Of a stretch of 61,150 nt of DNA, positions 1 through 61,150 are shown piece by piece. Made by a program: the position numbers and the translations under genes. This DNA comes from Clostridiales bacterium (GTDB taxonomy: Bacteria > Bacillota > Clostridia > Christensenellales > Aristaeellaceae), in the NCBI GenBank assembly GCA_012729115.1, contig JAAYDR010000049.1:1-61150 (forward strand). Reading direction: 5' to 3'. The notes beneath the pieces are model-generated. The model saw only the letters and a list, made by a program, of their open reading frames with translations. It was not told where the DNA came from and searched no databases. The number at the start of each line of letters is the position of its first letter. Within the stretch, counting starts at the first letter, position 1.

Positions 1-2271
1 GCTCGACGGCCTGTACCAAAGACGTGGTACTGTTCGCGCCGTACCCGCCCGTGACGTAGGTGTATTCGCTCTGGAACATCGGGCGCTCATTCTGAACGTC
101 CACGTAGAAGCCCCGCTGCGATACCCGGCCCAGGCCGTCGTAGGCATAGGTCAGCTTCCGCTTGCTCGTCTCGTCGGGCTCTCCGGTTTCGATCATCCGG
201 GCGCTCTCGTAGGTCAGGGCCGTGGGCTTGCTTTCCGTGTCGTATTCGGCGGAGATGGTGAACTCGCTGCGGGTATCGTCCGGTTCCTCGATCCGTTCAT
301 GGAGCACGCTGGGCTGCTCAAACCGGTTATACTCCTGGGACAGCCGGTATTTCAGGACCTTGTTAAGGACCCCGTTCAGGACCTCGTTCTCGTACAACTC
401 CGCCTCCACGGGCCGCTCCGCCAGGTCGTAGGCCATCCTGGCCTCCCGGCCCAGTTCGGCGTCCTTCACCCGGCTTACCGCTCCATTGGCCCCGTACTCG
501 TAGGTGAAGCGGGGGTCCTCCGCGTCATCGTACCGGATACCCGCTACCCTCTTGAAGCTGTCATAGGTGTACCGCACCGCACCCTCATTGCCGTAGGTCA
601 CCGCCTCCAGCAGCTTGTCCCCGCTGCCGCTGTAATGGTTTTCGCTGAGGGTTTGTCCCGTCTCCCCATCCCCCACCTTCACCTTCGTCTGGTTCCCCAG
701 GGCGTCCGTCTCAAAGGTATAGGTCACGTCCGGCGTATCCCCGGTGGTGTTGTGGCTGATGGTTTTCAGGCGGTCCTTGTCATAGGTATACTCGTTCCGG
801 TATACCTTGGCTTCCTCACCGGTGCCCACAGTGGTTTCCACGCTGGTCATCCGGTTGGTTGCCTCATCATACAGATAGTTCACCGTCTGCCCCATGACGT
901 CCGTGGCGGACTGCGTCAGCCCCTTGATGGGATCAACGCTGGTATACGATGTCTGCCCCCTGGCGTCCGTGGCGCTCACCGCGTAATTCCCGTCCGCCGT
1001 GTACGCCGTGTACGTCCGCATGAACCGTCCGTCGCTCTTGGCCCGCACAGTGTTTTCCGCCGCGTTGCCAAAGGCGTCGTACTTCGTTTCGGCGATCACC
1101 CCCAGGGGCGTCTCGCTCCGCAGCGGCAGATGCTTCTTCTTTTGCGCGTCGTTATCCCCATAGAAGAAGGTGTACTTGTCGTTCTCCTCCCGCCCCGGCT
1201 GCATATAGCTTTCCATGTTGTCAAACTTGTCGTACTCCGCCTTGTCCTTCTGCCCCAGCAAAGTGGATACCGCCGTCACGTTGTTCTTCTCGTCGTAGGC
1301 GAAGTTCTGGCCATAGTATTCCTTGGTGAAGGATACCGCGCCGATCTGGGCCTCGTTCAGGTTTTCGTCATACTCGATGAACACCCGGACCTTCCGGTAC
1401 GCCGCCGGAGCCACCGCCGCGCCGCAGGCGTACTGCCAGTCCACCCATTCCTCGTTCCAGTCCGCCGTGCCGCCGTCGGCCCACACGCCGTTCCTCTTCT
1501 GGAAGCTCACCCGCAGGCGGAAGGCACGGTTTTCCCGGTCGGGCGCGGCCCAGGTTCTCGCCCAGCCCCCCACCACATAGCTGTCGCCCTTCCCGCCCTG
1601 GATATCCAGCTCCTGGTACACTCCGTTTTTCTTTCCCGGTGCGCCCAATAGCCGCAGGCAGTTGGCTCCCAAATCTTTGGGCGTGTACTCACTTTCCGAC
1701 GCCGGGGCAATGACCGCCTTCTCCTTGTCGGGCAGTTCCACGCTTCCTTCGGAGGACGTCCACCCTTCCGGCAGTTCCCCAACCGCCAGCATGCTGAAGT
1801 TCGCGTTTTGCAGCAGGCTGTTCCGGTTGGCCAGCGCCCCCCGTTCCAGCTGCGCCCGGTCAAACCAGCACGCGCCTCTGCCCTCCGCGGCCAGCACCCG
1901 GCAGCGAACCGTCGCCGCCCGGGGCAGGTTCATCGTGCAGGTCAGCCGCAGGGGCGCGCCAACCCTCCTGACCCGCTCGCTGGTCACCCTCTGCCATTGA
2001 CCGTTGTCGTCCTTCCAGGCCAGCTCGGCCCAGGCCAGGGCGTCGCCGTCGCTGCGCACATACACCGAGAAGGTGTACTCCCCTGCCTCGCAGGGCTTCA
2101 GGTATTCCGCATAGGAGGTTTCCTCATCCTCCGCCCACTTGGGCGCGGGGCGCTCCAGGCGCAGGGGCTTCAGATCCACGGGAGCAACATCGTTTTCCCG
2201 CTCTTTGTCGTCTGTGCCGATCACGCCGGTCTTCCACCCGCTGTCCCCGGTGAAGTCGTGCATGTCCAGCA
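1..2271 (-). repeat. Direct repeat copy A of the RHS core (pairs with 6488-8719)
   Basis: Base 1 aligns with 6488 and base 2271 with 8719. The two copies have the same orientation and are about 4.2 kb apart. The length difference of 39 bases is explained by three indels, near 350-375, 635-690 and 850-870, each a multiple of three. Homology breaks sharply at 2271, just after the codons for LDMHDF. Confidence 0.85.
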
Positions 2272-2353
2272 GATCGTCGCACTCATACGCAAGTTCCAGT
2301 TCCGGCTGAGCGATGATCTTGGTTATTCTTATGTTGCTTGCCGTATGTTGTCA
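1..2353 (-). pseudogene. RHS/YD-repeat protein fragment, 5' end missing, runs off the window
   Basis: The minus strand is open in one frame from the in-frame stop at 2351-2353 down to base 1. Its translation is YD-repeat sequence (for example YTYDKDRLKT and RYTYDSFKR) and closely matches the middle of the intact RHS gene at 4836-11219. The match starts abruptly near 2271. It lacks the DNRLRE-type N-terminal part and has no convincing start: the first ATG (2263) has no ribosome site. It is therefore read as a truncated orphan copy. Its C-terminal end, where a tip domain would be, lies beyond base 1. The indels relative to the intact copy (24, 12 and 3 bases) are all in frame, so decay is recent or the copy is kept coding by exchange. 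Confidence 0.8.
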
Positions 2354-2416
2354 GTATGACCTTTCAGATGCTGGTTGTCGGGGGCGCGGGTTCCATGGTT
2401 AAAACCTTCTTTTTCG

Positions 2417-2445
2417 TTGCTTAGGGATGGAAAGTAATGTATAAT
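2417..2445 (+). promoter_or_regulatory. Promoter TTGCTT-17-TATAAT
   Basis: TTGCTT at 2417-2422 and TATAAT at 2440-2445 are separated by 17 bases. They lie 83 bases before the start of the solute-binding-like gene at 2528. The surrounding stretch 2272-2527 holds no gene. It is where base composition switches from GC-rich RHS sequence to an AT-rich island. Confidence 0.6.
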
Positions 2446-2527
2446 AAAATAGCTATCCAACGTAAGATAAAACAGCTATGAATTGGCCAAATTCAGTGGA
2501 AGGACAAACAGTGAAGGAGAAGTAAGA

Positions 2528-4738
2528 ATGTCAGCCTCCAGAATCAAAACAAATGTGTGGGTTATATTGCTTTTGGTGGTATGCCTTTGTACTGTATTGC
2601 AGGGAAGCACAGCGCTTGCCGAGACAGAGCCGTTCATCCCCCCCATTTTACTGGACGGTATAGGACAAGCTGTGTTTTCTTTTTCCGCTGAGTGCAAGCC
2701 GTTATACTGGGCAGATCAAGAAGGGCTTTTTTTCATTGGCGGCGATGGCCAAGACCGTTTGAATTATTGGAAGTTCGGTGATCCTTCCATTCAACTCATA
2801 CAGACTGTAGCGCAGGAACCCGCTTTCAACCAAGAGCTTCGCAATCTTCAACTATTTCAGCAGTCAGACTGCCTTGTTGCCTTTTATTATCCCCATGGAA
2901 CAGTAAGCATTTTTGAAGACGTAGCCTGGCACACCGTCGGAAAGGTGAAGGTGTCAGATCCGGTCGTTAGTGACTTCGCTTTCGATCACGTCATTGGACT
3001 TGTGCGCGACGGCGAATCGTATTGGTTCTTGGTAAGGTCAAAGTCTGACCTTGAAAGAAACGCCCTGATCCATTATTCACTGTCCGCAGAAAAATGGACA
3101 GTGACCACAACAAACGGTGTTGAACAAATAGCTCCCTACAAACCAGGCCAAATCCTTGTATATGTCGCCGGTAGCATCAGAACTTATTCGCTTGGTTCAC
3201 AATTATTAGGTGAAAGCGTCGTATTGGCGGATCAACCACCTGCGCCCTTTGTTTATGATGCTAAAAGTGATCGCTTGTTTTATATGTATCAAGGTGACAT
3301 TTATCAAAAACGGAGTGGGCAAGACAAGGAGCTTGTGCGTGTCATCGATACTACATTTGCCCAACATGATGAAGACTCAGGCTGTGAAGACTCAGTTTGT
3401 GAAGATTCAAATTGGGAAGACGGTCCCTACTTTCGTGAAAAAACACCTGTTGAAACACTCCTTCCGTTGCCCAATGGCCAGCTCATGTATGGGTGCCAAG
3501 AGTTGTGTTTTGTAACCAATGTCGATCCCATCATTGGAAACGTGAAAGAATTACATATTCATGGGCACGCGAGCCTTCTTTCCAATGGCCTTTATATGCT
3601 TACCCATCCAAACGTGCAAATTGAGCAATGTTTTTTTGAGAGCCAATCCGTGGAGCATCCGGTAGATGTATTTTTCACGAGCACTTCTCGTAATCTGTCC
3701 CGCGACATTGCGGAAGGGAAAACCCAGGATCTATCCAAGTCCGCGGCCATCAGCCAAAGAATCGCTTCCTATTTGCCGCAGATTCAGGATGCAATCATGG
3801 CCGGCGAAAAACCAATGGGGCTGCCGACAGGTCTTTGGTTTAGAACATGGCAATACGACCAAGCAAAATGGAACGAGATTGGACTGCCAGACCCGCCGCG
3901 AACCGTGGACGAGCTCTTTGATCTCATCACGCTTTGGAATGAACAGTATGCCAAACAGTATCCGGATCAAGAATTGTTGGGCAGCGGCGCGCTATTTAAT
4001 TACAAATCCGCCCTTTTGCTAACAATCATAGAGCTTTACACGTATGAATACGCAACAGAAAAGGAACCCCTTAATTTCGATACGCCTGAATTCCGAAACC
4101 TTTTGGAACGCATCATTGCAGCCCCGGATCTTCCTACTGACGAATGGGGTGCATTGCTGAAAGATAGGGAGGCATTCTATCGAATAGAACGTTCAATTTA
4201 TGATATGGATTGGAACGGGGGCTTTCCAGAATTCAAAAACATTTTTCCACTGCAGCTCTATGGGGATCGGCCCGTGAAAATTCCCGCGGATTTGGAGATG
4301 CTTTGCATTTCAAGCAGCGCACCTTCCCCTGATCTTGCGCTGGAGTATCTCACCTTTATGGCAGAGTTTCAAACCGTTTATGAACCTGAGACCACCTTCG
4401 TCATGACCGGCGGCGTTGAGCCTCTGCCCGTTTATCCCACGCATTTTTCGGCCTTTCAGGCGCCGGCGGCGCTTGGCCTCGGCTTATCCGCCGATGGGCT
4501 GACGGTTCTTGATTCGTTTTTCGGTACAACCATTAGCCCGGCCACTTTGGCCTATTACAAGCAAGCCGCGCCCTACTTCTTTTTTCCGGAAACCTTTTTC
4601 TACGCCGATGATTTTGTCTCTGATCAAGCCAAGCCATGGGAAGATGATGGACTATATTATGATAAGATTCTTTCTGCTGACGCATTCATAGCCATGTTGA
4701 ACCAAGAAGCGAAGGAAGTGTATGAGACAAACAAGTGA
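2528..4738 (+). CDS. Secreted protein with C-terminal solute-binding-like domain
   Basis: The start is the ATG at 2528, preceded by AAGGAG at the right distance; the frame is also open further upstream. The first 30 residues form a signal peptide (hydrophobic VWVILLLVVCLCTVL, likely cleavage after STALA). No clear lipobox cysteine is present. Residues roughly 40-380 are beta-rich and contain an acidic, cysteine-containing stretch (EDSGCEDSVCEDSNWEDG). The second half resembles family 1 extracellular solute-binding proteins, with alternating helices and a segment like WNEIGLPDPPRTVDELFDL that is typical of such sugar-binding proteins. No transporter genes adjoin it, so a transport role is doubtful. 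Base composition is visibly lower in GC than in all neighbours except the RHS tip, suggesting acquisition. Function unknown; the domain call is by eye. Confidence 0.7.
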   Translation: MSASRIKTNVWVILLLVVCLCTVLQGSTALAETEPFIPPILLDGIGQAVFSFSAECKPLYWADQEGLFFIGGDGQDRLNYWKFGDPSIQLIQTVAQEPAFNQELRNLQLFQQSDCLVAFYYPHGTVSIFEDVAWHTVGKVKVSDPVVSDFAFDHVIGLVRDGESYWFLVRSKSDLERNALIHYSLSAEKWTVTTTNGVEQIAPYKPGQILVYVAGSIRTYSLGSQLLGESVVLADQPPAPFVYDAKSDRLFYMYQGDIYQKRSGQDKELVRVIDTTFAQHDEDSGCEDSVCEDSNWEDGPYFREKTPVETLLPLPNGQLMYGCQELCFVTNVDPIIGNVKELHIHGHASLLSNGLYMLTHPNVQIEQCFFESQSVEHPVDVFFTSTSRNLSRDIAEGKTQDLSKSAAISQRIASYLPQIQDAIMAGEKPMGLPTGLWFRTWQYDQAKWNEIGLPDPPRTVDELFDLITLWNEQYAKQYPDQELLGSGALFNYKSALLLTIIELYTYEYATEKEPLNFDTPEFRNLLERIIAAPDLPTDEWGALLKDREAFYRIERSIYDMDWNGGFPEFKNIFPLQLYGDRPVKIPADLEMLCISSSAPSPDLALEYLTFMAEFQTVYEPETTFVMTGGVEPLPVYPTHFSAFQAPAALGLGLSADGLTVLDSFFGTTISPATLAYYKQAAPYFFFPETFFYADDFVSDQAKPWEDDGLYYDKILSADAFIAMLNQEAKEVYETNK

Positions 4739-4764
4739 GTGGTAGTGTCTGTCTACGAAAAACA

Positions 4765-4805
4765 AACACGTGCCAAGCGATTGCAGCTTGGCACGTGTTG
4801 TTTTT
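4765..4805. terminator. Bidirectional terminator between convergent genes
   Basis: AACACGTGCCAAG (4765-4777) pairs perfectly with CTTGGCACGTGTT (4787-4799), a 13-bp stem with a 9-base loop. TTTTT follows on the plus strand, and on the minus strand the stem is followed by GTTTGTTTTTCG. It sits between the stop of the secreted protein (4738) and the stop of the RHS gene (4836) and would serve both. Confidence 0.85.
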
Positions 4806-4835
4806 CCTTTTCTTCTTTATTGCCTCCTTGTGCTT

Positions 4836-7800
4836 CTAAATCCCCATGTACCAGGTGTCTGTCTCATCGAAGAAAAAAGCATTCGACTTACCCTCGTCAT
4901 CTAGGGTACCACAAGAATCCCATTTTCCTATGCCTGTCAACAGCTCAAGCACGGGCCCTCCGTTTGTTGATGAATGAAAAACCGCTAGTTCACCAGATTC
5001 TGTTGTGACCACTTTGCCACAATGTTTTTTCGTCTGATAAACTTCCATTCCATCTACGAGTTGAGATAGATCCGTTAATACCTGCAAGCCTCCTGTTATG
5101 TGACTTTTTCTCTTAGGTACACTGCTACTCCCACCATAAATTCCCCTCAGAAGATACGCACAGCAAACATGAATTATACCGCTCTTGCGGTATATCCCGT
5201 ATCTGTAATGCTCACATTCCTTGCCACAGCCCTCATCCCCAGTATGCTTTTTATTCAATTCATCATATGTAAGCGAATAGTCGTATGCCTCTGGGTCTGC
5301 AAGAATAGCATTGATGGCGGCAGCTTGTCTAGCAGTGGTGCCAGTGGACGCTGCTACACGCCTTCTTTTTCGACGAGTTGGATTTTTCCAATTTAAATAG
5401 ACATTTTGATCAAAATCATCGTCAGCATACATACCAGTAGAATCTGTATATCTGGTCGGAGCATTCCAGCAGTAGCAAGACAAGTTATGGCTCAGAAGCC
5501 TCGCAACCTCTCCCAGCACTACATCCGCATTGACAAACCGCCCCCACTGTGGATCATAGTACCTGCTTCTCAGGTAATACAGTCCCGTCTCCTCGTCCCA
5601 CTCATACCCCCTGTACCTAAACGGATTGTCATGACCCAGGGTCTCCGCCATGCTTCCTTCGCTTGTGACGGGCTTACCCCAGGCGTCGTATCCATATTGT
5701 ACCACCGGGGTACCGTCCATGTCCACAATTCCGGTCACATCACCTTGTAAATTATGGAGGTAGGCATAGTCGGTGCCGTTGTACCGTACAATCGCCGGTC
5801 TGCCCTGGGCGTCATAGAAGAAGTGCATCTGGGTGGCGTCCTCACCGCTTGGGTTGTTGGGGCGCTTGCGGATGTGAGTGATCTTCTTCCCGTTCAGGGT
5901 GTACAGAGTATCCACTCCATTGGCGCTTTTCTTCACCCTTAGGCCAGTATGGTCATAGGTGAACTGGGCATCCACCCCGTTTCCAACCGCGCTATGCAGC
6001 ATCCGCCCGGCCTTCCAGGTATATGCCCATCCGTCATAGCTCAGCGGGTTGCCAATTGCATCATAGGTAATGCCATTGCCGCCATAGGCCGTCAGCTTGT
6101 CCTTCCAGGTGGGATCATCATAAACATAGGGGATGGTCTGCGCCGCTGTCAAATTGCTCAGGTCCTCGGCCTGGGTATACGCATACCGCTTCTTCTCCAG
6201 GATGTTACCGCCCTGGTCATAGGAATACGTCCAGGTGGCCTTCTCCCGCTGGTCATTGACGCGGATCAGTTGCCCCAGAGCGTCATAGGCATAGGTGGTA
6301 TCATATCTGGCTCCCAGGCTCGCAACCTTCAGCGACAGCGAGCCACCCTCCGCCACGCCCAACAACGGTTCCCCGTTCCAGGTCAGGCCGCTCAGGTTCA
6401 GCCCATCCACAATCGCCGGACCCTGCCAGCTTTCCTTGACGATGTTTCCCCGCTCGTCATACCAGTACTCGTGCTTGCCGCCCGCCTGCTCAATGGTCCG
6501 TACCAAGGACGTGGCACTGTTCGCTCCGTACCCGCCCGCCGCGTAGGTGTATTCGCTCTGGAACATCGGTTGTTCACTCTGCGCGTCCGCGTAGAACGCC
6601 CGCTTCGCCATTCGGCCCAGGCCGTCATAGGCATAGGTCAGCTTCCGCTTGCTCGTCTCGTCGGGCTCTCCGGCTTCCAGCATTCGGGCGCTCTCGTAAG
6701 TCAGGGCCGTGAGCTTGCTTTCCTTGTCGTACTCTACGGAAATGGTGTACTCGCTGCGGGTATCGTCCGGCTCCTCGATCCGCTCATGGAGCACGCTGGG
6801 TTGCTCAAACCGGTCATACTCCTGGGCCAGCCGGTATTTGAGAGCCCCCTTCTCGTACAATTCCGTCTCTACGGGCCTCTCCGCCAGGTCGTAGGCCAAT
6901 CGCGCCTCCCGCTCCAGATCCGTGTCCTTCACCCGGCTCAGAGCCCCATTGGCCCCGTACTCGTAGGTGAACCGGGATTCCTCCGCATCATCGTACCGGA
7001 TGCCGGTGGTGCGCTTGAAGTCGTCGTAGGTGTAGCGCACCTTCCCGCCGTTGCCGTACTCCACCGCCTCCAGCAGCTTGTCTCCGCTGTCGCTGTACAC
7101 ATTGGTGGAAAGCGCCTGTGCCCCAACGCTCACTGTGGTGGGATTTCCCAAGGCGTCCGTCTCAAAGGTATAGGTCACGTCGGGCTCACCCCCGGTGGTA
7201 TTGTGCTTGACGGTTTTCAGGCGGTCTTTGTCATAGGTATACTCATTCCGGTAGACCTTGGCGTCCTCACCGCTCCCCACAATCGTCTCCGCGCTGGTCA
7301 TCCGGTTCGCGCTATCATACTGATAGCTCACAACCTGCCCCATGACGTCCGTGACAGACTGCGTCAGCCCCTTGTCCGGATCAACGCTGGTATAGCTCGT
7401 CTGCCCCCGCGCATCCGTACTGCTGACCGCGTAATTCCCATTCGCCGTGTACGCCGTGTACGTCCGCATGAACCGCCCGTCGCTCTTGTCCCGCGCGGTA
7501 CCCTCTGTGGCGTTGCCAAAGGCGTCGTATTCGGTTTCGCTCACCAGCCCCAGGGGCGTCTCGCTCCGCAGCAGCAGATGCCGCTTTTTCTCCGCGTCCG
7601 TATCCCCATAGAAGAAGGTGTACTTGTCGTTCTCCTCCCGCCCCGGCTGCACATAACTGGTCAGGTTGTCAAACTTGTCGTACTCCGCCTTGTCCTTCTG
7701 CCCCAGCAAGGTGGACGCCGCCGTCACGTTGTTCCTCTCGTCATAGGCGAAGTTCTGGCCGTAGTATTCCTTGGTGAAGGATACCGCCCCGATCTGGGCC

Positions 7801-10800
7801 TCGTTCAGGTTTTCGTCATACTCGATGTACACCCGGACCTTCCGGTACGCCGCCGGGGCCACCGCCGCGCCGCAGGCGTACTGCCAGTCCACCCATTCCT
7901 CATTCCAGTCCGCCGTGCCGCCGTCGGCCCACACGCCGTTCCTCTTCTGGAAGCTCACCCGCAGCCGGAAGGCGCGATTTTCCCCGCCGGGCGCGGCCCA
8001 GGCTCTCGCCCAGCCCCCCACCACATAGCTGTCGCCCTTCCCGCCTTGGATATCCAGCTCCTGGTACACGCCGTTTTTCTTTCCCGGCGCGCCCAATAGC
8101 CGCAGGCAGTTTTCCCGCAAATCCATGGGCTTGTAGGTGCTTTCCGACGCCGGGGCAATGACCGCCTTCTCCTTGTCGGGCAGTTCCACGCTTCCTTCGG
8201 CGGACATCCACCCTTCCGGCAACTCTCCCGCCGCCTGCGTGCTGAAGTTCGCGTTTTGCAGCAGACTATGCCGGTTGGCCAGCGCCCCCCGTTCCAGCTG
8301 CGCCCGGTCAAACCAGCACGCGCCCCTGCCCTCCGCGGCCAGCACCCGGCACCGAACCGTCGCCGCCTGGGACAGGTTCAGGGTGCAGGTCAGCCGCAGG
8401 GCCGCGCCAACCCTCCTGACCCGCTCGCTGGTCACCTTGTTCCATTGACCGTTGTCGTCCTTCCACGCCAGCTCGGCCCAGGCCAGGGCGTCCCCGTCGC
8501 TGCGCACATACACCGAGAAGGTGTACTCTCCCGCCTCGCAGGGCTTCAGGTATTCCGCGTACGAGGTTTCCTCGTCCTCCGCCCACTTGGGCGCGGGGCG
8601 CTCCAGGCGCAGGGGCTTCAGGTCCATGGGGGCAACATCGTTTTCCCGCTCTTTGCCGTCTGTGCCGATCACGCCGGTCTTCCACCCGCTGTCCCCGGTG
8701 AAGTCGTGCATGTCCAGCAAGTTGATCACCAACCGCTGGAGCTTTGACACCGCCTCCGGCGTGTTCGGCTTGCCCATGCTGAATTTGGCGAAGGACGCAA
8801 ACCCCAGCTCGTCGTGCACCGCCACCACGTTGCCGTAGTCGTTGAACTGGTAGGTCAGGACCTTGCCATTTTCGCCGGCGGTCAGGTCCCGCACCTGGGT
8901 CACGCAGTCGAAGTATTCGTAGCTCCGGTCGTTGCCCGCCACAAGAACAGGAACGGGTTCCCCCTCCTGGCCCCAGACCTGCATTTGGGTCGCCCGGCCC
9001 TGCTTGTCGAAGGTAGCCTTCACATACGTGCCGTCCACGGTGTTGCGCAGGAGCCGCAGGCGGTTGGCCGCCGCCGGGTCGGGGGTGGGCGGGTTCGGGT
9101 CCTCTGGATCGGCGGGCTCGTCGCCGTATACGTACTCGCTGCGTCCGCCGTCCAGGTCCGTGACTGTGGTCAGGCGCTTACCCGCGTCCAGGGTCAGCAA
9201 CGCGGGGGCCGTGTAGCCAGGCGCCGTAACACTCACCTGGGTAGCCGTGTAGGCCAGGCTGGTCACCCGCCCGGCCCCGTCCGTCACGGTGGTCAGCTGG
9301 AAGCTGGCGTTATGGACGAATGCCGCCGTATTCCCCAGCGCGTCCACCGCCCGCCTGATCATCTTGAACGTGGTGGCTGCGGGTGTGCCGGTATAGTCCG
9401 CCGTGGGCTTTTCAAACACCAGCTTGCTGTGGTCCTTGCTGACGATCTCCGCTTCCGTCCCCACCTCATACAGCTTCAGCGACAGCCCGGACCGGTCCTC
9501 GTAATAGTCCACGAATGCGATGTCCTTCTTCTCTTCATCGGTTTTCACATGCTTCGTAAACTCGTGCTCCGTACCGTCCCCGTCGGTATACATGTAGTAA
9601 TAATCGCCGGTCGCGGGCTTCTGCCGCCGCAGGCTCCGGTTCCAGTTCAGCCGCCAGCCAAAGCCCACCCCGAAGGTGTTCTTGTCCATGTTGCAGGCAT
9701 TCCAGGTCAGCCCCAGGGATACCGGCATCCGGTTGCCGCTCATGAAGGTCAGCCCGCGGGTCGCCACCAGATGGCCGGTATGCAGGGCTACGTGGGCCGT
9801 GCCCGCCCTCCCCGCGCCAAAGGATTCATAGGCCAGATAGCTCTCCAGTCCTGCCTTGCTCACGTAGTTGACATAGATCACGGGCCGGGCGGCGGAGGTG
9901 CCGTTATCCCCGGAGGCGAACGAGATGGGCTGTTCATCCGGGGATTCCAGCAGGATGCCGAAGTTCTGGTTTTTGTCGGCGTACCACTTGCGCACCAGGT
10001 TGGTGATGTCAAAGAAAGCGCTCTGGGCCTCACTCTCTCCCTTTTTCACCAGGGTGTAATCCAGGTACCGCTCCCTGTCGTAGACCTGGGGAGGAGTCTC
10101 GGGGGGATTCGCGGGGTCGCCCTCGATGGTATTCCATGTGACCTTTGTGGCGTCCCAGGCCTCCATGATCTCCCGGGCGTACACGTACGCGTCCTGTTTG
10201 TTGTTGCTGGCCCCCAGGGCTATCCCCATCTGGGCCTTGACGATGACGTACCCCTTGCCCACGTCCGGAAGGTCGTCGATCTTCACCAGGGCCTTGCACT
10301 CGCCGTAGGTTGCGTGCTTGCCCACCCACAGGGAGGTGGCGGTGACGTAATTCGTGCCGTTATTCGCTTTTCTGATGTAGGTGTCCTTGATATTTGATCC
10401 CGACTGGCTGCTCTGCACCTGGGGGTCGATGACCACCGGATACTGGGCCTGGGCCAAAAACTCCCCGTCGGGGGTGATGGTCATCGTGAGGGTACCCGTG
10501 CCCCCCTCTGCCTCCCAAGAGGTCAATACGGCCCCTTCCCGGCCTGCCGCGTCCACCATGAAGGGGGGTGGCAGCCAGAACACATCCTCGCCGGGGTTCG
10601 CGGCATCCCACAGGCGCAGGCCGCCGCCCTCCATCTCCTCCCAGGCCAAAGACCCCGCGTCCAGGGTGAAGCGGAACTGCTCCGGGGCCCCGGGCCCGGT
10701 CAGCACCAGGTCCTCCTTCAGGCTGCTCCCCCGCAGCTCGTACACCAAGTCCGTATGCGGCAGGACCTCCCGGTACCGCACCATGGACACCGACTTGTCC

Positions 10801-11219
10801 GCGTGGGCCCGGTTTTGGTCTTCGTCCTCCCCGGCCTTCCAGCCCCTGGCCCGCACGGCGGGTGAGGCGTTCGCCCCTTCCAGCCGCCAGCTCACCTGTC
10901 GCTCCTGCCCATCCCGGATGGTCACCAGCGGGTCCGCTTCCGCGCTCATTCCCAGCCGTATGCGCAGAGGCCCGGCGGCGTTCTCCAGCGCCGGACCCCC
11001 CTCCTCCACGGTGTGTAGGCGATTGTCGATCTCCCGCCAGCCTCCCTCCCCGTCCCGGTAATGCACCCGCTCCGGGTACACCACCGTCTGATACAGCCCT
11101 CTGCCCAGCGCAAAGGTTTTGCTGCGCTCATTGCGCCGCGCCTCTACTTCTTCCCCCCGCATCCGCCGTGTATCAAAGTGGCGGGCGACGGGGCGCGTTG
11201 CTGTGGTTTTTTCTTTCAT
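4836..11219 (-). CDS. Giant RHS/YD-repeat protein with DNRLRE domain and NlpC/P60-like tip
   Basis: 2127 residues, preceded by GGGAGGAAG. The N-terminus (residues 1-270) is the conserved beginning of DNRLRE-type wall or RHS proteins (EIDNRL near 65) and has no obvious signal peptide. A DNRLRE-like beta domain follows near 270-440 (KDTYIRKANNGTNYV). Next comes an RHS core with dozens of YD repeats. It is interrupted around 850-1100 by two carbohydrate-binding-like beta sandwiches. The core ends with the RHS hallmark YYLRSRYYDPQWGRFVNAD. The last ~198 residues (about 1930-2127) are the variable tip. It has CCAYLLRGIYGG, LVDGMEVYQ and KHCGKVV in the order of the catalytic Cys, the PG(D/M) loop and the His of NlpC/P60 papain-fold peptidases. 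The tip is AT-richer than the core. No immunity-type gene follows. The gene closes an operon of phage-tail-like genes. Precise role unknown. Confidence 0.9.
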   Translation of the reverse strand: MKEKTTATRPVARHFDTRRMRGEEVEARRNERSKTFALGRGLYQTVVYPERVHYRDGEGGWREIDNRLHTVEEGGPALENAAGPLRIRLGMSAEADPLVTIRDGQERQVSWRLEGANASPAVRARGWKAGEDEDQNRAHADKSVSMVRYREVLPHTDLVYELRGSSLKEDLVLTGPGAPEQFRFTLDAGSLAWEEMEGGGLRLWDAANPGEDVFWLPPPFMVDAAGREGAVLTSWEAEGGTGTLTMTITPDGEFLAQAQYPVVIDPQVQSSQSGSNIKDTYIRKANNGTNYVTATSLWVGKHATYGECKALVKIDDLPDVGKGYVIVKAQMGIALGASNNKQDAYVYAREIMEAWDATKVTWNTIEGDPANPPETPPQVYDRERYLDYTLVKKGESEAQSAFFDITNLVRKWYADKNQNFGILLESPDEQPISFASGDNGTSAARPVIYVNYVSKAGLESYLAYESFGAGRAGTAHVALHTGHLVATRGLTFMSGNRMPVSLGLTWNACNMDKNTFGVGFGWRLNWNRSLRRQKPATGDYYYMYTDGDGTEHEFTKHVKTDEEKKDIAFVDYYEDRSGLSLKLYEVGTEAEIVSKDHSKLVFEKPTADYTGTPAATTFKMIRRAVDALGNTAAFVHNASFQLTTVTDGAGRVTSLAYTATQVSVTAPGYTAPALLTLDAGKRLTTVTDLDGGRSEYVYGDEPADPEDPNPPTPDPAAANRLRLLRNTVDGTYVKATFDKQGRATQMQVWGQEGEPVPVLVAGNDRSYEYFDCVTQVRDLTAGENGKVLTYQFNDYGNVVAVHDELGFASFAKFSMGKPNTPEAVSKLQRLVINLLDMHDFTGDSGWKTGVIGTDGKERENDVAPMDLKPLRLERPAPKWAEDEETSYAEYLKPCEAGEYTFSVYVRSDGDALAWAELAWKDDNGQWNKVTSERVRRVGAALRLTCTLNLSQAATVRCRVLAAEGRGACWFDRAQLERGALANRHSLLQNANFSTQAAGELPEGWMSAEGSVELPDKEKAVIAPASESTYKPMDLRENCLRLLGAPGKKNGVYQELDIQGGKGDSYVVGGWARAWAAPGGENRAFRLRVSFQKRNGVWADGGTADWNEEWVDWQYACGAAVAPAAYRKVRVYIEYDENLNEAQIGAVSFTKEYYGQNFAYDERNNVTAASTLLGQKDKAEYDKFDNLTSYVQPGREENDKYTFFYGDTDAEKKRHLLLRSETPLGLVSETEYDAFGNATEGTARDKSDGRFMRTYTAYTANGNYAVSSTDARGQTSYTSVDPDKGLTQSVTDVMGQVVSYQYDSANRMTSAETIVGSGEDAKVYRNEYTYDKDRLKTVKHNTTGGEPDVTYTFETDALGNPTTVSVGAQALSTNVYSDSGDKLLEAVEYGNGGKVRYTYDDFKRTTGIRYDDAEESRFTYEYGANGALSRVKDTDLEREARLAYDLAERPVETELYEKGALKYRLAQEYDRFEQPSVLHERIEEPDDTRSEYTISVEYDKESKLTALTYESARMLEAGEPDETSKRKLTYAYDGLGRMAKRAFYADAQSEQPMFQSEYTYAAGGYGANSATSLVRTIEQAGGKHEYWYDERGNIVKESWQGPAIVDGLNLSGLTWNGEPLLGVAEGGSLSLKVASLGARYDTTYAYDALGQLIRVNDQREKATWTYSYDQGGNILEKKRYAYTQAEDLSNLTAAQTIPYVYDDPTWKDKLTAYGGNGITYDAIGNPLSYDGWAYTWKAGRMLHSAVGNGVDAQFTYDHTGLRVKKSANGVDTLYTLNGKKITHIRKRPNNPSGEDATQMHFFYDAQGRPAIVRYNGTDYAYLHNLQGDVTGIVDMDGTPVVQYGYDAWGKPVTSEGSMAETLGHDNPFRYRGYEWDEETGLYYLRSRYYDPQWGRFVNADVVLGEVARLLSHNLSCYCWNAPTRYTDSTGMYADDDFDQNVYLNWKNPTRRKRRRVAASTGTTARQAAAINAILADPEAYDYSLTYDELNKKHTGDEGCGKECEHYRYGIYRKSGIIHVCCAYLLRGIYGGSSSVPKRKSHITGGLQVLTDLSQLVDGMEVYQTKKHCGKVVTTESGELAVFHSSTNGGPVLELLTGIGKWDSCGTLDDEGKSNAFFFDETDTWYMGI
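6488..8719 (-). repeat. Direct repeat copy B of the RHS core (inside the intact gene)
   Basis: This part of the intact RHS gene is the partner of the fragment at 1-2271. It covers the carbohydrate-binding-like region and most of the YD repeats but neither the N-terminal DNRLRE region nor the tip. The direct orientation means that crossing over between the copies would remove or swap the tip together with the gene at 2528-4738. Confidence 0.85.
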
Positions 11220-11370
11220 GCCTGGCTTCCTCCCATTCCCATTTGATTTTTTCGTTTGATTTTTGCGTACCCTTTGTGGAATCGCGGCGAAGCACTACCG
11301 GCCCATCCGCCGGACCGGCAGTACCCCGCGCGTCGGTAAAAAGTCGGCGCACGCCGCCGGCTCGCGCCAT
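11173..11370 (-). CDS. Possible small charged protein between tail gene and RHS gene
   Basis: 65 codons starting at an ATG right after GGGAGG, itself directly downstream of the stop of the glycine-rich protein. The end overlaps the RHS start by 47 bases. The product is hydrophilic and basic (for example SNEKIKWEWEEARHERKNH) and matches no family I recognise. The strong ribosome site is the only positive evidence. The overlap and small size argue for caution; the ribosome site may simply be fortuitous. Confidence 0.3.
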   Translation of the reverse strand: MARAGGVRRLFTDARGTAGPADGPVVLRRDSTKGTQKSNEKIKWEWEEARHERKNHSNAPRRPPL

Positions 11371-11377
11371 GCCTCCC

Positions 11378-12190
11378 TTAACGTACGTTACGGATGATCA
11401 CAATGCCGCTGCCGCCCTTGCCGAATGTCGTGCCATTATAATTAGCCGAGCCACCGCCGCCTTTGCCCGTGTTCGCGCCGCCGTCGGCTGTGCTGGGCGC
11501 GCTGCCCGCGCCGCCATACTTATCGCCGCTTGTACCACCAAAGGCAACTGTCGCGGTTCCACCCGTTCCGGCCGAGCCGGGGGTTCCAATATAATCCCCT
11601 TGGGATACGATGGTGCAGCGGTAATAGCCATTTAAGCCCTTGATCAGGTATGTACCGTTCGTATGGGTCGCCGATGTAATCGGATATTTGAGGCTTACAG
11701 TCTGTTGCCCGCTTCCGATACTGACCGCGCTTGCGCTGAGCGTCGAGTAGTAATACACGTTGCCCGCCGAACCGCTGGTGCTTTGCACGACACAGGTTCG
11801 GCCTGTGATGGCACCCGCGACACCCCCGTTGCCGCCGTTGCCTGTGCAGCCAAACCCGGTGGAGTTACCTCCCGCCTCGCCGGACGACGTTCCGCCAGCC
11901 CCGATACTGATGGGGTAGGCTAAGCCTTTGACCAACGCAATCCCTGTTGTCGTTGTGCTATAGCCACCGCCGCCCGCGCCGCCGTTCTGGTTGCCCGCGC
12001 CCCCGCCGCCGACCACAAACACTTGGACCGTAGCCGCTTGGTTGCTGGTAAACGTTCCGCCGGTCTTTAGCTTAATACTCCAGTTCCCGTTCCCCTCGTC
12101 GAACGGTTGGCTTTCACCTCCGATATAGGTATAAGTGGGAACCCCTTTGAGCGCCGCAGCCCCGCGTTTTAGAATCATCACCTGTGCCAT
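11378..12190 (-). CDS. Glycine-rich phage-tail-like protein
   Basis: 270 residues. After a short N-terminus the protein is very rich in Gly, Ser and Thr, with motifs such as VQVFVVGGGGAGNQNGGAGGGGY and GGSGIVIIRNVR. This is the pattern of the glycine-rich domain in phage tail fibre and receptor-binding proteins, where VxVVGGGGGG starts and GGSGIVIIR ends the domain. One base separates its start from the stop of the upstream 134-residue gene, so the two are translationally coupled. It presumably forms a fibre or adhesive part of the same structure as its neighbours. No secretion signal is seen. Confidence 0.7.
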   Translation of the reverse strand: MAQVMILKRGAAALKGVPTYTYIGGESQPFDEGNGNWSIKLKTGGTFTSNQAATVQVFVVGGGGAGNQNGGAGGGGYSTTTTGIALVKGLAYPISIGAGGTSSGEAGGNSTGFGCTGNGGNGGVAGAITGRTCVVQSTSGSAGNVYYYSTLSASAVSIGSGQQTVSLKYPITSATHTNGTYLIKGLNGYYRCTIVSQGDYIGTPGSAGTGGTATVAFGGTSGDKYGGAGSAPSTADGGANTGKGGGGSANYNGTTFGKGGSGIVIIRNVR

Positions 12191-12191
12191 C

Positions 12192-12596
12192 TTATCGCAC
12201 CACCTTTAGCCGGATCGTAAGATCCTCTTCGGGCTTGAAGTCATAGCACCACGCCGTCAACTGCCCGTTTTCCGTGTTCATGCGGTTCACAACCTCGTAG
12301 GCTTGCAACTGCCGGGTGGCGGTAGCCGGATCGTCACTGAGAAGCACATCCCCCAGCGGTATGTCCGTTACCAGCAGGTCCGGCACCAGAACGGTCTGCG
12401 TGTACGGCGCGGTCGCGCTCCAGCCATTGGCAGGGAGGTCCACCTCGAAATGGATAGGCTCGTGATTGAAAATCGCGTCTTTTACCGATTCGCTCAGCGT
12501 ACCATCCATGTAAACATTGTCCGCCAAAGTCTTGGGGGCCAGCTCCTCCTTAGCTTGAGTGTCCGGGTCCGTCACCTGAATCCAACCGTTTTTCAT
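12192..12596 (-). CDS. Small tail-associated protein of unknown function
   Basis: 134 residues beginning MKNGWIQVTDPDTQAKEELA. The body includes LADNVYMDGTLSESVKDAI and ends in a beta-rich stretch (EEDLTIRLKVVR). Such proteins with a 'YMDGTLSESV' type segment are found next to phage tail fibre genes in Bacillota, where they resemble the domain preceding fibres. The gene lies 27 bases after ssb and 1 base before the glycine-rich gene. I cannot name a function beyond association with tail genes. Confidence 0.6.
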   Translation of the reverse strand: MKNGWIQVTDPDTQAKEELAPKTLADNVYMDGTLSESVKDAIFNHEPIHFEVDLPANGWSATAPYTQTVLVPDLLVTDIPLGDVLLSDDPATATRQLQAYEVVNRMNTENGQLTAWCYDFKPEEDLTIRLKVVR

Positions 12597-12623
12597 TTTG
12601 ATCCATCCTTTCCGTCAATCCTG

Positions 12624-13022
12624 TCAATCCTCTTTGGATATCCCTATTTGCCGGTTCTCAGCGGCGGGCATGTCCTCCCCATGGGATTCCGCCGGCTTGT
12701 CCCCGACCAGCCTGTCCCCGCCACCGGGAAACAGTTCCTCGGCAGTGATCTCGTTAACGGTCACCATCCCGCCCCCCTGCAGGGCGACCCTGCGCTGGGT
12801 CAGGTACCCCTGAACCATCACCCGCTGCCCTTGCCGCAGATGGGCTGCCGCCCAGGCCGCTACCCCGTTCCACCCATGGACCGGATAGAACTCCCGCTTG
12901 GAGATGCCCTGTCTAGTTCTGTGGCTCACCCACAGGCCAAAGCACGCATGCTCCAACGCACCCTCCTGGATGCCGCGCACAGGCGGCTCCGCCACGATAC
13001 CCGAAAGATAAATCTTGTTCAT
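12624..13022 (-). CDS. ssb: Single-stranded DNA-binding protein, phage type
   Basis: 132 residues from the ATG at 13022. AAAGGG lies nine bases before it; the same frame has an upstream ATG at 13031 that would sit directly on the AAAGGG. The OB fold is recognisable: MNKIYLSGIVAEPPVRG, FGLWVSHRTR, FYPVHGWNGVAAWAAAHLRQGQRVMVQGYL. The short C-terminal tail lacks the acidic DDDIPF-type tip of housekeeping SSB, ending GISKED instead. This suggests a phage or plasmid version that does not recruit the usual partners in the same way. It heads the cluster that continues into the tail-like and RHS genes, with an extended -10 promoter upstream. Confidence 0.85.
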   Translation of the reverse strand: MNKIYLSGIVAEPPVRGIQEGALEHACFGLWVSHRTRQGISKREFYPVHGWNGVAAWAAAHLRQGQRVMVQGYLTQRRVALQGGGMVTVNEITAEELFPGGGDRLVGDKPAESHGEDMPAAENRQIGISKED

Positions 13023-13134
13023 CCACAACATCCCTTTCACTTCATGATAGAGAATATGACCCCGGCTCAGCCCAAAGACCCCACCCCCTTTCTTGGCCCC
13101 GAAAGCCCCGGCGGAGCATGCAACAGGCATGAAA

Positions 13135-13158
13135 ATAGCGCACCGAACGATGCGCTAT
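13135..13158. other. Hairpin in the ssb leader
   Basis: ATAGCGCA (13135-13142) and TGCGCTAT (13151-13158) are perfect inverted repeats around an 8-base loop. They lie in the gene-free stretch 13023-13342, between the ssb promoter and the ssb start. There is no T-run, so it may be a protein site or an mRNA structure rather than a terminator. Confidence 0.5.
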
Positions 13159-13221
13159 GACTGTGAAGGCAGCTTTCCTGCCGGCTTTCCGTATGCTGTT
13201 TCGCCACCCCGACCTGATAAC

Positions 13222-13230
13222 AGTATAGCA
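13222..13230 (-). promoter_or_regulatory. Extended -10 promoter for ssb (TGCTATACT)
   Basis: Read on the minus strand the sequence is TGCTATACT, an extended -10 element. No good -35 hexamer lies 17 bases upstream. Instead that place is occupied by four tandem 10-bp repeats, as expected for an activator-dependent promoter. It would drive ssb and the downstream tail-like and RHS genes. Confidence 0.45.
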
Positions 13231-13238
13231 TGCTTCCA

Positions 13239-13278
13239 TGTCTCACGATGTCTCATAGTGTCTCATGGTGTCTCATGT
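13239..13278. repeat. Four tandem 10-bp iterons, unit TGTCTCAYRR-like
   Basis: The plus strand reads TGTCTCACGA, TGTCTCATAG, TGTCTCATGG, TGTCTCATGT without gaps. The seven-base core TGTCTCA is invariant. The 10-bp period places every copy on nearly the same DNA face, next to the ssb promoter. Confidence 0.75.
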
Positions 13279-13342
13279 TGAGCAGGCGGGGGATGACAGT
13301 GGACGTGTCTCTCTCTGAAGAGGGTGCAGACAGAGGACCCGC

Positions 13343-13765
13343 TCACCTCCCCATCTCTTCCAGCGCCTTCTCCCCAGCCTGCAGCATCCGGTACACATGG
13401 GCACGGCTGTAGTGCAACTGCTGGGCGATCTGCGTGCCGCTCATGCCCTCCAGGTAACGGTAGCGCAGGGCAGACCTCTCCAGGGTGGGGGGAAGGGCCT
13501 GGAGATGGGGCATCAGCTCCTCCCGCAGGTTTTTGAGGTCAGCCTGGATTTCCGTCTCCTCAAAGGCAACGGCATCGCTTTCCAACAGGGCCCGTTCATG
13601 GCGGCAGTCCCCATTGTGGCGCGCCTGGCGCAGCGAAAACGATAGCCCTGAGGATACCCGGTAAGCACCGGCCCTCCAGCGCCGCATTTCTTCCTGGGCC
13701 CGACGAAGCTCCCGATTTAGGCATAGAATCGCCAGCAATAACTTTCGCATCTCCATGGGCATCAC
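13343..13765 (-). CDS. Sigma-70 region 4-like phage regulator
   Basis: 140 residues from GTG at 13765 (ATG at 13762 is an alternative), with GGGAAAG upstream. The N-terminal half is a charged helix rich in Glu and Arg. The C-terminal half, LERSALRYRYLEGMSGTQIAQQLHYSRAHVYRMLQAGEKALEEM, is a helix-turn-helix like sigma-70 region 4 and the ArpU or DUF1492 families that control late genes in phages of Bacillota. It could activate the promoter carrying the iterons upstream of ssb, which is an inference. Its start overlaps a TGA in the -1 frame of the upstream gene. Confidence 0.7.
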   Translation of the reverse strand: MMPMEMRKLLLAILCLNRELRRAQEEMRRWRAGAYRVSSGLSFSLRQARHNGDCRHERALLESDAVAFEETEIQADLKNLREELMPHLQALPPTLERSALRYRYLEGMSGTQIAQQLHYSRAHVYRMLQAGEKALEEMGR

Positions 13766-14300
13766 CCGCTTTCCCGTAGTATTTCATCGCTATCTTTTCC
13801 CCCTCCCCCTCCCCCGGGGGGGTTAGGGGGGGTGTTGTTTGTGTTTGTCCTGTCTTTGTCTTTGTATATATAATAGGCCCGGATTGCGGCCCGGATTGCG
13901 GCCCGGTTTGCGGCCCGGATTGCGGCTCGCTTTGCGGCTCGGTTTGCAGTTCGGTTTGCGGCTCTGTTTGCGATTCCCAAGGTGCAGCCGTCCCGCCGGA
14001 GTAGTCCACGGCAATGTCCAGCATCCGGTACTGGGCGCAGGCCCGGCCCGGCCGCTGTTGCCACTGGATGAAGCCCTGCCGGGTCAATGCTTCCCGTGCC
14101 CGCTTTACCCCGGACAGGGAGAGACCTGCATCCGAGGCCAGAGCAGATAACGCCACTGTAAAGACCGCCGGATGGCCCAGGTCGTTGGAGGTGCCAAGCA
14201 GGGCATACCAAAGGGCCACCGCAGGGGCCTGCAGCTCCTTGCTGGTGTGCTGAATCAGACGAAAGGCCTTGATCTGCTTAAAATAATTTGCTGGATTCAT
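13596..14300 (-). CDS. Winged-helix phage replication-type protein, probably frameshifted at its C-terminus
   Basis: ATG at 14300 follows a clear AGGAGG. Residues 1-100 (MNPANYFKQIKAFRL, QAPAVALWYALLGTSND, SGVKRAREALTRQGFI) match the N-terminal winged helix of DnaD-like or replisome-organiser proteins of Bacillota phages. A Gln/Pro repeat follows (QTEPQSEPQSGP). In the annotated frame the last ~57 codons overlap the next gene by 170 bases and look non-coding. In the -1 frame, entered within a C7/C7/G5 tract (13799-13832), the protein would end GGKDSDEILRESG with a TGA overlapping the next start. That is the arrangement expected of a real gene end. A natural slippage switch or an assembly error in the homopolymers are both possible. 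Confidence 0.75.
   Translation of the reverse strand: MNPANYFKQIKAFRLIQHTSKELQAPAVALWYALLGTSNDLGHPAVFTVALSALASDAGLSLSGVKRAREALTRQGFIQWQQRPGRACAQYRMLDIAVDYSGGTAAPWESQTEPQTELQTEPQSEPQSGPQTGPQSGPQSGPIIYTKTKTGQTQTTPPLTPPGEGEGEKIAMKYYGKAGDAHGDAKVIAGDSMPKSGASSGPGRNAALEGRCLPGILRAIVFAAPGAPQWGLPP
13799..13832. repeat. Homopolymer tract C5-T-C5-T-C5-G7-TTA-G7
   Basis: On the plus strand three C5 runs separated by single T are followed by G7, TTA and G7. The tract lies at the very point where the upstream protein would have to change frame to end at the start of the sigma-like gene. Both strands have runs able to form G-quadruplex structures. Confidence 0.85.
13878..13973. repeat. Eight 12-bp degenerate tandem repeats inside a coding region
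   Basis: Units of the type CCCGGATTGCGG repeat eight times in phase. On the coding minus strand they encode four-residue units QSGP, QTGP or QSEP. The leftmost plus-strand copies are nearly identical and the rightmost have diverged, as expected for expansion by slippage. Confidence 0.85.
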
Positions 14301-14323
14301 AGAATACCTCCTGTGCAGAATAG

Positions 14324-14337
14324 CGAACATATGTTCT
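14324..14337. promoter_or_regulatory. LexA (SOS) box CGAACATATGTTCT
   Basis: CGAACATATGTTCT fits the Gram-positive SOS consensus CGAACRNRYGTTYC at 13 of 14 positions, and its core GAACATATGTTC is a perfect palindrome. It lies 24 bases upstream of the winged-helix gene start and just downstream of the predicted -10, where a bound repressor would block transcription. Confidence 0.8.
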
Positions 14338-14351
14338 AATGCTCTGTTCAC

Positions 14352-14380
14352 AGGATAGCATATCTGGCTATGGAGTGGAA
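14352..14380 (-). promoter_or_regulatory. Promoter TTCCAC-17-TATCCT upstream of the SOS box
   Basis: On the minus strand TTCCAC (14375-14380) and TATCCT (14352-14357) are 17 bases apart. Initiation would fall a few bases before the LexA box. The stretch 14381-14535 holds no other feature that I can support. Confidence 0.45.
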
Positions 14381-14535
14381 TACCCGGAGCCAAAGAGGAG
14401 ACATCATGAGACAAAATTGCAAATGGGCAGATCAAGGATGGGTATGGCTAATGTTTGTGACGATTTATCCTGAAACCCATATAAATATGGGGTTCTTCGC
14501 ATAGAATGTAATGAACTGGCCCCATCGTTACTCTA

Positions 14536-14564
14536 TTGACATTTCAACCCCGGTCATATATACT
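14536..14564 (+). promoter_or_regulatory. Consensus promoter TTGACA-17-TATACT for the sugar ABC operon
   Basis: A perfect -35 (14536-14541) and a five-of-six -10 (14559-14564) are separated by 17 bases. They lie about 150 bases upstream of the binding-protein gene. Such a strong promoter in front of a catabolic transporter implies repression, and a palindrome sits in the leader. Confidence 0.75.
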
Positions 14565-14667
14565 CTTGTTAGAACATTATTTAGCCTGTCCCGTATCAAA
14601 TACTAACACTATTATGCGGATGGCAGGCTTTTATATGTTGCAGATTGTAACCGGGTGGAGAACCGTA

Positions 14668-14690
14668 ATTAACTTGCAGAGCAAGTTAAT
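14668..14690. promoter_or_regulatory. Palindrome ATTAACTTGC-AGA-GCAAGTTAAT, operator or RNA hairpin
   Basis: Perfect 10-bp arms with a three-base centre lie 8 bases before the AGGAGG of the binding-protein gene. It could be an operator of the sugar operon or an mRNA hairpin affecting translation. A second, looser inverted repeat (AGCCTGTC/GGCAGGCT) lies near 14582-14632. Confidence 0.55.
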
Positions 14691-14711
14691 AATAAAAAGG
14701 AGGAACATGAA

Positions 14712-15737
14712 ATGAAAAGGTTGTCTGTACTTTTGGCTCTCCTGTTATGCCTGACCTTCGTACCCACTGTATTGGCGGAGAGCAATGTACCGGAAGACAA
14801 AGACATGGTTTTCGCCTTTATTATTCCCTCACTGGATGCCAACTGGTACATTGAGATCTGCGACAGCTTCACCTATGCGGCTGAGGAACGCGGGATCAAG
14901 ACGTTGATTCTTCCCTCCGACTATGATGTGGATAAGGAAGTTGCCAACATTGATCTGTGCATCACCGAAGGCGTTGACGGGGTGTGCATGTTCTCCTTTA
15001 ACGAGAACGGCGCGGCTCTGGCGGCAAAGAAGCTGGAAGGCACCGGCATCCCGCTGGTCGTTCCCGACAGCGTTGGCCAGGCCTTGAACAAGGGCGCCGA
15101 CCTGGCGGCCTGCGTGGACTTTGACTGGGAAAAAATGGGCCACATGTATGCGGAGTGGATGGCCGAGAACACCACCGGCGATTTCGTGATCATCACCGGC
15201 AACTTTGAGCACTATCCCTGCATCTATGTCAACAAAGGCATGGAAGAGCGCGCAAAGGAGCTTGGTAAAAACAAGCTGCTGGACATCCGTGACGCGGACT
15301 ACACCCCTGATAAGGCTGCTGCTGCCGCAGAAGACCTGATCAACGGCGGACTCGAGTTTGAAACCATCTTCGTCATGCAGGAAGAAATGGCCTCCGCGGT
15401 TGTGCGCGTGCTGAAGAATGCCGGCGTTTTGAACAACCCCTACAAAGTGATTACCCAGAACGGCCAGGATATGGGCATTGAAATGGTGAAGAATGGTGAC
15501 CTTCAGATGACCATCTCCAGCTCTCCCGGACTTGAGGGTTATATCTGCTTCAAGATGCTGTACGGCCTGCGCACCGGCAAGGTCAACTACCTCAATGAGC
15601 AGAAAATGGTTCCCATCGCTCAGGTGACCCAGGCCGACACGGTCAATCCCGATCCCAAAGTTGTGATTCCGTGGCACCGCAACGAAATCTTCAAGGATCT
15701 GTGCGAAGAATTCTTCCCGGAGCTCAAGGGCATCTGA
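14712..15737 (+). CDS. Sugar ABC transporter substrate-binding protein (RbsB-like)
   Basis: 341 residues with AGGAGG upstream. Residues 1-22 are a signal peptide, cleaved after VLA; there is no lipobox. The mature part has the two-lobe fold of periplasmic-binding protein type 1: FIIPSLDANWYIEICDSF at the start, repeated reference to a bound ligand cleft (GVDGVCMFSFNENG, TGIPLVVPDSV) and ITQNGQDMGIEMVKNG near the end. The family binds ribose, galactose, xylose or similar sugars outside the membrane. It is first in an operon with the double ATPase, permease and a sugar isomerase. Ligand cannot be told from sequence. Confidence 0.85.
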   Translation: MKRLSVLLALLLCLTFVPTVLAESNVPEDKDMVFAFIIPSLDANWYIEICDSFTYAAEERGIKTLILPSDYDVDKEVANIDLCITEGVDGVCMFSFNENGAALAAKKLEGTGIPLVVPDSVGQALNKGADLAACVDFDWEKMGHMYAEWMAENTTGDFVIITGNFEHYPCIYVNKGMEERAKELGKNKLLDIRDADYTPDKAAAAAEDLINGGLEFETIFVMQEEMASAVVRVLKNAGVLNNPYKVITQNGQDMGIEMVKNGDLQMTISSSPGLEGYICFKMLYGLRTGKVNYLNEQKMVPIAQVTQADTVNPDPKVVIPWHRNEIFKDLCEEFFPELKGI

Positions 15738-15762
15738 TCAACTGACGAAGGCATGTAACTTG

Positions 15763-15826
15763 GGAGCCGTTATGGCTGTCTGCGAAGGATTGCATTACAA
15801 TCTCTTCCGGGCGCCATACCGGCTCC
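15763..15826. other. Large intercistronic hairpin after the binding-protein gene
   Basis: GGAGCCGTTATGGC (15763-15776) pairs with GCCATACCGGCTCC (15813-15826), 13 of 14 positions, around an inner stem GATTG/CAATC. No T-run follows. Hairpins in this place in binding-protein operons commonly protect the upstream mRNA, giving more binding protein than membrane parts. Confidence 0.65.
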
Positions 15827-15850
15827 TAAATCCAGATTAGCGGAGGCATT

Positions 15851-17335
15851 ATGGATACACAGGGTCCTCTGTTGGAACTGCGGGGAATCAGCAAATCGTA
15901 TGCAGGTGTGAGAGTGCTGAACCATGTGGACTTCTCCCTCTCCCGTGGAGAAGTGCATTGTCTGGTGGGTGAAAATGGCGCGGGAAAGTCGACGCTCATC
16001 AAGATTCTGTCCGGTGCGATCCAGGCCGATGAAGGCGAGATTATCCTGAATGGGAAGCGGTGCAGAAATACCACTCCCCATCAGCAGATTGAACAGGGTA
16101 TCTCCACCATCTACCAGGATTCCGATTTGGTGGATACCTTAACCGTTGCCGACAACATTTTCCTTGGAAGTGAAATCAAACGTTTTGGAGTGATTGCGCG
16201 AAAAGAGCAGGAGCGAATTTCGCGGGAATTTGTAAACAGCCTGAATATCAACATTGATCCATCCATTCTTGTTTCTGAGCTTTCCACCGCGCAAAAGCAG
16301 ATCCTGCAGATGGCCAAGGCTCTCAAACGGAAAGCCAGCGTTATCATTATGGATGAGCCGACTTCTTCTCTTGGGGAAGAAGAATCGGCCGCATTGCTGC
16401 AGATTGTCAAACGCCTGTCCAGGGAAGGGATTGGGATCATCTACATATCCCATTATCTGGAAGAAGTGTTCTCCATCGCAGACCGGATTACCGTGCTCAA
16501 AGACGGGGTTGTAACCTGCGTGAAGAAAGCATCCGACATTACTTCTTCCGAGGTAATTCACGCCATGGTGGGCAGGGACGCCTCCCTGTTTTACAGCCGC
16601 GAGCGCTTTCCCATTGGGGAAGTGGTGCTGGAAGTCAAGAACCTGACTTGTCCCCCCTATGCAAAACCTGTTTCCTTCTCCTTGCGCAAGGGAGAAATAT
16701 TGGGATTTGGGGGTCTGGTTGGCTCCGGCCGCTCCGAGCTGATGAACGCGCTGTTTGGCGCGGTCAAGCCATTGGCAGGAGAAGTGTATCTGCATGGAAA
16801 CAAGCTGCTTATTTCCAGCCCACAGGATGCCATCAGACAGGGCATCTGCATGATCAACGAAAACAGAAAAGACGCCGGTCTCTTCCTCCAGCGCAGTGTG
16901 ATGGAGAATGTCTGCATTGCCAGGAATGAAAAGAAACTGTTCATAGACATCTCCAAGGACATATCCTCCACGGACGAGATGGTCCAGAAGCTGAATTTAA
17001 AGACTTCGGGCTTTCAGCAGGAAGTGCAGCGTCTCTCCGGCGGCAATCAGCAAAAGAGCATTCTTGCGCGATGGCTGCTGACCTCCTTTGATGTGATCAT
17101 TTTTGATGAGCCCACCAAAGGTGTGGATATCGGTGCGAGGGAAGAGATTTACAAGACGATTCTTGAACTGGCAAGGGACGGAAAAGGAATTATTATCATA
17201 TCATCCGATATGCCTGAGCTGTTGTCCATGAGCGATACCATCTGTGTTTTGCGGGAAGGCAGCCTTATTCATACACTCAGCCCGGAGCAGTTGACTGAAG
17301 AAGAACTGCTGAAAAAATATCTGGATATTGCATAG
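15851..17335 (+). CDS. Sugar ABC transporter ATP-binding protein, two ATPase domains (RbsA/MglA-like)
   Basis: 494 residues, the usual length of the double-ATPase family, with GGAGG before the ATG. The first domain has Walker A GENGAGKST (40-48), a degenerate signature ELSTAQ (143-148) and Walker B VIIMDEPTSS (165-174). The second has an altered Walker A (GLVGSGRSE), a good signature LSGGNQQKS and Walker B VIIFDEPTKGVD. One intact and one degenerate ATP site is normal for RbsA-type proteins. It energises uptake through the permease encoded 17 bases downstream. Confidence 0.93.
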   Translation: MDTQGPLLELRGISKSYAGVRVLNHVDFSLSRGEVHCLVGENGAGKSTLIKILSGAIQADEGEIILNGKRCRNTTPHQQIEQGISTIYQDSDLVDTLTVADNIFLGSEIKRFGVIARKEQERISREFVNSLNINIDPSILVSELSTAQKQILQMAKALKRKASVIIMDEPTSSLGEEESAALLQIVKRLSREGIGIIYISHYLEEVFSIADRITVLKDGVVTCVKKASDITSSEVIHAMVGRDASLFYSRERFPIGEVVLEVKNLTCPPYAKPVSFSLRKGEILGFGGLVGSGRSELMNALFGAVKPLAGEVYLHGNKLLISSPQDAIRQGICMINENRKDAGLFLQRSVMENVCIARNEKKLFIDISKDISSTDEMVQKLNLKTSGFQQEVQRLSGGNQQKSILARWLLTSFDVIIFDEPTKGVDIGAREEIYKTILELARDGKGIIIISSDMPELLSMSDTICVLREGSLIHTLSPEQLTEEELLKKYLDIA

Positions 17336-17352
17336 ACAAGGGGGCACCGAAC

Positions 17353-18330
17353 ATGCGGTCAGATGGTGTGGCACAGCGAAAAACGCAGCCCTTTATCCGC
17401 GGCATTCTCTCTTCCCAGGCTTTCTACCTGTCCGTGATCATCCTTATTCTGAGTCTGGTTACAGCGATCATCAATCCAAGATTTCTATCAATCAGGAATA
17501 TCAGTGCAGTTCTGGCGCAGATTTCCACACTGGGTCTGGTATCATCGGGCATGATGGTGCTGATCATTTCCGGCAGCTTTGATATATCGGCAGGAGCCAT
17601 CATTGGTTTTGCGGGAACCATGATGTGCCTTGCAATTGATAAAGGCGCATCCGATATCGTGGCAATGCTGGTTGCGATTCTCGTTGCAACCGCCTGTTCC
17701 ACCCTCAATGGCACGCTCTCGGTTCTGTTTAAGGCCCCGTCCTTTATCATCACACTGGCAACCACCAGCATCTATACCGGTTTGTGCCTTACCATAACAG
17801 GAGGCGGCAACGTAGCGATCTTCAACCGTTTTGAAGCGCTTGCCAGCACCTACCTGTTTGACTCCATCCCCCTGCTGTTTATCCTCAGCCTTTTGGGCTA
17901 CATTTTGATCGGATCCATGCTCAAATACTCGCAATTCGGCCGCCGCGTCTTCGCGATTGGCAACAACCCGCAAGCGGCATACCTGGCCGGCATCAGCGTG
18001 AACAAGAATAAAATCCTGTTTTTTGTGACAAGCGGACTCATGATCAGCGTCGCATCGATTATGCTGGTGTCCAGGCTTGGCGCATTTCAGGCCTCCACAG
18101 GCGCAGGAATGGAACTGCAGGCCATTGGAGCCGTAATCATTGGCGGCGCGCCCATCAATGGCGGAAGCGGCAAAATGTCGGGAACTTTCTGCGGAGTGCT
18201 GCTGACAGGTGTCATCTTCAACTCCCTCAACCTGCTGCGCGTCAGCCCCTATCTGCAGAACATTTCCTTTGGCGTCCTCATCCTGTTATCCATCGCCATC
18301 AGTTCCATGCGTCACAAACTGTCCAATTAA
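17353..18330 (+). CDS. Sugar ABC transporter permease (RbsC-like)
   Basis: 325 residues with about ten hydrophobic segments. The branched-chain/ribose permease signature is visible in GMMVLIISGSFDISAGAIIGF, and GAVIIGGAPINGGSGKMSGTFCGVLL is the conserved cytoplasmic loop region of RbsC. It forms the membrane channel of the transporter with the preceding ATPase and the binding protein. Only one permease gene is present, so it presumably acts as a homodimer. Confidence 0.92.
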   Translation: MRSDGVAQRKTQPFIRGILSSQAFYLSVIILILSLVTAIINPRFLSIRNISAVLAQISTLGLVSSGMMVLIISGSFDISAGAIIGFAGTMMCLAIDKGASDIVAMLVAILVATACSTLNGTLSVLFKAPSFIITLATTSIYTGLCLTITGGGNVAIFNRFEALASTYLFDSIPLLFILSLLGYILIGSMLKYSQFGRRVFAIGNNPQAAYLAGISVNKNKILFFVTSGLMISVASIMLVSRLGAFQASTGAGMELQAIGAVIIGGAPINGGSGKMSGTFCGVLLTGVIFNSLNLLRVSPYLQNISFGVLILLSIAISSMRHKLSN

Positions 18331-18354
18331 GCGAATTATGAAGGAGGGCAAAAA

Positions 18355-19305
18355 ATGAATCTGCAGTATGTCGATTCTGTACGGGAGAGCATCAGGGAAC
18401 GTTTTGAAGCCAAGAAGAAAGCACACCCCGAAAAATTTGAAAGACGTCTTGAGCTGTCCTTCAGCAACTGGGTGTTTGGGCTGGAATCACTGGAAGAAGC
18501 TGTAAAAAGACTGGCGAAATACAATGTTCGTTATATTGAGCTTGGCGGCAATTATGGCGGAAACGACATCGGCTATCAGGCGGATGTTGAGGGGACCAAA
18601 GCCATCCTGGACAAGCATGGCGTGCAATGCTCGGGCATCTGCGGCTTTTTTGGGGACAGCAATGCCCTGTCCACCAACAACAACTTTGTCAGGCAGACCG
18701 CTGTGGACTATATCCGCAAGGAAGTGGCTTTCTGCAAGGCCATCGGGGGCACCTATATGCTGGTCGTGCCGGGCACTGTGGGAAGGAGCACTGCCTATGA
18801 CAGTTCCGACTATGCCAGGAGTGTACTGACGCTCCGGTCGGTGGCAGATGTCTTCACTGAGCATGGAATCCTGTGCGCCGTGGAACCCATCAACTCTGCC
18901 GAGGTTCCCATCTGCTCTACCATTGAAAGTGTGCAGCAGTACATTAAGGACGTGAACCATCCGGGCGTGCAGCACATTAACGGGGATATCTTTCACATGC
19001 TGTGCGGTGAGCGCAACATTCCGGAGGCAATACTGCAGGCAGGAAGCCAGCTGGTCAATCTTCATATTGAGGACACCAACCGCCTCCCGCTGGGCAACGG
19101 CATGATGGACGTTGACACCATTATCCGTGCACTGTACCTCATCGACTACAACCGCGAGGGATGCTTTGTGACCGGCGAGCCTTTGGGGCCTGGCCGGGAC
19201 TCCTATGCGATTATGTTTGGTCAGCACAGTGAAGACTACAAGGAGCGGCTTGTGGCTGAAACCGTCAAGGTATTCCGGGAAAGAGAAGAGGCTGTACTTG
19301 GCTGA
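18355..19305 (+). CDS. Sugar-phosphate isomerase/epimerase family protein (TIM barrel)
   Basis: 316 residues, with AAGGAGG before the start. The fold is the xylose isomerase-like TIM barrel: LAKYNVRYIELGGNYGG, CAVEPINSAEVPI, VQHINGDIFHML, LVNLHIEDTNR, and a last Glu in GCFVTGEPLGP. The Glu, Asp, His and Glu residues at strand ends match the metal site of D-psicose/D-tagatose 3-epimerases. It is the last gene of the transporter operon, so it probably epimerises or isomerises the imported sugar. No kinase or dehydrogenase for the pathway is in the window. Confidence 0.85.
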   Translation: MNLQYVDSVRESIRERFEAKKKAHPEKFERRLELSFSNWVFGLESLEEAVKRLAKYNVRYIELGGNYGGNDIGYQADVEGTKAILDKHGVQCSGICGFFGDSNALSTNNNFVRQTAVDYIRKEVAFCKAIGGTYMLVVPGTVGRSTAYDSSDYARSVLTLRSVADVFTEHGILCAVEPINSAEVPICSTIESVQQYIKDVNHPGVQHINGDIFHMLCGERNIPEAILQAGSQLVNLHIEDTNRLPLGNGMMDVDTIIRALYLIDYNREGCFVTGEPLGPGRDSYAIMFGQHSEDYKERLVAETVKVFREREEAVLG

Positions 19306-19350
19306 AACAGCACGGCAGCCGTATCATAAGGACACAGGACACATAAACGG

Positions 19351-19386
19351 GCAAGAGGGGTCAGGCATCGTCCTGACCCCTCTTGC
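19351..19386. terminator. Terminator hairpin between convergent epimerase and serA
   Basis: GCAAGAGGGGTCAGG (19351-19365) and CCTGACCCCTCTTGC (19372-19386) form a perfect 15-bp stem with a 6-base loop. There is no long T-run on either side, but the strength and position between converging genes suit a bidirectional terminator. Confidence 0.7.
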
Positions 19387-19440
19387 ATCAAGGCCCATAC
19401 AGGGTTTGAAAGCGGAACCCCTGAGAACGTCTTTCCTGTT

Positions 19441-20613
19441 CTACTCCTGAAAGCACCTCAGACGGATGACTCCCGGAATCTCCCTGAGCTGGTCCAGGAG
19501 CGCCGGGTCGGGGAGGATATCCAGCTCCAGCACAGTCACAGCCATGGACTTGCGGCTCTTGTTGATCATGTTGTTGATGTTGATCTTCTTTTGGGCAATG
19601 GCGGCGGAGATTGCGCCCACCATGCCCGGCTCATTTTCATGGATGATCAGCAGGCGGGTGCCCTCGCTGTACCCCAGCAGGATTTCAGGGAGGTTGACGC
19701 TGTTTCTGATCTGCCCGAACTCCAGATAATCCCTGATTTGCGCCGCAGCCATGGAAGCGCAGTTTTCCTCGCTTTCCGGGGTGCTGGCCCCCAGGTGGGG
19801 AATGGTAACGGCGTTCTTCATCCCCAGCACGGCTTCGGTGGGGAAGTCGGTGACATAGCTGGCCACCTTGCCGCTTTCCAAAGCTGCCGCCAGTGCCTCG
19901 GCGTCCACCAGCTCTGCGCGGCTGAAGTTGAGCAGATGCACAGCGTTCTTCATCTTGGCGATAGCGGCGGCATCAATCATGCCCCTGGTCTTGTCGGACA
20001 GGGGGATGTGCAGGGTGATGTAATCGGCATGGGCCAGCACTTCCTCCATGGTATTGCTGCGCTTCACAGCCCGGCTCAGGGACCAGGCGCTGTCTACGCT
20101 GATGAAGGGGTCAAAGCCAATGACCTCCATTCCCAGGCCGTTGCTGGCCGCATTGGCCACAATGGCTCCAATGGCTCCCAGGCCAATGACACCCAGGGTC
20201 TTGCCCCGGACTTCAGGCCCGGCAAACTTCCCTTTGCCCTTTTCCACCAAAGCGGGTACCTCCTCCCCCTTGCCTCGAAGGGAAAGGGCCCACTGGATGC
20301 CCCCTGCCACATTGCGGCTGCCCAGCATCAGGCCGCAGACCACCAGCTCTGCCACGGCGTTGGCATTGGCACCGGGGGTATTGAACACCACGATGCCCCG
20401 GCGGTTGCACTCGTCGATGGGGATATTGTTGGTGCCCGCTCCCGCCCGGCCAATAGCCAACAGGCTGTCGGGCAGGGGCATGGAATGCATGTCCGCAGAA
20501 CGTACCAATATGGCATCGGGCACAGGCTCTTCCCTGGCGATCAGGTAGTTTTCCGCGCTCAGGTGCCGATGAATAATACCGGAAATCTCATTGAGGGTCT
20601 GAATCTTGTACAT
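19441..20613 (-). CDS. serA: D-3-phosphoglycerate dehydrogenase
   Basis: 390 residues. It oxidises 3-phosphoglycerate to phosphohydroxypyruvate, the first step of serine synthesis. The NAD-binding motif GLGAIG is at 144-149, and ADYITLHIPLSDKTRG and the catalytic region follow. The C-terminal 75 residues form an ACT domain (IIHENEPGMVGAISAAIA), so serine or another amino acid may regulate it. The length corresponds to the short ACT-containing type without the extra ASB domain. AAGGAG precedes the ATG; serC ends 29 bases upstream, so the two form an operon. Confidence 0.93.
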   Translation of the reverse strand: MYKIQTLNEISGIIHRHLSAENYLIAREEPVPDAILVRSADMHSMPLPDSLLAIGRAGAGTNNIPIDECNRRGIVVFNTPGANANAVAELVVCGLMLGSRNVAGGIQWALSLRGKGEEVPALVEKGKGKFAGPEVRGKTLGVIGLGAIGAIVANAASNGLGMEVIGFDPFISVDSAWSLSRAVKRSNTMEEVLAHADYITLHIPLSDKTRGMIDAAAIAKMKNAVHLLNFSRAELVDAEALAAALESGKVASYVTDFPTEAVLGMKNAVTIPHLGASTPESEENCASMAAAQIRDYLEFGQIRNSVNLPEILLGYSEGTRLLIIHENEPGMVGAISAAIAQKKININNMINKSRKSMAVTVLELDILPDPALLDQLREIPGVIRLRCFQE

Positions 20614-20642
20614 GGCCCATAGCTCCTTTCCGCTGTGCCCAA

Positions 20643-21722
20643 TTATGGCCGCCCGGCCTCAAAGGCTTTCATCACATCCACCAGCTTCTGGACTCCCTCC
20701 ACAGGCATGGCATTGTAGATGCTGGCCCGCATGCCGCCCACATTGCGGTGCCCTTTGAGGTTCACCAGGCCGTGAGCGGCGGCAAACCTGACAAACTCGT
20801 CATCCAGGGCCTTGTCTCCGGTAACGAAGGTCACATTCATCAATGAGCGGTATTCCATTTGGGCCGTGGCCCTAAACAGCCTGGATTCATCCAGGAAATC
20901 ATAGAGCAGGGCGGCCTTGGCCACGTTTTGCTTGTATATGGCCGCAACGCCTCCCCTGTCTCTGAGCCACTCAAATCCAAGCTTTGCCATGTAGATGCCA
21001 AAGGTATTGGGGGTGTTGAGCATGCTGTCGTTCTTCTGCTGCTGGGCCCAGTTGAGAAGCTTGGGGCACAGAGGGCTGGCCTTGCCCAGCAGGTCACTGC
21101 GCAACACCACCACACAGAGCCCGGCCGGGCCGATGTTCTTTTGCGCTCCTGCGTAAATGACACCAAAACGGCTCACATCATAGGGCTCAGAAAGGATGTT
21201 GCTGCTCATGTCGGCCACCAGCGGAACATCACCGGTGCTTGGAAGCTTCACATACCGGGTGCCGTAAATGGTGTTGTTGGTGGTGATGTGGGCATAGTCC
21301 GCGTCCGCGTTCCAGGCGATTTTCTCCACATCGGGCACATGGGTGTAGTTGTCCTCCTTGCTGGAGGCCACAATGTTTACCGTGCCATAGCGCCTGGCCT
21401 CCTCCGCCGCCAAATGGGCGAAGTTGCCGCTGTCCACATAATCGGCCTTGCCGGTGGCCATCAGGTTGAGGGGAACGGCGGAAAACTGCTGGGTCGCTCC
21501 GCCCTGGAGGAAGAGCACATCATATCCCTCAGGAACGCCCATGAGCTCCCTAAACAGGGCAACGGTTTCAGCCAATATCTCCTCAAACATGGGAGTGCGA
21601 TGGCTCATCTCCATGACGCTCATGCCCTTGTCTCTGTAACAAACCAGCTCGCTTTGTGCTTTTTCCAGCACGCTTTGGGCAATCACCGCCGGTCCTGCCG
21701 AGAAGTTGAATACGCGTTCCAT
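20643..21722 (-). CDS. serC: Phosphoserine aminotransferase
   Basis: 359 residues, standard length, behind AAAGGAGG. It makes O-phosphoserine from phosphohydroxypyruvate and glutamate. The N-terminus VFNFSAGPA and FLQGGATQQF are family signatures. The pyridoxal phosphate lysine is K195 in GVIYAGAQKNIGPAG, and the C-terminus has LKGHRNVGGMRASIYNAMP. It is first in the serC-serA operon. No phosphoserine phosphatase gene is nearby. Confidence 0.96.
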   Translation of the reverse strand: MERVFNFSAGPAVIAQSVLEKAQSELVCYRDKGMSVMEMSHRTPMFEEILAETVALFRELMGVPEGYDVLFLQGGATQQFSAVPLNLMATGKADYVDSGNFAHLAAEEARRYGTVNIVASSKEDNYTHVPDVEKIAWNADADYAHITTNNTIYGTRYVKLPSTGDVPLVADMSSNILSEPYDVSRFGVIYAGAQKNIGPAGLCVVVLRSDLLGKASPLCPKLLNWAQQQKNDSMLNTPNTFGIYMAKLGFEWLRDRGGVAAIYKQNVAKAALLYDFLDESRLFRATAQMEYRSLMNVTFVTGDKALDDEFVRFAAAHGLVNLKGHRNVGGMRASIYNAMPVEGVQKLVDVMKAFEAGRP

Positions 21723-21793
21723 GATGGTTCCTCCTTTATGCCGGGGTTAGTGGGACGTTTTCTGCCCTATGGGCAATTTTTTACCCTTAATTC

Positions 21794-21822
21794 ATTATGC
21801 GCCGGGTCTCCTAAAAATGCAA
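21794..21822 (-). promoter_or_regulatory. Promoter TTGCAT-17-CATAAT for serC-serA
   Basis: On the minus strand TTGCAT (21817-21822) and CATAAT (21794-21799) are 17 bases apart, about 70 bases before serC. I see no T-box or other riboswitch in the short leader. Confidence 0.5.
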
Positions 21823-21835
21823 GCCATCCCTTCCC

Positions 21836-21889
21836 AAAAAAACAATTTGGAAACAGGCGGGGGAAACCGGCCTTCGCCGTTCCCCCGCC
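21836..21889 (-). terminator. Terminator after the NlpC/P60 gene
   Basis: GGCGGGGGAA (21856-21865) and TTCCCCCGCC (21880-21889) form a 10-bp stem. On the minus strand a run of seven T follows 13 bases beyond the stem (21836-21842). It separates the NlpC/P60 gene from serC. Confidence 0.6.
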
Positions 21890-21917
21890 CAAGGCGGTTT
21901 CCGCCCTCCAGGAGGCG

Positions 21918-22586
21918 TTACAAAGCTTTCAGGAATTCCCGCATCATATACCCCGTCGTGTTGTCATAGCGCACCCGCCACCAGGTATCGTCCGCATCCT
22001 CCAGCACATTCACCTTTTCTCCCAGAGGCACGCGCCGGAGTACTACGCTGTCCTTGCCGGGAGATTTGCGCAAGTTCACGGTGGAGCCGGAGGGAGCGGT
22101 AGTCATCGCAAATTGCGGCACAGGCTTGGGTCCAGGTCCCTCATAGGACACCTCTTTCAGATACCCCGCATGGCTCCAGCCCGAAAGCCTGGTATCCACC
22201 CTGGCTGCCGGGGGTGTAGCATTGATGATCTGCAGGGGAGCAACGCCGGCCACCAGGCCGATGTGGTAAAAATCCTCCGGCAGCTCCGGATTGTAGTACT
22301 TGCCACCGGGCTTGTATTCCGCCTTCAGGTTGCTGGTGTCCGCCTTGGATTTGAAAATGGCCATCCCCGGCGTAAGCTGGGCCACGCTGCTCACCCGCTT
22401 CACATCCCGGCAATACACCCGGACAATCCGGTTGGAGCCATGGTAAATGGTCTGTTTATACTTGTTGTAGGCATATACAAAAGCGCCGGAGCAATCAATG
22501 CCCTTGCTGTTGTTGCTCCCCGGGGATGCATACGGCCAGCCGATGATTTCTCGAAAGGCCGACACAATCTGCGCCACGGTGATCAT
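21918..22586 (-). CDS. NlpC/P60 peptidase with C-terminal SH3 domain
   Basis: 222 residues from the ATG at 22586, with AAGGGAG nine bases upstream; the longer upstream frame is not supported. The NlpC/P60 fold is shown by KGIDCSGAFVYAY (Cys32), LTPGMAIFKSK and DFYHIGLVAG (His108). A linker and an SH3 domain follow (GSTVNLRKSPGKDSVVLRRVPLGEKVNVLE). Such proteins cut peptidoglycan stem peptides. There is no signal peptide, as in phage endolysins, so it may be a prophage relic or need another export route. Confidence 0.85.
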   Translation of the reverse strand: MITVAQIVSAFREIIGWPYASPGSNNSKGIDCSGAFVYAYNKYKQTIYHGSNRIVRVYCRDVKRVSSVAQLTPGMAIFKSKADTSNLKAEYKPGGKYYNPELPEDFYHIGLVAGVAPLQIINATPPAARVDTRLSGWSHAGYLKEVSYEGPGPKPVPQFAMTTAPSGSTVNLRKSPGKDSVVLRRVPLGEKVNVLEDADDTWWRVRYDNTTGYMMREFLKAL

Positions 22587-22656
22587 CGCGCTCACTCCCT
22601 TCGGTGCGTGCCGTGCACTTACCAGCCTATGTGAAGGAAATGAGCCGGGTGCGCAA

Positions 22657-22693
22657 AAGCCCCCGGTCATGGCACGGGCCTGTCCGGGGGCTT
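22657..22693 (-). terminator. Terminator after the 54-residue small gene
   Basis: AAGCCCCCGG (22657-22666) and CCGGGGGCTT (22684-22693) form a perfect 10-bp stem, followed on the minus strand by TTTTGCGC. It lies 57 bases beyond the stop of the small gene. Confidence 0.65.
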
Positions 22694-22749
22694 CCTTTAT
22701 GGAGTGAGTAAAAGAACCGGGAAAATGGCCGGTCCCAAATGTGAGGGTT

Positions 22750-22914
22750 CTACAAATCGTCCGCGTCCTGCACCGGCGGCTCGCCCTCCAAGGCAGTGCC
22801 GGTGTAGCTGCCCAAAATGTCGCTGTGCTCCTCGTCAGCCATGCGCGCCAACTCGCACAGCTTGCGGGGATCGGGATGAAGAAGCTTTGCTCTTCGCCCT
22901 TTGCCTTGACTCAT
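22750..22914 (-). CDS. Small hydrophilic protein, 54 residues, unknown
   Basis: The ATG at 22914 follows CAAAGGAGG at an ideal distance. The 54-residue product begins MSQGKGRRAKLLHPDPRKLC and continues ELARMADEEHSDILGSYTG, ending PPVQDADDL. It has a basic start and a very acidic end, and its own terminator follows. Strong ribosome site, terminator and balanced composition make it a real gene. I do not recognise the family; the layout suggests a compact DNA- or protein-binding element. Confidence 0.7.
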   Translation of the reverse strand: MSQGKGRRAKLLHPDPRKLCELARMADEEHSDILGSYTGTALEGEPPVQDADDL

Positions 22915-22978
22915 TGGCCTTCCCTCCTTTGGGGATAGTGTGATCCCGGAAGGAGCGGGCTATGCAAGGAAGGATTGC

Positions 22979-23467
22979 TCAGGAAGGATCGGCCTGCTGG
23001 GTTTCTTTTTTTCTGGCTCTGCGGGCTATGTCGTTGGTATCGATGCTGCTTCGATACACCACAAAGCGCTGGAAGAGAAATTCCGTCACGAAGTTCACCA
23101 GCATGGTGCCAATCAGGACCAGATCCTCATTGGCTCCGCCGCTGGTAAGCCAATGGCCGCCCCAGGTGGACAGGGGGGTAAATACCAGATAATACAGAAA
23201 AACCAGCAGCATGGCCCTGGGTACGTTCATGTCGCTGCGGAAGGTGTAGCGGCGGTTGAAGGTAAAATTCCACAATACGCTGAGCACCAGAGCAATGCCG
23301 TACGACAGCCAATAGGGCAGGTTCAGGCCCTTGGAAAGCAACTCAAAGCCGGCGATCTGGATGATCCCCGCCGATGCGGAAAACAGGGTGAACTTCAGCG
23401 CCTGCCAGGCGGATTGCCTGCCGCCCCCCTGGGCAGCCTGGGAAACGGTGGTCTGCTTGTCCTTCAT
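22979..23467 (-). CDS. GtrA-family membrane protein
   Basis: 162 residues with four hydrophobic helices. WQALKFTLFSASAGIIQIAGFELL, LSVLWNFTFNRRYTF and LFQRFVVYR are the GtrA signature positions (the WNF.. NR.YTF motif is diagnostic). GtrA proteins are thought to move lipid-linked sugars across the membrane or support glycosyltransferases that modify surface polysaccharides. No partner glycosyltransferase adjoins it. Confidence 0.85.
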   Translation of the reverse strand: MKDKQTTVSQAAQGGGRQSAWQALKFTLFSASAGIIQIAGFELLSKGLNLPYWLSYGIALVLSVLWNFTFNRRYTFRSDMNVPRAMLLVFLYYLVFTPLSTWGGHWLTSGGANEDLVLIGTMLVNFVTEFLFQRFVVYRSSIDTNDIARRARKKETQQADPS

Positions 23468-23509
23468 GATGGATGATTCCTCTTTTCATCATAGCAATCC
23501 TTGGAATAC

Positions 23510-25987
23510 TCATTTCGCCCCAGCGCCGGATTCTCCTTCCTGAGAGGCACAAAACCGCTCCGCCAGGCGCACGGCGGCCATGGCGTCTTTGCCGTAGCCA
23601 TCCGCGCCGATTTGATCCGCATATTCCTGGGTCAGCACCGCGCCCCCCACCATCACCCGAACATCGGGCGCTTCCCTTTTGAGCAGCGCGATGGTCCGTT
23701 CCATGGCGGGTACCGTGGTTGTCATCAGCGCGGAAAGGCCCACCAGCTTCGCATGGCTGCTTTGTACCGCTTCCAGCACCGACTGGGGCGGCACATCCCG
23801 GCCCAGATCCACCACGGAATAGCCATAGTTCCGGAGCAATACCTTGACAATGTTCTTGCCGATATCGTGCACATCCCCCTGAACTGTGGCCAGGATAACC
23901 TTTTTCCCCTGATCGGCCTGTTCCCGGGGAAGCCGCCTGCGAATTTCCTCAAAGGCTGCCTGAGCCGCCTGGGCACTTTGGAGAAGCTGGGGCAGAAACA
24001 GCCTGCCTTGCTCATATCTGTTTCCTGCCTCGGCAAGGCCCGGCATCACACAGCTTTCCACCAATCCCAGCGGCGGCGAGCCCTCCTGCAGTCTTGCTCG
24101 TACCAGCATTGCAGCCTGCGATGCCAAGCCCTGAAGAATCGCCTGGGCGGCAGGGTCGAGGCTTTGGGCCGCCCCGTCCGATTCCAGTGTCAGGTTCCCC
24201 GCAGTCTCCTGCTCACGGAGCTGGGATGTCAGCACATAATCCCCCTGCCCCCCATAAGCGGCCAAATACCGGGCAAAGCCCTCATCCCGGCCGCTGATGG
24301 CCGACGCCGCATCCATCATGGCCCGCACCATCGGCTCCAGCGGATTGAGGATGGCAGCACTCAGGCCCTGGCCGATTGCCATGGCAGTAAAGGCGGCCGT
24401 GAGCAGAGGCCGTTGAGGCAAGCCAAAGCTCACATTGCTGACACCAAGCACCGTCTTGACCCCCAGCTCTTCCCGCAGCAGACGCAGGGTTTCCAGCGTC
24501 ACACCGGGAGCTCCTTCCCCGCCCGAGGCGGCCAGGGTCAAGGCATCAAAGAGCAGCTCCCTGCGGGGGATCCCCCAGCGCTCCGCCTCCCGGATAACCC
24601 TCCGGGCTATGGCAAGCCTGCCCTGCGCGGTATCCGGAATGCCGTTGTCGTCCAGCAGCAGAACCACCAGGGCACCGCCATACTTCCTGGCCAATGGCAG
24701 CACCTGCGTAAGCACCTCCTGCTTTCCGCTGACGCTGTTGATGATGGGCTTGCCTGCATATACCCGCAGAGCAGCCTCCATGGCCTGCGCATCCGCCGAG
24801 TCAATCTGAAGGGGCAGCTCGCAGACAGTCTGGATGGCAGTGACCGCCTTTGAGAGCATCTCCGGCTCGTTAATCCCAGGCAGGCCCACATTGACGTCCA
24901 GGGCATCCGCCCCGGCCTCGGCCTGGGCCACCGCCTCACGCAGGAGGAAGTCCAGGTCGCCTTCCCGCAGGGCCTGCTTCATCCTGGGCTTGCCTGTGGG
25001 GTTGATCCTCTCGCCGATGAGCAGCGGCTTCTCCCCCATGGCCAGGGAAACTGACCGGCCCGATATCACACAGGCTTCCTCCCCATTCCTGGGAAGAGGG
25101 TTCAGGCCTTTGGTGGACCGGATCATGGATTCCAGATGGGCAGGTGTCGTGCCGCAGCACCCTCCAAGGCCCCAGACTCCAAGCTCCGCAACCTGGACCA
25201 TTTCCTGCGCAAAATCCTTCGCATCCGTGGGAAAGGTGGTGATCCCGCTTACCACCACCGGCACGCCGGCATTGGGGCTGATAAACACGGGCTTTTCGCA
25301 CCACCGGAGCAACTCCCGGGTGTGCTCCAGCAAGTCTTTGGGTCCCAGACCGCAATTGAGCCCCACCGCATCCGCTCCCAAGCCGACAAGCATGGCGGCC
25401 GTTCCCCGGATATCCGCCCCGGTAAGAAGCCGCCTCTTTCCATCAAAGGCCGCACTGCAAAAAAGCGGAACCTGAAGACCAACGGCCTCCATTGCCTCCC
25501 GGGCCCCCAGCACCGCCGCCTTCAGTTCCAGCAGGTCGGTCATCGTTTCGATGAGCACCAGATCGGCTCCGGCTGTCAGCCCCGCCTGGGCAGCCTCCCG
25601 AAATTGCTGTACCGCTTCCTCAAAGGGCATGTCCCCGTAGGGCTGCAGCAGCCGGCCCAGGCTGCTGATGTCCGCTGCCACCCAGCCATGACCGGCTTCC
25701 CGGACAGCTTCCATTGCCACTTTTACGCCGGCGGTCATCAGGGCATCGGCATCTTCCCCCAGATGGGCCCGGGTAGCCCCGAAGGTGTTGGAGGCAATGA
25801 TGTCGCATCCGGCTTCCAGGTACGCCAGGTGGACCTCCTTGACCAGCTGGGGACGTGCGATGTTCCACCGCTCCGGCTCCTCCCCTGCTTTCATTCCCCT
25901 GGCCTGAAGCAGGGTGCCCATTGCCCCGTCAAAATACAGGAACCGCTTCCCCCAAAGACTCATCAGGGTCTCCCCGCGCTTCATCAT
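23510..25987 (-). CDS. metH: Cobalamin-dependent methionine synthase, without activation domain
   Basis: 825 residues. Domains in order: homocysteine methyltransferase barrel (1-300) with zinc cysteines in GLNCGLGP (~211) and GGCCGTTP (~277); pterin-binding barrel (315-580; GERINPTGKPRMKQAL); helical cap (610-690); B12-binding domain with DVHDIGKNIV (~705), whose His is the cobalt ligand. It transfers the methyl group of methyl-tetrahydrofolate to homocysteine. The fourth, reactivation domain of long MetH is absent; the neighbouring upstream gene supplies it separately. Start at ATG 25987 overlaps the previous stop; ATG 25963 with GGGGAG upstream is an alternative. Last gene of the methionine operon. 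Confidence 0.95.
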   Translation of the reverse strand: MMKRGETLMSLWGKRFLYFDGAMGTLLQARGMKAGEEPERWNIARPQLVKEVHLAYLEAGCDIIASNTFGATRAHLGEDADALMTAGVKVAMEAVREAGHGWVAADISSLGRLLQPYGDMPFEEAVQQFREAAQAGLTAGADLVLIETMTDLLELKAAVLGAREAMEAVGLQVPLFCSAAFDGKRRLLTGADIRGTAAMLVGLGADAVGLNCGLGPKDLLEHTRELLRWCEKPVFISPNAGVPVVVSGITTFPTDAKDFAQEMVQVAELGVWGLGGCCGTTPAHLESMIRSTKGLNPLPRNGEEACVISGRSVSLAMGEKPLLIGERINPTGKPRMKQALREGDLDFLLREAVAQAEAGADALDVNVGLPGINEPEMLSKAVTAIQTVCELPLQIDSADAQAMEAALRVYAGKPIINSVSGKQEVLTQVLPLARKYGGALVVLLLDDNGIPDTAQGRLAIARRVIREAERWGIPRRELLFDALTLAASGGEGAPGVTLETLRLLREELGVKTVLGVSNVSFGLPQRPLLTAAFTAMAIGQGLSAAILNPLEPMVRAMMDAASAISGRDEGFARYLAAYGGQGDYVLTSQLREQETAGNLTLESDGAAQSLDPAAQAILQGLASQAAMLVRARLQEGSPPLGLVESCVMPGLAEAGNRYEQGRLFLPQLLQSAQAAQAAFEEIRRRLPREQADQGKKVILATVQGDVHDIGKNIVKVLLRNYGYSVVDLGRDVPPQSVLEAVQSSHAKLVGLSALMTTTVPAMERTIALLKREAPDVRVMVGGAVLTQEYADQIGADGYGKDAMAAVRLAERFCASQEGESGAGAK

Positions 25988-26673
25988 GCTTCTTCCTCCC
26001 TAAACGGACAATCCCGCTTCCCACAGTTGGAACAGCCCAGAAGGCAGGCGTTTGCCTTTTCCCGGGTGATCCCCATCACCGCGCTGACGCTTTTCTCCGG
26101 TATCATCTGGTTGGCCTGGGTTACATACACCCCCAGGGAGCTGCCTTTGCACAGGGCAATCAGGCCGGGCTGCACGGTAAGGGGCACGTCCCCATAGCCG
26201 GGACTGAAACGGGGGGTCAGGTGTTCCCCTGCAGCTGCCAGGGAAGCCTGCGCAAGGCGCAGCACCCCATCGATGTACACTTCAATCAAGGCTGAGCCGC
26301 AGGCTCCTGCGGCAGCGGCCAGGGCCGGGTCAGAAACCATCAGCCGCCGCAGGGTGAGATCCAGCTTCATGCCCAGGGTGGCCAGCAGGGCATAGCCTTC
26401 CCTGCATCCTGCCAGCAGCCGCGCCAGATGACGGCTGGGCAATGCAGGAAGAGCGCCGAAGAACACCCGGGGAGTCTCTTCCCCTTCCCCCTCCTCCACC
26501 CTCACAGGGCAGCGGACCAGGCAGTGCCTGGGCTCCGCTGCCTCCAAAGCCACCTGATAGGCTTTTTCCAGCAATGCCTCCATCCCGGTTTCCGGATTCC
26601 TCCACAACGCGCCCTTCAGGCCCAGGTACCGTGCCGCCATCCTGAGGGCCCTGCCTTTGTCCTCATGGTTCAT
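25984..26673 (-). CDS. MetH reactivation-domain protein
   Basis: 229 residues. The sequence matches the AdoMet-binding reactivation module normally at the end of MetH: YLGLKGALWRNPETGMEALLEKAYQ at the start, a central LLATLGMKLDLTLRRLM, and RFSPGYGDVPLTVQPGLIALC, which contains the RFSPGYGD-type AdoMet-binding motif. It lies between metF and metH with four-base overlaps on both sides. With S-adenosylmethionine and an electron donor it would rescue oxidised cob(II)alamin MetH. The C-terminal LGCSNCGKRDCPF is cysteine-rich. Confidence 0.92.
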   Translation of the reverse strand: MNHEDKGRALRMAARYLGLKGALWRNPETGMEALLEKAYQVALEAAEPRHCLVRCPVRVEEGEGEETPRVFFGALPALPSRHLARLLAGCREGYALLATLGMKLDLTLRRLMVSDPALAAAAGACGSALIEVYIDGVLRLAQASLAAAGEHLTPRFSPGYGDVPLTVQPGLIALCKGSSLGVYVTQANQMIPEKSVSAVMGITREKANACLLGCSNCGKRDCPFREEEA

Positions 26674-27548
26674 GCCAGGCTCCCCAAAATGGACCCCAGG
26701 TTGCCAAAGATTGCCCTGGCGATCTGAGGCTTGTTCATGGTGTACAGGTGGATATTGTGCACTCCATTGGCAATCAGGTCGATGATCTGCTCCGTGGCAT
26801 AGGCGATGCCTGCCTCGCGCATGCAGTCCGGATTGCCGCCAAACCGGTCCACAATGGCGGCAAAGCGGGGCGGCAGGCTGGCCCCGGACAGGGCTGTTAT
26901 CCTCTTGATTTGCTTTGCGTTAACCACGGGCATGATCCCGGCGGTCACGGGAACGTCAATCCCCTTTTGCAGGGCCCGATACAGGAATTGATAGAGGATG
27001 GCGTTGTCAAAAAACATCTGGGTGGTCAGAAACTCCGCCCCGGCATCCACCTTGCGGCGCAGGCCGTCCAGGTCCGCATCCCTGGAAGGCGCCTGGGGAT
27101 GACCCTCCGGATAACAGGCCCCTCCAATGCAAAAGCCCCCCCTCTCCCGGATTGCCTGGGTGAGCTCCGAAGCGTAATGGAAATGGTCCTCCCCCGGAAA
27201 ACCCGTGCCGGGAGGAATATCCCCCCGCAGGGCCAGCACATTGGTGATCCCCTCTTCCCGCAGGTCCTCCAGCACGCCGCTGATCCTGCTCCTGGTGTCG
27301 TTGATGCAGGTCAGGTGGCTCAGAGCGGGTATCCCCTGGGTCTGAACGCTTTTGCTCAACTCCCTGGTGAAATGGGGCGTGGTGCCGCCGGCTCCGTAGG
27401 TGACGGAGATATAGGCCGGCCTCAGGGCCGCGATCTCCCCCGCGACCTCCTTTACCTCCTCGATCCGGCCAAACTCCTTGGGGGGAAAAATCTCGCAGCT
27501 CAGATGCACACCCGGGGATTTCAGCATCTGGGCGATGGACTGGTTCAC
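26670..27548 (-). CDS. metF: Methylenetetrahydrofolate reductase
   Basis: 292 residues, typical bacterial length. It reduces methylene-tetrahydrofolate to methyl-tetrahydrofolate, the methyl donor for MetH encoded two genes on. Signatures are [52 protein letters not shown] and [10 protein letters not shown]. The start overlaps the end of metA by four bases. Catalytic Glu of the family (in SCEIFPP) is present. Confidence 0.95.
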
Positions 27549-28486
27549 GTTGCTCCTTCCTTTCTGCGGCCGCTGAGACTGGACAGCTCATAGGGGGTCT
27601 CCTGGTAGACAAAGTAGTTCAGCCAGTTGGAGAACAGCAAATTGGCATGGGCATGCCAACGGAGCTTGGGAAGCCGGGTGGGATCATCATCCGGGAAGTA
27701 GTTCTCCGGAACCTGGATGGGCAGGCCCTTCTCCCTATCCCGCAGGTATTCCCGAAGCAGCGTGTCCCGGTCATACTCACTGTGACCGGTGGCGAACACC
27801 CGCCGCCCATCCTGGCTTCGGGCCAGGGCCAGCCCTACCCTCGGGCTGGAAGCCAGCACCACCAGCTCCTCGCAGGCGGCCACGGCCTTCTCATCCACGG
27901 CGGTATGGCGGCTCATGGGCACACAGAAGGTATCATCGAAGCCCCGAAGCAGCTTATCCCTCCGGTCGGTCAGCTGGGTTTCATACACGCCAAAGAGCTT
28001 CCCCGGCAGCTCATACTTGCCGATGCGGTAGTGGTGGTACAGGCCTGCCTGGGCCGCCCAGCAGATGTACAGGGTGCTGAAAGCGTGGCTGTCCGCCCAG
28101 TCCATGACCCGTTTGAGCTCCTCCCAATAGGCCACATCGGAAAACTCCAGCTTTTCCACGGGCGCGCCGGTGATGATCACCCCGTCAAAATACTCGTCCT
28201 GCACGTCGGCCAGGGTGCGGTAGAAGGTATCCAGGTAGCTGTCCTGGATATGCTGGCTCTGATAGGTTCCGGTTCGCAGCAGGGTGATTTCCACCTGCAG
28301 GGGGGTATTCCCGATCAGTCGCAGAAGCTGGGTTTCCGTTTTTTCCTTGGTGGGCATCAGGTTCAGAATGACGATATGAAGGGGACGGATATCCTGGGTG
28401 GCGCTTCGCTTTTCCGTCATCACAAAGATATTTTCCTCGGTGAGGATGCGGGTGGCGGGCAGCGCATCGGGGATTTTTACAGGCAT
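27545..28486 (-). CDS. metA: Homoserine O-acetyltransferase (MetA family)
   Basis: 313 residues. The catalytic Cys142 is in [14 protein letters not shown]. Residue 111 is Glu ([10 protein letters not shown]); in characterised MetA proteins Glu111 selects acetyl-CoA whereas Gly gives succinyl-CoA. I therefore call an acetyltransferase despite the family name. RHTAV supplies the usual His and [12 protein letters not shown] is well conserved. Its product, O-acetylhomoserine, is the substrate of the enzyme encoded just upstream, whose gene overlaps it by 10 bases. Confidence 0.93.
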
Positions 28487-29781
28487 GAGGATTCCTCCCC
28501 CTGGGATGCGGCGAGGGCCTCCTCAAGGTCGGTGATGAGATCCGCCGGATCCTCCAAACCGATGCTCAGGCGGATCATTCCCGGATCGATCCCGCAGGCA
28601 GCCAGCTCGGCCTCGCTCATCTGGCCGTGGGTGGTGCTGGCCGGGTGGATGACAAGGCTTTTGGCATCCGCCACGTTGGCCAGCAGACTGAAGAGCCTGA
28701 GATGGTTGATGAACCTGCGGCCGGCCGGAAGCCCTCCCTTGACGCTAAAACTAAGCACGGCCCCCGCGCCTATGGGCAGATACTTTCTGGCCCGCTCATG
28801 GTAGGGATCTTCCTTGAGCATGGGATAATACACATAATCCACAGCCGGATGCCCGCTTAACCACTTGGCGATGGTCAGAGCATTCTCGCAGTGGCGCTTC
28901 ACCCGCAGGCTCAATGTCTCCAGCCCCTGCAAAAACAAAAACGCGCTGAAGGGGCTCAGGCAGCCTCCCATCTCCCGGAGCATCTGCATACGCAATCGCG
29001 TAGCCACCGGGGCGTCCTCCCTGGCATAGACCAGGTTCCTGTGCTGCACATCCGGCATGTTGTAAGCCGGATACCGCCCGTTGGTAAAGTCAAAGCCCCC
29101 CAGATCCACCACCGCGCCGCCAATGGTGGTTCCATGACCCCCGGCGTACTTGCTCAGGGAATGGATGACCACATTGATTCCCCAGACCCTGGCATCAAAC
29201 ATGGGCGGGATGCCGAAGGTATTATCCAGCACCACCACAACCCCATGCCTTTTGGCAATGGCCACGATGGCCTCAAAGTCCGGGATGTTGATCTTGGGGT
29301 TGCAGATGGTTTCCAGAAAGATCATGCGGGTGTTGGGCCTGATGGCATTTTCCAGGGCCTGGAGATCATCCGGGGGTACAAATGTGGTGTGAATGTTGCT
29401 GATCTGCGGGAGTCTGTAGCTTAGCAGGGTATGGGTGCCTCCATACAGGGTGGAAATGGAAACGATGTGATCCGAATGCCCGCACAGGGCGTAGACTGTC
29501 GCCGTCACCGCCGCCATGCCGCTGGCAAAGGCTACCGCGCCCCGCCCCTTCTCCAAAGCGGCGATACGCTCCTCCAGAGCTGTTACGGTGGGGTTGTCAA
29601 TGCGGGTATAGACGAAGCCCTCCGCCTTTCCTTCGAAAACGTCGGCGGCGTACTCCGCCGTGGGGTAACAGTAGCTGGTTGTCTGGTAGATGGGCATGGC
29701 CCGGGAATGGGTCTGGCTGTCGGGCCGCTGCCCGGCATGAAGCTGCAGGGTATCAAAGCCATATTCCGGTCTGTCGCTCAT
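28477..29781 (-). CDS. metY: O-acetylhomoserine aminocarboxypropyltransferase (sulfhydrylase)
   Basis: 434 residues, the MetY length, with AAAGGAG before the [30 protein letters not shown] is the family opening, and the pyridoxal phosphate lysine (about 210) is in [17 protein letters not shown]. It makes homocysteine (or methionine with methanethiol) directly from O-acetylhomoserine and sulfide, which agrees with the acetyl-type MetA. It is first in an operon metY-metA-metF-activator-metH that turns homoserine into methionine. Control is suggested by a leader with promoter, short Met-rich reading frame and terminator. Confidence 0.94.
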
Positions 29782-29828
29782 TGCACTCCACTCCTTTCAT
29801 CAATCACATGCTGAAGGCTTTATGGTAT

Positions 29829-29862
29829 AAAAAAAGCCCTTCCCTTGCGGGGAGGGCTTTTT
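29829..29862 (-). terminator. Attenuator-type terminator in the metY leader
   Basis: On the minus strand GCCCTCCCC and GGGAAGGGC (arms at 29849-29857 and 29836-29844) form a stem with one C-A mismatch, closed by a GCAA tetraloop. Seven T follow. It lies between the metY promoter and the metY start, so it can only end the leader transcript. The upstream segment GCGGGGGATGGGC (29938-29950) can pair with its first arm instead. Confidence 0.75.
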
Positions 29863-29873
29863 TGTGCACAGCA

Positions 29874-29924
29874 TCAGCCACGTCCGCGAAGGGTACGCAA
29901 AAAAGGCATGCCGCGCATCATCAT
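29874..29924 (-). CDS. Putative Met-rich leader peptide of the methionine operon
   Basis: A 16-codon frame reads MMMRGMPFLRTLRGRG and stops 17 bases before the terminator arm. GAGGAG lies four bases before the first ATG and seven before the second. Four of the first six residues are Met, the end product of the operon, as in classic amino-acid leader peptides. Whether it is translated cannot be judged from sequence alone. Confidence 0.5.
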   Translation of the reverse strand: MMMRGMPFLRTLRGRG

Positions 29925-29995
29925 GGGGCTCCTCATTGCCCATCCCCCGCTTTCCTCGGTGTCTCCGTCCCAAAGCACTCATCAGGATTTTCAAA

Positions 29996-30024
29996 ATGGT
30001 ACCAGAGCCGGAAACCTCTGTCAA
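29996..30024 (-). promoter_or_regulatory. Promoter TTGACA-17-TACCAT for the met operon
   Basis: On the minus strand TTGACA (30019-30024) and TACCAT (29996-30001) are 17 bases apart. The transcript would carry a leader of about 200 bases (29782-29990) without any SAM riboswitch core or T-box that I can recognise. Confidence 0.6.
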
Positions 30025-30089
30025 GGCGGCGTTGGTATTTTTATTGTACGTCAATCACAGGTCCCTTTATGCCCCCTTTCAGGCTGCCT

Positions 30090-30118
30090 TTGCCAAGGGG
30101 ACGCTCTTATGATATCCT
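30090..30118 (+). promoter_or_regulatory. Promoter TTGCCA-17-TATCCT for the HAD gene
   Basis: TTGCCA (30090-30095) and TATCCT (30113-30118) are 17 bases apart, 46 bases before the start of the HAD nucleotidase gene at 30164. It may also drive the following frr cluster. Confidence 0.45.
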
Positions 30119-30163
30119 ACTCCTGTGATTGCGTGGTTCCCACTTGGAACAAGGGAGGCAGCT

Positions 30164-30904
30164 ATGAAATATGATCTCCTGCTGGCAGATGCCGACGGTA
30201 CCCTCTTTGACTTTCTGGCTGGGGAAAGGAATGCCGTAAAGGACGTTTTTAAACGCTTCGGCCTTCCCAGCGATGATGAAACCGTGGCCCTGTATAGCCG
30301 CATCAACGAATCCCATTGGAAACGGTTTGAGCGGGGAGAGACCACTCAGGCCATTCTCAGGGTGCAGCGCTTTGCCGATTTTCTGGAGGCGCTGGGAACC
30401 CAGGGGGATCCCGCGGCCATGAGCGAGGCCTATGTGGATTTGCTTGGGCAGCAGCGCATTCTGCTACCCGGCGCAGTTGAGCTTTGCCGGGCCGTCAGTT
30501 CCAAAATGCCGATCTTTCTGGTCACCAACGGCCTTTCCAGGGTTCAGCGCAGCCGGTTTGAGGGCTGCGCCATCGCACCCTTCCTGTCGGGTTTTCTCAT
30601 CAGCGAAGAGACCGGGCATCCCAAACCGGAACCCCATATGCTGCTCAAAGCCATGGATCTTCGCGGGGTTGACGATCCCCGCCGGGTGGTGATGCTGGGG
30701 GACAGCGTCTCCGCCGACATCGCCGCCGCCAGGGCCGCCGGGGTGGACAGCATCCTGTTTCTGGACGGCAGGATGGAACCGGCGGAGCATGGGGCTACCT
30801 GGGCGGTGTCCACCCTCGCCCAGGCGCAGAGGTTGATCCTCCAGGGAAGCGACCCCTCCGATCCCTTGCCTTTTGGCGCAAAACAGGGTAAAATAGACGA
30901 ATAA
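30164..30904 (+). CDS. HAD-family noncanonical pyrimidine nucleotidase (YjjG type)
   Basis: 246 residues from the ATG at 30164 behind GGGAGG. The HAD motifs are all present: DADGTLFDF (Asp9, Asp11), LVTNGLSRVQRSRF, EETGHPKPEPHMLLKAM with the motif III Lys, and VVMLGDSVSADIAAARAAG. The DADGTLFDF/LVTNG combination fits the YjjG subfamily, which dephosphorylates dUMP, dTMP and damaged pyrimidine nucleotides. It lies 29 bases before frr. Confidence 0.82.
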   Translation: MKYDLLLADADGTLFDFLAGERNAVKDVFKRFGLPSDDETVALYSRINESHWKRFERGETTQAILRVQRFADFLEALGTQGDPAAMSEAYVDLLGQQRILLPGAVELCRAVSSKMPIFLVTNGLSRVQRSRFEGCAIAPFLSGFLISEETGHPKPEPHMLLKAMDLRGVDDPRRVVMLGDSVSADIAAARAAGVDSILFLDGRMEPAEHGATWAVSTLAQAQRLILQGSDPSDPLPFGAKQGKIDE

Positions 30905-30933
30905 ATCCGATCCGATCAGAAAGGGTGTCGCCG

Positions 30934-31491
30934 ATGTATCAAGACGTTATCAATACCGCCAAGGACAAAATGCAAAAGACTGCCTCCGTCTTTCAGGGCG
31001 AACTGCGGAGCCTTCGGGCAGGTCGCGCCAATCCCCAGTTGCTGGATCGCATTACCGTAGACTACTATGGAACCCAGACCCCGCTGACCCAAATGGGCAA
31101 CATCTCCTCCCCTGAACCCCGGATGCTCATCATCAGCCTCTGGGATCAAAAGGCCATCCCCCTGGTGGAAAAAGCAATCCAAAAGAGCGATCTGGGTCTG
31201 AACCCCAGCAATGACGGCAAGATCATCCGTCTGATCATCCCCGAACTCAACGAGGAACGGCGCAAGGAATTATCCAAGCTGGTGCGCAAAGGCGCCGAGG
31301 AAGCCAAGGTGGCCATCCGTGCCATCCGCAGGGATGCCATGGAGCATTTCAAGAAGCTGGAAAAGGACTCTTCCATCACCGAGGACGACCGGATCAAGGC
31401 TGAAAAAAAGATGCAGGAAGCCACAGACGCCGCCATCAAAAACATCGATGAGATGGCTGCCCAGAAGGAAAAGGAAATCATGGAGGTATAA
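30934..31491 (+). CDS. frr: Ribosome recycling factor
   Basis: 185 residues, exactly the standard length, from ATG at 30934 with AAAGGG upstream; an in-frame GTG at 30925 is less well placed. Signatures are LRAGRANPQLLDRITVDYYG, PEPRMLIISLWD and the C-terminal long helix bundle ending EKEIMEV. It splits post-termination ribosomes together with EF-G. Unlike in most genomes, rpsB, tsf and pyrH do not precede it here. Confidence 0.97.
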   Translation: MYQDVINTAKDKMQKTASVFQGELRSLRAGRANPQLLDRITVDYYGTQTPLTQMGNISSPEPRMLIISLWDQKAIPLVEKAIQKSDLGLNPSNDGKIIRLIIPELNEERRKELSKLVRKGAEEAKVAIRAIRRDAMEHFKKLEKDSSITEDDRIKAEKKMQEATDAAIKNIDEMAAQKEKEIMEV

Positions 31492-31506
31492 GCCTCCGGG
31501 GAGAGT

Positions 31507-31785
31507 ATGCAACAGACCTTTGAACATTTGCTGGGGCTGCCCACCCAGACCGCCCTGGCCCTGCTTACCGCGGCAGGTATTCATGAGGTGCAGGTGGTGC
31601 CCACCGCCGCCCCGCCCAGACGAAACCCGGGCCCTCAGGACGCCCAGCGCAGCGACAAGGGCGAAGAGGAGGGCTATGCCTCCACCCGGGTAGTCTCCGT
31701 GCGCGATGATGGCCATACCCTGATTGTGTCCCGGTTTCTGGTGGACAGCCCCCTGCTGAGAAACGGGCCTGCCCAGAGTTCCTGA
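31507..31785 (+). CDS. Small hypothetical protein between frr and uppS
   Basis: 92 residues with GGGGAG before the ATG. The N-terminus (TFEHLLGLPTQTALALLTAAGIHEVQVV) is helix-strand, followed by a charged, Pro-rich middle and a final strand (TRVVSVRDDGHTLIVSRFLV). The shape is like other small cytoplasmic proteins found just before uppS in Clostridia. It is 15 bases from frr and 26 bases from uppS, so it is co-transcribed. No family recognised. Confidence 0.65.
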   Translation: MQQTFEHLLGLPTQTALALLTAAGIHEVQVVPTAAPPRRNPGPQDAQRSDKGEEEGYASTRVVSVRDDGHTLIVSRFLVDSPLLRNGPAQSS

Positions 31786-31811
31786 ACCAATTTCCCATGA
31801 AAGGAAACTCC

Positions 31812-32552
31812 ATGACTGCAGATCAATCCAACCCCGCCCTGGATCTGAGCCGCCTTCCCCGCCATGTGGCCATCATCATGGATGGCAACGGCCGCTGGGC
31901 AAAGAAGCACGCGCTGCAAATCGCCATGGGCCATCGCAGGGGTACCGAAGCCCTGCGGGACATCATCCGGGCCAGCAGCGACATGGGCATCTCCTCCCTC
32001 TCCCTGTATGCCTTTTCCACAGAGAACTGGGGACGCCCCGCCACAGAGGTGGAAGCGCTGATGAGCCTGATGCTGGAGTTTTTTCACAGCGAAATTGACG
32101 AACTGCACCAGAAGAATGTCCGCATCACCATTCTGGGGGATAAGGATGCTCTGCCTCCGGCACAGAAGGAAGCGCTGACTACTGCCGAAACCCGCACCCA
32201 GGCAAACACAGGGCTTCGCCTCAACATCGCCATCAACTACGGAGCCAGGGCGGAGATGGTTCGGGCTGCCAGGATGCTGGCACAGGAAGTATCCGCCGGC
32301 CGTCTGAGCCCCGAGGACATTGATGAAAACGCCGTCGCCCGGTGCCTTTACACCGCCGGGCAGGGAGACGTGGATTTGCTGATCCGCACCAGCGGAGAAA
32401 TGCGCCTGAGCAATTTTCTTCTCTATCAATGCGCCTATGCGGAGTTCCTCTTCCCCACTGTGCTGTGGCCGGATTTCACCCTGGCCCATTATCATCAGGC
32501 CCTGGCGGCCTATCAGAAGCGCAGCCGCCGCTATGGGAAGCGTGAGGAATGA
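31812..32552 (+). CDS. uppS: Undecaprenyl diphosphate synthase
   Basis: 246 residues from ATG 31812 (AAAGGA six bases upstream); the ATG at 31797 lacks a ribosome site. The catalytic Asp24 is in HVAIIMDGNGRWAKK; SLYAFSTENWGRP and RTSGEMRLSNFLLYQCAYAEF are the other conserved blocks. It condenses eight isopentenyl units onto farnesyl diphosphate to give the C55 carrier lipid for wall synthesis. It shares the cluster with dxr and ispG of the precursor pathway. Confidence 0.96.
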   Translation: MTADQSNPALDLSRLPRHVAIIMDGNGRWAKKHALQIAMGHRRGTEALRDIIRASSDMGISSLSLYAFSTENWGRPATEVEALMSLMLEFFHSEIDELHQKNVRITILGDKDALPPAQKEALTTAETRTQANTGLRLNIAINYGARAEMVRAARMLAQEVSAGRLSPEDIDENAVARCLYTAGQGDVDLLIRTSGEMRLSNFLLYQCAYAEFLFPTVLWPDFTLAHYHQALAAYQKRSRRYGKREE

Positions 32553-32589
32553 CCCCCTGCAACCCTCATTCTTGTAAGGACGGATGCTT

Positions 32590-33417
32590 ATGGCACAACG
32601 CATCATTACCGGAGGGATCATGACGCTGGCCCTTGCCCTTCTGCTCTATCTGGGCGGATGGGTCTTTGCCATCGCCGCGTTTCTGGTCTTTGCACTGGCC
32701 ATCTATGAGGAACTGCACGCCCTGACCCAGGCGGGCCATCAACCGGTCTGCTGGACCGCTTATGCCGCCCTTGCCATCAGCGTGCCCACGGTGCTGTATT
32801 ATTCCTATGCCTCCATCATTCCCATCCTGACGCTGCTCAGCTTTTGCGCGCTGCTGCAGATCATGCGGCGGCCCGAGCCGGATTTGATTGATGTGCTGAT
32901 CAGCGTCCTGCCCATGCTCACTTTGGTGCTGCCGGCCATCTGCATCTTCGGCCTGCTGGAAATCACCCCCAGGACCCTGCAGCTCTTCTTCCTGGTGATG
33001 CTCTTTGTGATTGCCGTAGGCGGGGATACCGCCGCATACTTTGTGGGAAGCCGCATTGGCGGACTCAAGCTCTGCCCCAACATCAGCCCCAAGAAAACCG
33101 TATCCGGGGCCATTGGCGGGCTGCTGGGAAGCATCCTCTGCGCCCTGGCGGCCGGGTGGATCTTTTCCCTTTGCGCACCGGATCTTCCCCTTCCACCCTT
33201 TTGGGCCAACATGCTGGCGGGACTGTTCGGCGGTTTTGCAGGCCAGGTGGGGGATCTCTTTGCCAGCATGGTAAAACGCCACTGCAAGGTGAAGGATTTC
33301 GGCAACCTCTTCCCTGGCCACGGGGGGATGCTGGACCGCCTGGACAGCATTTCCTTTGTGGCGATCATCGTCTACTGCTACCGGATCATCCTGCTGCTGG
33401 GAACACCGGCGGCGTAG
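32590..33417 (+). CDS. cdsA: Phosphatidate cytidylyltransferase
   Basis: 275 residues from ATG 32590, nine bases after AAGGA; ATG 32584 is too close to it. About eight membrane helices. The signature SKxxGRDxxSx-like C-terminal block appears as GQVGDLFASMVKRHCKVKDFGNLFPGHGGMLDRLDS, ending with the catalytic Asp pair. It forms CDP-diacylglycerol from CTP and phosphatidate for membrane phospholipids. Standard place after uppS. Confidence 0.93.
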   Translation: MAQRIITGGIMTLALALLLYLGGWVFAIAAFLVFALAIYEELHALTQAGHQPVCWTAYAALAISVPTVLYYSYASIIPILTLLSFCALLQIMRRPEPDLIDVLISVLPMLTLVLPAICIFGLLEITPRTLQLFFLVMLFVIAVGGDTAAYFVGSRIGGLKLCPNISPKKTVSGAIGGLLGSILCALAAGWIFSLCAPDLPLPPFWANMLAGLFGGFAGQVGDLFASMVKRHCKVKDFGNLFPGHGGMLDRLDSISFVAIIVYCYRIILLLGTPAA

Positions 33418-33527
33418 GAGCCGGCGCGCATCCCATCCCTTTCCTGTTTGTTCCGCCCCGTATTCGGGTAGACACCCGGAGAGGGGTTTTCTTATCGCCG
33501 GTCATTGACCATTCAAGGAGGATTGCA

Positions 33528-34724
33528 ATGGCTGCTTCTCCCCGCCGTTTGGCGATTTTGGGTTCCACCGGCAGCATTGGCACCCAGGCCCTGCAGGTGG
33601 CGGCCCTTTACCCGGAAGAATTCCGGGTGACGGCTCTTACCGCCCATTCCAACCGGGAACTGCTCTTTGAACAGGTGCGGACCTTCCGTCCTGCCCTGGC
33701 AGGGCTTGTGTGCCCGATTCCCAGGGAGGAGATCCCGGGTGATCTGAATTTCTGCCAGTGGGTTTTCGGTCCGGAGGCCCTGGAAGAAGCTGCCCGTGCA
33801 GACGCAGACGACGTGCTGGTGTCCGTGGTGGGCATGGCAGGGCTTAAGGGCGTCCTGGCCGCCCTGGCCGGCGGCAAAAGGGTTCTTCTGGCCAACAAGG
33901 AGGCACTGGTGGCGGGAGGCGCTCTGGTAACCCAGGCCGCATCGAAAATAGGACCCCATGCCCTGCTGCCCGTTGACAGTGAGCACAGCGCCATCTTCCA
34001 ATGCCTCCAGGGAGCGGCCGATAACCCCATTGCGCGCATTTACCTTACCTGCTCCGGTGGGCCCTTCCGTACCTGGAGCAAGGAAGCCATTGATTCCGCC
34101 ACCCAGGATCAGGCCCTCCGGCATCCCAACTGGGTTATGGGCCGCAAGATCACCATCGACAGCGCCACCCTGTTCAACAAGGCCCTGGAGATCATCGAGG
34201 CCAAGTGGCTGTTTCATGTGGAGGAGCAGCAGATCCAGGTGGTGGTCCATCCCCAGAGCGTGATTCACAGCGCCGTGGGTTTTGCCGATGGAGCGATTAT
34301 CGCCCAGCTGGGCACGCCGGACATGCGCCTGCCCATCCTTTATGCCATGAGCTATCCCCGGCGCCTGCCCACCGGCGGTGGGGATCTTGACCTTTTTTCC
34401 CTCAAAAGCCTTACCTTTGAACAGCCCGACCCGGAGCGCTTCCCCTCTCTGCGCATGGCCCGGCAGGCCCTTGCCGCCGGAGGCGCGGCAGCCTGTGTCC
34501 TCAATGCCGCCAACGAGGTCGCCGTGGCGAAGTTTTTACAATCTGTCGGGGGGAAACCCATGGTCTTGGGGAGAATCTTTGAGGTGGTGGAGGAATGCCT
34601 TCAGCAGCTGGCGCATCTACCCGCCTCCTCCCTGGAAGAGGTGCTTGATGCCGACGCCAAGGCCCGGGAAACCGCCCGCAGCCTGCTGTGCGAAACGGGG
34701 TTTGCTTCCAGTTCCCAGCAATGA
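33528..34724 (+). CDS. dxr: 1-deoxy-D-xylulose 5-phosphate reductoisomerase
   Basis: 398 residues from the ATG at 33528, directly after AAGGAGG; the frame is open far upstream but that part is not coding. NADPH motif LGSTGSIGTQ (11-20). LLPVDSEHSAIFQCLQG, TCSGGPFR and WVMGRKITIDSATLFNKALEIIEA contain the metal and substrate residues. It makes methylerythritol phosphate in the non-mevalonate isoprenoid route, in which ispG (5.3 kb downstream) also acts. Confidence 0.96.
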   Translation: MAASPRRLAILGSTGSIGTQALQVAALYPEEFRVTALTAHSNRELLFEQVRTFRPALAGLVCPIPREEIPGDLNFCQWVFGPEALEEAARADADDVLVSVVGMAGLKGVLAALAGGKRVLLANKEALVAGGALVTQAASKIGPHALLPVDSEHSAIFQCLQGAADNPIARIYLTCSGGPFRTWSKEAIDSATQDQALRHPNWVMGRKITIDSATLFNKALEIIEAKWLFHVEEQQIQVVVHPQSVIHSAVGFADGAIIAQLGTPDMRLPILYAMSYPRRLPTGGGDLDLFSLKSLTFEQPDPERFPSLRMARQALAAGGAAACVLNAANEVAVAKFLQSVGGKPMVLGRIFEVVEECLQQLAHLPASSLEEVLDADAKARETARSLLCETGFASSSQQ

Positions 34725-34787
34725 AAATCTCCCCTTTGGCATATCCTAGCCTTATCCCCGCGTTAGCATTGGAAAGGAACAAATTGT

Positions 34788-35855
34788 ATGACGTTATTGT
34801 ACATTCTCTATGCTCTTTTGCTCCTGGGTGTGCTGATCACCGTCCATGAGTTCGGCCATTTTATTGCCGCCCGGCTGACAGGCATTGCCGTAAAGGAGTT
34901 CTCCATCGGCTTTGGCCCAAAGCTGATTCAATGGAAAAGCAAGAAGAACGATACCCTCTTTTCTCTGCGGCCCATTCCCATGGGCGGTTATTGCCTGTTT
35001 TACGGCGATACCGACGATGATCCCAGGGGGGAAAAAACAGACGACCCCCGCAACTATAACAAGGCCCCGGTGTGGAAGAGGATGCTCAGCGTTGTGTGCG
35101 GTCCCCTGATGAACTTTGTGCTGGCCTTCGTGGTAGCTGTTGGCCTGATCGCAGTCTACGGCGCGATGCCCAGCGAGCCCTTTGTCCAAACCGTGGAGGC
35201 CGGCATGCCCGCACAGGCCGGAGGCATGATGAGCGGCGACCTGCTGCTCCGGGTGGGCGATGTGGATGTGTCGGGCAGCACCACCAAGGAAATCTCCGAC
35301 CTGATTGCTTCCTCCGGCAGCCGCACCCTCACCTTCACCGTACTCAGAGACGGTCAGGAACAGATCATCACGGTGACGCCCTTCCATGACGATGTGGAAA
35401 ACCGCTACCGGGTAGGAATCACCATCGGGTACAACAGTACCAAACCTCTTCCGGCAAGCCAGGTGATCCCTGTGGCCTGGGATACCTGCGTTTATGCCAG
35501 CGGGGCGATCCTCAATGCATTGGGCAGGATGGTAACCACCGGGGAGGGCATCAACGAAACTGCCGGACCTGTGGGAGTAGTGCAACTGGTGGCTGAGCAG
35601 ACCCGGGAAGGGGGTCTGGAGATGTTCCTGAATCTGATGGTGATCATCTCCATCAACCTGGGGCTCATCAATCTCTTTCCCATCCCCGGCCTGGACGGCA
35701 GCCGCCTGGTCTTCATGCTCATCGAGGCCATCCGGCGCAAGCCGGTGAGCCAGAAGATCGAGTCCGGCATCCACCTGGCCGGATACGCACTGCTCATGGG
35801 TTTGATGATCTTCTTCACCTTCAAGGATGTGGGACGGATTTTCGGCGGGCCGTAA
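34788..35855 (+). CDS. rseP: RIP site-2 zinc metalloprotease with PDZ domain
   Basis: 355 residues. The zinc motif HEFGH is at 20-24 in the first membrane helix, a PDZ domain covers about 125-200 (EAGMPAQAGGMMSGDLLLRVGDVDV), and the third metal ligand is in NLFPIPGLDGSRL near 294. Four membrane segments. It cuts membrane-embedded substrates such as anti-sigma factors; an ECF sigma/putative anti-sigma pair is encoded at 50.6-52.1 kb. Position between dxr and ispG is the usual one in Clostridia. Confidence 0.94.
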   Translation: MTLLYILYALLLLGVLITVHEFGHFIAARLTGIAVKEFSIGFGPKLIQWKSKKNDTLFSLRPIPMGGYCLFYGDTDDDPRGEKTDDPRNYNKAPVWKRMLSVVCGPLMNFVLAFVVAVGLIAVYGAMPSEPFVQTVEAGMPAQAGGMMSGDLLLRVGDVDVSGSTTKEISDLIASSGSRTLTFTVLRDGQEQIITVTPFHDDVENRYRVGITIGYNSTKPLPASQVIPVAWDTCVYASGAILNALGRMVTTGEGINETAGPVGVVQLVAEQTREGGLEMFLNLMVIISINLGLINLFPIPGLDGSRLVFMLIEAIRRKPVSQKIESGIHLAGYALLMGLMIFFTFKDVGRIFGGP

Positions 35856-35859
35856 AGAT

Positions 35860-36390
35860 TCAACTGTCGGCGGCCTGCACTTCCAGCCCCACCTCCACCG
35901 GGCCGATTCCCATGAGCGGCAGCACCCGTCCCCAGAAAACCCCCTGGTCAAATACCACCGTGGCGTTGTTTTCTCCGGGGTGAAAGGCAATTCTCGCAGT
36001 CTCCCGAATGGCCCTTTCATAGCAGAGGGTTACGGCGTGAGCCTTGTCAAAATAAAGGCCAAGAGGGCTCACCGAGCCAGGCCGCAGGTGCAGCAGCCGA
36101 AATAGCGCGTCCTCCGGAGCGAAGCTCAGCCTGGATACCCCCAGGGCTTTGCTCACCACAGCGGTGCGAAAGCTTGTGTGGGGCCCAAGCAGCATCAGAT
36201 AGAAATCTGTCTGCTGACGGTTGCACAAAAAGACATTCTTGCAAAGGGTCACATCCCCGCTGAGGAAGGGGAGGCCCATACAGGCCTCGATGGTAAAGGC
36301 CGGTTCATGCTCATACAGCTCGTAAGGGATGGCATGGACATCCAGAAAGGCCAATATCTCCATGCGGGGATTCATCGTTATGTCTGTCAA
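35860..36390 (-). CDS. YbaK/ProX-type aminoacyl-tRNA deacylase
   Basis: About 176 residues. The best start is TTG at 36390 with GGGAG eight bases upstream; ATG 36375 is an alternative without a ribosome site. The fold is recognisable from ILAFLDVHAIPYELYEHEPAFTIEAC, LCKNVFLCNRQQTDFYLMLL (the catalytic Lys) and LRPGSVSPLGL. Such proteins free wrongly charged Ala-tRNA(Pro) or Cys-tRNA(Pro). It lies on the strand opposite to the housekeeping cluster, with its end 4 bases from the rseP stop. Confidence 0.85.
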   Translation of the reverse strand: MTDITMNPRMEILAFLDVHAIPYELYEHEPAFTIEACMGLPFLSGDVTLCKNVFLCNRQQTDFYLMLLGPHTSFRTAVVSKALGVSRLSFAPEDALFRLLHLRPGSVSPLGLYFDKAHAVTLCYERAIRETARIAFHPGENNATVVFDQGVFWGRVLPLMGIGPVEVGLEVQAADS

Positions 36391-36427
36391 ACTGTTCACT
36401 CCCTGATGGGCAGCTTCGTGCCCGGCA

Positions 36428-38248
36428 TCAGCATGCTCCTGAACCCTCACGGGGCGAAGGATTGGCCTCCCTGGCCGGAGCCATCATCGCGGCCAGCAGG
36501 ATCGGCAAGGCATAGAAGAAGCCAAGCATATAGCGCATCAACGCCACCGGACCCAGGAGACAGGTCGCCCAGATGGCCAGCAGGAAGAGGAGAGCAGGAA
36601 TCCAATGGCGCTGGCGGCGGTAGAGGGAATAAGCGATGGCGGACATGCAAATCCACACATAAAAGGCGGTATCCGACAGAAGCCGCACCAGAGGAACACC
36701 GGGAATGGTAAGCGTGTCGTCATATGCCTCATAAAAAGCGCGCAGCCTGGGTAAAAAGGAATGTTCCGTGATGGGGATCATGTCAATTTGCAGGACCTCC
36801 GGATTGATTTTGTAGATCATATCTGCGCCGGGCAGAATGTAGGGCAGGTTTTGCACCAGGAAGGCCTCGATGTAGGTATCCGGATGCCTGATCCCCACTC
36901 GCGCCCACATCCCGAGCACCTCCGCCCATCTCTCCTCCACGATATCATTGTCTACGGCCCATTTGAGGGGGTCGGACAGCATGGGATAATAGTACTCGCT
37001 GAAACCGTTGGGATACATTTCTTCCAGCAATTCCTGATCATCCTCCGCAATGGCGTTTGCATCTTTGGCGACAGTGCGGGCAAGCTGCTGCAGGGGAATG
37101 GAAAACATCTCCACCGGGCTGCCGCTTCCTGCTTCCAAAGCGCCTGCCAACGCACCTCCCGCAGCCAGGTACAGCACGATACAGCCCGCCAGCAGCCCTG
37201 CCATGCGAACGCGGCAGCCCCTGGCCCAGCCAATCCCAAAGGGTAAAAACAGGCACAGCGCGTAGATCCCGTTGTTGCGCATCAACGTCATGAGCACGGT
37301 GATCAGAATAAAGCAAATCAGCCACAGAGGCCTGCGAAGAGGCCGAAAATCCTCTCTCCACAGATCCACCAGCTGTAAAACCATCAGCATCACCAGGCCA
37401 CCAAACAGGATATCCTTCTGGTCGCTGAGGGCCCAGAGGGAATAGAACGGAAAAAGGGCAAACAGGAACGTTACAAACAAACGGGCCCAAAGGGGCGCAC
37501 CCCGTTTGCGCATCCAATGACAGCCATAGGCCAGCATGGCGGCCAGCAGGACCATCTGCACAAGCGTATAGAGCGCCACGCCTGCCGCGCCGTCGCCCAT
37601 CGGATCGTTATCGATCCCAAGCACCATGCAAAAGCCCAGCAACAATGTATGCAAAAGCGGGTGATGGGTATTGAAATCTTCGTTGTAGTACTGCCAGAAC
37701 TGGGTAACGGAATCCGCCGTGAAGATCCCCGGCCAGCAAGCGAGCCATGCGGGAATCCAGCAAAGAACCAGCAGCACGAATACAAAAAGATAATGACCCG
37801 TAACCTTGCTGAGCCATGTTTCAGACCGCCGGGCTGAGGCACGGTCCGTCATGACGCCTCCCCTATGAAATACCAGCGCCAACGCCGCCCCGTACACAAA
37901 GGTGAATGCGGCCGTTGAAACCATGCCGTCCACCAGGGAAAGCCATGTTGCCTCCCCAAAACCATCGTATGCCTTCACATCCGCACCGACCACTGTGACA
38001 CATGCAAACAGGAATCCCATAAGACCGGCGATCCGGAGCAGGCGCTGATCTTTCAATAAAAATGCCTGCCTCATGAGACAAAACAAACCGCAGGCCAAAA
38101 CGAGCGTCAGCACACTTCCCGCAAACAGCGTGCTGCCTGGCGCCAGGCCGAATACGCGGGGAAGCAGCCAAGCTGCAGCAGCGGCAATAACCAGCGCAGC
38201 TGTGGTTTGAGAACGACCGGAGGCACTCAGCAACGAATGCTTGGGCAT
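36428..38248 (-). CDS. Large polytopic membrane protein, DUF6020-like
   Basis: 606 residues with about twelve hydrophobic segments. Conserved-looking loop: CWPGIFTADSVTQFWQYYNEDFNTHHPLLHTLLL, with Asp and two His after the third group of helices, like GT-C glycosyltransferase and DUF6020 proteins. The ending LAREANPSPREGSGAC is a short basic tail. It probably adds or moves sugars on a lipid carrier or surface polymer; the donor is unknown. Transcribed with the membrane protein gene upstream (112 bases apart). Confidence 0.7.
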   Translation of the reverse strand: MPKHSLLSASGRSQTTAALVIAAAAAWLLPRVFGLAPGSTLFAGSVLTLVLACGLFCLMRQAFLLKDQRLLRIAGLMGFLFACVTVVGADVKAYDGFGEATWLSLVDGMVSTAAFTFVYGAALALVFHRGGVMTDRASARRSETWLSKVTGHYLFVFVLLVLCWIPAWLACWPGIFTADSVTQFWQYYNEDFNTHHPLLHTLLLGFCMVLGIDNDPMGDGAAGVALYTLVQMVLLAAMLAYGCHWMRKRGAPLWARLFVTFLFALFPFYSLWALSDQKDILFGGLVMLMVLQLVDLWREDFRPLRRPLWLICFILITVLMTLMRNNGIYALCLFLPFGIGWARGCRVRMAGLLAGCIVLYLAAGGALAGALEAGSGSPVEMFSIPLQQLARTVAKDANAIAEDDQELLEEMYPNGFSEYYYPMLSDPLKWAVDNDIVEERWAEVLGMWARVGIRHPDTYIEAFLVQNLPYILPGADMIYKINPEVLQIDMIPITEHSFLPRLRAFYEAYDDTLTIPGVPLVRLLSDTAFYVWICMSAIAYSLYRRQRHWIPALLFLLAIWATCLLGPVALMRYMLGFFYALPILLAAMMAPAREANPSPREGSGAC

Positions 38249-38360
38249 CGCAATCTCCTACTTTCCGGGCAAAGCCGCCCTCATGGGTTGGAAAGATGAT
38301 TCTGTGGCAGGGAACGGGAACCGTTTTGGGAAAATATGCGCTGCAGGAGCCCTTTGAGGC

Positions 38361-39860
38361 TCACACCGGCGGGCGAACCTGATACAGCCGGTAGACAGCT
38401 CCGCCTGCCTCGCAACGCGCGCCAGGCAAATAGTTGCGCTGAATCCCCTGGAAGAGGGCCTCATTGACAACGCCCTCCCGCAGCACCAGCCATTTGGCCT
38501 CCCTGCCGTCCAAAAAGCGCAGATACTGGGACAGGATGGTTTGATCCGCTTGAGCATGCCATTCCAGCAGGTAGATGTACCGCCCGGCGGGACGAAGCTC
38601 TGTCTGCAAAAACAGCGCCACGTCCGCGCTGCCCAAGCCGCAAACCGCCACGTTTCCCCGTTCTTCCCGGGGGATGTTGCTCACAAAGCTGCGAAGGGCT
38701 TCGTTGTACGCTTCCGTCTGTGCTGCCTCCGCCGCGGTGCGCGGTGCAAGACAGGTACGCGCCGCGATGGGCAGGGATGTACGCGCGGTGACCAGCACAA
38801 ACAGGGTGAATGCACAGGCCGCCAGGCCGCGCCACACCCGGCCCTCTTCGCCCAGGCCGCTTAGGCCGAAAAGACCCAGGGGAATCAGCGGTACACACAT
38901 CATGAAGTAATGCGCATAAAAAGTGCCGCTCAGCGTGACAGCCATGGTGGCTGCCGCGCCAACCAGAAGAATGGCCGCCATCAGCCAGCGCCGCCTAAGC
39001 AGGCAGCCGGCGCCTGCCCCCAGGCACAACAGCGCCGGGGTGGTGAAGAACACGATGCCGCGCCAGGCATCCCCCCGCCCGCCGCCCGTAAAGGCGATAT
39101 ACTTGAGGTTAAACGTCCATACGCCATAGAGAAAATCCTCCAGCGCGCCCTTGGCCGCGAAATATGCCACAAAGGGCAGCACCGCAAGCAGCACACCGGC
39201 CAGCAACGCAACTGCATTGACCAGAATGTTTTTCCACTGCCCCCGCAGCGCAAGCGCGATGGTGATGACCCCAGTGACAGCCGCTATCAGCGCGCCGTTA
39301 TTGGGCCGGATCATCAGGGTTGCGCCAAAGCACAGGCCGTAAACAAGCGCACCCTGCCAGGGATGTTCCGGCTGCTCCCGGCGCATCCATCGCAATTGCA
39401 CATACAGGGCCAGCAGCACAAAGGGCAGACTGTATTCCTCGCTCAGATTTCCGTATTCCAGCACCGGCAGCCAAAACAGGGCGCACAGCGCCGTACCGGC
39501 CATGGCAGGAACAGCTGCGGTCCGCAGCCGTATGGTTTGGTAGCACAGATACAGCGCCGCGCTCACAAAGAGGCTTTCCAGCAGAAAAAGAACCAACTGG
39601 GGATCGGCAAAGGCATAGGCGATCCGCTGGATCAAAAACAGCAGGGGCCCTTTATGATCAAAAGCCTGCTTGTAGGGAACCAGCCCCTCCGCCCAAAGCA
39701 TTCCAATCGTCTGGAACAGACCTGAATCCCAGCAATAGGAATCCCGGCGGAGCAAAGAGGTGCCCTGGGCAAAAAAATGCACCATGGTGAAACCCATCAG
39801 CAAACACAGCCCAATGGGGGCCATCCGGCAACGCTTTCGTAAAACTGGCTCGTCCTGCAC
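38361..39860 (-). CDS. GT-C (family 39-like) membrane glycosyltransferase
   Basis: 499 residues from the GTG at 39860, which sits behind GGAGGAAGG; more upstream in-frame codons are open but have no ribosome site. The first loop DSYCWDSGLFQTIGMLWAEG and HKGPLLFLIQRIAYAF match the catalytic loop of PMT/ArnT-type enzymes (a conserved acidic residue, then DHKGP). About eleven membrane helices and a soluble C-terminal region follow. It would transfer a sugar from a polyprenyl-phosphate donor outside the membrane. A strong promoter precedes it. Confidence 0.8.
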   Translation of the reverse strand: MQDEPVLRKRCRMAPIGLCLLMGFTMVHFFAQGTSLLRRDSYCWDSGLFQTIGMLWAEGLVPYKQAFDHKGPLLFLIQRIAYAFADPQLVLFLLESLFVSAALYLCYQTIRLRTAAVPAMAGTALCALFWLPVLEYGNLSEEYSLPFVLLALYVQLRWMRREQPEHPWQGALVYGLCFGATLMIRPNNGALIAAVTGVITIALALRGQWKNILVNAVALLAGVLLAVLPFVAYFAAKGALEDFLYGVWTFNLKYIAFTGGGRGDAWRGIVFFTTPALLCLGAGAGCLLRRRWLMAAILLVGAAATMAVTLSGTFYAHYFMMCVPLIPLGLFGLSGLGEEGRVWRGLAACAFTLFVLVTARTSLPIAARTCLAPRTAAEAAQTEAYNEALRSFVSNIPREERGNVAVCGLGSADVALFLQTELRPAGRYIYLLEWHAQADQTILSQYLRFLDGREAKWLVLREGVVNEALFQGIQRNYLPGARCEAGGAVYRLYQVRPPV

Positions 39861-39925
39861 GAACCTTCCTCCATTGTCTATCGCAGCACATGAAAACAGC
39901 AAAGAATAGCGAATAGATCCCATTC

Positions 39926-39954
39926 ACTATAATGAGAATGGAAATAATTGTCAA
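39926..39954 (-). promoter_or_regulatory. Strong promoter TTGACA-17-TATAGT
   Basis: On the minus strand TTGACA (39949-39954) and TATAGT (39926-39931) are 17 bases apart, 66 bases before the GT-C gene start. It lies back to back with the ispG promoter. Confidence 0.7.
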
Positions 39955-40006
39955 TAGCACTGTCCATGGGGCTGGGGTTCCCTTCTCCCTTCCCCATGGC
40001 AGCCAG

Positions 40007-40019
40007 TCATGGTATAATC
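40007..40019 (+). promoter_or_regulatory. Extended -10 promoter TCATGGTATAATC for ispG-polC
   Basis: TGG followed by TATAAT (40013-40018) is an extended -10; the -35 place (TTCCCC) is poor. The same 13 bases recur at 46682-46694 in front of another gene. Confidence 0.55.
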
Positions 40020-40044
40020 ATCCATGTTACTGAAGGAGGACACC

Positions 40045-41148
40045 ATGCGCAACACCCGCAGCTTTTTGATCGGCCGGACCCCCATTGGCGGGGGACATCC
40101 TGTGACTGTCCAGAGCATGACCAACACAGACACCCGGGACGCGGCTGCCACCCTGGCCCAGATATGCGCCCTGGCCCAAGCCGGATGCGATATCGTCCGG
40201 GTCAGCGTATACGATGACGCATGCTTGCCCGCAATCGGCGAGCTGGTCCGGCAAAGCCCGCTGCCCCTGGTGGCAGATATTCATTACCGCGCCGATTTGG
40301 CCGTGGGGGCCATGGAGCGCGGTATCGCCAAGGTGCGGATTAACCCCGGCAACATTGGCAGCCAGGCGGAGGTGCGCCGGGTGGCGGACTGCGCGAAGGC
40401 GCATGGGGTACCCATCCGGATCGGGGTCAACAGCGGTTCCATCGAAAAGGAGATCCTCCGCCGGGAGGGCGGCATCACCCCCCGGGGGATGGTGGATAGC
40501 GCGCTGCGCCATGCCCGGCTGCTGGAGCAGGAGGGTTTCCATAACATCGTCCTTTCCCTGAAGGCCAGCGACGTACCGCTCACCGTAAAGGCCTATCAGC
40601 TGGCTGCCAGGGAGACCGATTACCCCCTTCATGTGGGGGTGACCGAGGCTGGGCTGCCCGGTGCCGGCAATATCAAAAGCGCGGTAGGCATTGGCGCCCT
40701 GCTGCTGCAGGGCATTGGCGACACCATTCGCGTATCGTTAACCGGCAGCCCCATCCCCGAGGTGAAGGCCGCCATTGACATTCTGCAAGCCGTAGGCCTG
40801 CGCCGCAATTTTGTGAACGTCATCAGCTGCCCGACCTGCGGCCGCACCGGAATTGATGTGGCCGCCATCGCCCGCCGGGTACAGGAGGAGCTTGCGGATC
40901 TCCGGGTTCCACTCACCGTGGCGGTGATGGGTTGCGTGGTCAACGGCCCCGGCGAGGCCAGGGAAGCGGACGTGGGTCTGGCGGGAGGCGGTCTGGCTGC
41001 CGCAACCGACGGAGGCGAAGGAGGCGGTTATGCCGTAGGCGCGCTCTTTGAGCGAGGCAAACCTCCCCGCCGCATCCAGGGAGACCTGGCCGGACAGCTT
41101 ATCGCCAGGGCCCGGGAAATCGCTATGGAAAAAGAGGGTTTGGTTTGA
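40045..41148 (+). CDS. ispG: 4-hydroxy-3-methylbut-2-enyl diphosphate synthase (flavodoxin)
   Basis: 367 residues from ATG 40045, five bases after AAGGAGG; the ATG at 40024 precedes that site and is rejected. Signatures: GGGHPVTVQSMTNTDTRD, VADIHYRADLA, VRINPGNIG, and the iron-sulfur cysteines in SCPTCGRTGID and MGCVVNGPGEA. It catalyses the penultimate step of the methylerythritol phosphate pathway. Its stop codon overlaps the TTG start of polC. Confidence 0.96.
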   Translation: MRNTRSFLIGRTPIGGGHPVTVQSMTNTDTRDAAATLAQICALAQAGCDIVRVSVYDDACLPAIGELVRQSPLPLVADIHYRADLAVGAMERGIAKVRINPGNIGSQAEVRRVADCAKAHGVPIRIGVNSGSIEKEILRREGGITPRGMVDSALRHARLLEQEGFHNIVLSLKASDVPLTVKAYQLAARETDYPLHVGVTEAGLPGAGNIKSAVGIGALLLQGIGDTIRVSLTGSPIPEVKAAIDILQAVGLRRNFVNVISCPTCGRTGIDVAAIARRVQEELADLRVPLTVAVMGCVVNGPGEAREADVGLAGGGLAAATDGGEGGGYAVGALFERGKPPRRIQGDLAGQLIARAREIAMEKEGLV

Positions 41149-44100
41149 ACAAGCAAGAGCTGTTGCGCCTGTTGGAAGAAACGGTGCCGCTCCTGAAGGG
41201 TAAGCTTCAGGTGGAGCGGGTGCTGTATAAAAAGAGCGCCAACAAGGCGTACATGACCTTTCTTTCCGAGGTGCTGGTTACAGAGCGGGACTTTTTGGCA
41301 TTGGAAAGGAAGCTGCGCAGCGTCCTTCCGGGCGTGACCCTGGCGATACGCATTGCTTCACCCTCTTTGGGGGAGGACTTTCTGCGCAACATACACAAGT
41401 ACAAACCGGTGCTCACGGACTTTCTGCGCCGCCAAAGCCCCGCTCTGTCCACCTGGATCCACGACGTGGGCTGGCAGGTGGAGCAGGGCCGCATCCTGCT
41501 CACCTGCCCTGACGAGATTTCCATCGACTATTTCAAACGGAATCAACTGGACGACAAGCTTTCCCAGGCAGTTTGGGATATCTTCCGGCTGAGGCTGACC
41601 GTCAGCCTTGTGCTCTGCGGCCAGCGGGAGGAATGGGTCCGGGAAATGCGGGAACAAAGAGGCTTTGCCTTTTCACCGCAGCTTCCGGCAGCCGGAGAGG
41701 ATGAAAAGAGGGCTTCTCATCAGACGACAGCCGGCCCGGATGCTCTCTCTGCTGCCTGGAATACCTCCCCTCCCCATTGCGTGAGAAAGGAGACTCCCGC
41801 GCATCTCCCCAAGCCAGCCAAGGAGACCAAAGGACCCGTTCTCAAGGGCCGGGCGATTGCGGATCGGCCGGTGCCCATTGCCGAGCTCACCGACGACAGC
41901 GGCATCGTGGTTCTCCAGGGGATCCTTACCGGAGTGAAGGAGCCCAAGGAACTCAAGGGCGGCGAAACCGTGCTGTGCACCTTTGCCCTGTATGACGACA
42001 CCGGCACCATCTACTGCAAGGCCTATTACCAGTACCGCATGAAACGGGCAGGCTTGGGGGAGACCCCCACCCCGCCCACGGATGAGGAACGGGCCCGCCT
42101 TGCAGAGCAGGTCAAACTCATTCAGGATGGCATTCAGGTGCGGGTGCGGGGGGATTGCCGCCAGGACAGCTTTTTGGGCGAGCTTTGCCTGAGCGTGCGG
42201 GACATGCAGCAAATCCCCCTGGTGGAGCGGACAGATGACGCTGCTGAAAAGCGCATCGAGCTGCATATGCACTCCACCATGAGTACCATGGATGCCACAG
42301 CCGAAGCGTCAGCGCTCATCGCCCAGGCCGCCAAATGGGGCCACCCTGCTGTGGCCATTACGGACCATGGCGTGGTACAGGCATTCCCGTCGGCCTTTGC
42401 TGCCGCAAAAAAGCACAGCATCAAGCTGATACCTGGCGTTGAGGGCTACCTGGTGGACATGGTGCCCATCATGGAAGATGCCCCGCAGGTCCCCCTTTCC
42501 TCTCCCATTGTGGTGATGGACTTTGAAACCACAGGCCTTTCCCCGGCTGTGGACCGGATCATTGAAATCGGCGCTGTCAAGCTCCAGGACGGACAAGTGG
42601 TGGACGAACTGTCCATCCTGTGCAACCCGGGGGTATCCCTGAAGCCTCGCATCACCGAGATCACAGGGATCACCGATCTGATGCTCCAGGGCAAAGAAAG
42701 CCCCGCCCAGGGGGTGTCCAAACTGCTCACCTTCATTGGGGACTGCCCTGTAGCCGCCCACAACGCTCCCTTTGACATGGGGATGCTTACCGCCGAATGC
42801 CGGCGTATGGGAATCTCTTTCCATCCTCCCGTTCTGGACACCCTGGTGCTGGCCCGGCGGCTCTATCCCAAGCAGAGCAGCTTCCGCCTGGCTGCCCTGT
42901 GCCGCCTTCTGGGAGTATCCCTGAAAAACGCTCACCGGGCGGTTCATGACGCAGCCGCCACGGCCCAGTGTCTCCAGAAAATGTTTGAGAACCTGGCCGC
43001 CCTGGGGGTGGAGCGCTTGTCACAGATTGAAGAGGCCGTCAGCGGCCAGAGCATGAGCAGCTCCTACCACATCATCCTATTGGCGAAATCCCAAAAAGGC
43101 ATGGAAAACCTCAACCGCCTGATCTCGGAAAGCCATCTCCACTACTTCAGGCGCCAGCCCAACATGCCCCGGCATCTGATTGAGAAGTACCGGGAGGGGC
43201 TGATCCTGGGCTCCGCCTGCGAGGCGGGGGAGTTGTATCAGGCGGTGGCCGCCGGCAAGCCGGAGACGGAGCTTGAGCGCATTGCGGCCTTTTACGACTA
43301 TCTGGAAATCCAGCCTGTCGGCAACAACGCTTTTATGATTGCCGAGGGCCTGGCCCGGGACGAAGACCAGCTTCGGGGCTTCAACCGCCGCATCGTGGAC
43401 CTGGGGGAAAGGCTGGGCAAGCCGGTGGTGGCCACCGGGGACGTGCATTTCCTGAATCCCCAGGATGCCGTCTACCGGGCCATCCTGCAAGCCGGGCAGG
43501 GCTATGACAGCTGCGACAACCAGCCTCCCCTGTACTTCAAGACCACCCAGGAGATGCTCCAGGAGTTTGCCTACCTGGGGCCGGAAAAGGCCCGTGAGGT
43601 CGTCATCACGGCCCCCGCCGGCATCGCGGCCCTGGTGGAGGACCTGCGGCTTTTCCCCAAGCATCCCAAGAATGAAGAAACCTTTCAGCCCTTCTGGCCG
43701 GAGGCTGCTCATGATATCGAAACCATGTCATGGCGCAGAGCCAAGGAGCTTTACGGCGATCCCCTTCCGGAACTGATCCAGGCCCGTCTTCACAAGGAAC
43801 TAAAAAGTATTATCGGCTATGGCTTTGCCACGCTGTACTCCATTGCTCAGAAACTGGTTCTCAAGTCCCTTCAGGACGGGTACCTGGTGGGAAGCCGCGG
43901 CTCCGTTGGGTCCAGCTTTGTGGCAACCCTCTGCGGCATCACAGAGGTCAATCCTCTGCCGCCCCACTACCGCTGCGACACCTGCCACTACGCCCGCTTT
44001 ACGGACCCCGTACAGGCTTCTGTGGGCGTGGACCTGCCCGACGCCGTATGCGAGGTCTGCGGACAACCTCTGGTCAAGGATGGTTATGCCATCCCCTTTG

Positions 44101-45566
44101 AGGTATTCCTGGGCTTTGAGGGAGACAAAGTGCCCGACATTGACCTCAACTTTTCCGGGGAATACCAGCCCAGGGCTCATGCCTATATCGAGGAACTCTT
44201 TGGCAAGGGCTATGTGTTCCGGGCCGGCACCATTGGGAGTCTGGCGGAGAAGACCGCCTTTGGATATGCGGCCAAGTACCTGGAGGAGAGGGGAATACCA
44301 GCGGGGCGCGCCCACAAGGAGCGTCTGGCCGCGGGATGCATCGGGGTCAAACGCACCACAGGCCAGCATCCCGGAGGAATTGTGGTGCTGCCCAAGGAAT
44401 ATGACATCAACCAGTTTACTGCCATCCAGCACCCCGCGGACGATACCGACGGAGATATCATCACCACCCACTACGATTTCCGGAGCATGCATGACATTCT
44501 GGTTAAGCTGGACTGTCTGGGGCATGACGACCCGACCATGATGCACCGCCTGGAGGAGGCCACAGGGATCGGGTATAAATCCATCCCCCTGGACGATCCC
44601 AAGGTGATGCGCCTGTTCACCAGCCCGGAACCCCTGGGCGTTACCAGCGAGCAGATCCTCTGCGAGACCGGCACACTGGGGATTCCGGAGTTTGGCACCT
44701 CCTTCGTTCAGGGGATGCTTCAGGATACCCGTCCCTCCACCATGGAGGAACTGATCCGCATTTCCGGGCTTTCCCACGGCACAGACGTATGGCTTGGCAA
44801 TGCCAAGGACCTGATTGATCAAAAAATTGCCGCCCTCCGGCAATGCATCTGCACCCGGGACGACATCATGAACTACCTGATCTCCGTAGGCGTGGAAAGC
44901 AAAATGAGCTTTGACATCATGGAGTCCGTCCGCAAGGGCAGGGGCCTGAAGCCGGCCATGGAAATGGCGATGGTGGAGAAAAACGTACCAGAATGGTTTA
45001 TTGACAGCTGCAAGAAAATCAAGTATATGTTTCCTAAAGGACATGCCGTCGCCTATGTGACCATGGCCTTGCGTGTCGCCTGGTACAAGGTGTACTATCC
45101 CCTGGAGTATTACGCGGCCTATTTTTCCATCCGGGCGGACGGCTTTGACGCCGGCAGGATGCTACTGAGCGTGGAAAGCCTGCGCAGCCTTTTACAGGAG
45201 ATGGATGCCAAGGAAGAAAAGCTGAGCGTTAAGGATAAACAGGAACAAAACGCATACCGCATGCTGCTGGAAATGCAGGCCAGGGGCATTCGCATGTTGC
45301 CGGTGGATCTGTACAAAAGCCATGCAAACCGCTTCCTGCCGGAGGATGGAAATCTGCGCTGCCCCTTTACCTCCATCAATGGTTTTGGCGAAGCCGCTGT
45401 GCAGGGCATTCTGGAAACCCGGGATCCAAGCAGACCCTATCTGTCTGTGGAAGATCTGCGGCTTCGTGCCCGCCTGGGAACCAGTGCCATCGACATGCTT
45501 CATCAGCAGGGGGCTTTGGAGGGATTGCCCCCCACCAGTCAGGTGGATCTGTTCTCCCTGTTGTAA
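41145..45566 (+). CDS. polC: DNA polymerase III alpha subunit, PolC type
   Basis: 1473 residues. The start is TTG, embedded in the ispG stop (TTGA), with AGAGGG upstream. Domains: N-terminal regions, an OB fold near 255-300, a PHP domain beginning near 372 (IELHMHSTMSTMDA) split by the DnaQ-type 3'-5' exonuclease (VVMDFETTGL near 457), PHP remainder with GDVHFLNPQD, then the polymerase (GSRGSVGSSF near 916; a CDTC/CEVC zinc site near 943-970; PDIDLNFSGEYQ near 998, catalytic Asp residues). It is the main replicative polymerase of low-GC-lineage bacteria. Confidence 0.97.
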   Translation: MNKQELLRLLEETVPLLKGKLQVERVLYKKSANKAYMTFLSEVLVTERDFLALERKLRSVLPGVTLAIRIASPSLGEDFLRNIHKYKPVLTDFLRRQSPALSTWIHDVGWQVEQGRILLTCPDEISIDYFKRNQLDDKLSQAVWDIFRLRLTVSLVLCGQREEWVREMREQRGFAFSPQLPAAGEDEKRASHQTTAGPDALSAAWNTSPPHCVRKETPAHLPKPAKETKGPVLKGRAIADRPVPIAELTDDSGIVVLQGILTGVKEPKELKGGETVLCTFALYDDTGTIYCKAYYQYRMKRAGLGETPTPPTDEERARLAEQVKLIQDGIQVRVRGDCRQDSFLGELCLSVRDMQQIPLVERTDDAAEKRIELHMHSTMSTMDATAEASALIAQAAKWGHPAVAITDHGVVQAFPSAFAAAKKHSIKLIPGVEGYLVDMVPIMEDAPQVPLSSPIVVMDFETTGLSPAVDRIIEIGAVKLQDGQVVDELSILCNPGVSLKPRITEITGITDLMLQGKESPAQGVSKLLTFIGDCPVAAHNAPFDMGMLTAECRRMGISFHPPVLDTLVLARRLYPKQSSFRLAALCRLLGVSLKNAHRAVHDAAATAQCLQKMFENLAALGVERLSQIEEAVSGQSMSSSYHIILLAKSQKGMENLNRLISESHLHYFRRQPNMPRHLIEKYREGLILGSACEAGELYQAVAAGKPETELERIAAFYDYLEIQPVGNNAFMIAEGLARDEDQLRGFNRRIVDLGERLGKPVVATGDVHFLNPQDAVYRAILQAGQGYDSCDNQPPLYFKTTQEMLQEFAYLGPEKAREVVITAPAGIAALVEDLRLFPKHPKNEETFQPFWPEAAHDIETMSWRRAKELYGDPLPELIQARLHKELKSIIGYGFATLYSIAQKLVLKSLQDGYLVGSRGSVGSSFVATLCGITEVNPLPPHYRCDTCHYARFTDPVQASVGVDLPDAVCEVCGQPLVKDGYAIPFEVFLGFEGDKVPDIDLNFSGEYQPRAHAYIEELFGKGYVFRAGTIGSLAEKTAFGYAAKYLEERGIPAGRAHKERLAAGCIGVKRTTGQHPGGIVVLPKEYDINQFTAIQHPADDTDGDIITTHYDFRSMHDILVKLDCLGHDDPTMMHRLEEATGIGYKSIPLDDPKVMRLFTSPEPLGVTSEQILCETGTLGIPEFGTSFVQGMLQDTRPSTMEELIRISGLSHGTDVWLGNAKDLIDQKIAALRQCICTRDDIMNYLISVGVESKMSFDIMESVRKGRGLKPAMEMAMVEKNVPEWFIDSCKKIKYMFPKGHAVAYVTMALRVAWYKVYYPLEYYAAYFSIRADGFDAGRMLLSVESLRSLLQEMDAKEEKLSVKDKQEQNAYRMLLEMQARGIRMLPVDLYKSHANRFLPEDGNLRCPFTSINGFGEAAVQGILETRDPSRPYLSVEDLRLRARLGTSAIDMLHQQGALEGLPPTSQVDLFSLL

Positions 45567-45657
45567 CCATGCCAAAACAAGGCAGCCCTTTGCGGGGAAC
45601 TTTACGCCGATGGTTTCGTTTATAGGGATGAGACCTTTTTGAAATGGAGGAAATGAC

Positions 45658-46587
45658 ATGAACATCAAAAGATGGACTGTATTGATACTGGCGCTTGCCC
45701 TGCTGTGCCTGCCCCAGGCCGCCTTTTTGAGGACAGCCAAAGCGGAAACGGCCCAAGTGGAACTTTACGGCCTTATCACTGAGGTGGTCGAGGGCGGCAT
45801 TCTCCTTGCGGACGAGCAGCGGGGCGAAGTGCTGCTCAACGTGGACGCGGAGACTGTGCTGGAGGGCATCCTATCGGAAACCCCTTTGGAAAAAGGAATG
45901 TACGTGTATGCCAAGTACAACGGCATTCTCACCCGTTCCCAGCCGCCGCAGGCCCATGCGGACCGCCTGGGATGCTACACCCTGGAGGGCACGGTGGCAC
46001 AGGTGACGGAAATGGGCGCAATGCTCACCGGGGACAAGCTTTTTGGAGACGCCATCATCCGCCTGAGTCCACGCATGCCCCATGTTTTGGCCGGAGTACC
46101 CATCAAGGTGTATTACAACGGGACCATGGCCATGAGCATGCCGCCCCAGGTACAGGCCAGCTATGTGGTGGTTCCGGTTCTTACCGGCACGGTGAAAAAT
46201 GTCAGCGACAACGGCTTTACCCTGGTGGCTGAGGATGAAACGCTTTACACCGTTGAAGTGGACGGCCTGACCCTGCTTCCCACCGCCTGGTTTGATGGAA
46301 GCCTGGAAGGCAAAAAGGTGACGGTCTATTACGACGGGATCATCGGGGAGGGCGATATCCTGCGCTCCCTGGAAGTGGTGGACCCCTCCTTGATCGTGCA
46401 GGAGCCTACGCCCATGCCCACCCCTGAGCCCACCCAGGCTCCGGAAGACCCCGCCCCAAGCGATCCCACCACAGACGTTCCGGACAACACGGACGAACAG
46501 GATGGAATAAATCCCTCCGCCGCGCCGGAGGCAGCCTCCGGGGAAGTCCTTCAAAGCCTTCCCTCCCCCACTCCCATGAAACCATAA
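45658..46587 (+). CDS. Secreted protein of unknown function, beta-rich with Pro-rich tail
   Basis: 309 residues after GGAGG. A signal peptide covers residues 1-32 (VLILALALLCLPQAAFL, cleavage near AKA). Three similar beta segments follow, each beginning like LYGLITEVVEGGILLADE, LEGTVAQVTEMGAMLTGD and LTGTVKNVSDNGFTLVAED, which look like tandem OB-like or DUF domains. In two of them a 'YNG..T.S.PPQ.HA/QA' stretch recurs. The last 60 residues are rich in Pro, Thr and Asp. I do not recognise the family. A good terminator follows. Confidence 0.75.
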   Translation: MNIKRWTVLILALALLCLPQAAFLRTAKAETAQVELYGLITEVVEGGILLADEQRGEVLLNVDAETVLEGILSETPLEKGMYVYAKYNGILTRSQPPQAHADRLGCYTLEGTVAQVTEMGAMLTGDKLFGDAIIRLSPRMPHVLAGVPIKVYYNGTMAMSMPPQVQASYVVVPVLTGTVKNVSDNGFTLVAEDETLYTVEVDGLTLLPTAWFDGSLEGKKVTVYYDGIIGEGDILRSLEVVDPSLIVQEPTPMPTPEPTQAPEDPAPSDPTTDVPDNTDEQDGINPSAAPEAASGEVLQSLPSPTPMKP

Positions 46588-46604
46588 GGACCGAAGAATT
46601 CTAT

Positions 46605-46647
46605 GACGGGTCATTGCGGCAGGAAATGCCCAATGACCCGTCTTTTT
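46605..46647 (+). terminator. Terminator after the secreted protein gene
   Basis: GACGGGTCATTG (46605-46616) and CAATGACCCGTC (46631-46642) form a perfect 12-bp stem with a 14-base loop, followed by TTTTT. Confidence 0.88.
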
Positions 46648-46664
46648 GCTCCCATATCTCGGCT

Positions 46665-46693
46665 TTGCCTTTTGATATGCCTCATGGTATAAT
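46665..46693 (+). promoter_or_regulatory. Promoter TTGCCT-17-TATAAT with extended -10
   Basis: TTGCCT (46665-46670) and TATAAT (46688-46693), 17 bases apart and preceded by TGG, lie 64 bases before the membrane protein gene at 46758. Confidence 0.65.
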
Positions 46694-46757
46694 CGACTCT
46701 GGCTGATTTTTTTCTCGTTTTTTCGGCCTTATGCTTCCCATGGAGGAGAATTTCCTG

Positions 46758-48011
46758 ATGCAGAAAACCTTGGATCCTGTGATCAATGCCGCTGCGGTTC
46801 TGAAAAAGAAAACCGCGGACTGGCCGAGACTTCTGGCCTATGGGCTGGTTTTTGCCTTTTCCTTATGGATGTACTACTGGCAGGATCAGTTTATCTACAC
46901 AGACTTCCATGTCCACATGATGGTTGCCGGCAGCTTTGACTTTGCCGATTTGCATTCCATCACCAGCCGCCTGGCATATCCGGCCTGGCATTTGTGCGTA
47001 TCGATTCTGTATCAGCTTGGCATCCCCCTGGTTTGGGCCGCCTCGCTGGTCACCTCTCTGGCGAAAGTGGCCACCATGTTTCTTGGCTATCTGCTCATCA
47101 CAGTGATCGCCGGAGAAGGGGTGAAGCGGAAATGGATCACCCTGGCGGGCTTCCTGCTGATGCTGGTTACAGGCATCCTGATCCCGGGAGTCAATGACAC
47201 GGTTTACAAGGGGATCGGTTCCCCCAACGTATGGCACAACCCCACCCAGATGATGGTCAATGTGTCCATGCTGTTGAGCGTCCCCTTTGTAAGCCATTGC
47301 TGGCATGAGTTTGAACGCATCTACCCCCTGAAGGGACGCAGCACCCTGCTTCCCTGGAGTAAAGCGGCGCTGCTTATGGTGCTGCTGCTGTTTTCCCTGG
47401 CCTGCAAGCCCACCTTTATGCAGGCCTTGCTGCCTGCATGCGCGATCTTTTTTCTGATCCAGTGGATTCGGCATCCGGAGTGCAGCCGCTTCTTCCTCCA
47501 GATGATCCTGGTCTTCCTGCCCGCTGCCCTGTACTTTTTGCTTCAGTACCTCTATTACACAGGGGTGGTGGTGCCCTATACCAGCGGTGTGGAGTTTGGT
47601 GTTACGGCCCAAAGCGCGTGGAACAGTATCCGTGGAATCCTGATTACGTGCGCCTTCCCCCTGTATGCTCTCCTCGTGTGCCATGATAAGGACAAGGGCA
47701 AGGATGCCATGCTGAATCTTACCCTGCTGATGGTCCTCATCAGCGCTCTGGAAAGCATGTTCTTCCGGGAAACGGGGCTGCGCCTGGGCCATGGCAACTT
47801 CAACTGGGCCAGCATGAGCGCTTCACTGATGCTGTGGATCCTGATGCTGGGCAGGTTTATCCGTTCCTTTGCCGCGTACAGGCAGGAATCCTCCCCAAGA
47901 TCTCCGGGCCGTTCCCTGGCCTTTGGGGCGGGCTTTGCGCTGCTCCTTTGGCATTCTCTTTCCGGAGTGTATTACATCGTGTACCTCTTCTCAACCAATA
48001 GTTCCTTCTGA
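46758..48011 (+). CDS. Polytopic membrane protein of unknown function
   Basis: 417 residues from ATG 46758, ten bases after GGAGGAG; an ATG at 46731 lies before the site. About ten membrane helices. Loop after the first helix: YWQDQFIYTDFHVHMMVAGSFDFADLHSITSRLAYPAWHL, with Asp and His residues placed as in GT-C-type transferases. NDTVYKGIGSPNVWHNPTQMM forms a second polar loop. It is likely a lipid-linked sugar or polymer enzyme, but I cannot assign the family. Confidence 0.7.
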   Translation: MQKTLDPVINAAAVLKKKTADWPRLLAYGLVFAFSLWMYYWQDQFIYTDFHVHMMVAGSFDFADLHSITSRLAYPAWHLCVSILYQLGIPLVWAASLVTSLAKVATMFLGYLLITVIAGEGVKRKWITLAGFLLMLVTGILIPGVNDTVYKGIGSPNVWHNPTQMMVNVSMLLSVPFVSHCWHEFERIYPLKGRSTLLPWSKAALLMVLLLFSLACKPTFMQALLPACAIFFLIQWIRHPECSRFFLQMILVFLPAALYFLLQYLYYTGVVVPYTSGVEFGVTAQSAWNSIRGILITCAFPLYALLVCHDKDKGKDAMLNLTLLMVLISALESMFFRETGLRLGHGNFNWASMSASLMLWILMLGRFIRSFAAYRQESSPRSPGRSLAFGAGFALLLWHSLSGVYYIVYLFSTNSSF

Positions 48012-48049
48012 CAGAGGGACTTCGCCAGGATCTCCTCCAACACATCAGC

Positions 48050-48084
48050 GGCCCCCGGCTCTGAAGGCCGGGGGCCGCCCTTTT
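48050..48084. terminator. Terminator between convergent membrane protein and MerR genes
   Basis: GGCCCCCGGC (48050-48059) and GCCGGGGGCC (48067-48076) form a perfect 10-bp stem with a 7-base loop. CTTTT follows on the plus strand; on the minus strand no T-run is present. Confidence 0.7.
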
Positions 48085-48841
48085 ACTTTGCCCAGAAGTG
48101 GATTGCGTCCCGCAGGAACTGTGCACAGCCGGGGATCTCCCTGTCATAGTATGCGGTGAAGCGCTCGTCCGCCACATACAGATCCCCCAGTCCAAGATGA
48201 GCCTGCGGACTGTACTTGCTCCAGGTATATCCCAGCCATTTCCGGTGCATTCCGGCAATCTCGCGGCCTGCTTCCCCGGCAGGATCGTCGCCGGCCTTCA
48301 CGGCAGCCTCCAGCTTCCGGATGAGCTCTGTGCCGAGGTTCTGCATTTCCTCATACTCCTCCCGGCTGAGCTTCATCATCCGGGCATTGCTGGCATCTAC
48401 CGTCTCCTCGCCGTACTTCTCCCGTATCTCCGCACCATATTTTTCCTCGTTTTCCCGGACAAGCTTTTCTTTAAATCCCTCAAAGCGCTCCGCGTCTGTC
48501 ATGGTGATTCCTCCCTTTTCATGTTCAATGGTTTTCCTGACCGTTTCAATCAGGCGGGCGGTCTGGGCCTGCCGTGCCAGCAGCGCCTTCAGATGCTCCT
48601 GCAGGGCCGCCAGCTGCTGAAAATCGTCGCTGTCCAGCGTCCTTTTGATCTCCTCCAGACCCATGCCCAGTTCCCGGTAAAACAGGATCTGCTGCAGGCG
48701 GCGGACCTCTGCCTGACCGTAGATCCGGTACCCGGAGGAGTTGATTCTGGCGGGTGCAAGCAACCCGCTCTGATCGTAAAACCGCAGCGTTCTGGGACTG
48801 ACTCCCGCAAGAGTGGCAAGCTTCCGTACCGTGTATTCCAC
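48083..48841 (-). CDS. MerR-family regulator with TipAS effector domain
   Basis: 252 residues from GTG 48841, six bases after AGGAGGG; earlier in-frame ATGs would start inside the promoter. The N-terminal 70 residues are a MerR winged helix (EYTVRKLATLAGVSPRTLRFYDQSGLLAPARI). A coiled coil follows (70-105). From about 110 the TipAS fold is seen (EKYGEETVDASNARMMKLSREEYEEM, HRKWLGYTWSKYSP, DERFTAYYD), which binds thiopeptides and other toxic peptides in TipA. It probably controls its own promoter, which has the overlong spacer such regulators need. Confidence 0.9.
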   Translation of the reverse strand: MEYTVRKLATLAGVSPRTLRFYDQSGLLAPARINSSGYRIYGQAEVRRLQQILFYRELGMGLEEIKRTLDSDDFQQLAALQEHLKALLARQAQTARLIETVRKTIEHEKGGITMTDAERFEGFKEKLVRENEEKYGAEIREKYGEETVDASNARMMKLSREEYEEMQNLGTELIRKLEAAVKAGDDPAGEAGREIAGMHRKWLGYTWSKYSPQAHLGLGDLYVADERFTAYYDREIPGCAQFLRDAIHFWAK

Positions 48842-48863
48842 CAAAATCCCTCCTGATAAACGC

Positions 48864-48894
48864 ATCATAAACGATGACGTAACGTCAATGTCAA
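48864..48894 (-). promoter_or_regulatory. MerR-type promoter TTGACA-19-TATGAT with operator TGACGTAACGTCA
   Basis: On the minus strand TTGACA (48889-48894) and TATGAT (48864-48869) are 19 bases apart, not the normal 17. Between them lies the perfect palindrome TGACGT-A-ACGTCA (48875-48887). Long spacers with a central dyad are the hallmark of promoters untwisted by MerR activators. Confidence 0.85.
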
Positions 48895-48916
48895 CCCCTG
48901 CCCAAAAGTTTTTTTC

Positions 48917-48946
48917 TTGCGCCCTGGCTTTCCCATATGCTATAAA
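48917..48946 (+). promoter_or_regulatory. Promoter TTGCGC-18-TATAAA
   Basis: TTGCGC (48917-48922) and TATAAA (48941-48946) lie 47 bases before the TTG start at 48993. It is divergent from, and adjacent to, the MerR-type promoter. Confidence 0.4.
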
Positions 48947-48992
48947 GGAGACAAGCACTGATCGCCCACAGATGAAAAAGGAGGCTGCGATC

Positions 48993-50561
48993 TTGAAAAG
49001 GGCCCTTCAAAGGCTGGGCAAGGCGCTTCCCAACGGCTTTACCCTTCTGGCCGCGCTGCTGATCTTCCTCATCCTGACCATTCTCCTTGTCTTTCAATCC
49101 TCCTTCTCCTTTGCCTATCGCAACGGGTCTTTGTTTTCCAACCTGTTGTTATTGCCAATCATCCTGATGCTTCTTGGGCTTTGTGCCTGGGCCTGTGCAT
49201 TGATACACAAGCGCCGGGGGCATTCTTCCCGCCGGATGCTCTCCCGCAAGCGCTTTCTCGTACTCCTGTGCCTGGGCAATGCCCTGCTCCTGCCTGTGCA
49301 GCTGGTGATGGTCCGCAGCCTTTGGTTCTTTCCTGCCTGGGATCCCCAAAACTGCTGGCAGGCAGCCATGGAGCTTGCCAATGGCCAGCCCTTTACGCTG
49401 GCAGAATACTTTCAGCTTTGCCCCAACAACGCACCCATCTCCCTGGTGCTGACAGCCCCCATGTGGGCGGGCGTGAAGCTGGGGCTGGCGGAACCTTTTA
49501 TCCTCCTGCCTTCCCTGGGCGCGCTGCTGATGAATCTGGCCTCTCTCTTTACGGTTCTTTGCGTGGAGCGCATCTCCCGAAGCCGGGCTGCCACATTGTT
49601 TGGATACGCGCTTTCCACAGTCTTTGTGCTGCTGTCGCCCTATCTGTCCGTTCCCTATACGGACAGCTATGCCGTCCTGTTCCCCATCCTGGCCCTTTTT
49701 CTCTCCCTCACCAGGCTCCGTCCGCCCCTGAAATGGTTTCTGGTTGCCCTGGCCATATCTCTTGGCGCTGCCATCAAGCCTACCGTATGGATTGTCGTGA
49801 TTGCCCTGCTGTTGGTGAAAGGGCCTTATCTCCTGGCAGCCCTTCCTCTTCCACGCGACCTGCTCAAACGGGTTCTGGCATCGGCTCTGGCCCTGCTCCT
49901 TGGCCTGTTGCCGGGCATCGCCCTGGAGAAGGCAGCCTGCATGGTGCTGGCAGGCAGCCCTGTGCCCCAGGGCCAGCTCAGTATGACCCATTACCTGATG
50001 CTGGGCATGAATGACACCACCTATGGGGGTCATTCCCCTGAGGATGTGGAATACTCCCGTTCCTTCCCCACCCTGAAGCAGCGGCAGCAGGCCAATGTGC
50101 GCAAAGCCTGGGAACGGGTGAAAGCCAGAAGCCTTGTCCAGAACGTACGCTTTTTTGCCATCAAGCTTTACAAGGCTTACAACAGCGGCACCTTCGCCTT
50201 CAACGGCAGCTTCCTGCCCCATGCCACCCCCAAGCGAACAGATCCCCTCTCCCTGTTCCTGCGGAGCATCTATGATGGAAAAGGAAAATTCAACCTCATT
50301 TACCGCACTGTCTACCAGGGGCTCTGGCTGCTGATCCTGATTCTATGCCTGCCGGCCCTTCTGCTGGGCCGCAAGCGCTGCGGGGTCCTTGCGATGCTTG
50401 CGCTTGTGGTGCTGGGGGTATCCGCTTATCTGATGTTTTTTGAGGTATGGCCTCGATACCTGTTCCTCTACGCGCCCTTCTTTGTTGCCCTGGCTGCCCT
50501 GGGGATGAGGGAGACCTGCAGAAGGCTGGGGCCATTCCTGGCGGGCAGCAAAAATCCATAA
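48993..50561 (+). CDS. GT-C-type membrane glycosyltransferase-like protein
   Basis: 522 residues. The favoured start is TTG 48993, eight bases after AAGGAGG; ATG 48972 is in frame but has no ribosome site. About eleven membrane helices. The loop WFFPAWDPQNCWQAAMELANGQPFTLAEYFQLCPNNAP resembles the first periplasmic loop of PMT-like transferases (Asp, then Asn-rich turn), and SPYLSVPYTDSYAVLFPILALFL is typical of bacterial 'glycosyltransferase 39-like' proteins. Substrate unknown. Confidence 0.72.
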   Translation: MKRALQRLGKALPNGFTLLAALLIFLILTILLVFQSSFSFAYRNGSLFSNLLLLPIILMLLGLCAWACALIHKRRGHSSRRMLSRKRFLVLLCLGNALLLPVQLVMVRSLWFFPAWDPQNCWQAAMELANGQPFTLAEYFQLCPNNAPISLVLTAPMWAGVKLGLAEPFILLPSLGALLMNLASLFTVLCVERISRSRAATLFGYALSTVFVLLSPYLSVPYTDSYAVLFPILALFLSLTRLRPPLKWFLVALAISLGAAIKPTVWIVVIALLLVKGPYLLAALPLPRDLLKRVLASALALLLGLLPGIALEKAACMVLAGSPVPQGQLSMTHYLMLGMNDTTYGGHSPEDVEYSRSFPTLKQRQQANVRKAWERVKARSLVQNVRFFAIKLYKAYNSGTFAFNGSFLPHATPKRTDPLSLFLRSIYDGKGKFNLIYRTVYQGLWLLILILCLPALLLGRKRCGVLAMLALVVLGVSAYLMFFEVWPRYLFLYAPFFVALAALGMRETCRRLGPFLAGSKNP

Positions 50562-50572
50562 AAGGAGCAAAA

Positions 50573-50604
50573 AAGGAAGCCCTCCCTCAGGGAAAGGCTT
50601 CCTT
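50573..50604. terminator. Bidirectional terminator
   Basis: AAGGAAGCC (50573-50581) pairs with GGCTTCCTT (50596-50604), and an inner TCCC/GGGA stem extends it. On the minus strand TTTTTT follows (end of the putative anti-sigma gene); on the plus strand TTAT follows. Confidence 0.8.
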
Positions 50605-50649
50605 ATCTGCTGTGCTCCTGCCATCAGGGCCTGCCGGAGCTATTCACCC

Positions 50650-51609
50650 TCACTCCATGGCCACGATAAACTCTTCGAAGAACTCGGGGCAACTCCAGGT
50701 GCCGCAGGCGCTCACCGTATCTTCTCCTACGATCAACTGCAACAAGAGCCCATTGTCCATCCCAATGATCAGGGACTTGGAGCCTCCGGAGGAAATGCTG
50801 GCGCTTTGATAGCTGGCGTTGTCCAGCAGGATCTGCATCAATTCCTGGGCCTTTTGGGCGTCGTCGATGATCCCCACGTCGCTCAGCTCCATGGACACCA
50901 CCTGGGACGCCGCGCAGAGGGTATCCTCCAGGTTTTCATTACCAACGATCGCTCCGCCCGCAAAGCTTACCCGCTGAAACACCCGCAGGGTTCCCTCCAC
51001 CAGGGCCGCTGCCATGGCGCCTCTCATGCCCTGCACCGCATACACGGTTTCCCCTTGGGAAACCACGTTGCTCACTGCACCGCCGGTACTCAGGGCAGGC
51101 TCCAGGGTGTATTCCGTCACCTGGCCCAGGCTGTCGCCCAACAAGCTCTGCTCAATGGAAGCAGGGGTTTTAAGCATCCTGTAGGTGGCCCCTTCCACCG
51201 TCACCAGGGGAAACGTGCTGCCCTGGCCCTTGGCAAACAGGTTCCGATACGCCGGGGTTTCTTTTTCCGGGCCCAGGGAGATGCTCCCCGGAGGCACGTC
51301 CAGCAGCGCGCGCTCGGTTGCCTTCAGGGTGGCGGCCTGCTCCCCGCCCCCAGCCGTCTGGCTGTCCAGCACGGTGTGCGAGGGTACCGGTGAAAGAGGC
51401 ATCCGTTCCTTCCCGGTCTGGGCATAGATGCCAATGCAAACAAGCAGCGCGGCACCCACCGCCAGGGCAGGTCTCCACACGCGGCGGACCGCCGCCTTGT
51501 CCCTCTTTCGGGCGGCCGCCAGTTTTATCTCCCCCAGCATCTTGGGGGTCGCGCGCAAACCACCCAACTGTCTGTTGGCAATGTCCTGGAGTTGTTCGAT
51601 ATGGCTCAT
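50650..51609 (-). CDS. Putative membrane anti-sigma factor
   Basis: 319 residues. The first 44 are cytoplasmic and charged, one membrane helix lies at about 46-64 (PALAVGAALLVCIGIYA), and a large extracytoplasmic domain follows. The start overlaps the sigma factor stop by four bases (ATGA), the standard coupling of ECF sigma and anti-sigma genes. The usual zinc motif HxxxCxxC of many anti-sigma factors is absent. The outer domain has no family I recognise. The role is inferred from position and topology. Confidence 0.7.
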   Translation of the reverse strand: MSHIEQLQDIANRQLGGLRATPKMLGEIKLAAARKRDKAAVRRVWRPALAVGAALLVCIGIYAQTGKERMPLSPVPSHTVLDSQTAGGGEQAATLKATERALLDVPPGSISLGPEKETPAYRNLFAKGQGSTFPLVTVEGATYRMLKTPASIEQSLLGDSLGQVTEYTLEPALSTGGAVSNVVSQGETVYAVQGMRGAMAAALVEGTLRVFQRVSFAGGAIVGNENLEDTLCAASQVVSMELSDVGIIDDAQKAQELMQILLDNASYQSASISSGGSKSLIIGMDNGLLLQLIVGEDTVSACGTWSCPEFFEEFIVAME

Positions 51610-52091
51610 TGCTGGGAGCCTCCTTGTAAAATGGTTTCCAACTTTTTTCTCCCCCGGGACAGCCGGCTGGAAATGGTGCCCTCGGGCATGCCCATCATTT
51701 CGGCGATTTCGCTGATGCCGTATCCCTGGTAGTAGTGAAGCAAAATGACCTCCCGAAAGTCCGGGGGAAGCTGATGGATGGCTGTCATCATGGCTTCCTC
51801 CTCGTCCCTGCGCTCCGTATCGTCCGGCGCGGGGATGAGCTCAAAGGTCGGGCTTCCCAGTACCACGCGTTTCACCCAGGCGCCGCGCCACAAATCCCGG
51901 CACCGGTTGAGGGCGACTTTGAGCAACCAGGCCTTCTCCCGCCCCTGGGCCAGCTCAGGGGCGTTGGTAAGGAGCCGCACAAAGACATCCTGGCATACAT
52001 CCTCCGCCTTTTGCCTGTCACCCAGGTAAAAATAGCTCACGCGCAGAACGTCGGTCGCGTATTTCTCGTACAATTCCTCGAAATACGTCAT
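51606..52091 (-). CDS. ECF sigma-70 factor
   Basis: 161 residues from ATG 52091, seven bases after GGAGG; the frame is open upstream but that part is low-complexity and not coding. Region 2 is TYFEELYEKYATDVLRVSYFYLGDRQKAEDVCQDVFVRLL and region 4 is IHQLPPDFREVILLHYYQGYGISEIAEMMGMPEGTISSRLSRGRKKL, a complete helix-turn-helix. The two-region structure without region 1 or 3 defines the ECF group. Activity is presumably held by the product of the overlapping gene. Confidence 0.92.
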   Translation of the reverse strand: MTYFEELYEKYATDVLRVSYFYLGDRQKAEDVCQDVFVRLLTNAPELAQGREKAWLLKVALNRCRDLWRGAWVKRVVLGSPTFELIPAPDDTERRDEEEAMMTAIHQLPPDFREVILLHYYQGYGISEIAEMMGMPEGTISSRLSRGRKKLETILQGGSQQ

Positions 52092-52262
52092 GCTGGAGCC
52101 TCCGTTTTCACCCGGTCCTGGGGAAGCGGGTGCACTGTGCTCACTCATCCAACGAACCGCCCTTCCTGTTTCTTGCAAATCAGCCAAAGATTTTGCATAT
52201 GTGCCGGTCCTGCCGCCGGTGACTACACACCGCGTCAGACCCTGTTTGACATGGCTGCCCTC

Positions 52263-52292
52263 ATTGTACCATTCCCCAAAGAATTTGTCCAA
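52263..52292 (-). promoter_or_regulatory. Promoter TTGGAC-18-TACAAT (extended -10) for the sigma gene
   Basis: On the minus strand TTGGAC (52287-52292) and TACAAT (52263-52268) are 18 bases apart, with TGG before the -10. The leader to the sigma gene (52092-52255) holds no gene or obvious structure. No second, ECF-type autoregulatory promoter is evident. Confidence 0.45.
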
Positions 52293-52345
52293 ATGTAAAC
52301 ACTGCCAGGCCCCGGTCCCCCGGATTTTTCTTTTTGCGGCAAATA

Positions 52346-52354
52346 TGATATACT
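52346..52354 (+). promoter_or_regulatory. Extended -10 promoter TGATATACT
   Basis: TG-A-TATACT lies 70 bases before the gene at 52424. The -35 position is a T-rich stretch without a clear hexamer. Confidence 0.45.
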
Positions 52355-52423
52355 CGGGGATGTACCGGGGAGCACGGATGCGCAATGGTCGCTCCGCCCC
52401 TTCCAAAGATGGAGGCTGCAGTC

Positions 52424-53395
52424 ATGTTTGGCAAGATCATGAACCAATTTTATTATGGAAAAAGCGGTAAAGGCGACTATCGCAAGGAGGACCTGCCCCA
52501 AAACCGCTGGGAACTGTTTTGGGAAATGTTGAAAATCCGCTTGAGCGGCCTTTGCCGGCTCAACCTGATGGATGCCATCAGCTGGCTTCCGGCGCTCCTG
52601 GTGGCGTTGTCTGCTGTGCTGAACGGATACAGTGCCTTGGCGGGCTTTATGGAACTGCAGACGGCAGGAGACCCGGCGGTGGCCGGAATATCCCTCCCCG
52701 ATGTCCTGCGGGGCCTGACACTTCAAACCCTGCTGCTGCTGGTGCCTTGCATCGCCATCACCGGGCCCTTCACCGCCGGGGTGGCTTATGTGACGCGCAA
52801 CTGGTCCCGGGATGAGCATGCCTTTGTGTGGTCGGATTTTCGCGATGCCATCAAGGAAAACTGGAAGCAGAGCCTGGGCATCTCGGCGATTACCGGCATC
52901 ATGCCCCTGGTATTTTATGTCTGCTGGGTGTTCTACGGGGAAATGACCAAGGAAAGCCCCTTGTTCCTGGTGCCCCAAATCCTTAGCCTCACCATTGTGG
53001 CAGTGTGGATGTGTGCACTTACGTACTTCTACCCCCTGATGGTAACCTACAAGCTGCGCTTTCGGGATCTGCTGCGCAACGGCCTCCTGCTGACTGTGGG
53101 CCGCCTGCCCGTGAGCGTTGGGCTCAAGCTGCTTTCGTTGGTGCCCGCACTGATTGCATCCCTGGTGGCCATCTTTACCCCCTATGTGCAATGGGCTGTC
53201 CTGGGCTTTGGGCTGTATTATCTCATCATCGGCTTTTCACTGAGCCGTTTCGTGGGAGCGAGCTATGCCAACGCAGTCTTTGACAAGTATATCAACCCGC
53301 GCATCGAAGGAGCGGTGGTGAATCGGGGCCTGTATAAGGAAGAGGACGATGAGGACGAAAAACCCGGTCCGGAGGAAACCATCATCCAGCCATAA
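52424..53395 (+). CDS. YesL/DUF624-like polytopic membrane protein
   Basis: 323 residues from ATG 52424, eight bases after GGAGG. Five to six membrane segments. The FGKIMNQFYYGKSGKGDYRKEDLP start, a WEMLKIRLSGLCRLNLMDAISWLPAL helix and a middle domain with GVAYVTRNWSRDEHAFVWSDFRDAIKENWKQSL fit the YesL (DUF624) group, in which a W..F..AF/WSDFR..F..N.K.S stretch is conserved. YesL genes usually accompany sugar ABC transporters; none adjoins here. The C-terminal tail is acidic. Confidence 0.72.
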   Translation: MFGKIMNQFYYGKSGKGDYRKEDLPQNRWELFWEMLKIRLSGLCRLNLMDAISWLPALLVALSAVLNGYSALAGFMELQTAGDPAVAGISLPDVLRGLTLQTLLLLVPCIAITGPFTAGVAYVTRNWSRDEHAFVWSDFRDAIKENWKQSLGISAITGIMPLVFYVCWVFYGEMTKESPLFLVPQILSLTIVAVWMCALTYFYPLMVTYKLRFRDLLRNGLLLTVGRLPVSVGLKLLSLVPALIASLVAIFTPYVQWAVLGFGLYYLIIGFSLSRFVGASYANAVFDKYINPRIEGAVVNRGLYKEEDDEDEKPGPEETIIQP

Positions 53396-53456
53396 CCGCG
53401 CATGACCTGCCTGGCTTTCGCGCAACCTAGGTCAAAAGGCTAAGGAGCGTAAAAGC

Positions 53457-53681
53457 ATGGCAAAACATAAGGAGCCCAAGAGTCTGGGACAGAGTGCCCT
53501 GCGCAGAAGCGCACTTTCCTATCTGTCTGCCCAGGAGCGCAAAAAGTATGAGATCGCACGGGACCTGGGCCTTCTGGAACGGGTGAAGGATGTGGGCTGG
53601 GCCGGGCTGACCGCTAAGGAAACAGGCCGTATTGGAGGTCTGATTGGCCAAGGGAACCGCAAACAGCCCCCGGCCCCGTAA
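53457..53681 (+). CDS. Small acid-soluble spore protein, alpha/beta type (divergent)
   Basis: 74 residues with AAGGAG before the ATG. The second half YEIARDLGLLERVKDVGWAGLTAKETGRIGGLIGQ contains the family signature: KYEIA.ELG, then LTA(K/R)E.G.IGG. The GPR protease site region is LLERVKD-like. The basic C-terminal tail that normally binds DNA (KRLVxMAxxQ) is replaced by GNRKQPPAP. Such proteins coat and protect spore DNA. It marks the organism as a spore former by descent. Confidence 0.85.
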   Translation: MAKHKEPKSLGQSALRRSALSYLSAQERKKYEIARDLGLLERVKDVGWAGLTAKETGRIGGLIGQGNRKQPPAP

Positions 53682-53732
53682 CGGCGGCCCGGCTTGCCCG
53701 CCCAGGGCCGGGTCCGCTGAAGGAGTTTTGAA

Positions 53733-54488
53733 ATGTACACGGCTTTTGCTTCCGTTTACGACCGCCTGATGTCCGATGTGAATTATCCTGCATGGGCCAG
53801 GTTCTACGCCACCCTGATGGACCAGTATCACCTGCCCCGGGGCAAGGTCTGCGAATGCGCCTGCGGCACCGGCAGCCTCACAATTCTGTTGGCGCAGATG
53901 GGGTACCAGATGACCGGCGTAGACCTGTCCGCCGACATGCTCTTTGAAGCCAGCCAAAAGGCTCGAAAGCACGGGGCCATGATCCCCTTTGTGAAACAGG
54001 ACATGCGGGGGCTGCGCCTGCATCGGCAAATGGACGCGGTGCTTTGCACCAATGACGGGCTGAACTACCTGCCCACCTGGGAGGATGTGGCCACGTTTTT
54101 CCGGGCAGTCTTTCAGGCCCTGCGACCGGGCGGCGGCTTCTTCTTTGATGTTTCAACGCCCTACAAACTTGAGCATGTGTTGGGCAATACCTTCCTGGGT
54201 CATGAGGAGGAGGACGTGGCCTACCTGTGGCAGAATACCTTTTCAAAAAGCAGGCGGTCCGTGGATTTGGACCTGACCATATTTCTCAAACAACAGGATG
54301 GCTCCTACCGCCGTATTGAGGAGCATCAGCGGCAGTTTGCCTACGATGCGGAACTGCTCAACAGACTGTTGCTCAAGACCGGTTTTGTGGAGGTTGGCTT
54401 TTACGGAGACCAAAAGCTCACCGGCCCCGGCCCCAAGGAGCAGCGCTGGCACATGTCGGCCCGCAAGCCCTTGTCCGCACAGGAATAG
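53733..54488 (+). CDS. Class I SAM-dependent methyltransferase
   Basis: 251 residues, GAAGGAG upstream. SAM-binding motif I is VCECACGTGSLTILLAQMGYQMTGVDLS (39-66); motif II/III regions KQDMRGLRLHRQMDAVLCTNDGLNYL and LRPGGGFFFDVSTPYKL follow. The family (Methyltransf_25) acts on small molecules or proteins; the substrate is not evident. It lies 12 bases before the hslO ribosome-site region and may be co-transcribed. Confidence 0.88.
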   Translation: MYTAFASVYDRLMSDVNYPAWARFYATLMDQYHLPRGKVCECACGTGSLTILLAQMGYQMTGVDLSADMLFEASQKARKHGAMIPFVKQDMRGLRLHRQMDAVLCTNDGLNYLPTWEDVATFFRAVFQALRPGGGFFFDVSTPYKLEHVLGNTFLGHEEEDVAYLWQNTFSKSRRSVDLDLTIFLKQQDGSYRRIEEHQRQFAYDAELLNRLLLKTGFVEVGFYGDQKLTGPGPKEQRWHMSARKPLSAQE

Positions 54489-54515
54489 ACACCATCAACA
54501 ATGAAGAAGGAATGC

Positions 54516-55445
54516 ATGATGACTACCAAAGACAACCAATCGGACAGCCCGATGAATCCTCTGGACAGGGAGGACGGGATTCTTCATATCACCCTGGCGG
54601 AGGGCCTGGTGCGGGGGCTGCTGCTCACAGGCACCAAAACGGTTCAGGAAGCGGCCCGTATTCATCAAACCACCCCCGTGGTCACGGCAGCCCTGGGCCG
54701 GATGCTGATGGGTACCGCCATGCTTGGGACCATGCTTAAGGGAGAACAATCCTCGGTTACCGTTTCCATCGATGGGGGCGGCCCCATCGGCAAGATGATC
54801 TGTGTGGGTGACGCCCAGTCCGTCCGCGGCAGCGTGGACCACCCCGGGCTGGAACTGCCCCTGCGTCGGGACGGCAAACTGAGTGTCGGATCGGCCGTGG
54901 GCAGCGAAGGCCGCATCAGCGTTGTGAAGGATCTGGGGCTGAAAACCCCCTATGTGGGGCAGGTGTCTTTGGTCAGCGGCGAGATTGCCGAGGACTTCGC
55001 CTCCTACTTTGTCCAAAGCGAGCAAAGCCCCTCCCTGGTAAGCCTGGGGGTCCTGGTGGCACAGGATGTGGTGCTGGCCGCCGGGGGCGTGCTGCTGCAG
55101 CCTCTGCCTGGTTGCCCGGACTCCGTCATCGACCAGCTGGAGCTCCGCAGCCCGCTTTTTGGGGACATCAGCCGGGAACTGGCCCATGATCCCATGGAGG
55201 TGCTGATGAAGGGCTGGTTTGCAGGACTGGACCCGGTGCTGCTGGAAACAACGCCCCTGTCCTACCAATGCCACTGCTCCCGTTCCCGGATGGAAAAGGC
55301 CCTGATCGCCCTGGGCCGGGAGGAATTGACCCGGATGATCGAGGACGAAATCGACGGGGCGGAACTCAGCTGCCATTTCTGCCGGGCCCGCCATCACTTC
55401 ACCACCCAGGATCTGATCCGCCTCTTGAACAAGGCCACCCAATGA
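54516..55445 (+). CDS. hslO: Hsp33 redox-regulated chaperone
   Basis: 309 residues from ATG 54516 (ATG 54519 has better spacing from GAAGGA; ATG 54501 lacks a ribosome site). The N-terminal domain matches Hsp33 (DGILHITLAEGLVRGLLLTGTKTVQEA, GRMLMGTAMLGTMLKGEQSSV). The C-terminal zinc switch has all four cysteines: CHCSRSRM and SCHFCRARH. Oxidation releases zinc and activates holdase activity. Confidence 0.96.
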   Translation: MMTTKDNQSDSPMNPLDREDGILHITLAEGLVRGLLLTGTKTVQEAARIHQTTPVVTAALGRMLMGTAMLGTMLKGEQSSVTVSIDGGGPIGKMICVGDAQSVRGSVDHPGLELPLRRDGKLSVGSAVGSEGRISVVKDLGLKTPYVGQVSLVSGEIAEDFASYFVQSEQSPSLVSLGVLVAQDVVLAAGGVLLQPLPGCPDSVIDQLELRSPLFGDISRELAHDPMEVLMKGWFAGLDPVLLETTPLSYQCHCSRSRMEKALIALGREELTRMIEDEIDGAELSCHFCRARHHFTTQDLIRLLNKATQ

Positions 55446-55466
55446 CCCTCTGCGAAGGAGCGAACC

Positions 55467-57215
55467 ATGACCAATCTGCATCGCCCCGATTCCCTGGGGC
55501 AGGTGGTTTCCTTTGAAAGACCCTCCCATTACTGGCTTCGCCGTGCCCAGCGCCACCGCAAACGGGGGGAGCATCACCAGGCAGCTGCTTTGCTGCGCCG
55601 GGCCGTGGCCTTGGAACCCGCCTCCGGGGAACTGCGCCTTGAGTATGCCCAGTGCCTGCGGGAGATGAGCTGCTATGAAGCCAGCACCCGGGAGGCCTTC
55701 CGGGTGCTGGCCCTGGAGCCCACGGGCTTTTTGCCCTACGGTCTCATTGGCCGCAATATGCTGTCCCTGGGCCGGGAACAGGAGGCCATGGATGCCTTCT
55801 CCCATTATCTGGAACAGGCCCGCGTAAGGCAGGTGGATGCCCTGCTGTGGGAAGAGGAAAACGAATCCTTTGTGCTGGAGGATTTTCTGGAGGAACCCCA
55901 TTTGGGCTCGGCCAGATATGAAACCTTGCTTCACATCGCTTCCCTGCGCCTGTCCCAGGGGGATTTGGAACATGCCCACAGACGGTTGAACCGGGCGGCC
56001 CGCGTCCATAAGGGTGATGCCCGGCTCCATGCCTTGTTTGCCATGCTCTACCAGGCCCTCAGCCGGCCGGAAAGGGCCCTGCACCATGCGCTCCTTTCTG
56101 TCCAGGATAACCCCCGGCATGTGGCTTCCCTGTGCGCCCTGGCCAGTGTGCGCATGCAGCGGGGCGAGCGGGGTCTTGCGGGCGCGGCCATGCTGGCTGC
56201 CGCCTTTCATTGCCGTTATCCCTATGACGAGCAGCTGTTCTGCTTTACCGCCTCGGCCCTGAACATGCCCCAGCCCATGCTGGCCATGCTTCGCCTTGGC
56301 AAGCGCCGCAATCCGGACCGGGTACCCACGCTGTACAATTTGGCGCTGGCGCTTCTTCGGCAGGGGAAGACCGAGGAGGCCGTAGCCTATTTACACCGAT
56401 GCCGGGATCTGGACCCGGAGGATGTGACCGCCCTTTTCATGGCCCAAGCCGTCACAGGCTGGGTGGAGGCAGGAATGAGCCGGGAGGAGCAGTGCAAGCA
56501 GGCCCGGCAGCTCCCCTTCTACCCTCTGCTGCCCCCTGAGGCGGAGCATCGCCTGCTGGAAACCCTGGCCCATGCCCTCAGCGAAGGGCTGCCTGCCTTT
56601 GTGAACGCCCTTCAGACGGATGGCCTGCTCTACCGCCAATACCTCTATGCCCTGGCCTCACCCATCGGCAATGTGGGAAGATCCCTGTTTCCCGTAGCCA
56701 TGGCCCTGGCCAAGAATGCCTCTGACCAGGCGGAGCGGCTGCTGCGGGATGTACTTCTGCAAAATCCCCAGGGTGAGGACGGTAAGCGCCTGGCCCTGTC
56801 CATGCTGATGACCCTTGGAGCCGAACCTCCTTATGTGCTGTGGCAAAACGGCCGCATCATCCAGGTAGATCCCAGGGCCACGCCCGCGCGCATCGCCTCT
56901 GTGACCCAGAGGCTGATACTGCGCCGCATTCTTTCCGCTCGGCGCATGGTTCAGGATTCCCGCCTGCCCGCCCATGCCCTTGAGCTGCTCCGCCGCATGG
57001 ACCATCGCACGCGCTACGCCTTTGCGGCCGACGTAGGCCACATCTGGCGGAACGCTCTGGGTAAGCATTTTTGTCTCACCTATGGCCTGGCTGAAATGCC
57101 CCACCTGGGGCAGTATGAAACCCCCCATGCCCGGCAGCAGGCCCGCCGGGCCTTTGAGAAGCTCTGTGCACTGCTCCCCATCCCACAAGGAGGAAACTCA
57201 TATGAACCTCATTGA
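55467..57215 (+). CDS. TPR-repeat protein of unknown function
   Basis: 582 residues, GAAGGAG nine bases before the ATG. The helical repeats are clear (HQAAALLRRAVALEPASGELRLEYAQCLREM, EALRVLALEPTGFLPYG, AMDAFSHYLEQARVRQVDALL and several more across 30-400), each about 34 residues and with Pro-Xn-Leu/Ala packing. The C-terminal ~180 residues are not repeated and include an ArgArg-rich stretch (RILSARRMVQDSRLPAHALELLRRMD). No signal peptide. TPR scaffolds bind partner proteins; none can be named. The end overlaps the next gene by 14 bases. Confidence 0.75.
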   Translation: MTNLHRPDSLGQVVSFERPSHYWLRRAQRHRKRGEHHQAAALLRRAVALEPASGELRLEYAQCLREMSCYEASTREAFRVLALEPTGFLPYGLIGRNMLSLGREQEAMDAFSHYLEQARVRQVDALLWEEENESFVLEDFLEEPHLGSARYETLLHIASLRLSQGDLEHAHRRLNRAARVHKGDARLHALFAMLYQALSRPERALHHALLSVQDNPRHVASLCALASVRMQRGERGLAGAAMLAAAFHCRYPYDEQLFCFTASALNMPQPMLAMLRLGKRRNPDRVPTLYNLALALLRQGKTEEAVAYLHRCRDLDPEDVTALFMAQAVTGWVEAGMSREEQCKQARQLPFYPLLPPEAEHRLLETLAHALSEGLPAFVNALQTDGLLYRQYLYALASPIGNVGRSLFPVAMALAKNASDQAERLLRDVLLQNPQGEDGKRLALSMLMTLGAEPPYVLWQNGRIIQVDPRATPARIASVTQRLILRRILSARRMVQDSRLPAHALELLRRMDHRTRYAFAADVGHIWRNALGKHFCLTYGLAEMPHLGQYETPHARQQARRAFEKLCALLPIPQGGNSYEPH

Positions 57216-58023
57216 CTTTGACGGCCATTTTTCCCAGTACCTTGATACCTGGACCGTTCAAAACGCCCACCGCTTCAAACGCCCCGAGGACATGGAAGAG
57301 GAGATGCCTTCCGTGTATTTGAAGTTTCTCAACACCCCCGCACCTTGGCTGGACGGGGCCACCCCAGGGTCGTATTTTGACCGTTATGCCGACGCAGGGG
57401 AGCTCACCAAACTGATGGTTGACTATGTGAACCAGGAGGACTGCTCTGTACCGGACCCTCTGCTGGAGCGGCTGGTGGAACTGGGGGACGAAAATCCCCT
57501 GCTGTCGCTGATGCGGGACACCTCCGCCCCCTGCGAGGCCAGGATGCTGGCCATTGACCTGCTGCGGCAGATGGAAAGTGACTCGCCCATGGTGGACTAT
57601 CTCCGCTGGCAGGTGGAGCGCCGGGAGGAAGACGAGTTGCTGGATGCCGCCCTGGAAAGCCTTGAGGAAATGGGGGAGGCTGCCCTGGGACCGGCCAAAG
57701 TGGCCTTCCTGGCCGCCGGTGAAGAGGGCAAGGAAGCCCTGCTGGATGTGCTTGCCAACGGTCCCAGGGATGAGGACGTGTTTGCCTTTGCTTTAAACGC
57801 CTTTCAGCACCACAAGGAAAAACGGGCTCTCTATGCCGGTTACCTGGCCAAACTGGATGACGACCGTGCTTTGGAGGCTCTGTTGGAGGTAGCTGAGGGC
57901 GATGATGTGAGCTATATTGATTTCATTGAGATCCGCAGCGCCATCGAGCGCCTGGGCGGAGAAGCCCCCGTCCGGGACTTTTCCAACGACCCCACCTATC
58001 ACGCCGTCAAACGTCTTCAGTAA
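57202..58023 (+). CDS. HEAT-like repeat protein of unknown function
   Basis: 273 residues from ATG 57202, eight bases after AAGGAGG, overlapping the end of the TPR gene. The N-terminus is IDFDGHFSQYLDTWTVQNAHRFKRPEDMEEEMPSVYLKFLN. From about 100 acidic helical pairs resemble HEAT repeats (LLDAALESLEEMGEAALGPAKVAFLAA, EEGKEALLDVLANGP, DEDVFAFALNAFQHHKEKR). It is very acidic throughout. The TPR gene and this one are translationally coupled, so their products may act together. Function unknown. Confidence 0.72.
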   Translation: MNLIDFDGHFSQYLDTWTVQNAHRFKRPEDMEEEMPSVYLKFLNTPAPWLDGATPGSYFDRYADAGELTKLMVDYVNQEDCSVPDPLLERLVELGDENPLLSLMRDTSAPCEARMLAIDLLRQMESDSPMVDYLRWQVERREEDELLDAALESLEEMGEAALGPAKVAFLAAGEEGKEALLDVLANGPRDEDVFAFALNAFQHHKEKRALYAGYLAKLDDDRALEALLEVAEGDDVSYIDFIEIRSAIERLGGEAPVRDFSNDPTYHAVKRLQ

Positions 58024-58075
58024 CCGGCAGGACTTTGGGCTTTTGGACCGTTGTTTTCATGAGGAGGAATCATCC

Positions 58076-58741
58076 TTGATCACATTGCAGGAGATTCAGC
58101 AAAACGAGAGCATCAGGGCTCTGGTGATGGCAGGCAACAACTACCTGGACGCTCTGGGCTACACCGATCATGGCCCCCATCATCTGCGCTATGTGAGCCG
58201 TACCGCCAGCGGCATCCTCACGGCCCTGGGCTACAGCCGGCGGGAAATCGAACTGGCCGCCATTGCAGGCTGGGTTCATGACGTTGGAAACAGCATCAAC
58301 CGTCACAACCACGGTCCCAACGGCGCTGTGCTGCTCTTTCCCATCCTGAAGGAAGCGGGGATGGAAATCGCCGATGTGATGGAGGTCATCACTGCCGTGG
58401 GAAACCACGAGGAGCAAAGCGGCACGGTTAGCACCGCCATCAGCGCGGCCCTGGTGATCGGGGACAAGAGCGACGCCCACAAAAGCCGTGTACGCAACGG
58501 CAAAGTGGATCCTTTGGACGTTCATGACCGGGTGAATTTTGCGATTCAGGAAAACCATGTGGCCGTAGACAAGGAAGCCAGGATGATCCGCCAGTCTCTG
58601 GTGATGGACGAAAGCTCCAGTGTGCTGGAGTATCTGAGCATCTACCTCTCCCGCATCATCATGTGCGAAAAGGCTGCCGCATTCCTCGGCCAGGGCTTTG
58701 ATCTGACCATCAACGGCAGCCCTGTGAATAACAGACGCTAA
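58076..58741 (+). CDS. HD-domain phosphohydrolase
   Basis: 221 residues from TTG 58076, eight bases after GAGGAGG. The HD signature is His in DHGPHHLRYVSRTA, the HD pair in AGWVHDVGNSINR, further His in GNHEEQSG and Asp in GDKSDAHKSR, matching metal-dependent phosphohydrolases (HD family, similar to those acting on nucleotides or cyclic dinucleotides). The substrate is unknown. It lies 52 bases after the HEAT-like gene and likely belongs to the same transcript. Confidence 0.85.
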   Translation: MITLQEIQQNESIRALVMAGNNYLDALGYTDHGPHHLRYVSRTASGILTALGYSRREIELAAIAGWVHDVGNSINRHNHGPNGAVLLFPILKEAGMEIADVMEVITAVGNHEEQSGTVSTAISAALVIGDKSDAHKSRVRNGKVDPLDVHDRVNFAIQENHVAVDKEARMIRQSLVMDESSSVLEYLSIYLSRIIMCEKAAAFLGQGFDLTINGSPVNNRR

Positions 58742-58797
58742 CACCACTCCCGCAGGGGGGCCCTCTGGACCTGCCCGGGATGTGGAAAGGAGCCTCT

Positions 58798-60753
58798 ATG
58801 ATCTGTCAACGCTGCGGTACCTATATCTCCTCTCAGGACGCGCTTACCTGCGACCATTGCGGCGCGCTGCTTTCCAGCGAGCCTTCCATGACCCCCATGA
58901 CAGGCGTGCGTGCGATCCGCCAGGGCCGAATGGGGGCTACGCCTCCGGTTCTGCCGGACCAGCCCCGGGAGGGGGTTCCCGAATACGGTGATTTTGACAT
59001 GTCCCCCCTGCCCATTGCTCAGGAAAGAAGCCCTAGGCGCAAAACAGCCCCCAAAGGCCTGGCCAGTTTTGCCAGCCGCCCTTCCACCCACCGGGGCGTG
59101 CCCGTGAACAGCAGGGCCCGCTCCCGGCCGATTGTGGCCCGCCACGTAAAAACCCATTCCGTGAAGAAACACCCGGTGAACTGGATGCTCATGGGCCTGA
59201 TCGTCATCGTTATTCTCATCGGCATTTGGGTGGGATACTCCCTGTACATGAGCAACACCGACGAGGGCCAGCGCATCACGGCCCGGCGTATGGTTGCCGA
59301 TACCACGGAGATTACCCTTGAGTTGGCCACCAGCACCGACGATCTGCGCCGGACCCTGCGTGAGGATGCCCTCAAGGAACTGGCAAGTGCTCCGGCCCAT
59401 GCCTATTGGCTGGTGGGCCAGGAATACATCGACAGGGGAGATGTGGAAAACGCCATTCTCTCCTTCCGCATCGCCAACATTCTCGACCCGGAGAATTATG
59501 ACGGGCTGTTGCTGCTTGCCAACGCCTACGAGCTTAACAACGACGATGCGGCCGCCGAAGCCTTGTACCTTACCCTCAGTGAAACGGTGGCCCCCTCCCG
59601 CACTGAGGCTTATACCGCCCTGATCCGCATGTATCAAAACCAGAGCCGCAACCCGGAAGCCGCGGCCATGATGCTCAAGGCCTACCAGAATACCGACAGG
59701 GAATCCTACCGCCTGGAGCGAAAGGATTTTATCCCCAATACCCCTCAGGTGGATCTGCCCGCCGGCCGCTATGAACTGGAGCAAACGGTTCACTTGACCT
59801 CCCCCCAGGGCTATGATATCTACTACACCCTGGACGACGGGGCGGAGCTGCCCAAGGATGGTATCTATACCGAGGACGGCATTGTGAAGATCCCCGAAGG
59901 TACCTTGACCCTTCGGGCTGTGTGCATCAGCGAGGACCTGGTCAGCGACCCCCTGTCCGTCACCTATCAGGTTTTTTATCCCACCCCTGCTGCTCCCAAG
60001 ACCAACCTTGCCCCCAATACCTACAGCAGCCGCAAAACGGTGATGCTGAGACCGGGAGACAGCAAATCCAAGGAGACGCTGACTTTCTATTACACCATTG
60101 ACGGCTCGACCCCGACCGTAGAAAGCCCGGTGTTTGACGGAACACCCATCCAGCTGCCCACAGGGCGGGTTACCATCCGGGCCGTTGCGGTGAACGAGTA
60201 CGGAAAGATGTCCAGCACCTGCGAGGTGGGGTACAAAATCGACACCAAACCCTATCCGCTGGAAATGTACTCCGAAACGGACCAATTTGACGGCTTTGTG
60301 ATCGGAGTTACCTCCCCTGAGGAGTTCACCCAGCGTTTTGGCGCTCCCTCCGCCACCACGTCCGCCCAGTATCTCACACTGACCGGGGAAGCCCAGCAGA
60401 TGGATTACCCCTGGGGTTCGGCGGTTTTCCTGCAGACCGGGAACAAATGGGTGCTGGTTTCCGTGGAGATGAACCGGGAGATTACCCAGGGCCCCAGAGG
60501 CGTGGGCTTTGGCAGCACGGAAAGCGAAATCACCTCCGTATACAAGGATTTTGGGCAGGTGAAAGCTCCAAACGGCAACAGGGGCTTGTACTATGCGCAT
60601 CCCAACATCGGCCAGGTGCTCCAAAACGCGGACGGGACGGTGACCGTGCAATACTCCTGCAGCACGCTGGAAAGCAAGATCTGGATATTGCAATACGTGC
60701 TCACGGGTGACCGGGTGAGCAAGATCGTCCATTTTTATCAGCCGCAACTGTGA
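58798..60753 (+). CDS. Zinc-ribbon / TPR / chitobiase-C-like repeat membrane protein
   Basis: 651 residues from ATG 58798 after AAAGGAG. Residues 1-25 form a zinc ribbon (MICQRCGTYISSQDALTCDHCGALL; Cys3, 6, 19, 22). A Pro/Arg-rich linker and a single membrane helix follow near 130-150 (MLMGLIVIVILIGIWVGY). Outside the membrane come TPR-like helices (200-300; DVENAILSFRIANILDPENYDGLLLLA) and two chitobiase C-terminal-type beta domains (325-400 and 405-485; YYTLDDGAELPKDG and YYTIDGSTPTVESPV are the diagnostic 'YYTxDGSxPT' stretches). The last ~160 residues are an unnamed domain. Architecture unlike any standard family; likely a surface sensor or adhesin. Confidence 0.8.
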   Translation: MICQRCGTYISSQDALTCDHCGALLSSEPSMTPMTGVRAIRQGRMGATPPVLPDQPREGVPEYGDFDMSPLPIAQERSPRRKTAPKGLASFASRPSTHRGVPVNSRARSRPIVARHVKTHSVKKHPVNWMLMGLIVIVILIGIWVGYSLYMSNTDEGQRITARRMVADTTEITLELATSTDDLRRTLREDALKELASAPAHAYWLVGQEYIDRGDVENAILSFRIANILDPENYDGLLLLANAYELNNDDAAAEALYLTLSETVAPSRTEAYTALIRMYQNQSRNPEAAAMMLKAYQNTDRESYRLERKDFIPNTPQVDLPAGRYELEQTVHLTSPQGYDIYYTLDDGAELPKDGIYTEDGIVKIPEGTLTLRAVCISEDLVSDPLSVTYQVFYPTPAAPKTNLAPNTYSSRKTVMLRPGDSKSKETLTFYYTIDGSTPTVESPVFDGTPIQLPTGRVTIRAVAVNEYGKMSSTCEVGYKIDTKPYPLEMYSETDQFDGFVIGVTSPEEFTQRFGAPSATTSAQYLTLTGEAQQMDYPWGSAVFLQTGNKWVLVSVEMNREITQGPRGVGFGSTESEITSVYKDFGQVKAPNGNRGLYYAHPNIGQVLQNADGTVTVQYSCSTLESKIWILQYVLTGDRVSKIVHFYQPQL

Positions 60754-60776
60754 CCAAGCAAAAAAGGAGGCGTATT

Positions 60777-61150
60777 ATGTCCAGGCAGCGAAAATACCGG
60801 TTATCTCTTATTTTCATGGTCGTCCTGACCCTGTGCTTTTCAGCGTTGGCCTGTGCACAAGAAGCGGCTCCAACTCCGGAAACATCCCCTGGCGTTTCCC
60901 CGGAGCCCTCCATCACCGTCACCTCCCAGTCCATCACGGACGAAGGGCGTCTGCTGACCGCCTGCGCCAACACGAAGAACACCAAGCCCAAGGGGGAAAA
61001 CCTGAGCCCTCAGATCACCTTCACTCCTGTGGAGGGAGCGGCGTTGTATGCCGTGATCATGTTTGACACCGATGCCAACTGGCTCCACATGGCGGTATGG
61101 GATGTGACGGAAACCACCCTGGAGGCCGGGCGGTTTACAGACAAAAAGCA
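60777..61150 (+). CDS. PEBP (YbhB/YbcL) family protein, cut by the window end
   Basis: 124 codons are visible, starting ATG 60777 eight bases after AAAAAGGAGG. Residues 1-27 are a signal sequence with ALAC, a possible but imperfect lipobox. GENLSPQITFTPVEGAALYAVIMFDTDANWLHMAVWDV is the start of the phosphatidylethanolamine-binding (Raf-kinase-inhibitor-like) fold, where G.NxSPx...P and the Asp-x-Asp turn are characteristic. The rest lies beyond base 61150. Role in bacteria is unclear. Confidence 0.85.
   Translation, partial: MSRQRKYRLSLIFMVVLTLCFSALACAQEAAPTPETSPGVSPEPSITVTSQSITDEGRLLTACANTKNTKPKGENLSPQITFTPVEGAALYAVIMFDTDANWLHMAVWDVTETTLEAGRFTDKK

Follow-up and report, generated by a model that had tools for sequence, protein, structure and literature searches.

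The methionine genes in the stretch of DNA analyzed here (the window; 61,150 nucleotides of a Clostridiales genome, contig JAAYDR010000049.1) are preceded by a leader that, judged from its sequence, is probably a ribosome-mediated transcription attenuator sensing charged methionine tRNA. A promoter, a Shine-Dalgarno sequence, a 16-codon reading frame and an intrinsic terminator lie ahead of metY, the first gene; these parts are conserved in five relatives, and the distance from one AUG of the frame to its stop codon is fixed. The mechanism as such, ribosome-mediated attenuation, is old; it is the methionine specificity and the taxon that would be new. If the reading is true, methionine would join the amino acids sensed through a leader peptide, among which it has been missing.

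Anatomy of the metY leader and its operon

The original prediction had placed a promoter, a Shine-Dalgarno sequence, the 16-codon frame, a GNRA-capped terminator and the metY start in this region, and every one of them was found again at the same positions. The elements of the leader and the genes behind it are the following, in the order of transcription:

29996 to 30024, minus strand: sigma-70-type promoter TTGACA-17-TACCAT (TTGACA 30024-30019, TACCAT 30001-29996)
29938 to 29950, minus strand: segment 0, GCGGGGGATGGGC, complementary to the 5' arm of the terminator; the antiterminator of the original prediction
29929 to 29934, minus strand: Shine-Dalgarno sequence GAGGAG of the leader frame
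29874 to 29924, minus strand: 16-codon leader frame MMMRGMPFLRTLRGRG and stop codon, with relatives in loci L011, L015, L061, L062 and L063
29916 to 29918, minus strand: third AUG of the leader; an AUG at this distance from the stop, 14 codons, is shared by the six leaders
29907 to 29909, minus strand: further in-frame AUG (Met6), 22 nt before segment 2; L011 and L061 have one too
29874 to 29887, minus strand: segment 2, GCGGACGUGGCUGA, which holds the leader stop; conserved antiterminator candidate
29847 to 29857, minus strand: segment 3, GCCCUCCCCGC, 5' arm of the terminator; AAGCCCUCCC is invariant in the six leaders
29829 to 29844, minus strand: segment 4, GGGAAGGGC, the 3' arm of the terminator, followed by its U7 tail
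28477 to 29781, minus strand: metY, O-acetylhomoserine sulfhydrylase, first gene (TIGR01326, 522.5 bits, cut-off 495.1)
27545 to 28486, minus strand: metA, homoserine acyltransferase (NF047918, 459.8 bits, just under the cut-off of 460.5)
26670 to 27548, minus strand: metF, methylenetetrahydrofolate reductase (TIGR00676, 282 bits, below the cut-off of 293.7)
25984 to 26673, minus strand: 229-residue frame without an NCBIfam match at 1e-10 or a Pfam match at 0.001
23510 to 25987, minus strand: metH-like methionine synthase, 825 residues (TIGR02082, 457.9 bits, below the cut-off of 1010.85)

The promoter matches the consensus at 10 of 12 positions, with a 17-nt spacer and a TG ahead of the second hexamer. 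The terminator hairpin (29857-29836, minus strand) is closed by a GCAA loop of the GNRA kind and followed by seven U at 29835-29829. As for the operon, the genes expected in the order metY-metA-metF-metH are all there, except that metF and metH are not direct neighbors: the 229-residue frame lies in between. Within 23510-26673, the metH-like protein ends ahead of the last third of the family model, covering positions 3-857 of the 1182 in TIGR02082, and the frame directly before its gene may provide a missing part. The genome assembly comprises 124 contigs and 3.15 Mb.

Conservation of the leader in metY orthologs

We searched metY in 17 genomes of the genus, 16 of which gave matches, and in 308 genomes of the family, with matches in 194 at E values up to 1e-100. 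Close orthologs, defined by a metY identity of at least 67%, number nine including the window. A conserved short Met-rich frame in orthologous leaders, named as a check in the original prediction, is present together with the terminator in six of these nine (window included), which belong to two genera; L012, L013 and L014 show no such leader within the 500 nt upstream that were examined. The frames of the relatives read MTKKNTMRMFPMPFLCTLCGRG in L011, MAMRWFDQARMPGRVCLPSLCGLG in L015, MTMSMRMFDMCVRRPDSGRG in L061, MTMSMRMFCGFVRRPDSGRG in L062, where the start is possibly a GUG, and MRTMNMRMLGVLVRRPDSGRG in L063. In each of the six loci a TTGACA is found 219-291 nt upstream of the start of the metY match, the terminator hairpin (-12 to -20 kcal/mol) is followed by a U tract, and metA lies on the same strand behind metY, at a distance of 0.5-0.7 kb in the case of L061 and L063.

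The geometry of the frame is the most constant feature. An in-frame AUG, picked after the alignment had been inspected, stands exactly 31 nt before the block GCGGnCnUGGnUGA in all six leaders; the final three bases of this block are the leader stop, so that AUG and stop are always 14 codons apart. Between them the 28-nt spacer keeps its length with an identity of only 32-43% between genera g1 and g9, and the segment 2 block is 86-100% identical across all pairs of the six leaders. A fixed distance despite a divergent spacer favors sensing at the level of the codon, i.e. by Met-tRNA, over a signal in the peptide. Constant spacing together with a variable peptide is expected if the position of the ribosome relative to an RNA element matters and the sequence of the peptide does not.

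The same comparison bears on nascent-chain arrest, in which the leader peptide, with methionine or SAM as co-factor, would stall the ribosome. The codon ahead of the fixed AUG is CGA in the five relatives and AUG in the window; Arg-Met, encoded by CGA-AUG, thus recurs in five of the six leaders of the window type and in other leaders as well, and a further, terminator-less type described below often ends in ..LSRNRM. Yet the residues before the fixed AUG are few (2 to about 10) and not conserved, the window having only Met-Met and no Arg there, and the 13 codons after it are just 15-38% identical between genera. We consider arrest by the peptide improbable.

Methionine codons are enriched in the set: 17 of 115 codons over the six leaders are internal Met versus 3.2% in eleven genes of the window (nominal P 2e-7, a value that counts related leaders as independent). 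Taken singly, the window leader has 3 of 15 (P 0.011), and L015 is not enriched (1 of 21, P 0.50). A frame of this kind, defined as a Shine-Dalgarno sequence followed by 8-25 amino acids with at least three internal Met, arose 14 times when the window leader was shuffled 5000 times by a first-order Markov model; among 102 metY upstream regions it occurs in seven, five of them of the window type, versus a mean of 0.1 over 20 rounds of shuffling. The shuffle count for the window leader and the recurrence of the frame with fixed geometry in five relatives speak against an incidental short frame behind an ordinary promoter, regulated or constitutive, with a terminator that acts partially. The folding energy of the whole window leader is indeed not extreme (z -1.49), which would suit an incidental frame, though z falls to -2.67 for the stretch ending at the U tract; altogether we regard this reading as very unlikely.

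Leaders of the window type are known in two genera only. The segment 2 pattern was dropped as a finder of this type: it occurs in 41 of the 308 family genomes, and the 30 loci examined yielded just the three leaders already known. A covariance model (R1) run against 396 genomes of the order gave matches in 17, only three besides the window extending over the full model; the R1 matches L146, L150, L152 and L154 were examined and are not leaders of the window type.

Search for known regulatory RNAs

In Bacillota, genes of this kind are usually controlled by SAM riboswitches and T-boxes, and methionine is the standard example of riboswitch or T-box control in Gram-positive bacteria. No Rfam family reached its gathering score anywhere in the window. 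Between 29500 and 30200, 14 sub-threshold matches were obtained at E values up to 5, the best being Thr_leader on the plus strand (E 0.018); the minus strand gave Thr_leader at E 0.22 and Phe_leader at E 0.75. The Thr_leader and Phe_leader matches are based mainly on the terminator hairpin. For the SAM riboswitch (RF00162) and the T-box (RF00230), no covariance-model match was found in the window leader or in the five related leaders. The earlier observation that the leader region has neither a SAM riboswitch nor a Met T-box therefore holds, and both RNAs were rejected as the identity of the leader. Furthermore, the upstream regions of L012, L013 and L014 contain no Rfam RNA, and a search of 32 loci against Rfam produced no leader match and one tRNA, in L016.

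The genome itself does carry such RNAs elsewhere: a single SAM riboswitch match upstream of metK (L001, G000:C120:138919-139020) and, at E up to 0.001, 11 T-box matches, all outside the leader region, of which two exceed the cut-off. Hence, the searches are able to find such RNAs here, and a covariance match in the region, which the original prediction had named as grounds for abandoning it, did not appear. As a positive control, a metY that is 51% identical, in another Bacillota genome (L030, contig scan), has a SAM riboswitch upstream. That case and the usual controls in Bacillota are what favors a diverged SAM riboswitch or Met T-box in the window leader, an explanation to which we give hardly any credence, given that window and relatives are without an Rfam match though identical searches succeed elsewhere in the genome. 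Since the sole SAM riboswitch match precedes metK, SAM and methionine are apparently sensed by different devices in this organism. If the attenuator is real, the biosynthetic operon senses methionine itself, through its charged tRNA, and the SAM riboswitch is kept for metK.

A protein-family name for the leader peptides was likewise rejected; the tested peptides match no NCBIfam or Pfam model.

Proposed mechanism and candidate antiterminators

According to our model, a ribosome would be translating the 16-codon leader as RNA polymerase transcribes the terminator. With ample Met-tRNA, the ribosome would reach the stop codon inside segment 2 (29887-29874) and prevent this segment from pairing; the terminator formed by segments 3 and 4 would then halt transcription ahead of metY. 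Under a shortage of Met-tRNA, the ribosome would wait on the AUG codons (29924-29907), so that segment 2, or alternatively segment 0 (29950-29938), could pair with segment 3 instead. With segment 3 captured, metY-metA-metF-metH would be transcribed. Translation of the frame, stalling on AUG, the direction of the response and the choice of antiterminator segment are what this model infers.

Sensing could also act at initiation, a shortage of fMet-tRNA slowing initiation on the leader and setting antitermination without stalling at internal AUG codons. Such a device has been suggested for the streptococcal fthC uORF in PMC11109978. It would require no internal AUG codons and no constant spacing between one of them and the stop, and seems to us quite unlikely.

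What is more challenging is the assignment of the antiterminator in the attenuator model. The duplex of segments 2 and 3 amounts to -13.8 kcal/mol in the window and to -12.3 to -13.8 kcal/mol across the six leaders; between 163 and 422 of 1000 shuffled versions of segment 2 pair equally well. The complementarity noted originally, between 29950-29938 and 29857-29847, is real and strong in the window (-22.8 kcal/mol), only 13 of 1000 shuffles equaling it. Among the relatives, the duplex of segments 0 and 3 is strong in L015 (-18.0 kcal/mol) and L063 (-16.0) and weak in L061 (-11.8), L062 (-11.1) and L011 (-9.9). Besides the window it stands out from shuffles only in L015 (23 of 1000 as good); the counts for L061, L062 and L011 are 133, 309 and 628 of 1000. 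The block that is common to all six leaders is instead segment 2, 29874-29887. Neither pairing shows covariation in the six window-type leaders; segments 2 and 3 hardly vary, so that no covariation is available to count.

Predicted folds gave a mixed picture. When a ribosome was placed on the fixed AUG and folding was limited to the RNA behind it, before segment 4 is made, the 2:3 pairing dominates in L015 (7.3 pairs) and is weak in the window and L011 (about 2 pairs); in genus g9 a hairpin of segments 1 and 2 dominates (-13.9 kcal/mol), an outcome that in a simple scheme of the trp kind would mean termination. With upstream RNA included, the 0:3 pairing dominates in the window with the ribosome at the AUG or at the stop, and neither 2:3 nor 0:3 dominates in genus g9. 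Full-length RNA folds into the terminator every time. Of the two checks that had been proposed, the fold does not decide between the segments; as to the conserved pairing, the segment 2 block is found in 6 of 6 leaders, and segment 0 varies in strength.

That segment 0 is the antiterminator is possible in our judgment, though rather unlikely. A stalled ribosome would block new initiation and so free the region around the Shine-Dalgarno sequence to pair with segment 3; the three strong duplexes suit this form, it is the dominant pairing in window folds before segment 4 (10.6 pairs), and in the leaders 19-31 nt separate the end of segment 0 from the fixed AUG that follows. Against it stand the three weak duplexes and the fact that a purine-rich Shine-Dalgarno sequence is naturally complementary to CCCUCCC; in the relatives the equivalent of segment 0 overlaps this purine-rich region. 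Moreover, the pairing forms in the window at the AUG and at the stop alike, and in L015 only at the stop, so that it fails to discriminate as needed.

Several observations count against the attenuator as a whole: the pairing is without covariation, the folds depart from the simple trp-like scheme, L012-L014 are without the leader, L015 is not enriched in Met, the window-type MetY is not depleted of Met and Cys, and leaders of this type occur in only two genera. Attenuation by a Met leader peptide, as originally proposed, is partly supported: the frame and the terminator are conserved in six of nine orthologs, with a fixed AUG, whereas the antiterminator is a choice between two candidates and three orthologs are without the leader.

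Leaders with methionine and cysteine codons

A wider set of 102 metY upstream regions was composed of 18 loci (L010-L027), 24 loci (L061-L084) and 60 further regions taken near the rank order of metY matches, with places in G093, G284:C397 and G163 passed over; the set does not extend to matches that ranked lower or were unlisted, or to the fragments L028-L029. In 62 of the 102, CGAATG is present within the final 330 nt, versus a Markov expectation of 15.6 and a maximum of 26. By our class rule, the set contains 25 leaders of a second type (type A; M-C-C-R-M, CGA-AUG, CUCCCGG), 6 of the window type (type C), 26 other uORFs with Arg-Met and 45 regions with none, a class in which the rule also counts L016, L067 and L129, which are Met-rich without CGAATG; it likewise misses L093, L117, L120, L132 and L141 (..SRNRM or alike).

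Type A is centered on CUCCCGG, which occurs 30 times in the 102 regions and has an AUG 8 nt before it in 25 cases. In these 25, CGA precedes the AUG without exception, Cys precedes CGA in 23 and stands one codon earlier in 17, and an AUG stands one codon earlier still in 24; the type was tested from the CUCCCGG end only. Each of the 25 is matched by a reverse complement, 9 nt or longer, that lies at the 5' arm of the terminator, 90-107 nt beyond the AUG. In the resulting helix of 12 pairs, 91.3% of the cells pair versus 15-56% when the arms are slid; eight pairs are invariant, the two outermost often fail, one pair changes from GC to AU in four sequences and one from AU to UA in one. The covariation score is matched by 2 of 500 shuffles, with a slide by -3 scoring slightly higher (0.092 vs 0.087), and the observed values are reached by shuffles in 87 of 500 for cells paired, 61 of 500 for double-change pairs and 475 of 500 for further pair types. 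Covariation support for the type A helix is moderate.

The codon CGA before the AUG is the rarest Arg codon in the genes of the window (7 of 249) and appears once among 146 in eight metY genes. It was read slowly in Salmonella his-leader assays, according to PMC4046918. If the attenuator reading is true, the repeated occurrence of CGA ahead of the sensed AUG allows predictions, open to experiment, on how attenuators tune the speed of the ribosome, and CGA-AUG followed at a fixed distance by a pairing block would be a simple rule for finding such leaders.

The pattern TGYCGAATGN5CTCCCGG is present in 51 of 308 family genomes and 11 of 50 genera, including G013 of the window's genus and not the window's own genome. 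Outside the family it was found in 10 of 391 genomes of the class, in four other families; a backward control gave none. A downstream complement of at least 9 nt is present at 29 of 30 family loci, L188 having 7 nt, and one of 8-11 nt at seven of eight class loci, L197 being without. Behind the family loci, 14 have a metY homolog (BLAST). Others precede a MetN-like ATPase (L175), a MetQ-like lipoprotein (L178), an amino-acid-binding protein (L167) or PepT-like peptidases (L171, and L182 by likeness); at eight loci two frames in succession look like permeases, L189 and L191 carry long frames, and L195 (G013) has broken metY fragments and then cysK. At the class loci, the genes are MetQ-like in three (L201 by Pfam; L202 and L203 by likeness) and a permease in L198. 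No Rfam, NCBIfam or Pfam entry was found for the type A leader.

The type A leaders make attenuation by a leader peptide with Met and Cys codons very likely in this group, as a pattern. The window leader is a Met-only relative in kind, placed before the same gene and with a different pairing block. Beyond this we lean towards the view that the window leader is one form of a wide system of sulfur amino-acid control in the class, in which leader peptides around CGA-AUG (a slow Arg before the sensed Met) replace SAM riboswitches and T-boxes. Met-only (window), Met-and-Cys (M-C-C-R-M) and terminator-less (..LSRNRM) forms would control methionine synthesis, the uptake of methionine and other amino acids, and related genes, and in the latter two MetY would have lost every internal Met and Cys and could be made while both are missing.

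MetY proteins without methionine and cysteine

Over the 424-428 matched residues, the MetY proteins of all five type A loci among L073-L084 have no internal Met and no Cys, and most of the additional ones examined lack both as well. The same is true of L071, L077 and L083, with leaders of the terminator-less type, and of L016, with a Met/Cys-rich leader. Most other MetY proteins contain 6-16 Met and 3-13 Cys. Where type A leaders precede MetQ-like genes (L178, L201-L203), the proteins lack internal Met and contain a single Cys. A MetY without Met and Cys suits genes made when both amino acids are short, and, if the attenuators are real, such enzymes behind related leaders are an independent sign of the starvation answered. 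The link with the leader is not strict: L076, L080 and L082 encode a MetY free of both and have no leader by the class rule, and the L026 MetY has 2 Met. The window MetY, with 11 internal Met and 7 Cys, is not depleted, nor are its window-type relatives (6-12 Met, 6-9 Cys).

Relation to known attenuators

Leader-peptide attenuators of the trp, his, thr, leu and ilv operons are known in Proteobacteria. The window leader resembles them in its promoter, its Shine-Dalgarno sequence, a short frame with repeated control codons, an intrinsic terminator, a candidate alternative pairing and a cognate biosynthetic operon downstream; it differs in the amino acid, methionine, in its Clostridia-type genome and in an antiterminator that is still a candidate. 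The SAM riboswitch (RF00162) and the T-box (RF00230) control the same kind of genes and have no covariance-model match here. In Bacilli, histidine leader peptides precede hisS/hisZ paralogs, as given by Naville and Gautheret 2010 (PMC2965389); there too, leader-peptide attenuation replaces a T-box in Bacillota, with His codons and hisS-type genes in place of the codons and genes considered here. Two further papers describe uORFC-8-2, a leader with tandem Cys codons before cysS of Rhodobacterales (PMC8632094), and the ilvB uORF of Corynebacterium (PMC11109978). Both share control codons in a uORF and a terminator with the window leader, and belong to other amino acids, genes and phyla. For Mycobacterium, PMC1262725 reports leader frames with Cys codons before cys operons, without a conserved terminator hairpin; sulfur amino-acid codons in the leader are common to both cases, Cys there and Met here. 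According to the same paper, there is no conserved RNA structure upstream of methionine operons in Actinobacteria. In the open-access literature searched, with most subscription papers and preprints outside it, we found no methionine leader-peptide attenuator.

Additional leaders upstream of metY and other genes

The type A metY loci are L073, L078, L079, L081, L084, L087, L089, L090, L097, L099-L106, L111, L114, L124, L128, L130, L133, L142 and L143; the pattern loci are L167-L204. The promoters upstream of L026, L073, L078, L079, L081 and L084 read TTGACATAGTAGG, which points to a repressor site covering the -35 region as a possible control besides the leader.

Several single leaders have features of their own. 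L016 (G014:C16) has a Met/Cys-rich frame, MISQVTVMMMEMCMWSCCMCAALCMFLSGVRSVSG, 325-217 nt before the metY match and a strong terminator of -26.8 kcal/mol, and L129 (G122:C20) a Met/Cys-rich leader frame, MVTRFQMRMCMCQMCMCRPASMPSLHT, 274-190 nt before metY. The leader MLNMFYNRMHRYGGVPYALF of L064 (G101:C296) contains CGA-AUG and has an 11-bp complement, GU pairs allowed, to the terminator arm, with 2 of 60 shuffles as good. In L067 (G065:C198) the Met-rich leader MVSVWSMRMPMRGEMFPAPLRV and a strong terminator precede metY, with CGG and not CGA ahead of the AUG; no antiterminator better than in shuffles was found there (31 of 60 as good).

The terminator-less uORFs end in ..LSRNRM(C) or alike, often with CGA-AUG right before the stop, and no terminator was seen by eye. 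They occur at L071, L077, L085, L091, L093-L096, L108, L110, L112, L115-L117, L119, L120, L125, L131, L132, L134-L136, L138, L140, L141 and L144. Twenty-two uORFs of this type all precede proteins that start with MSDI.
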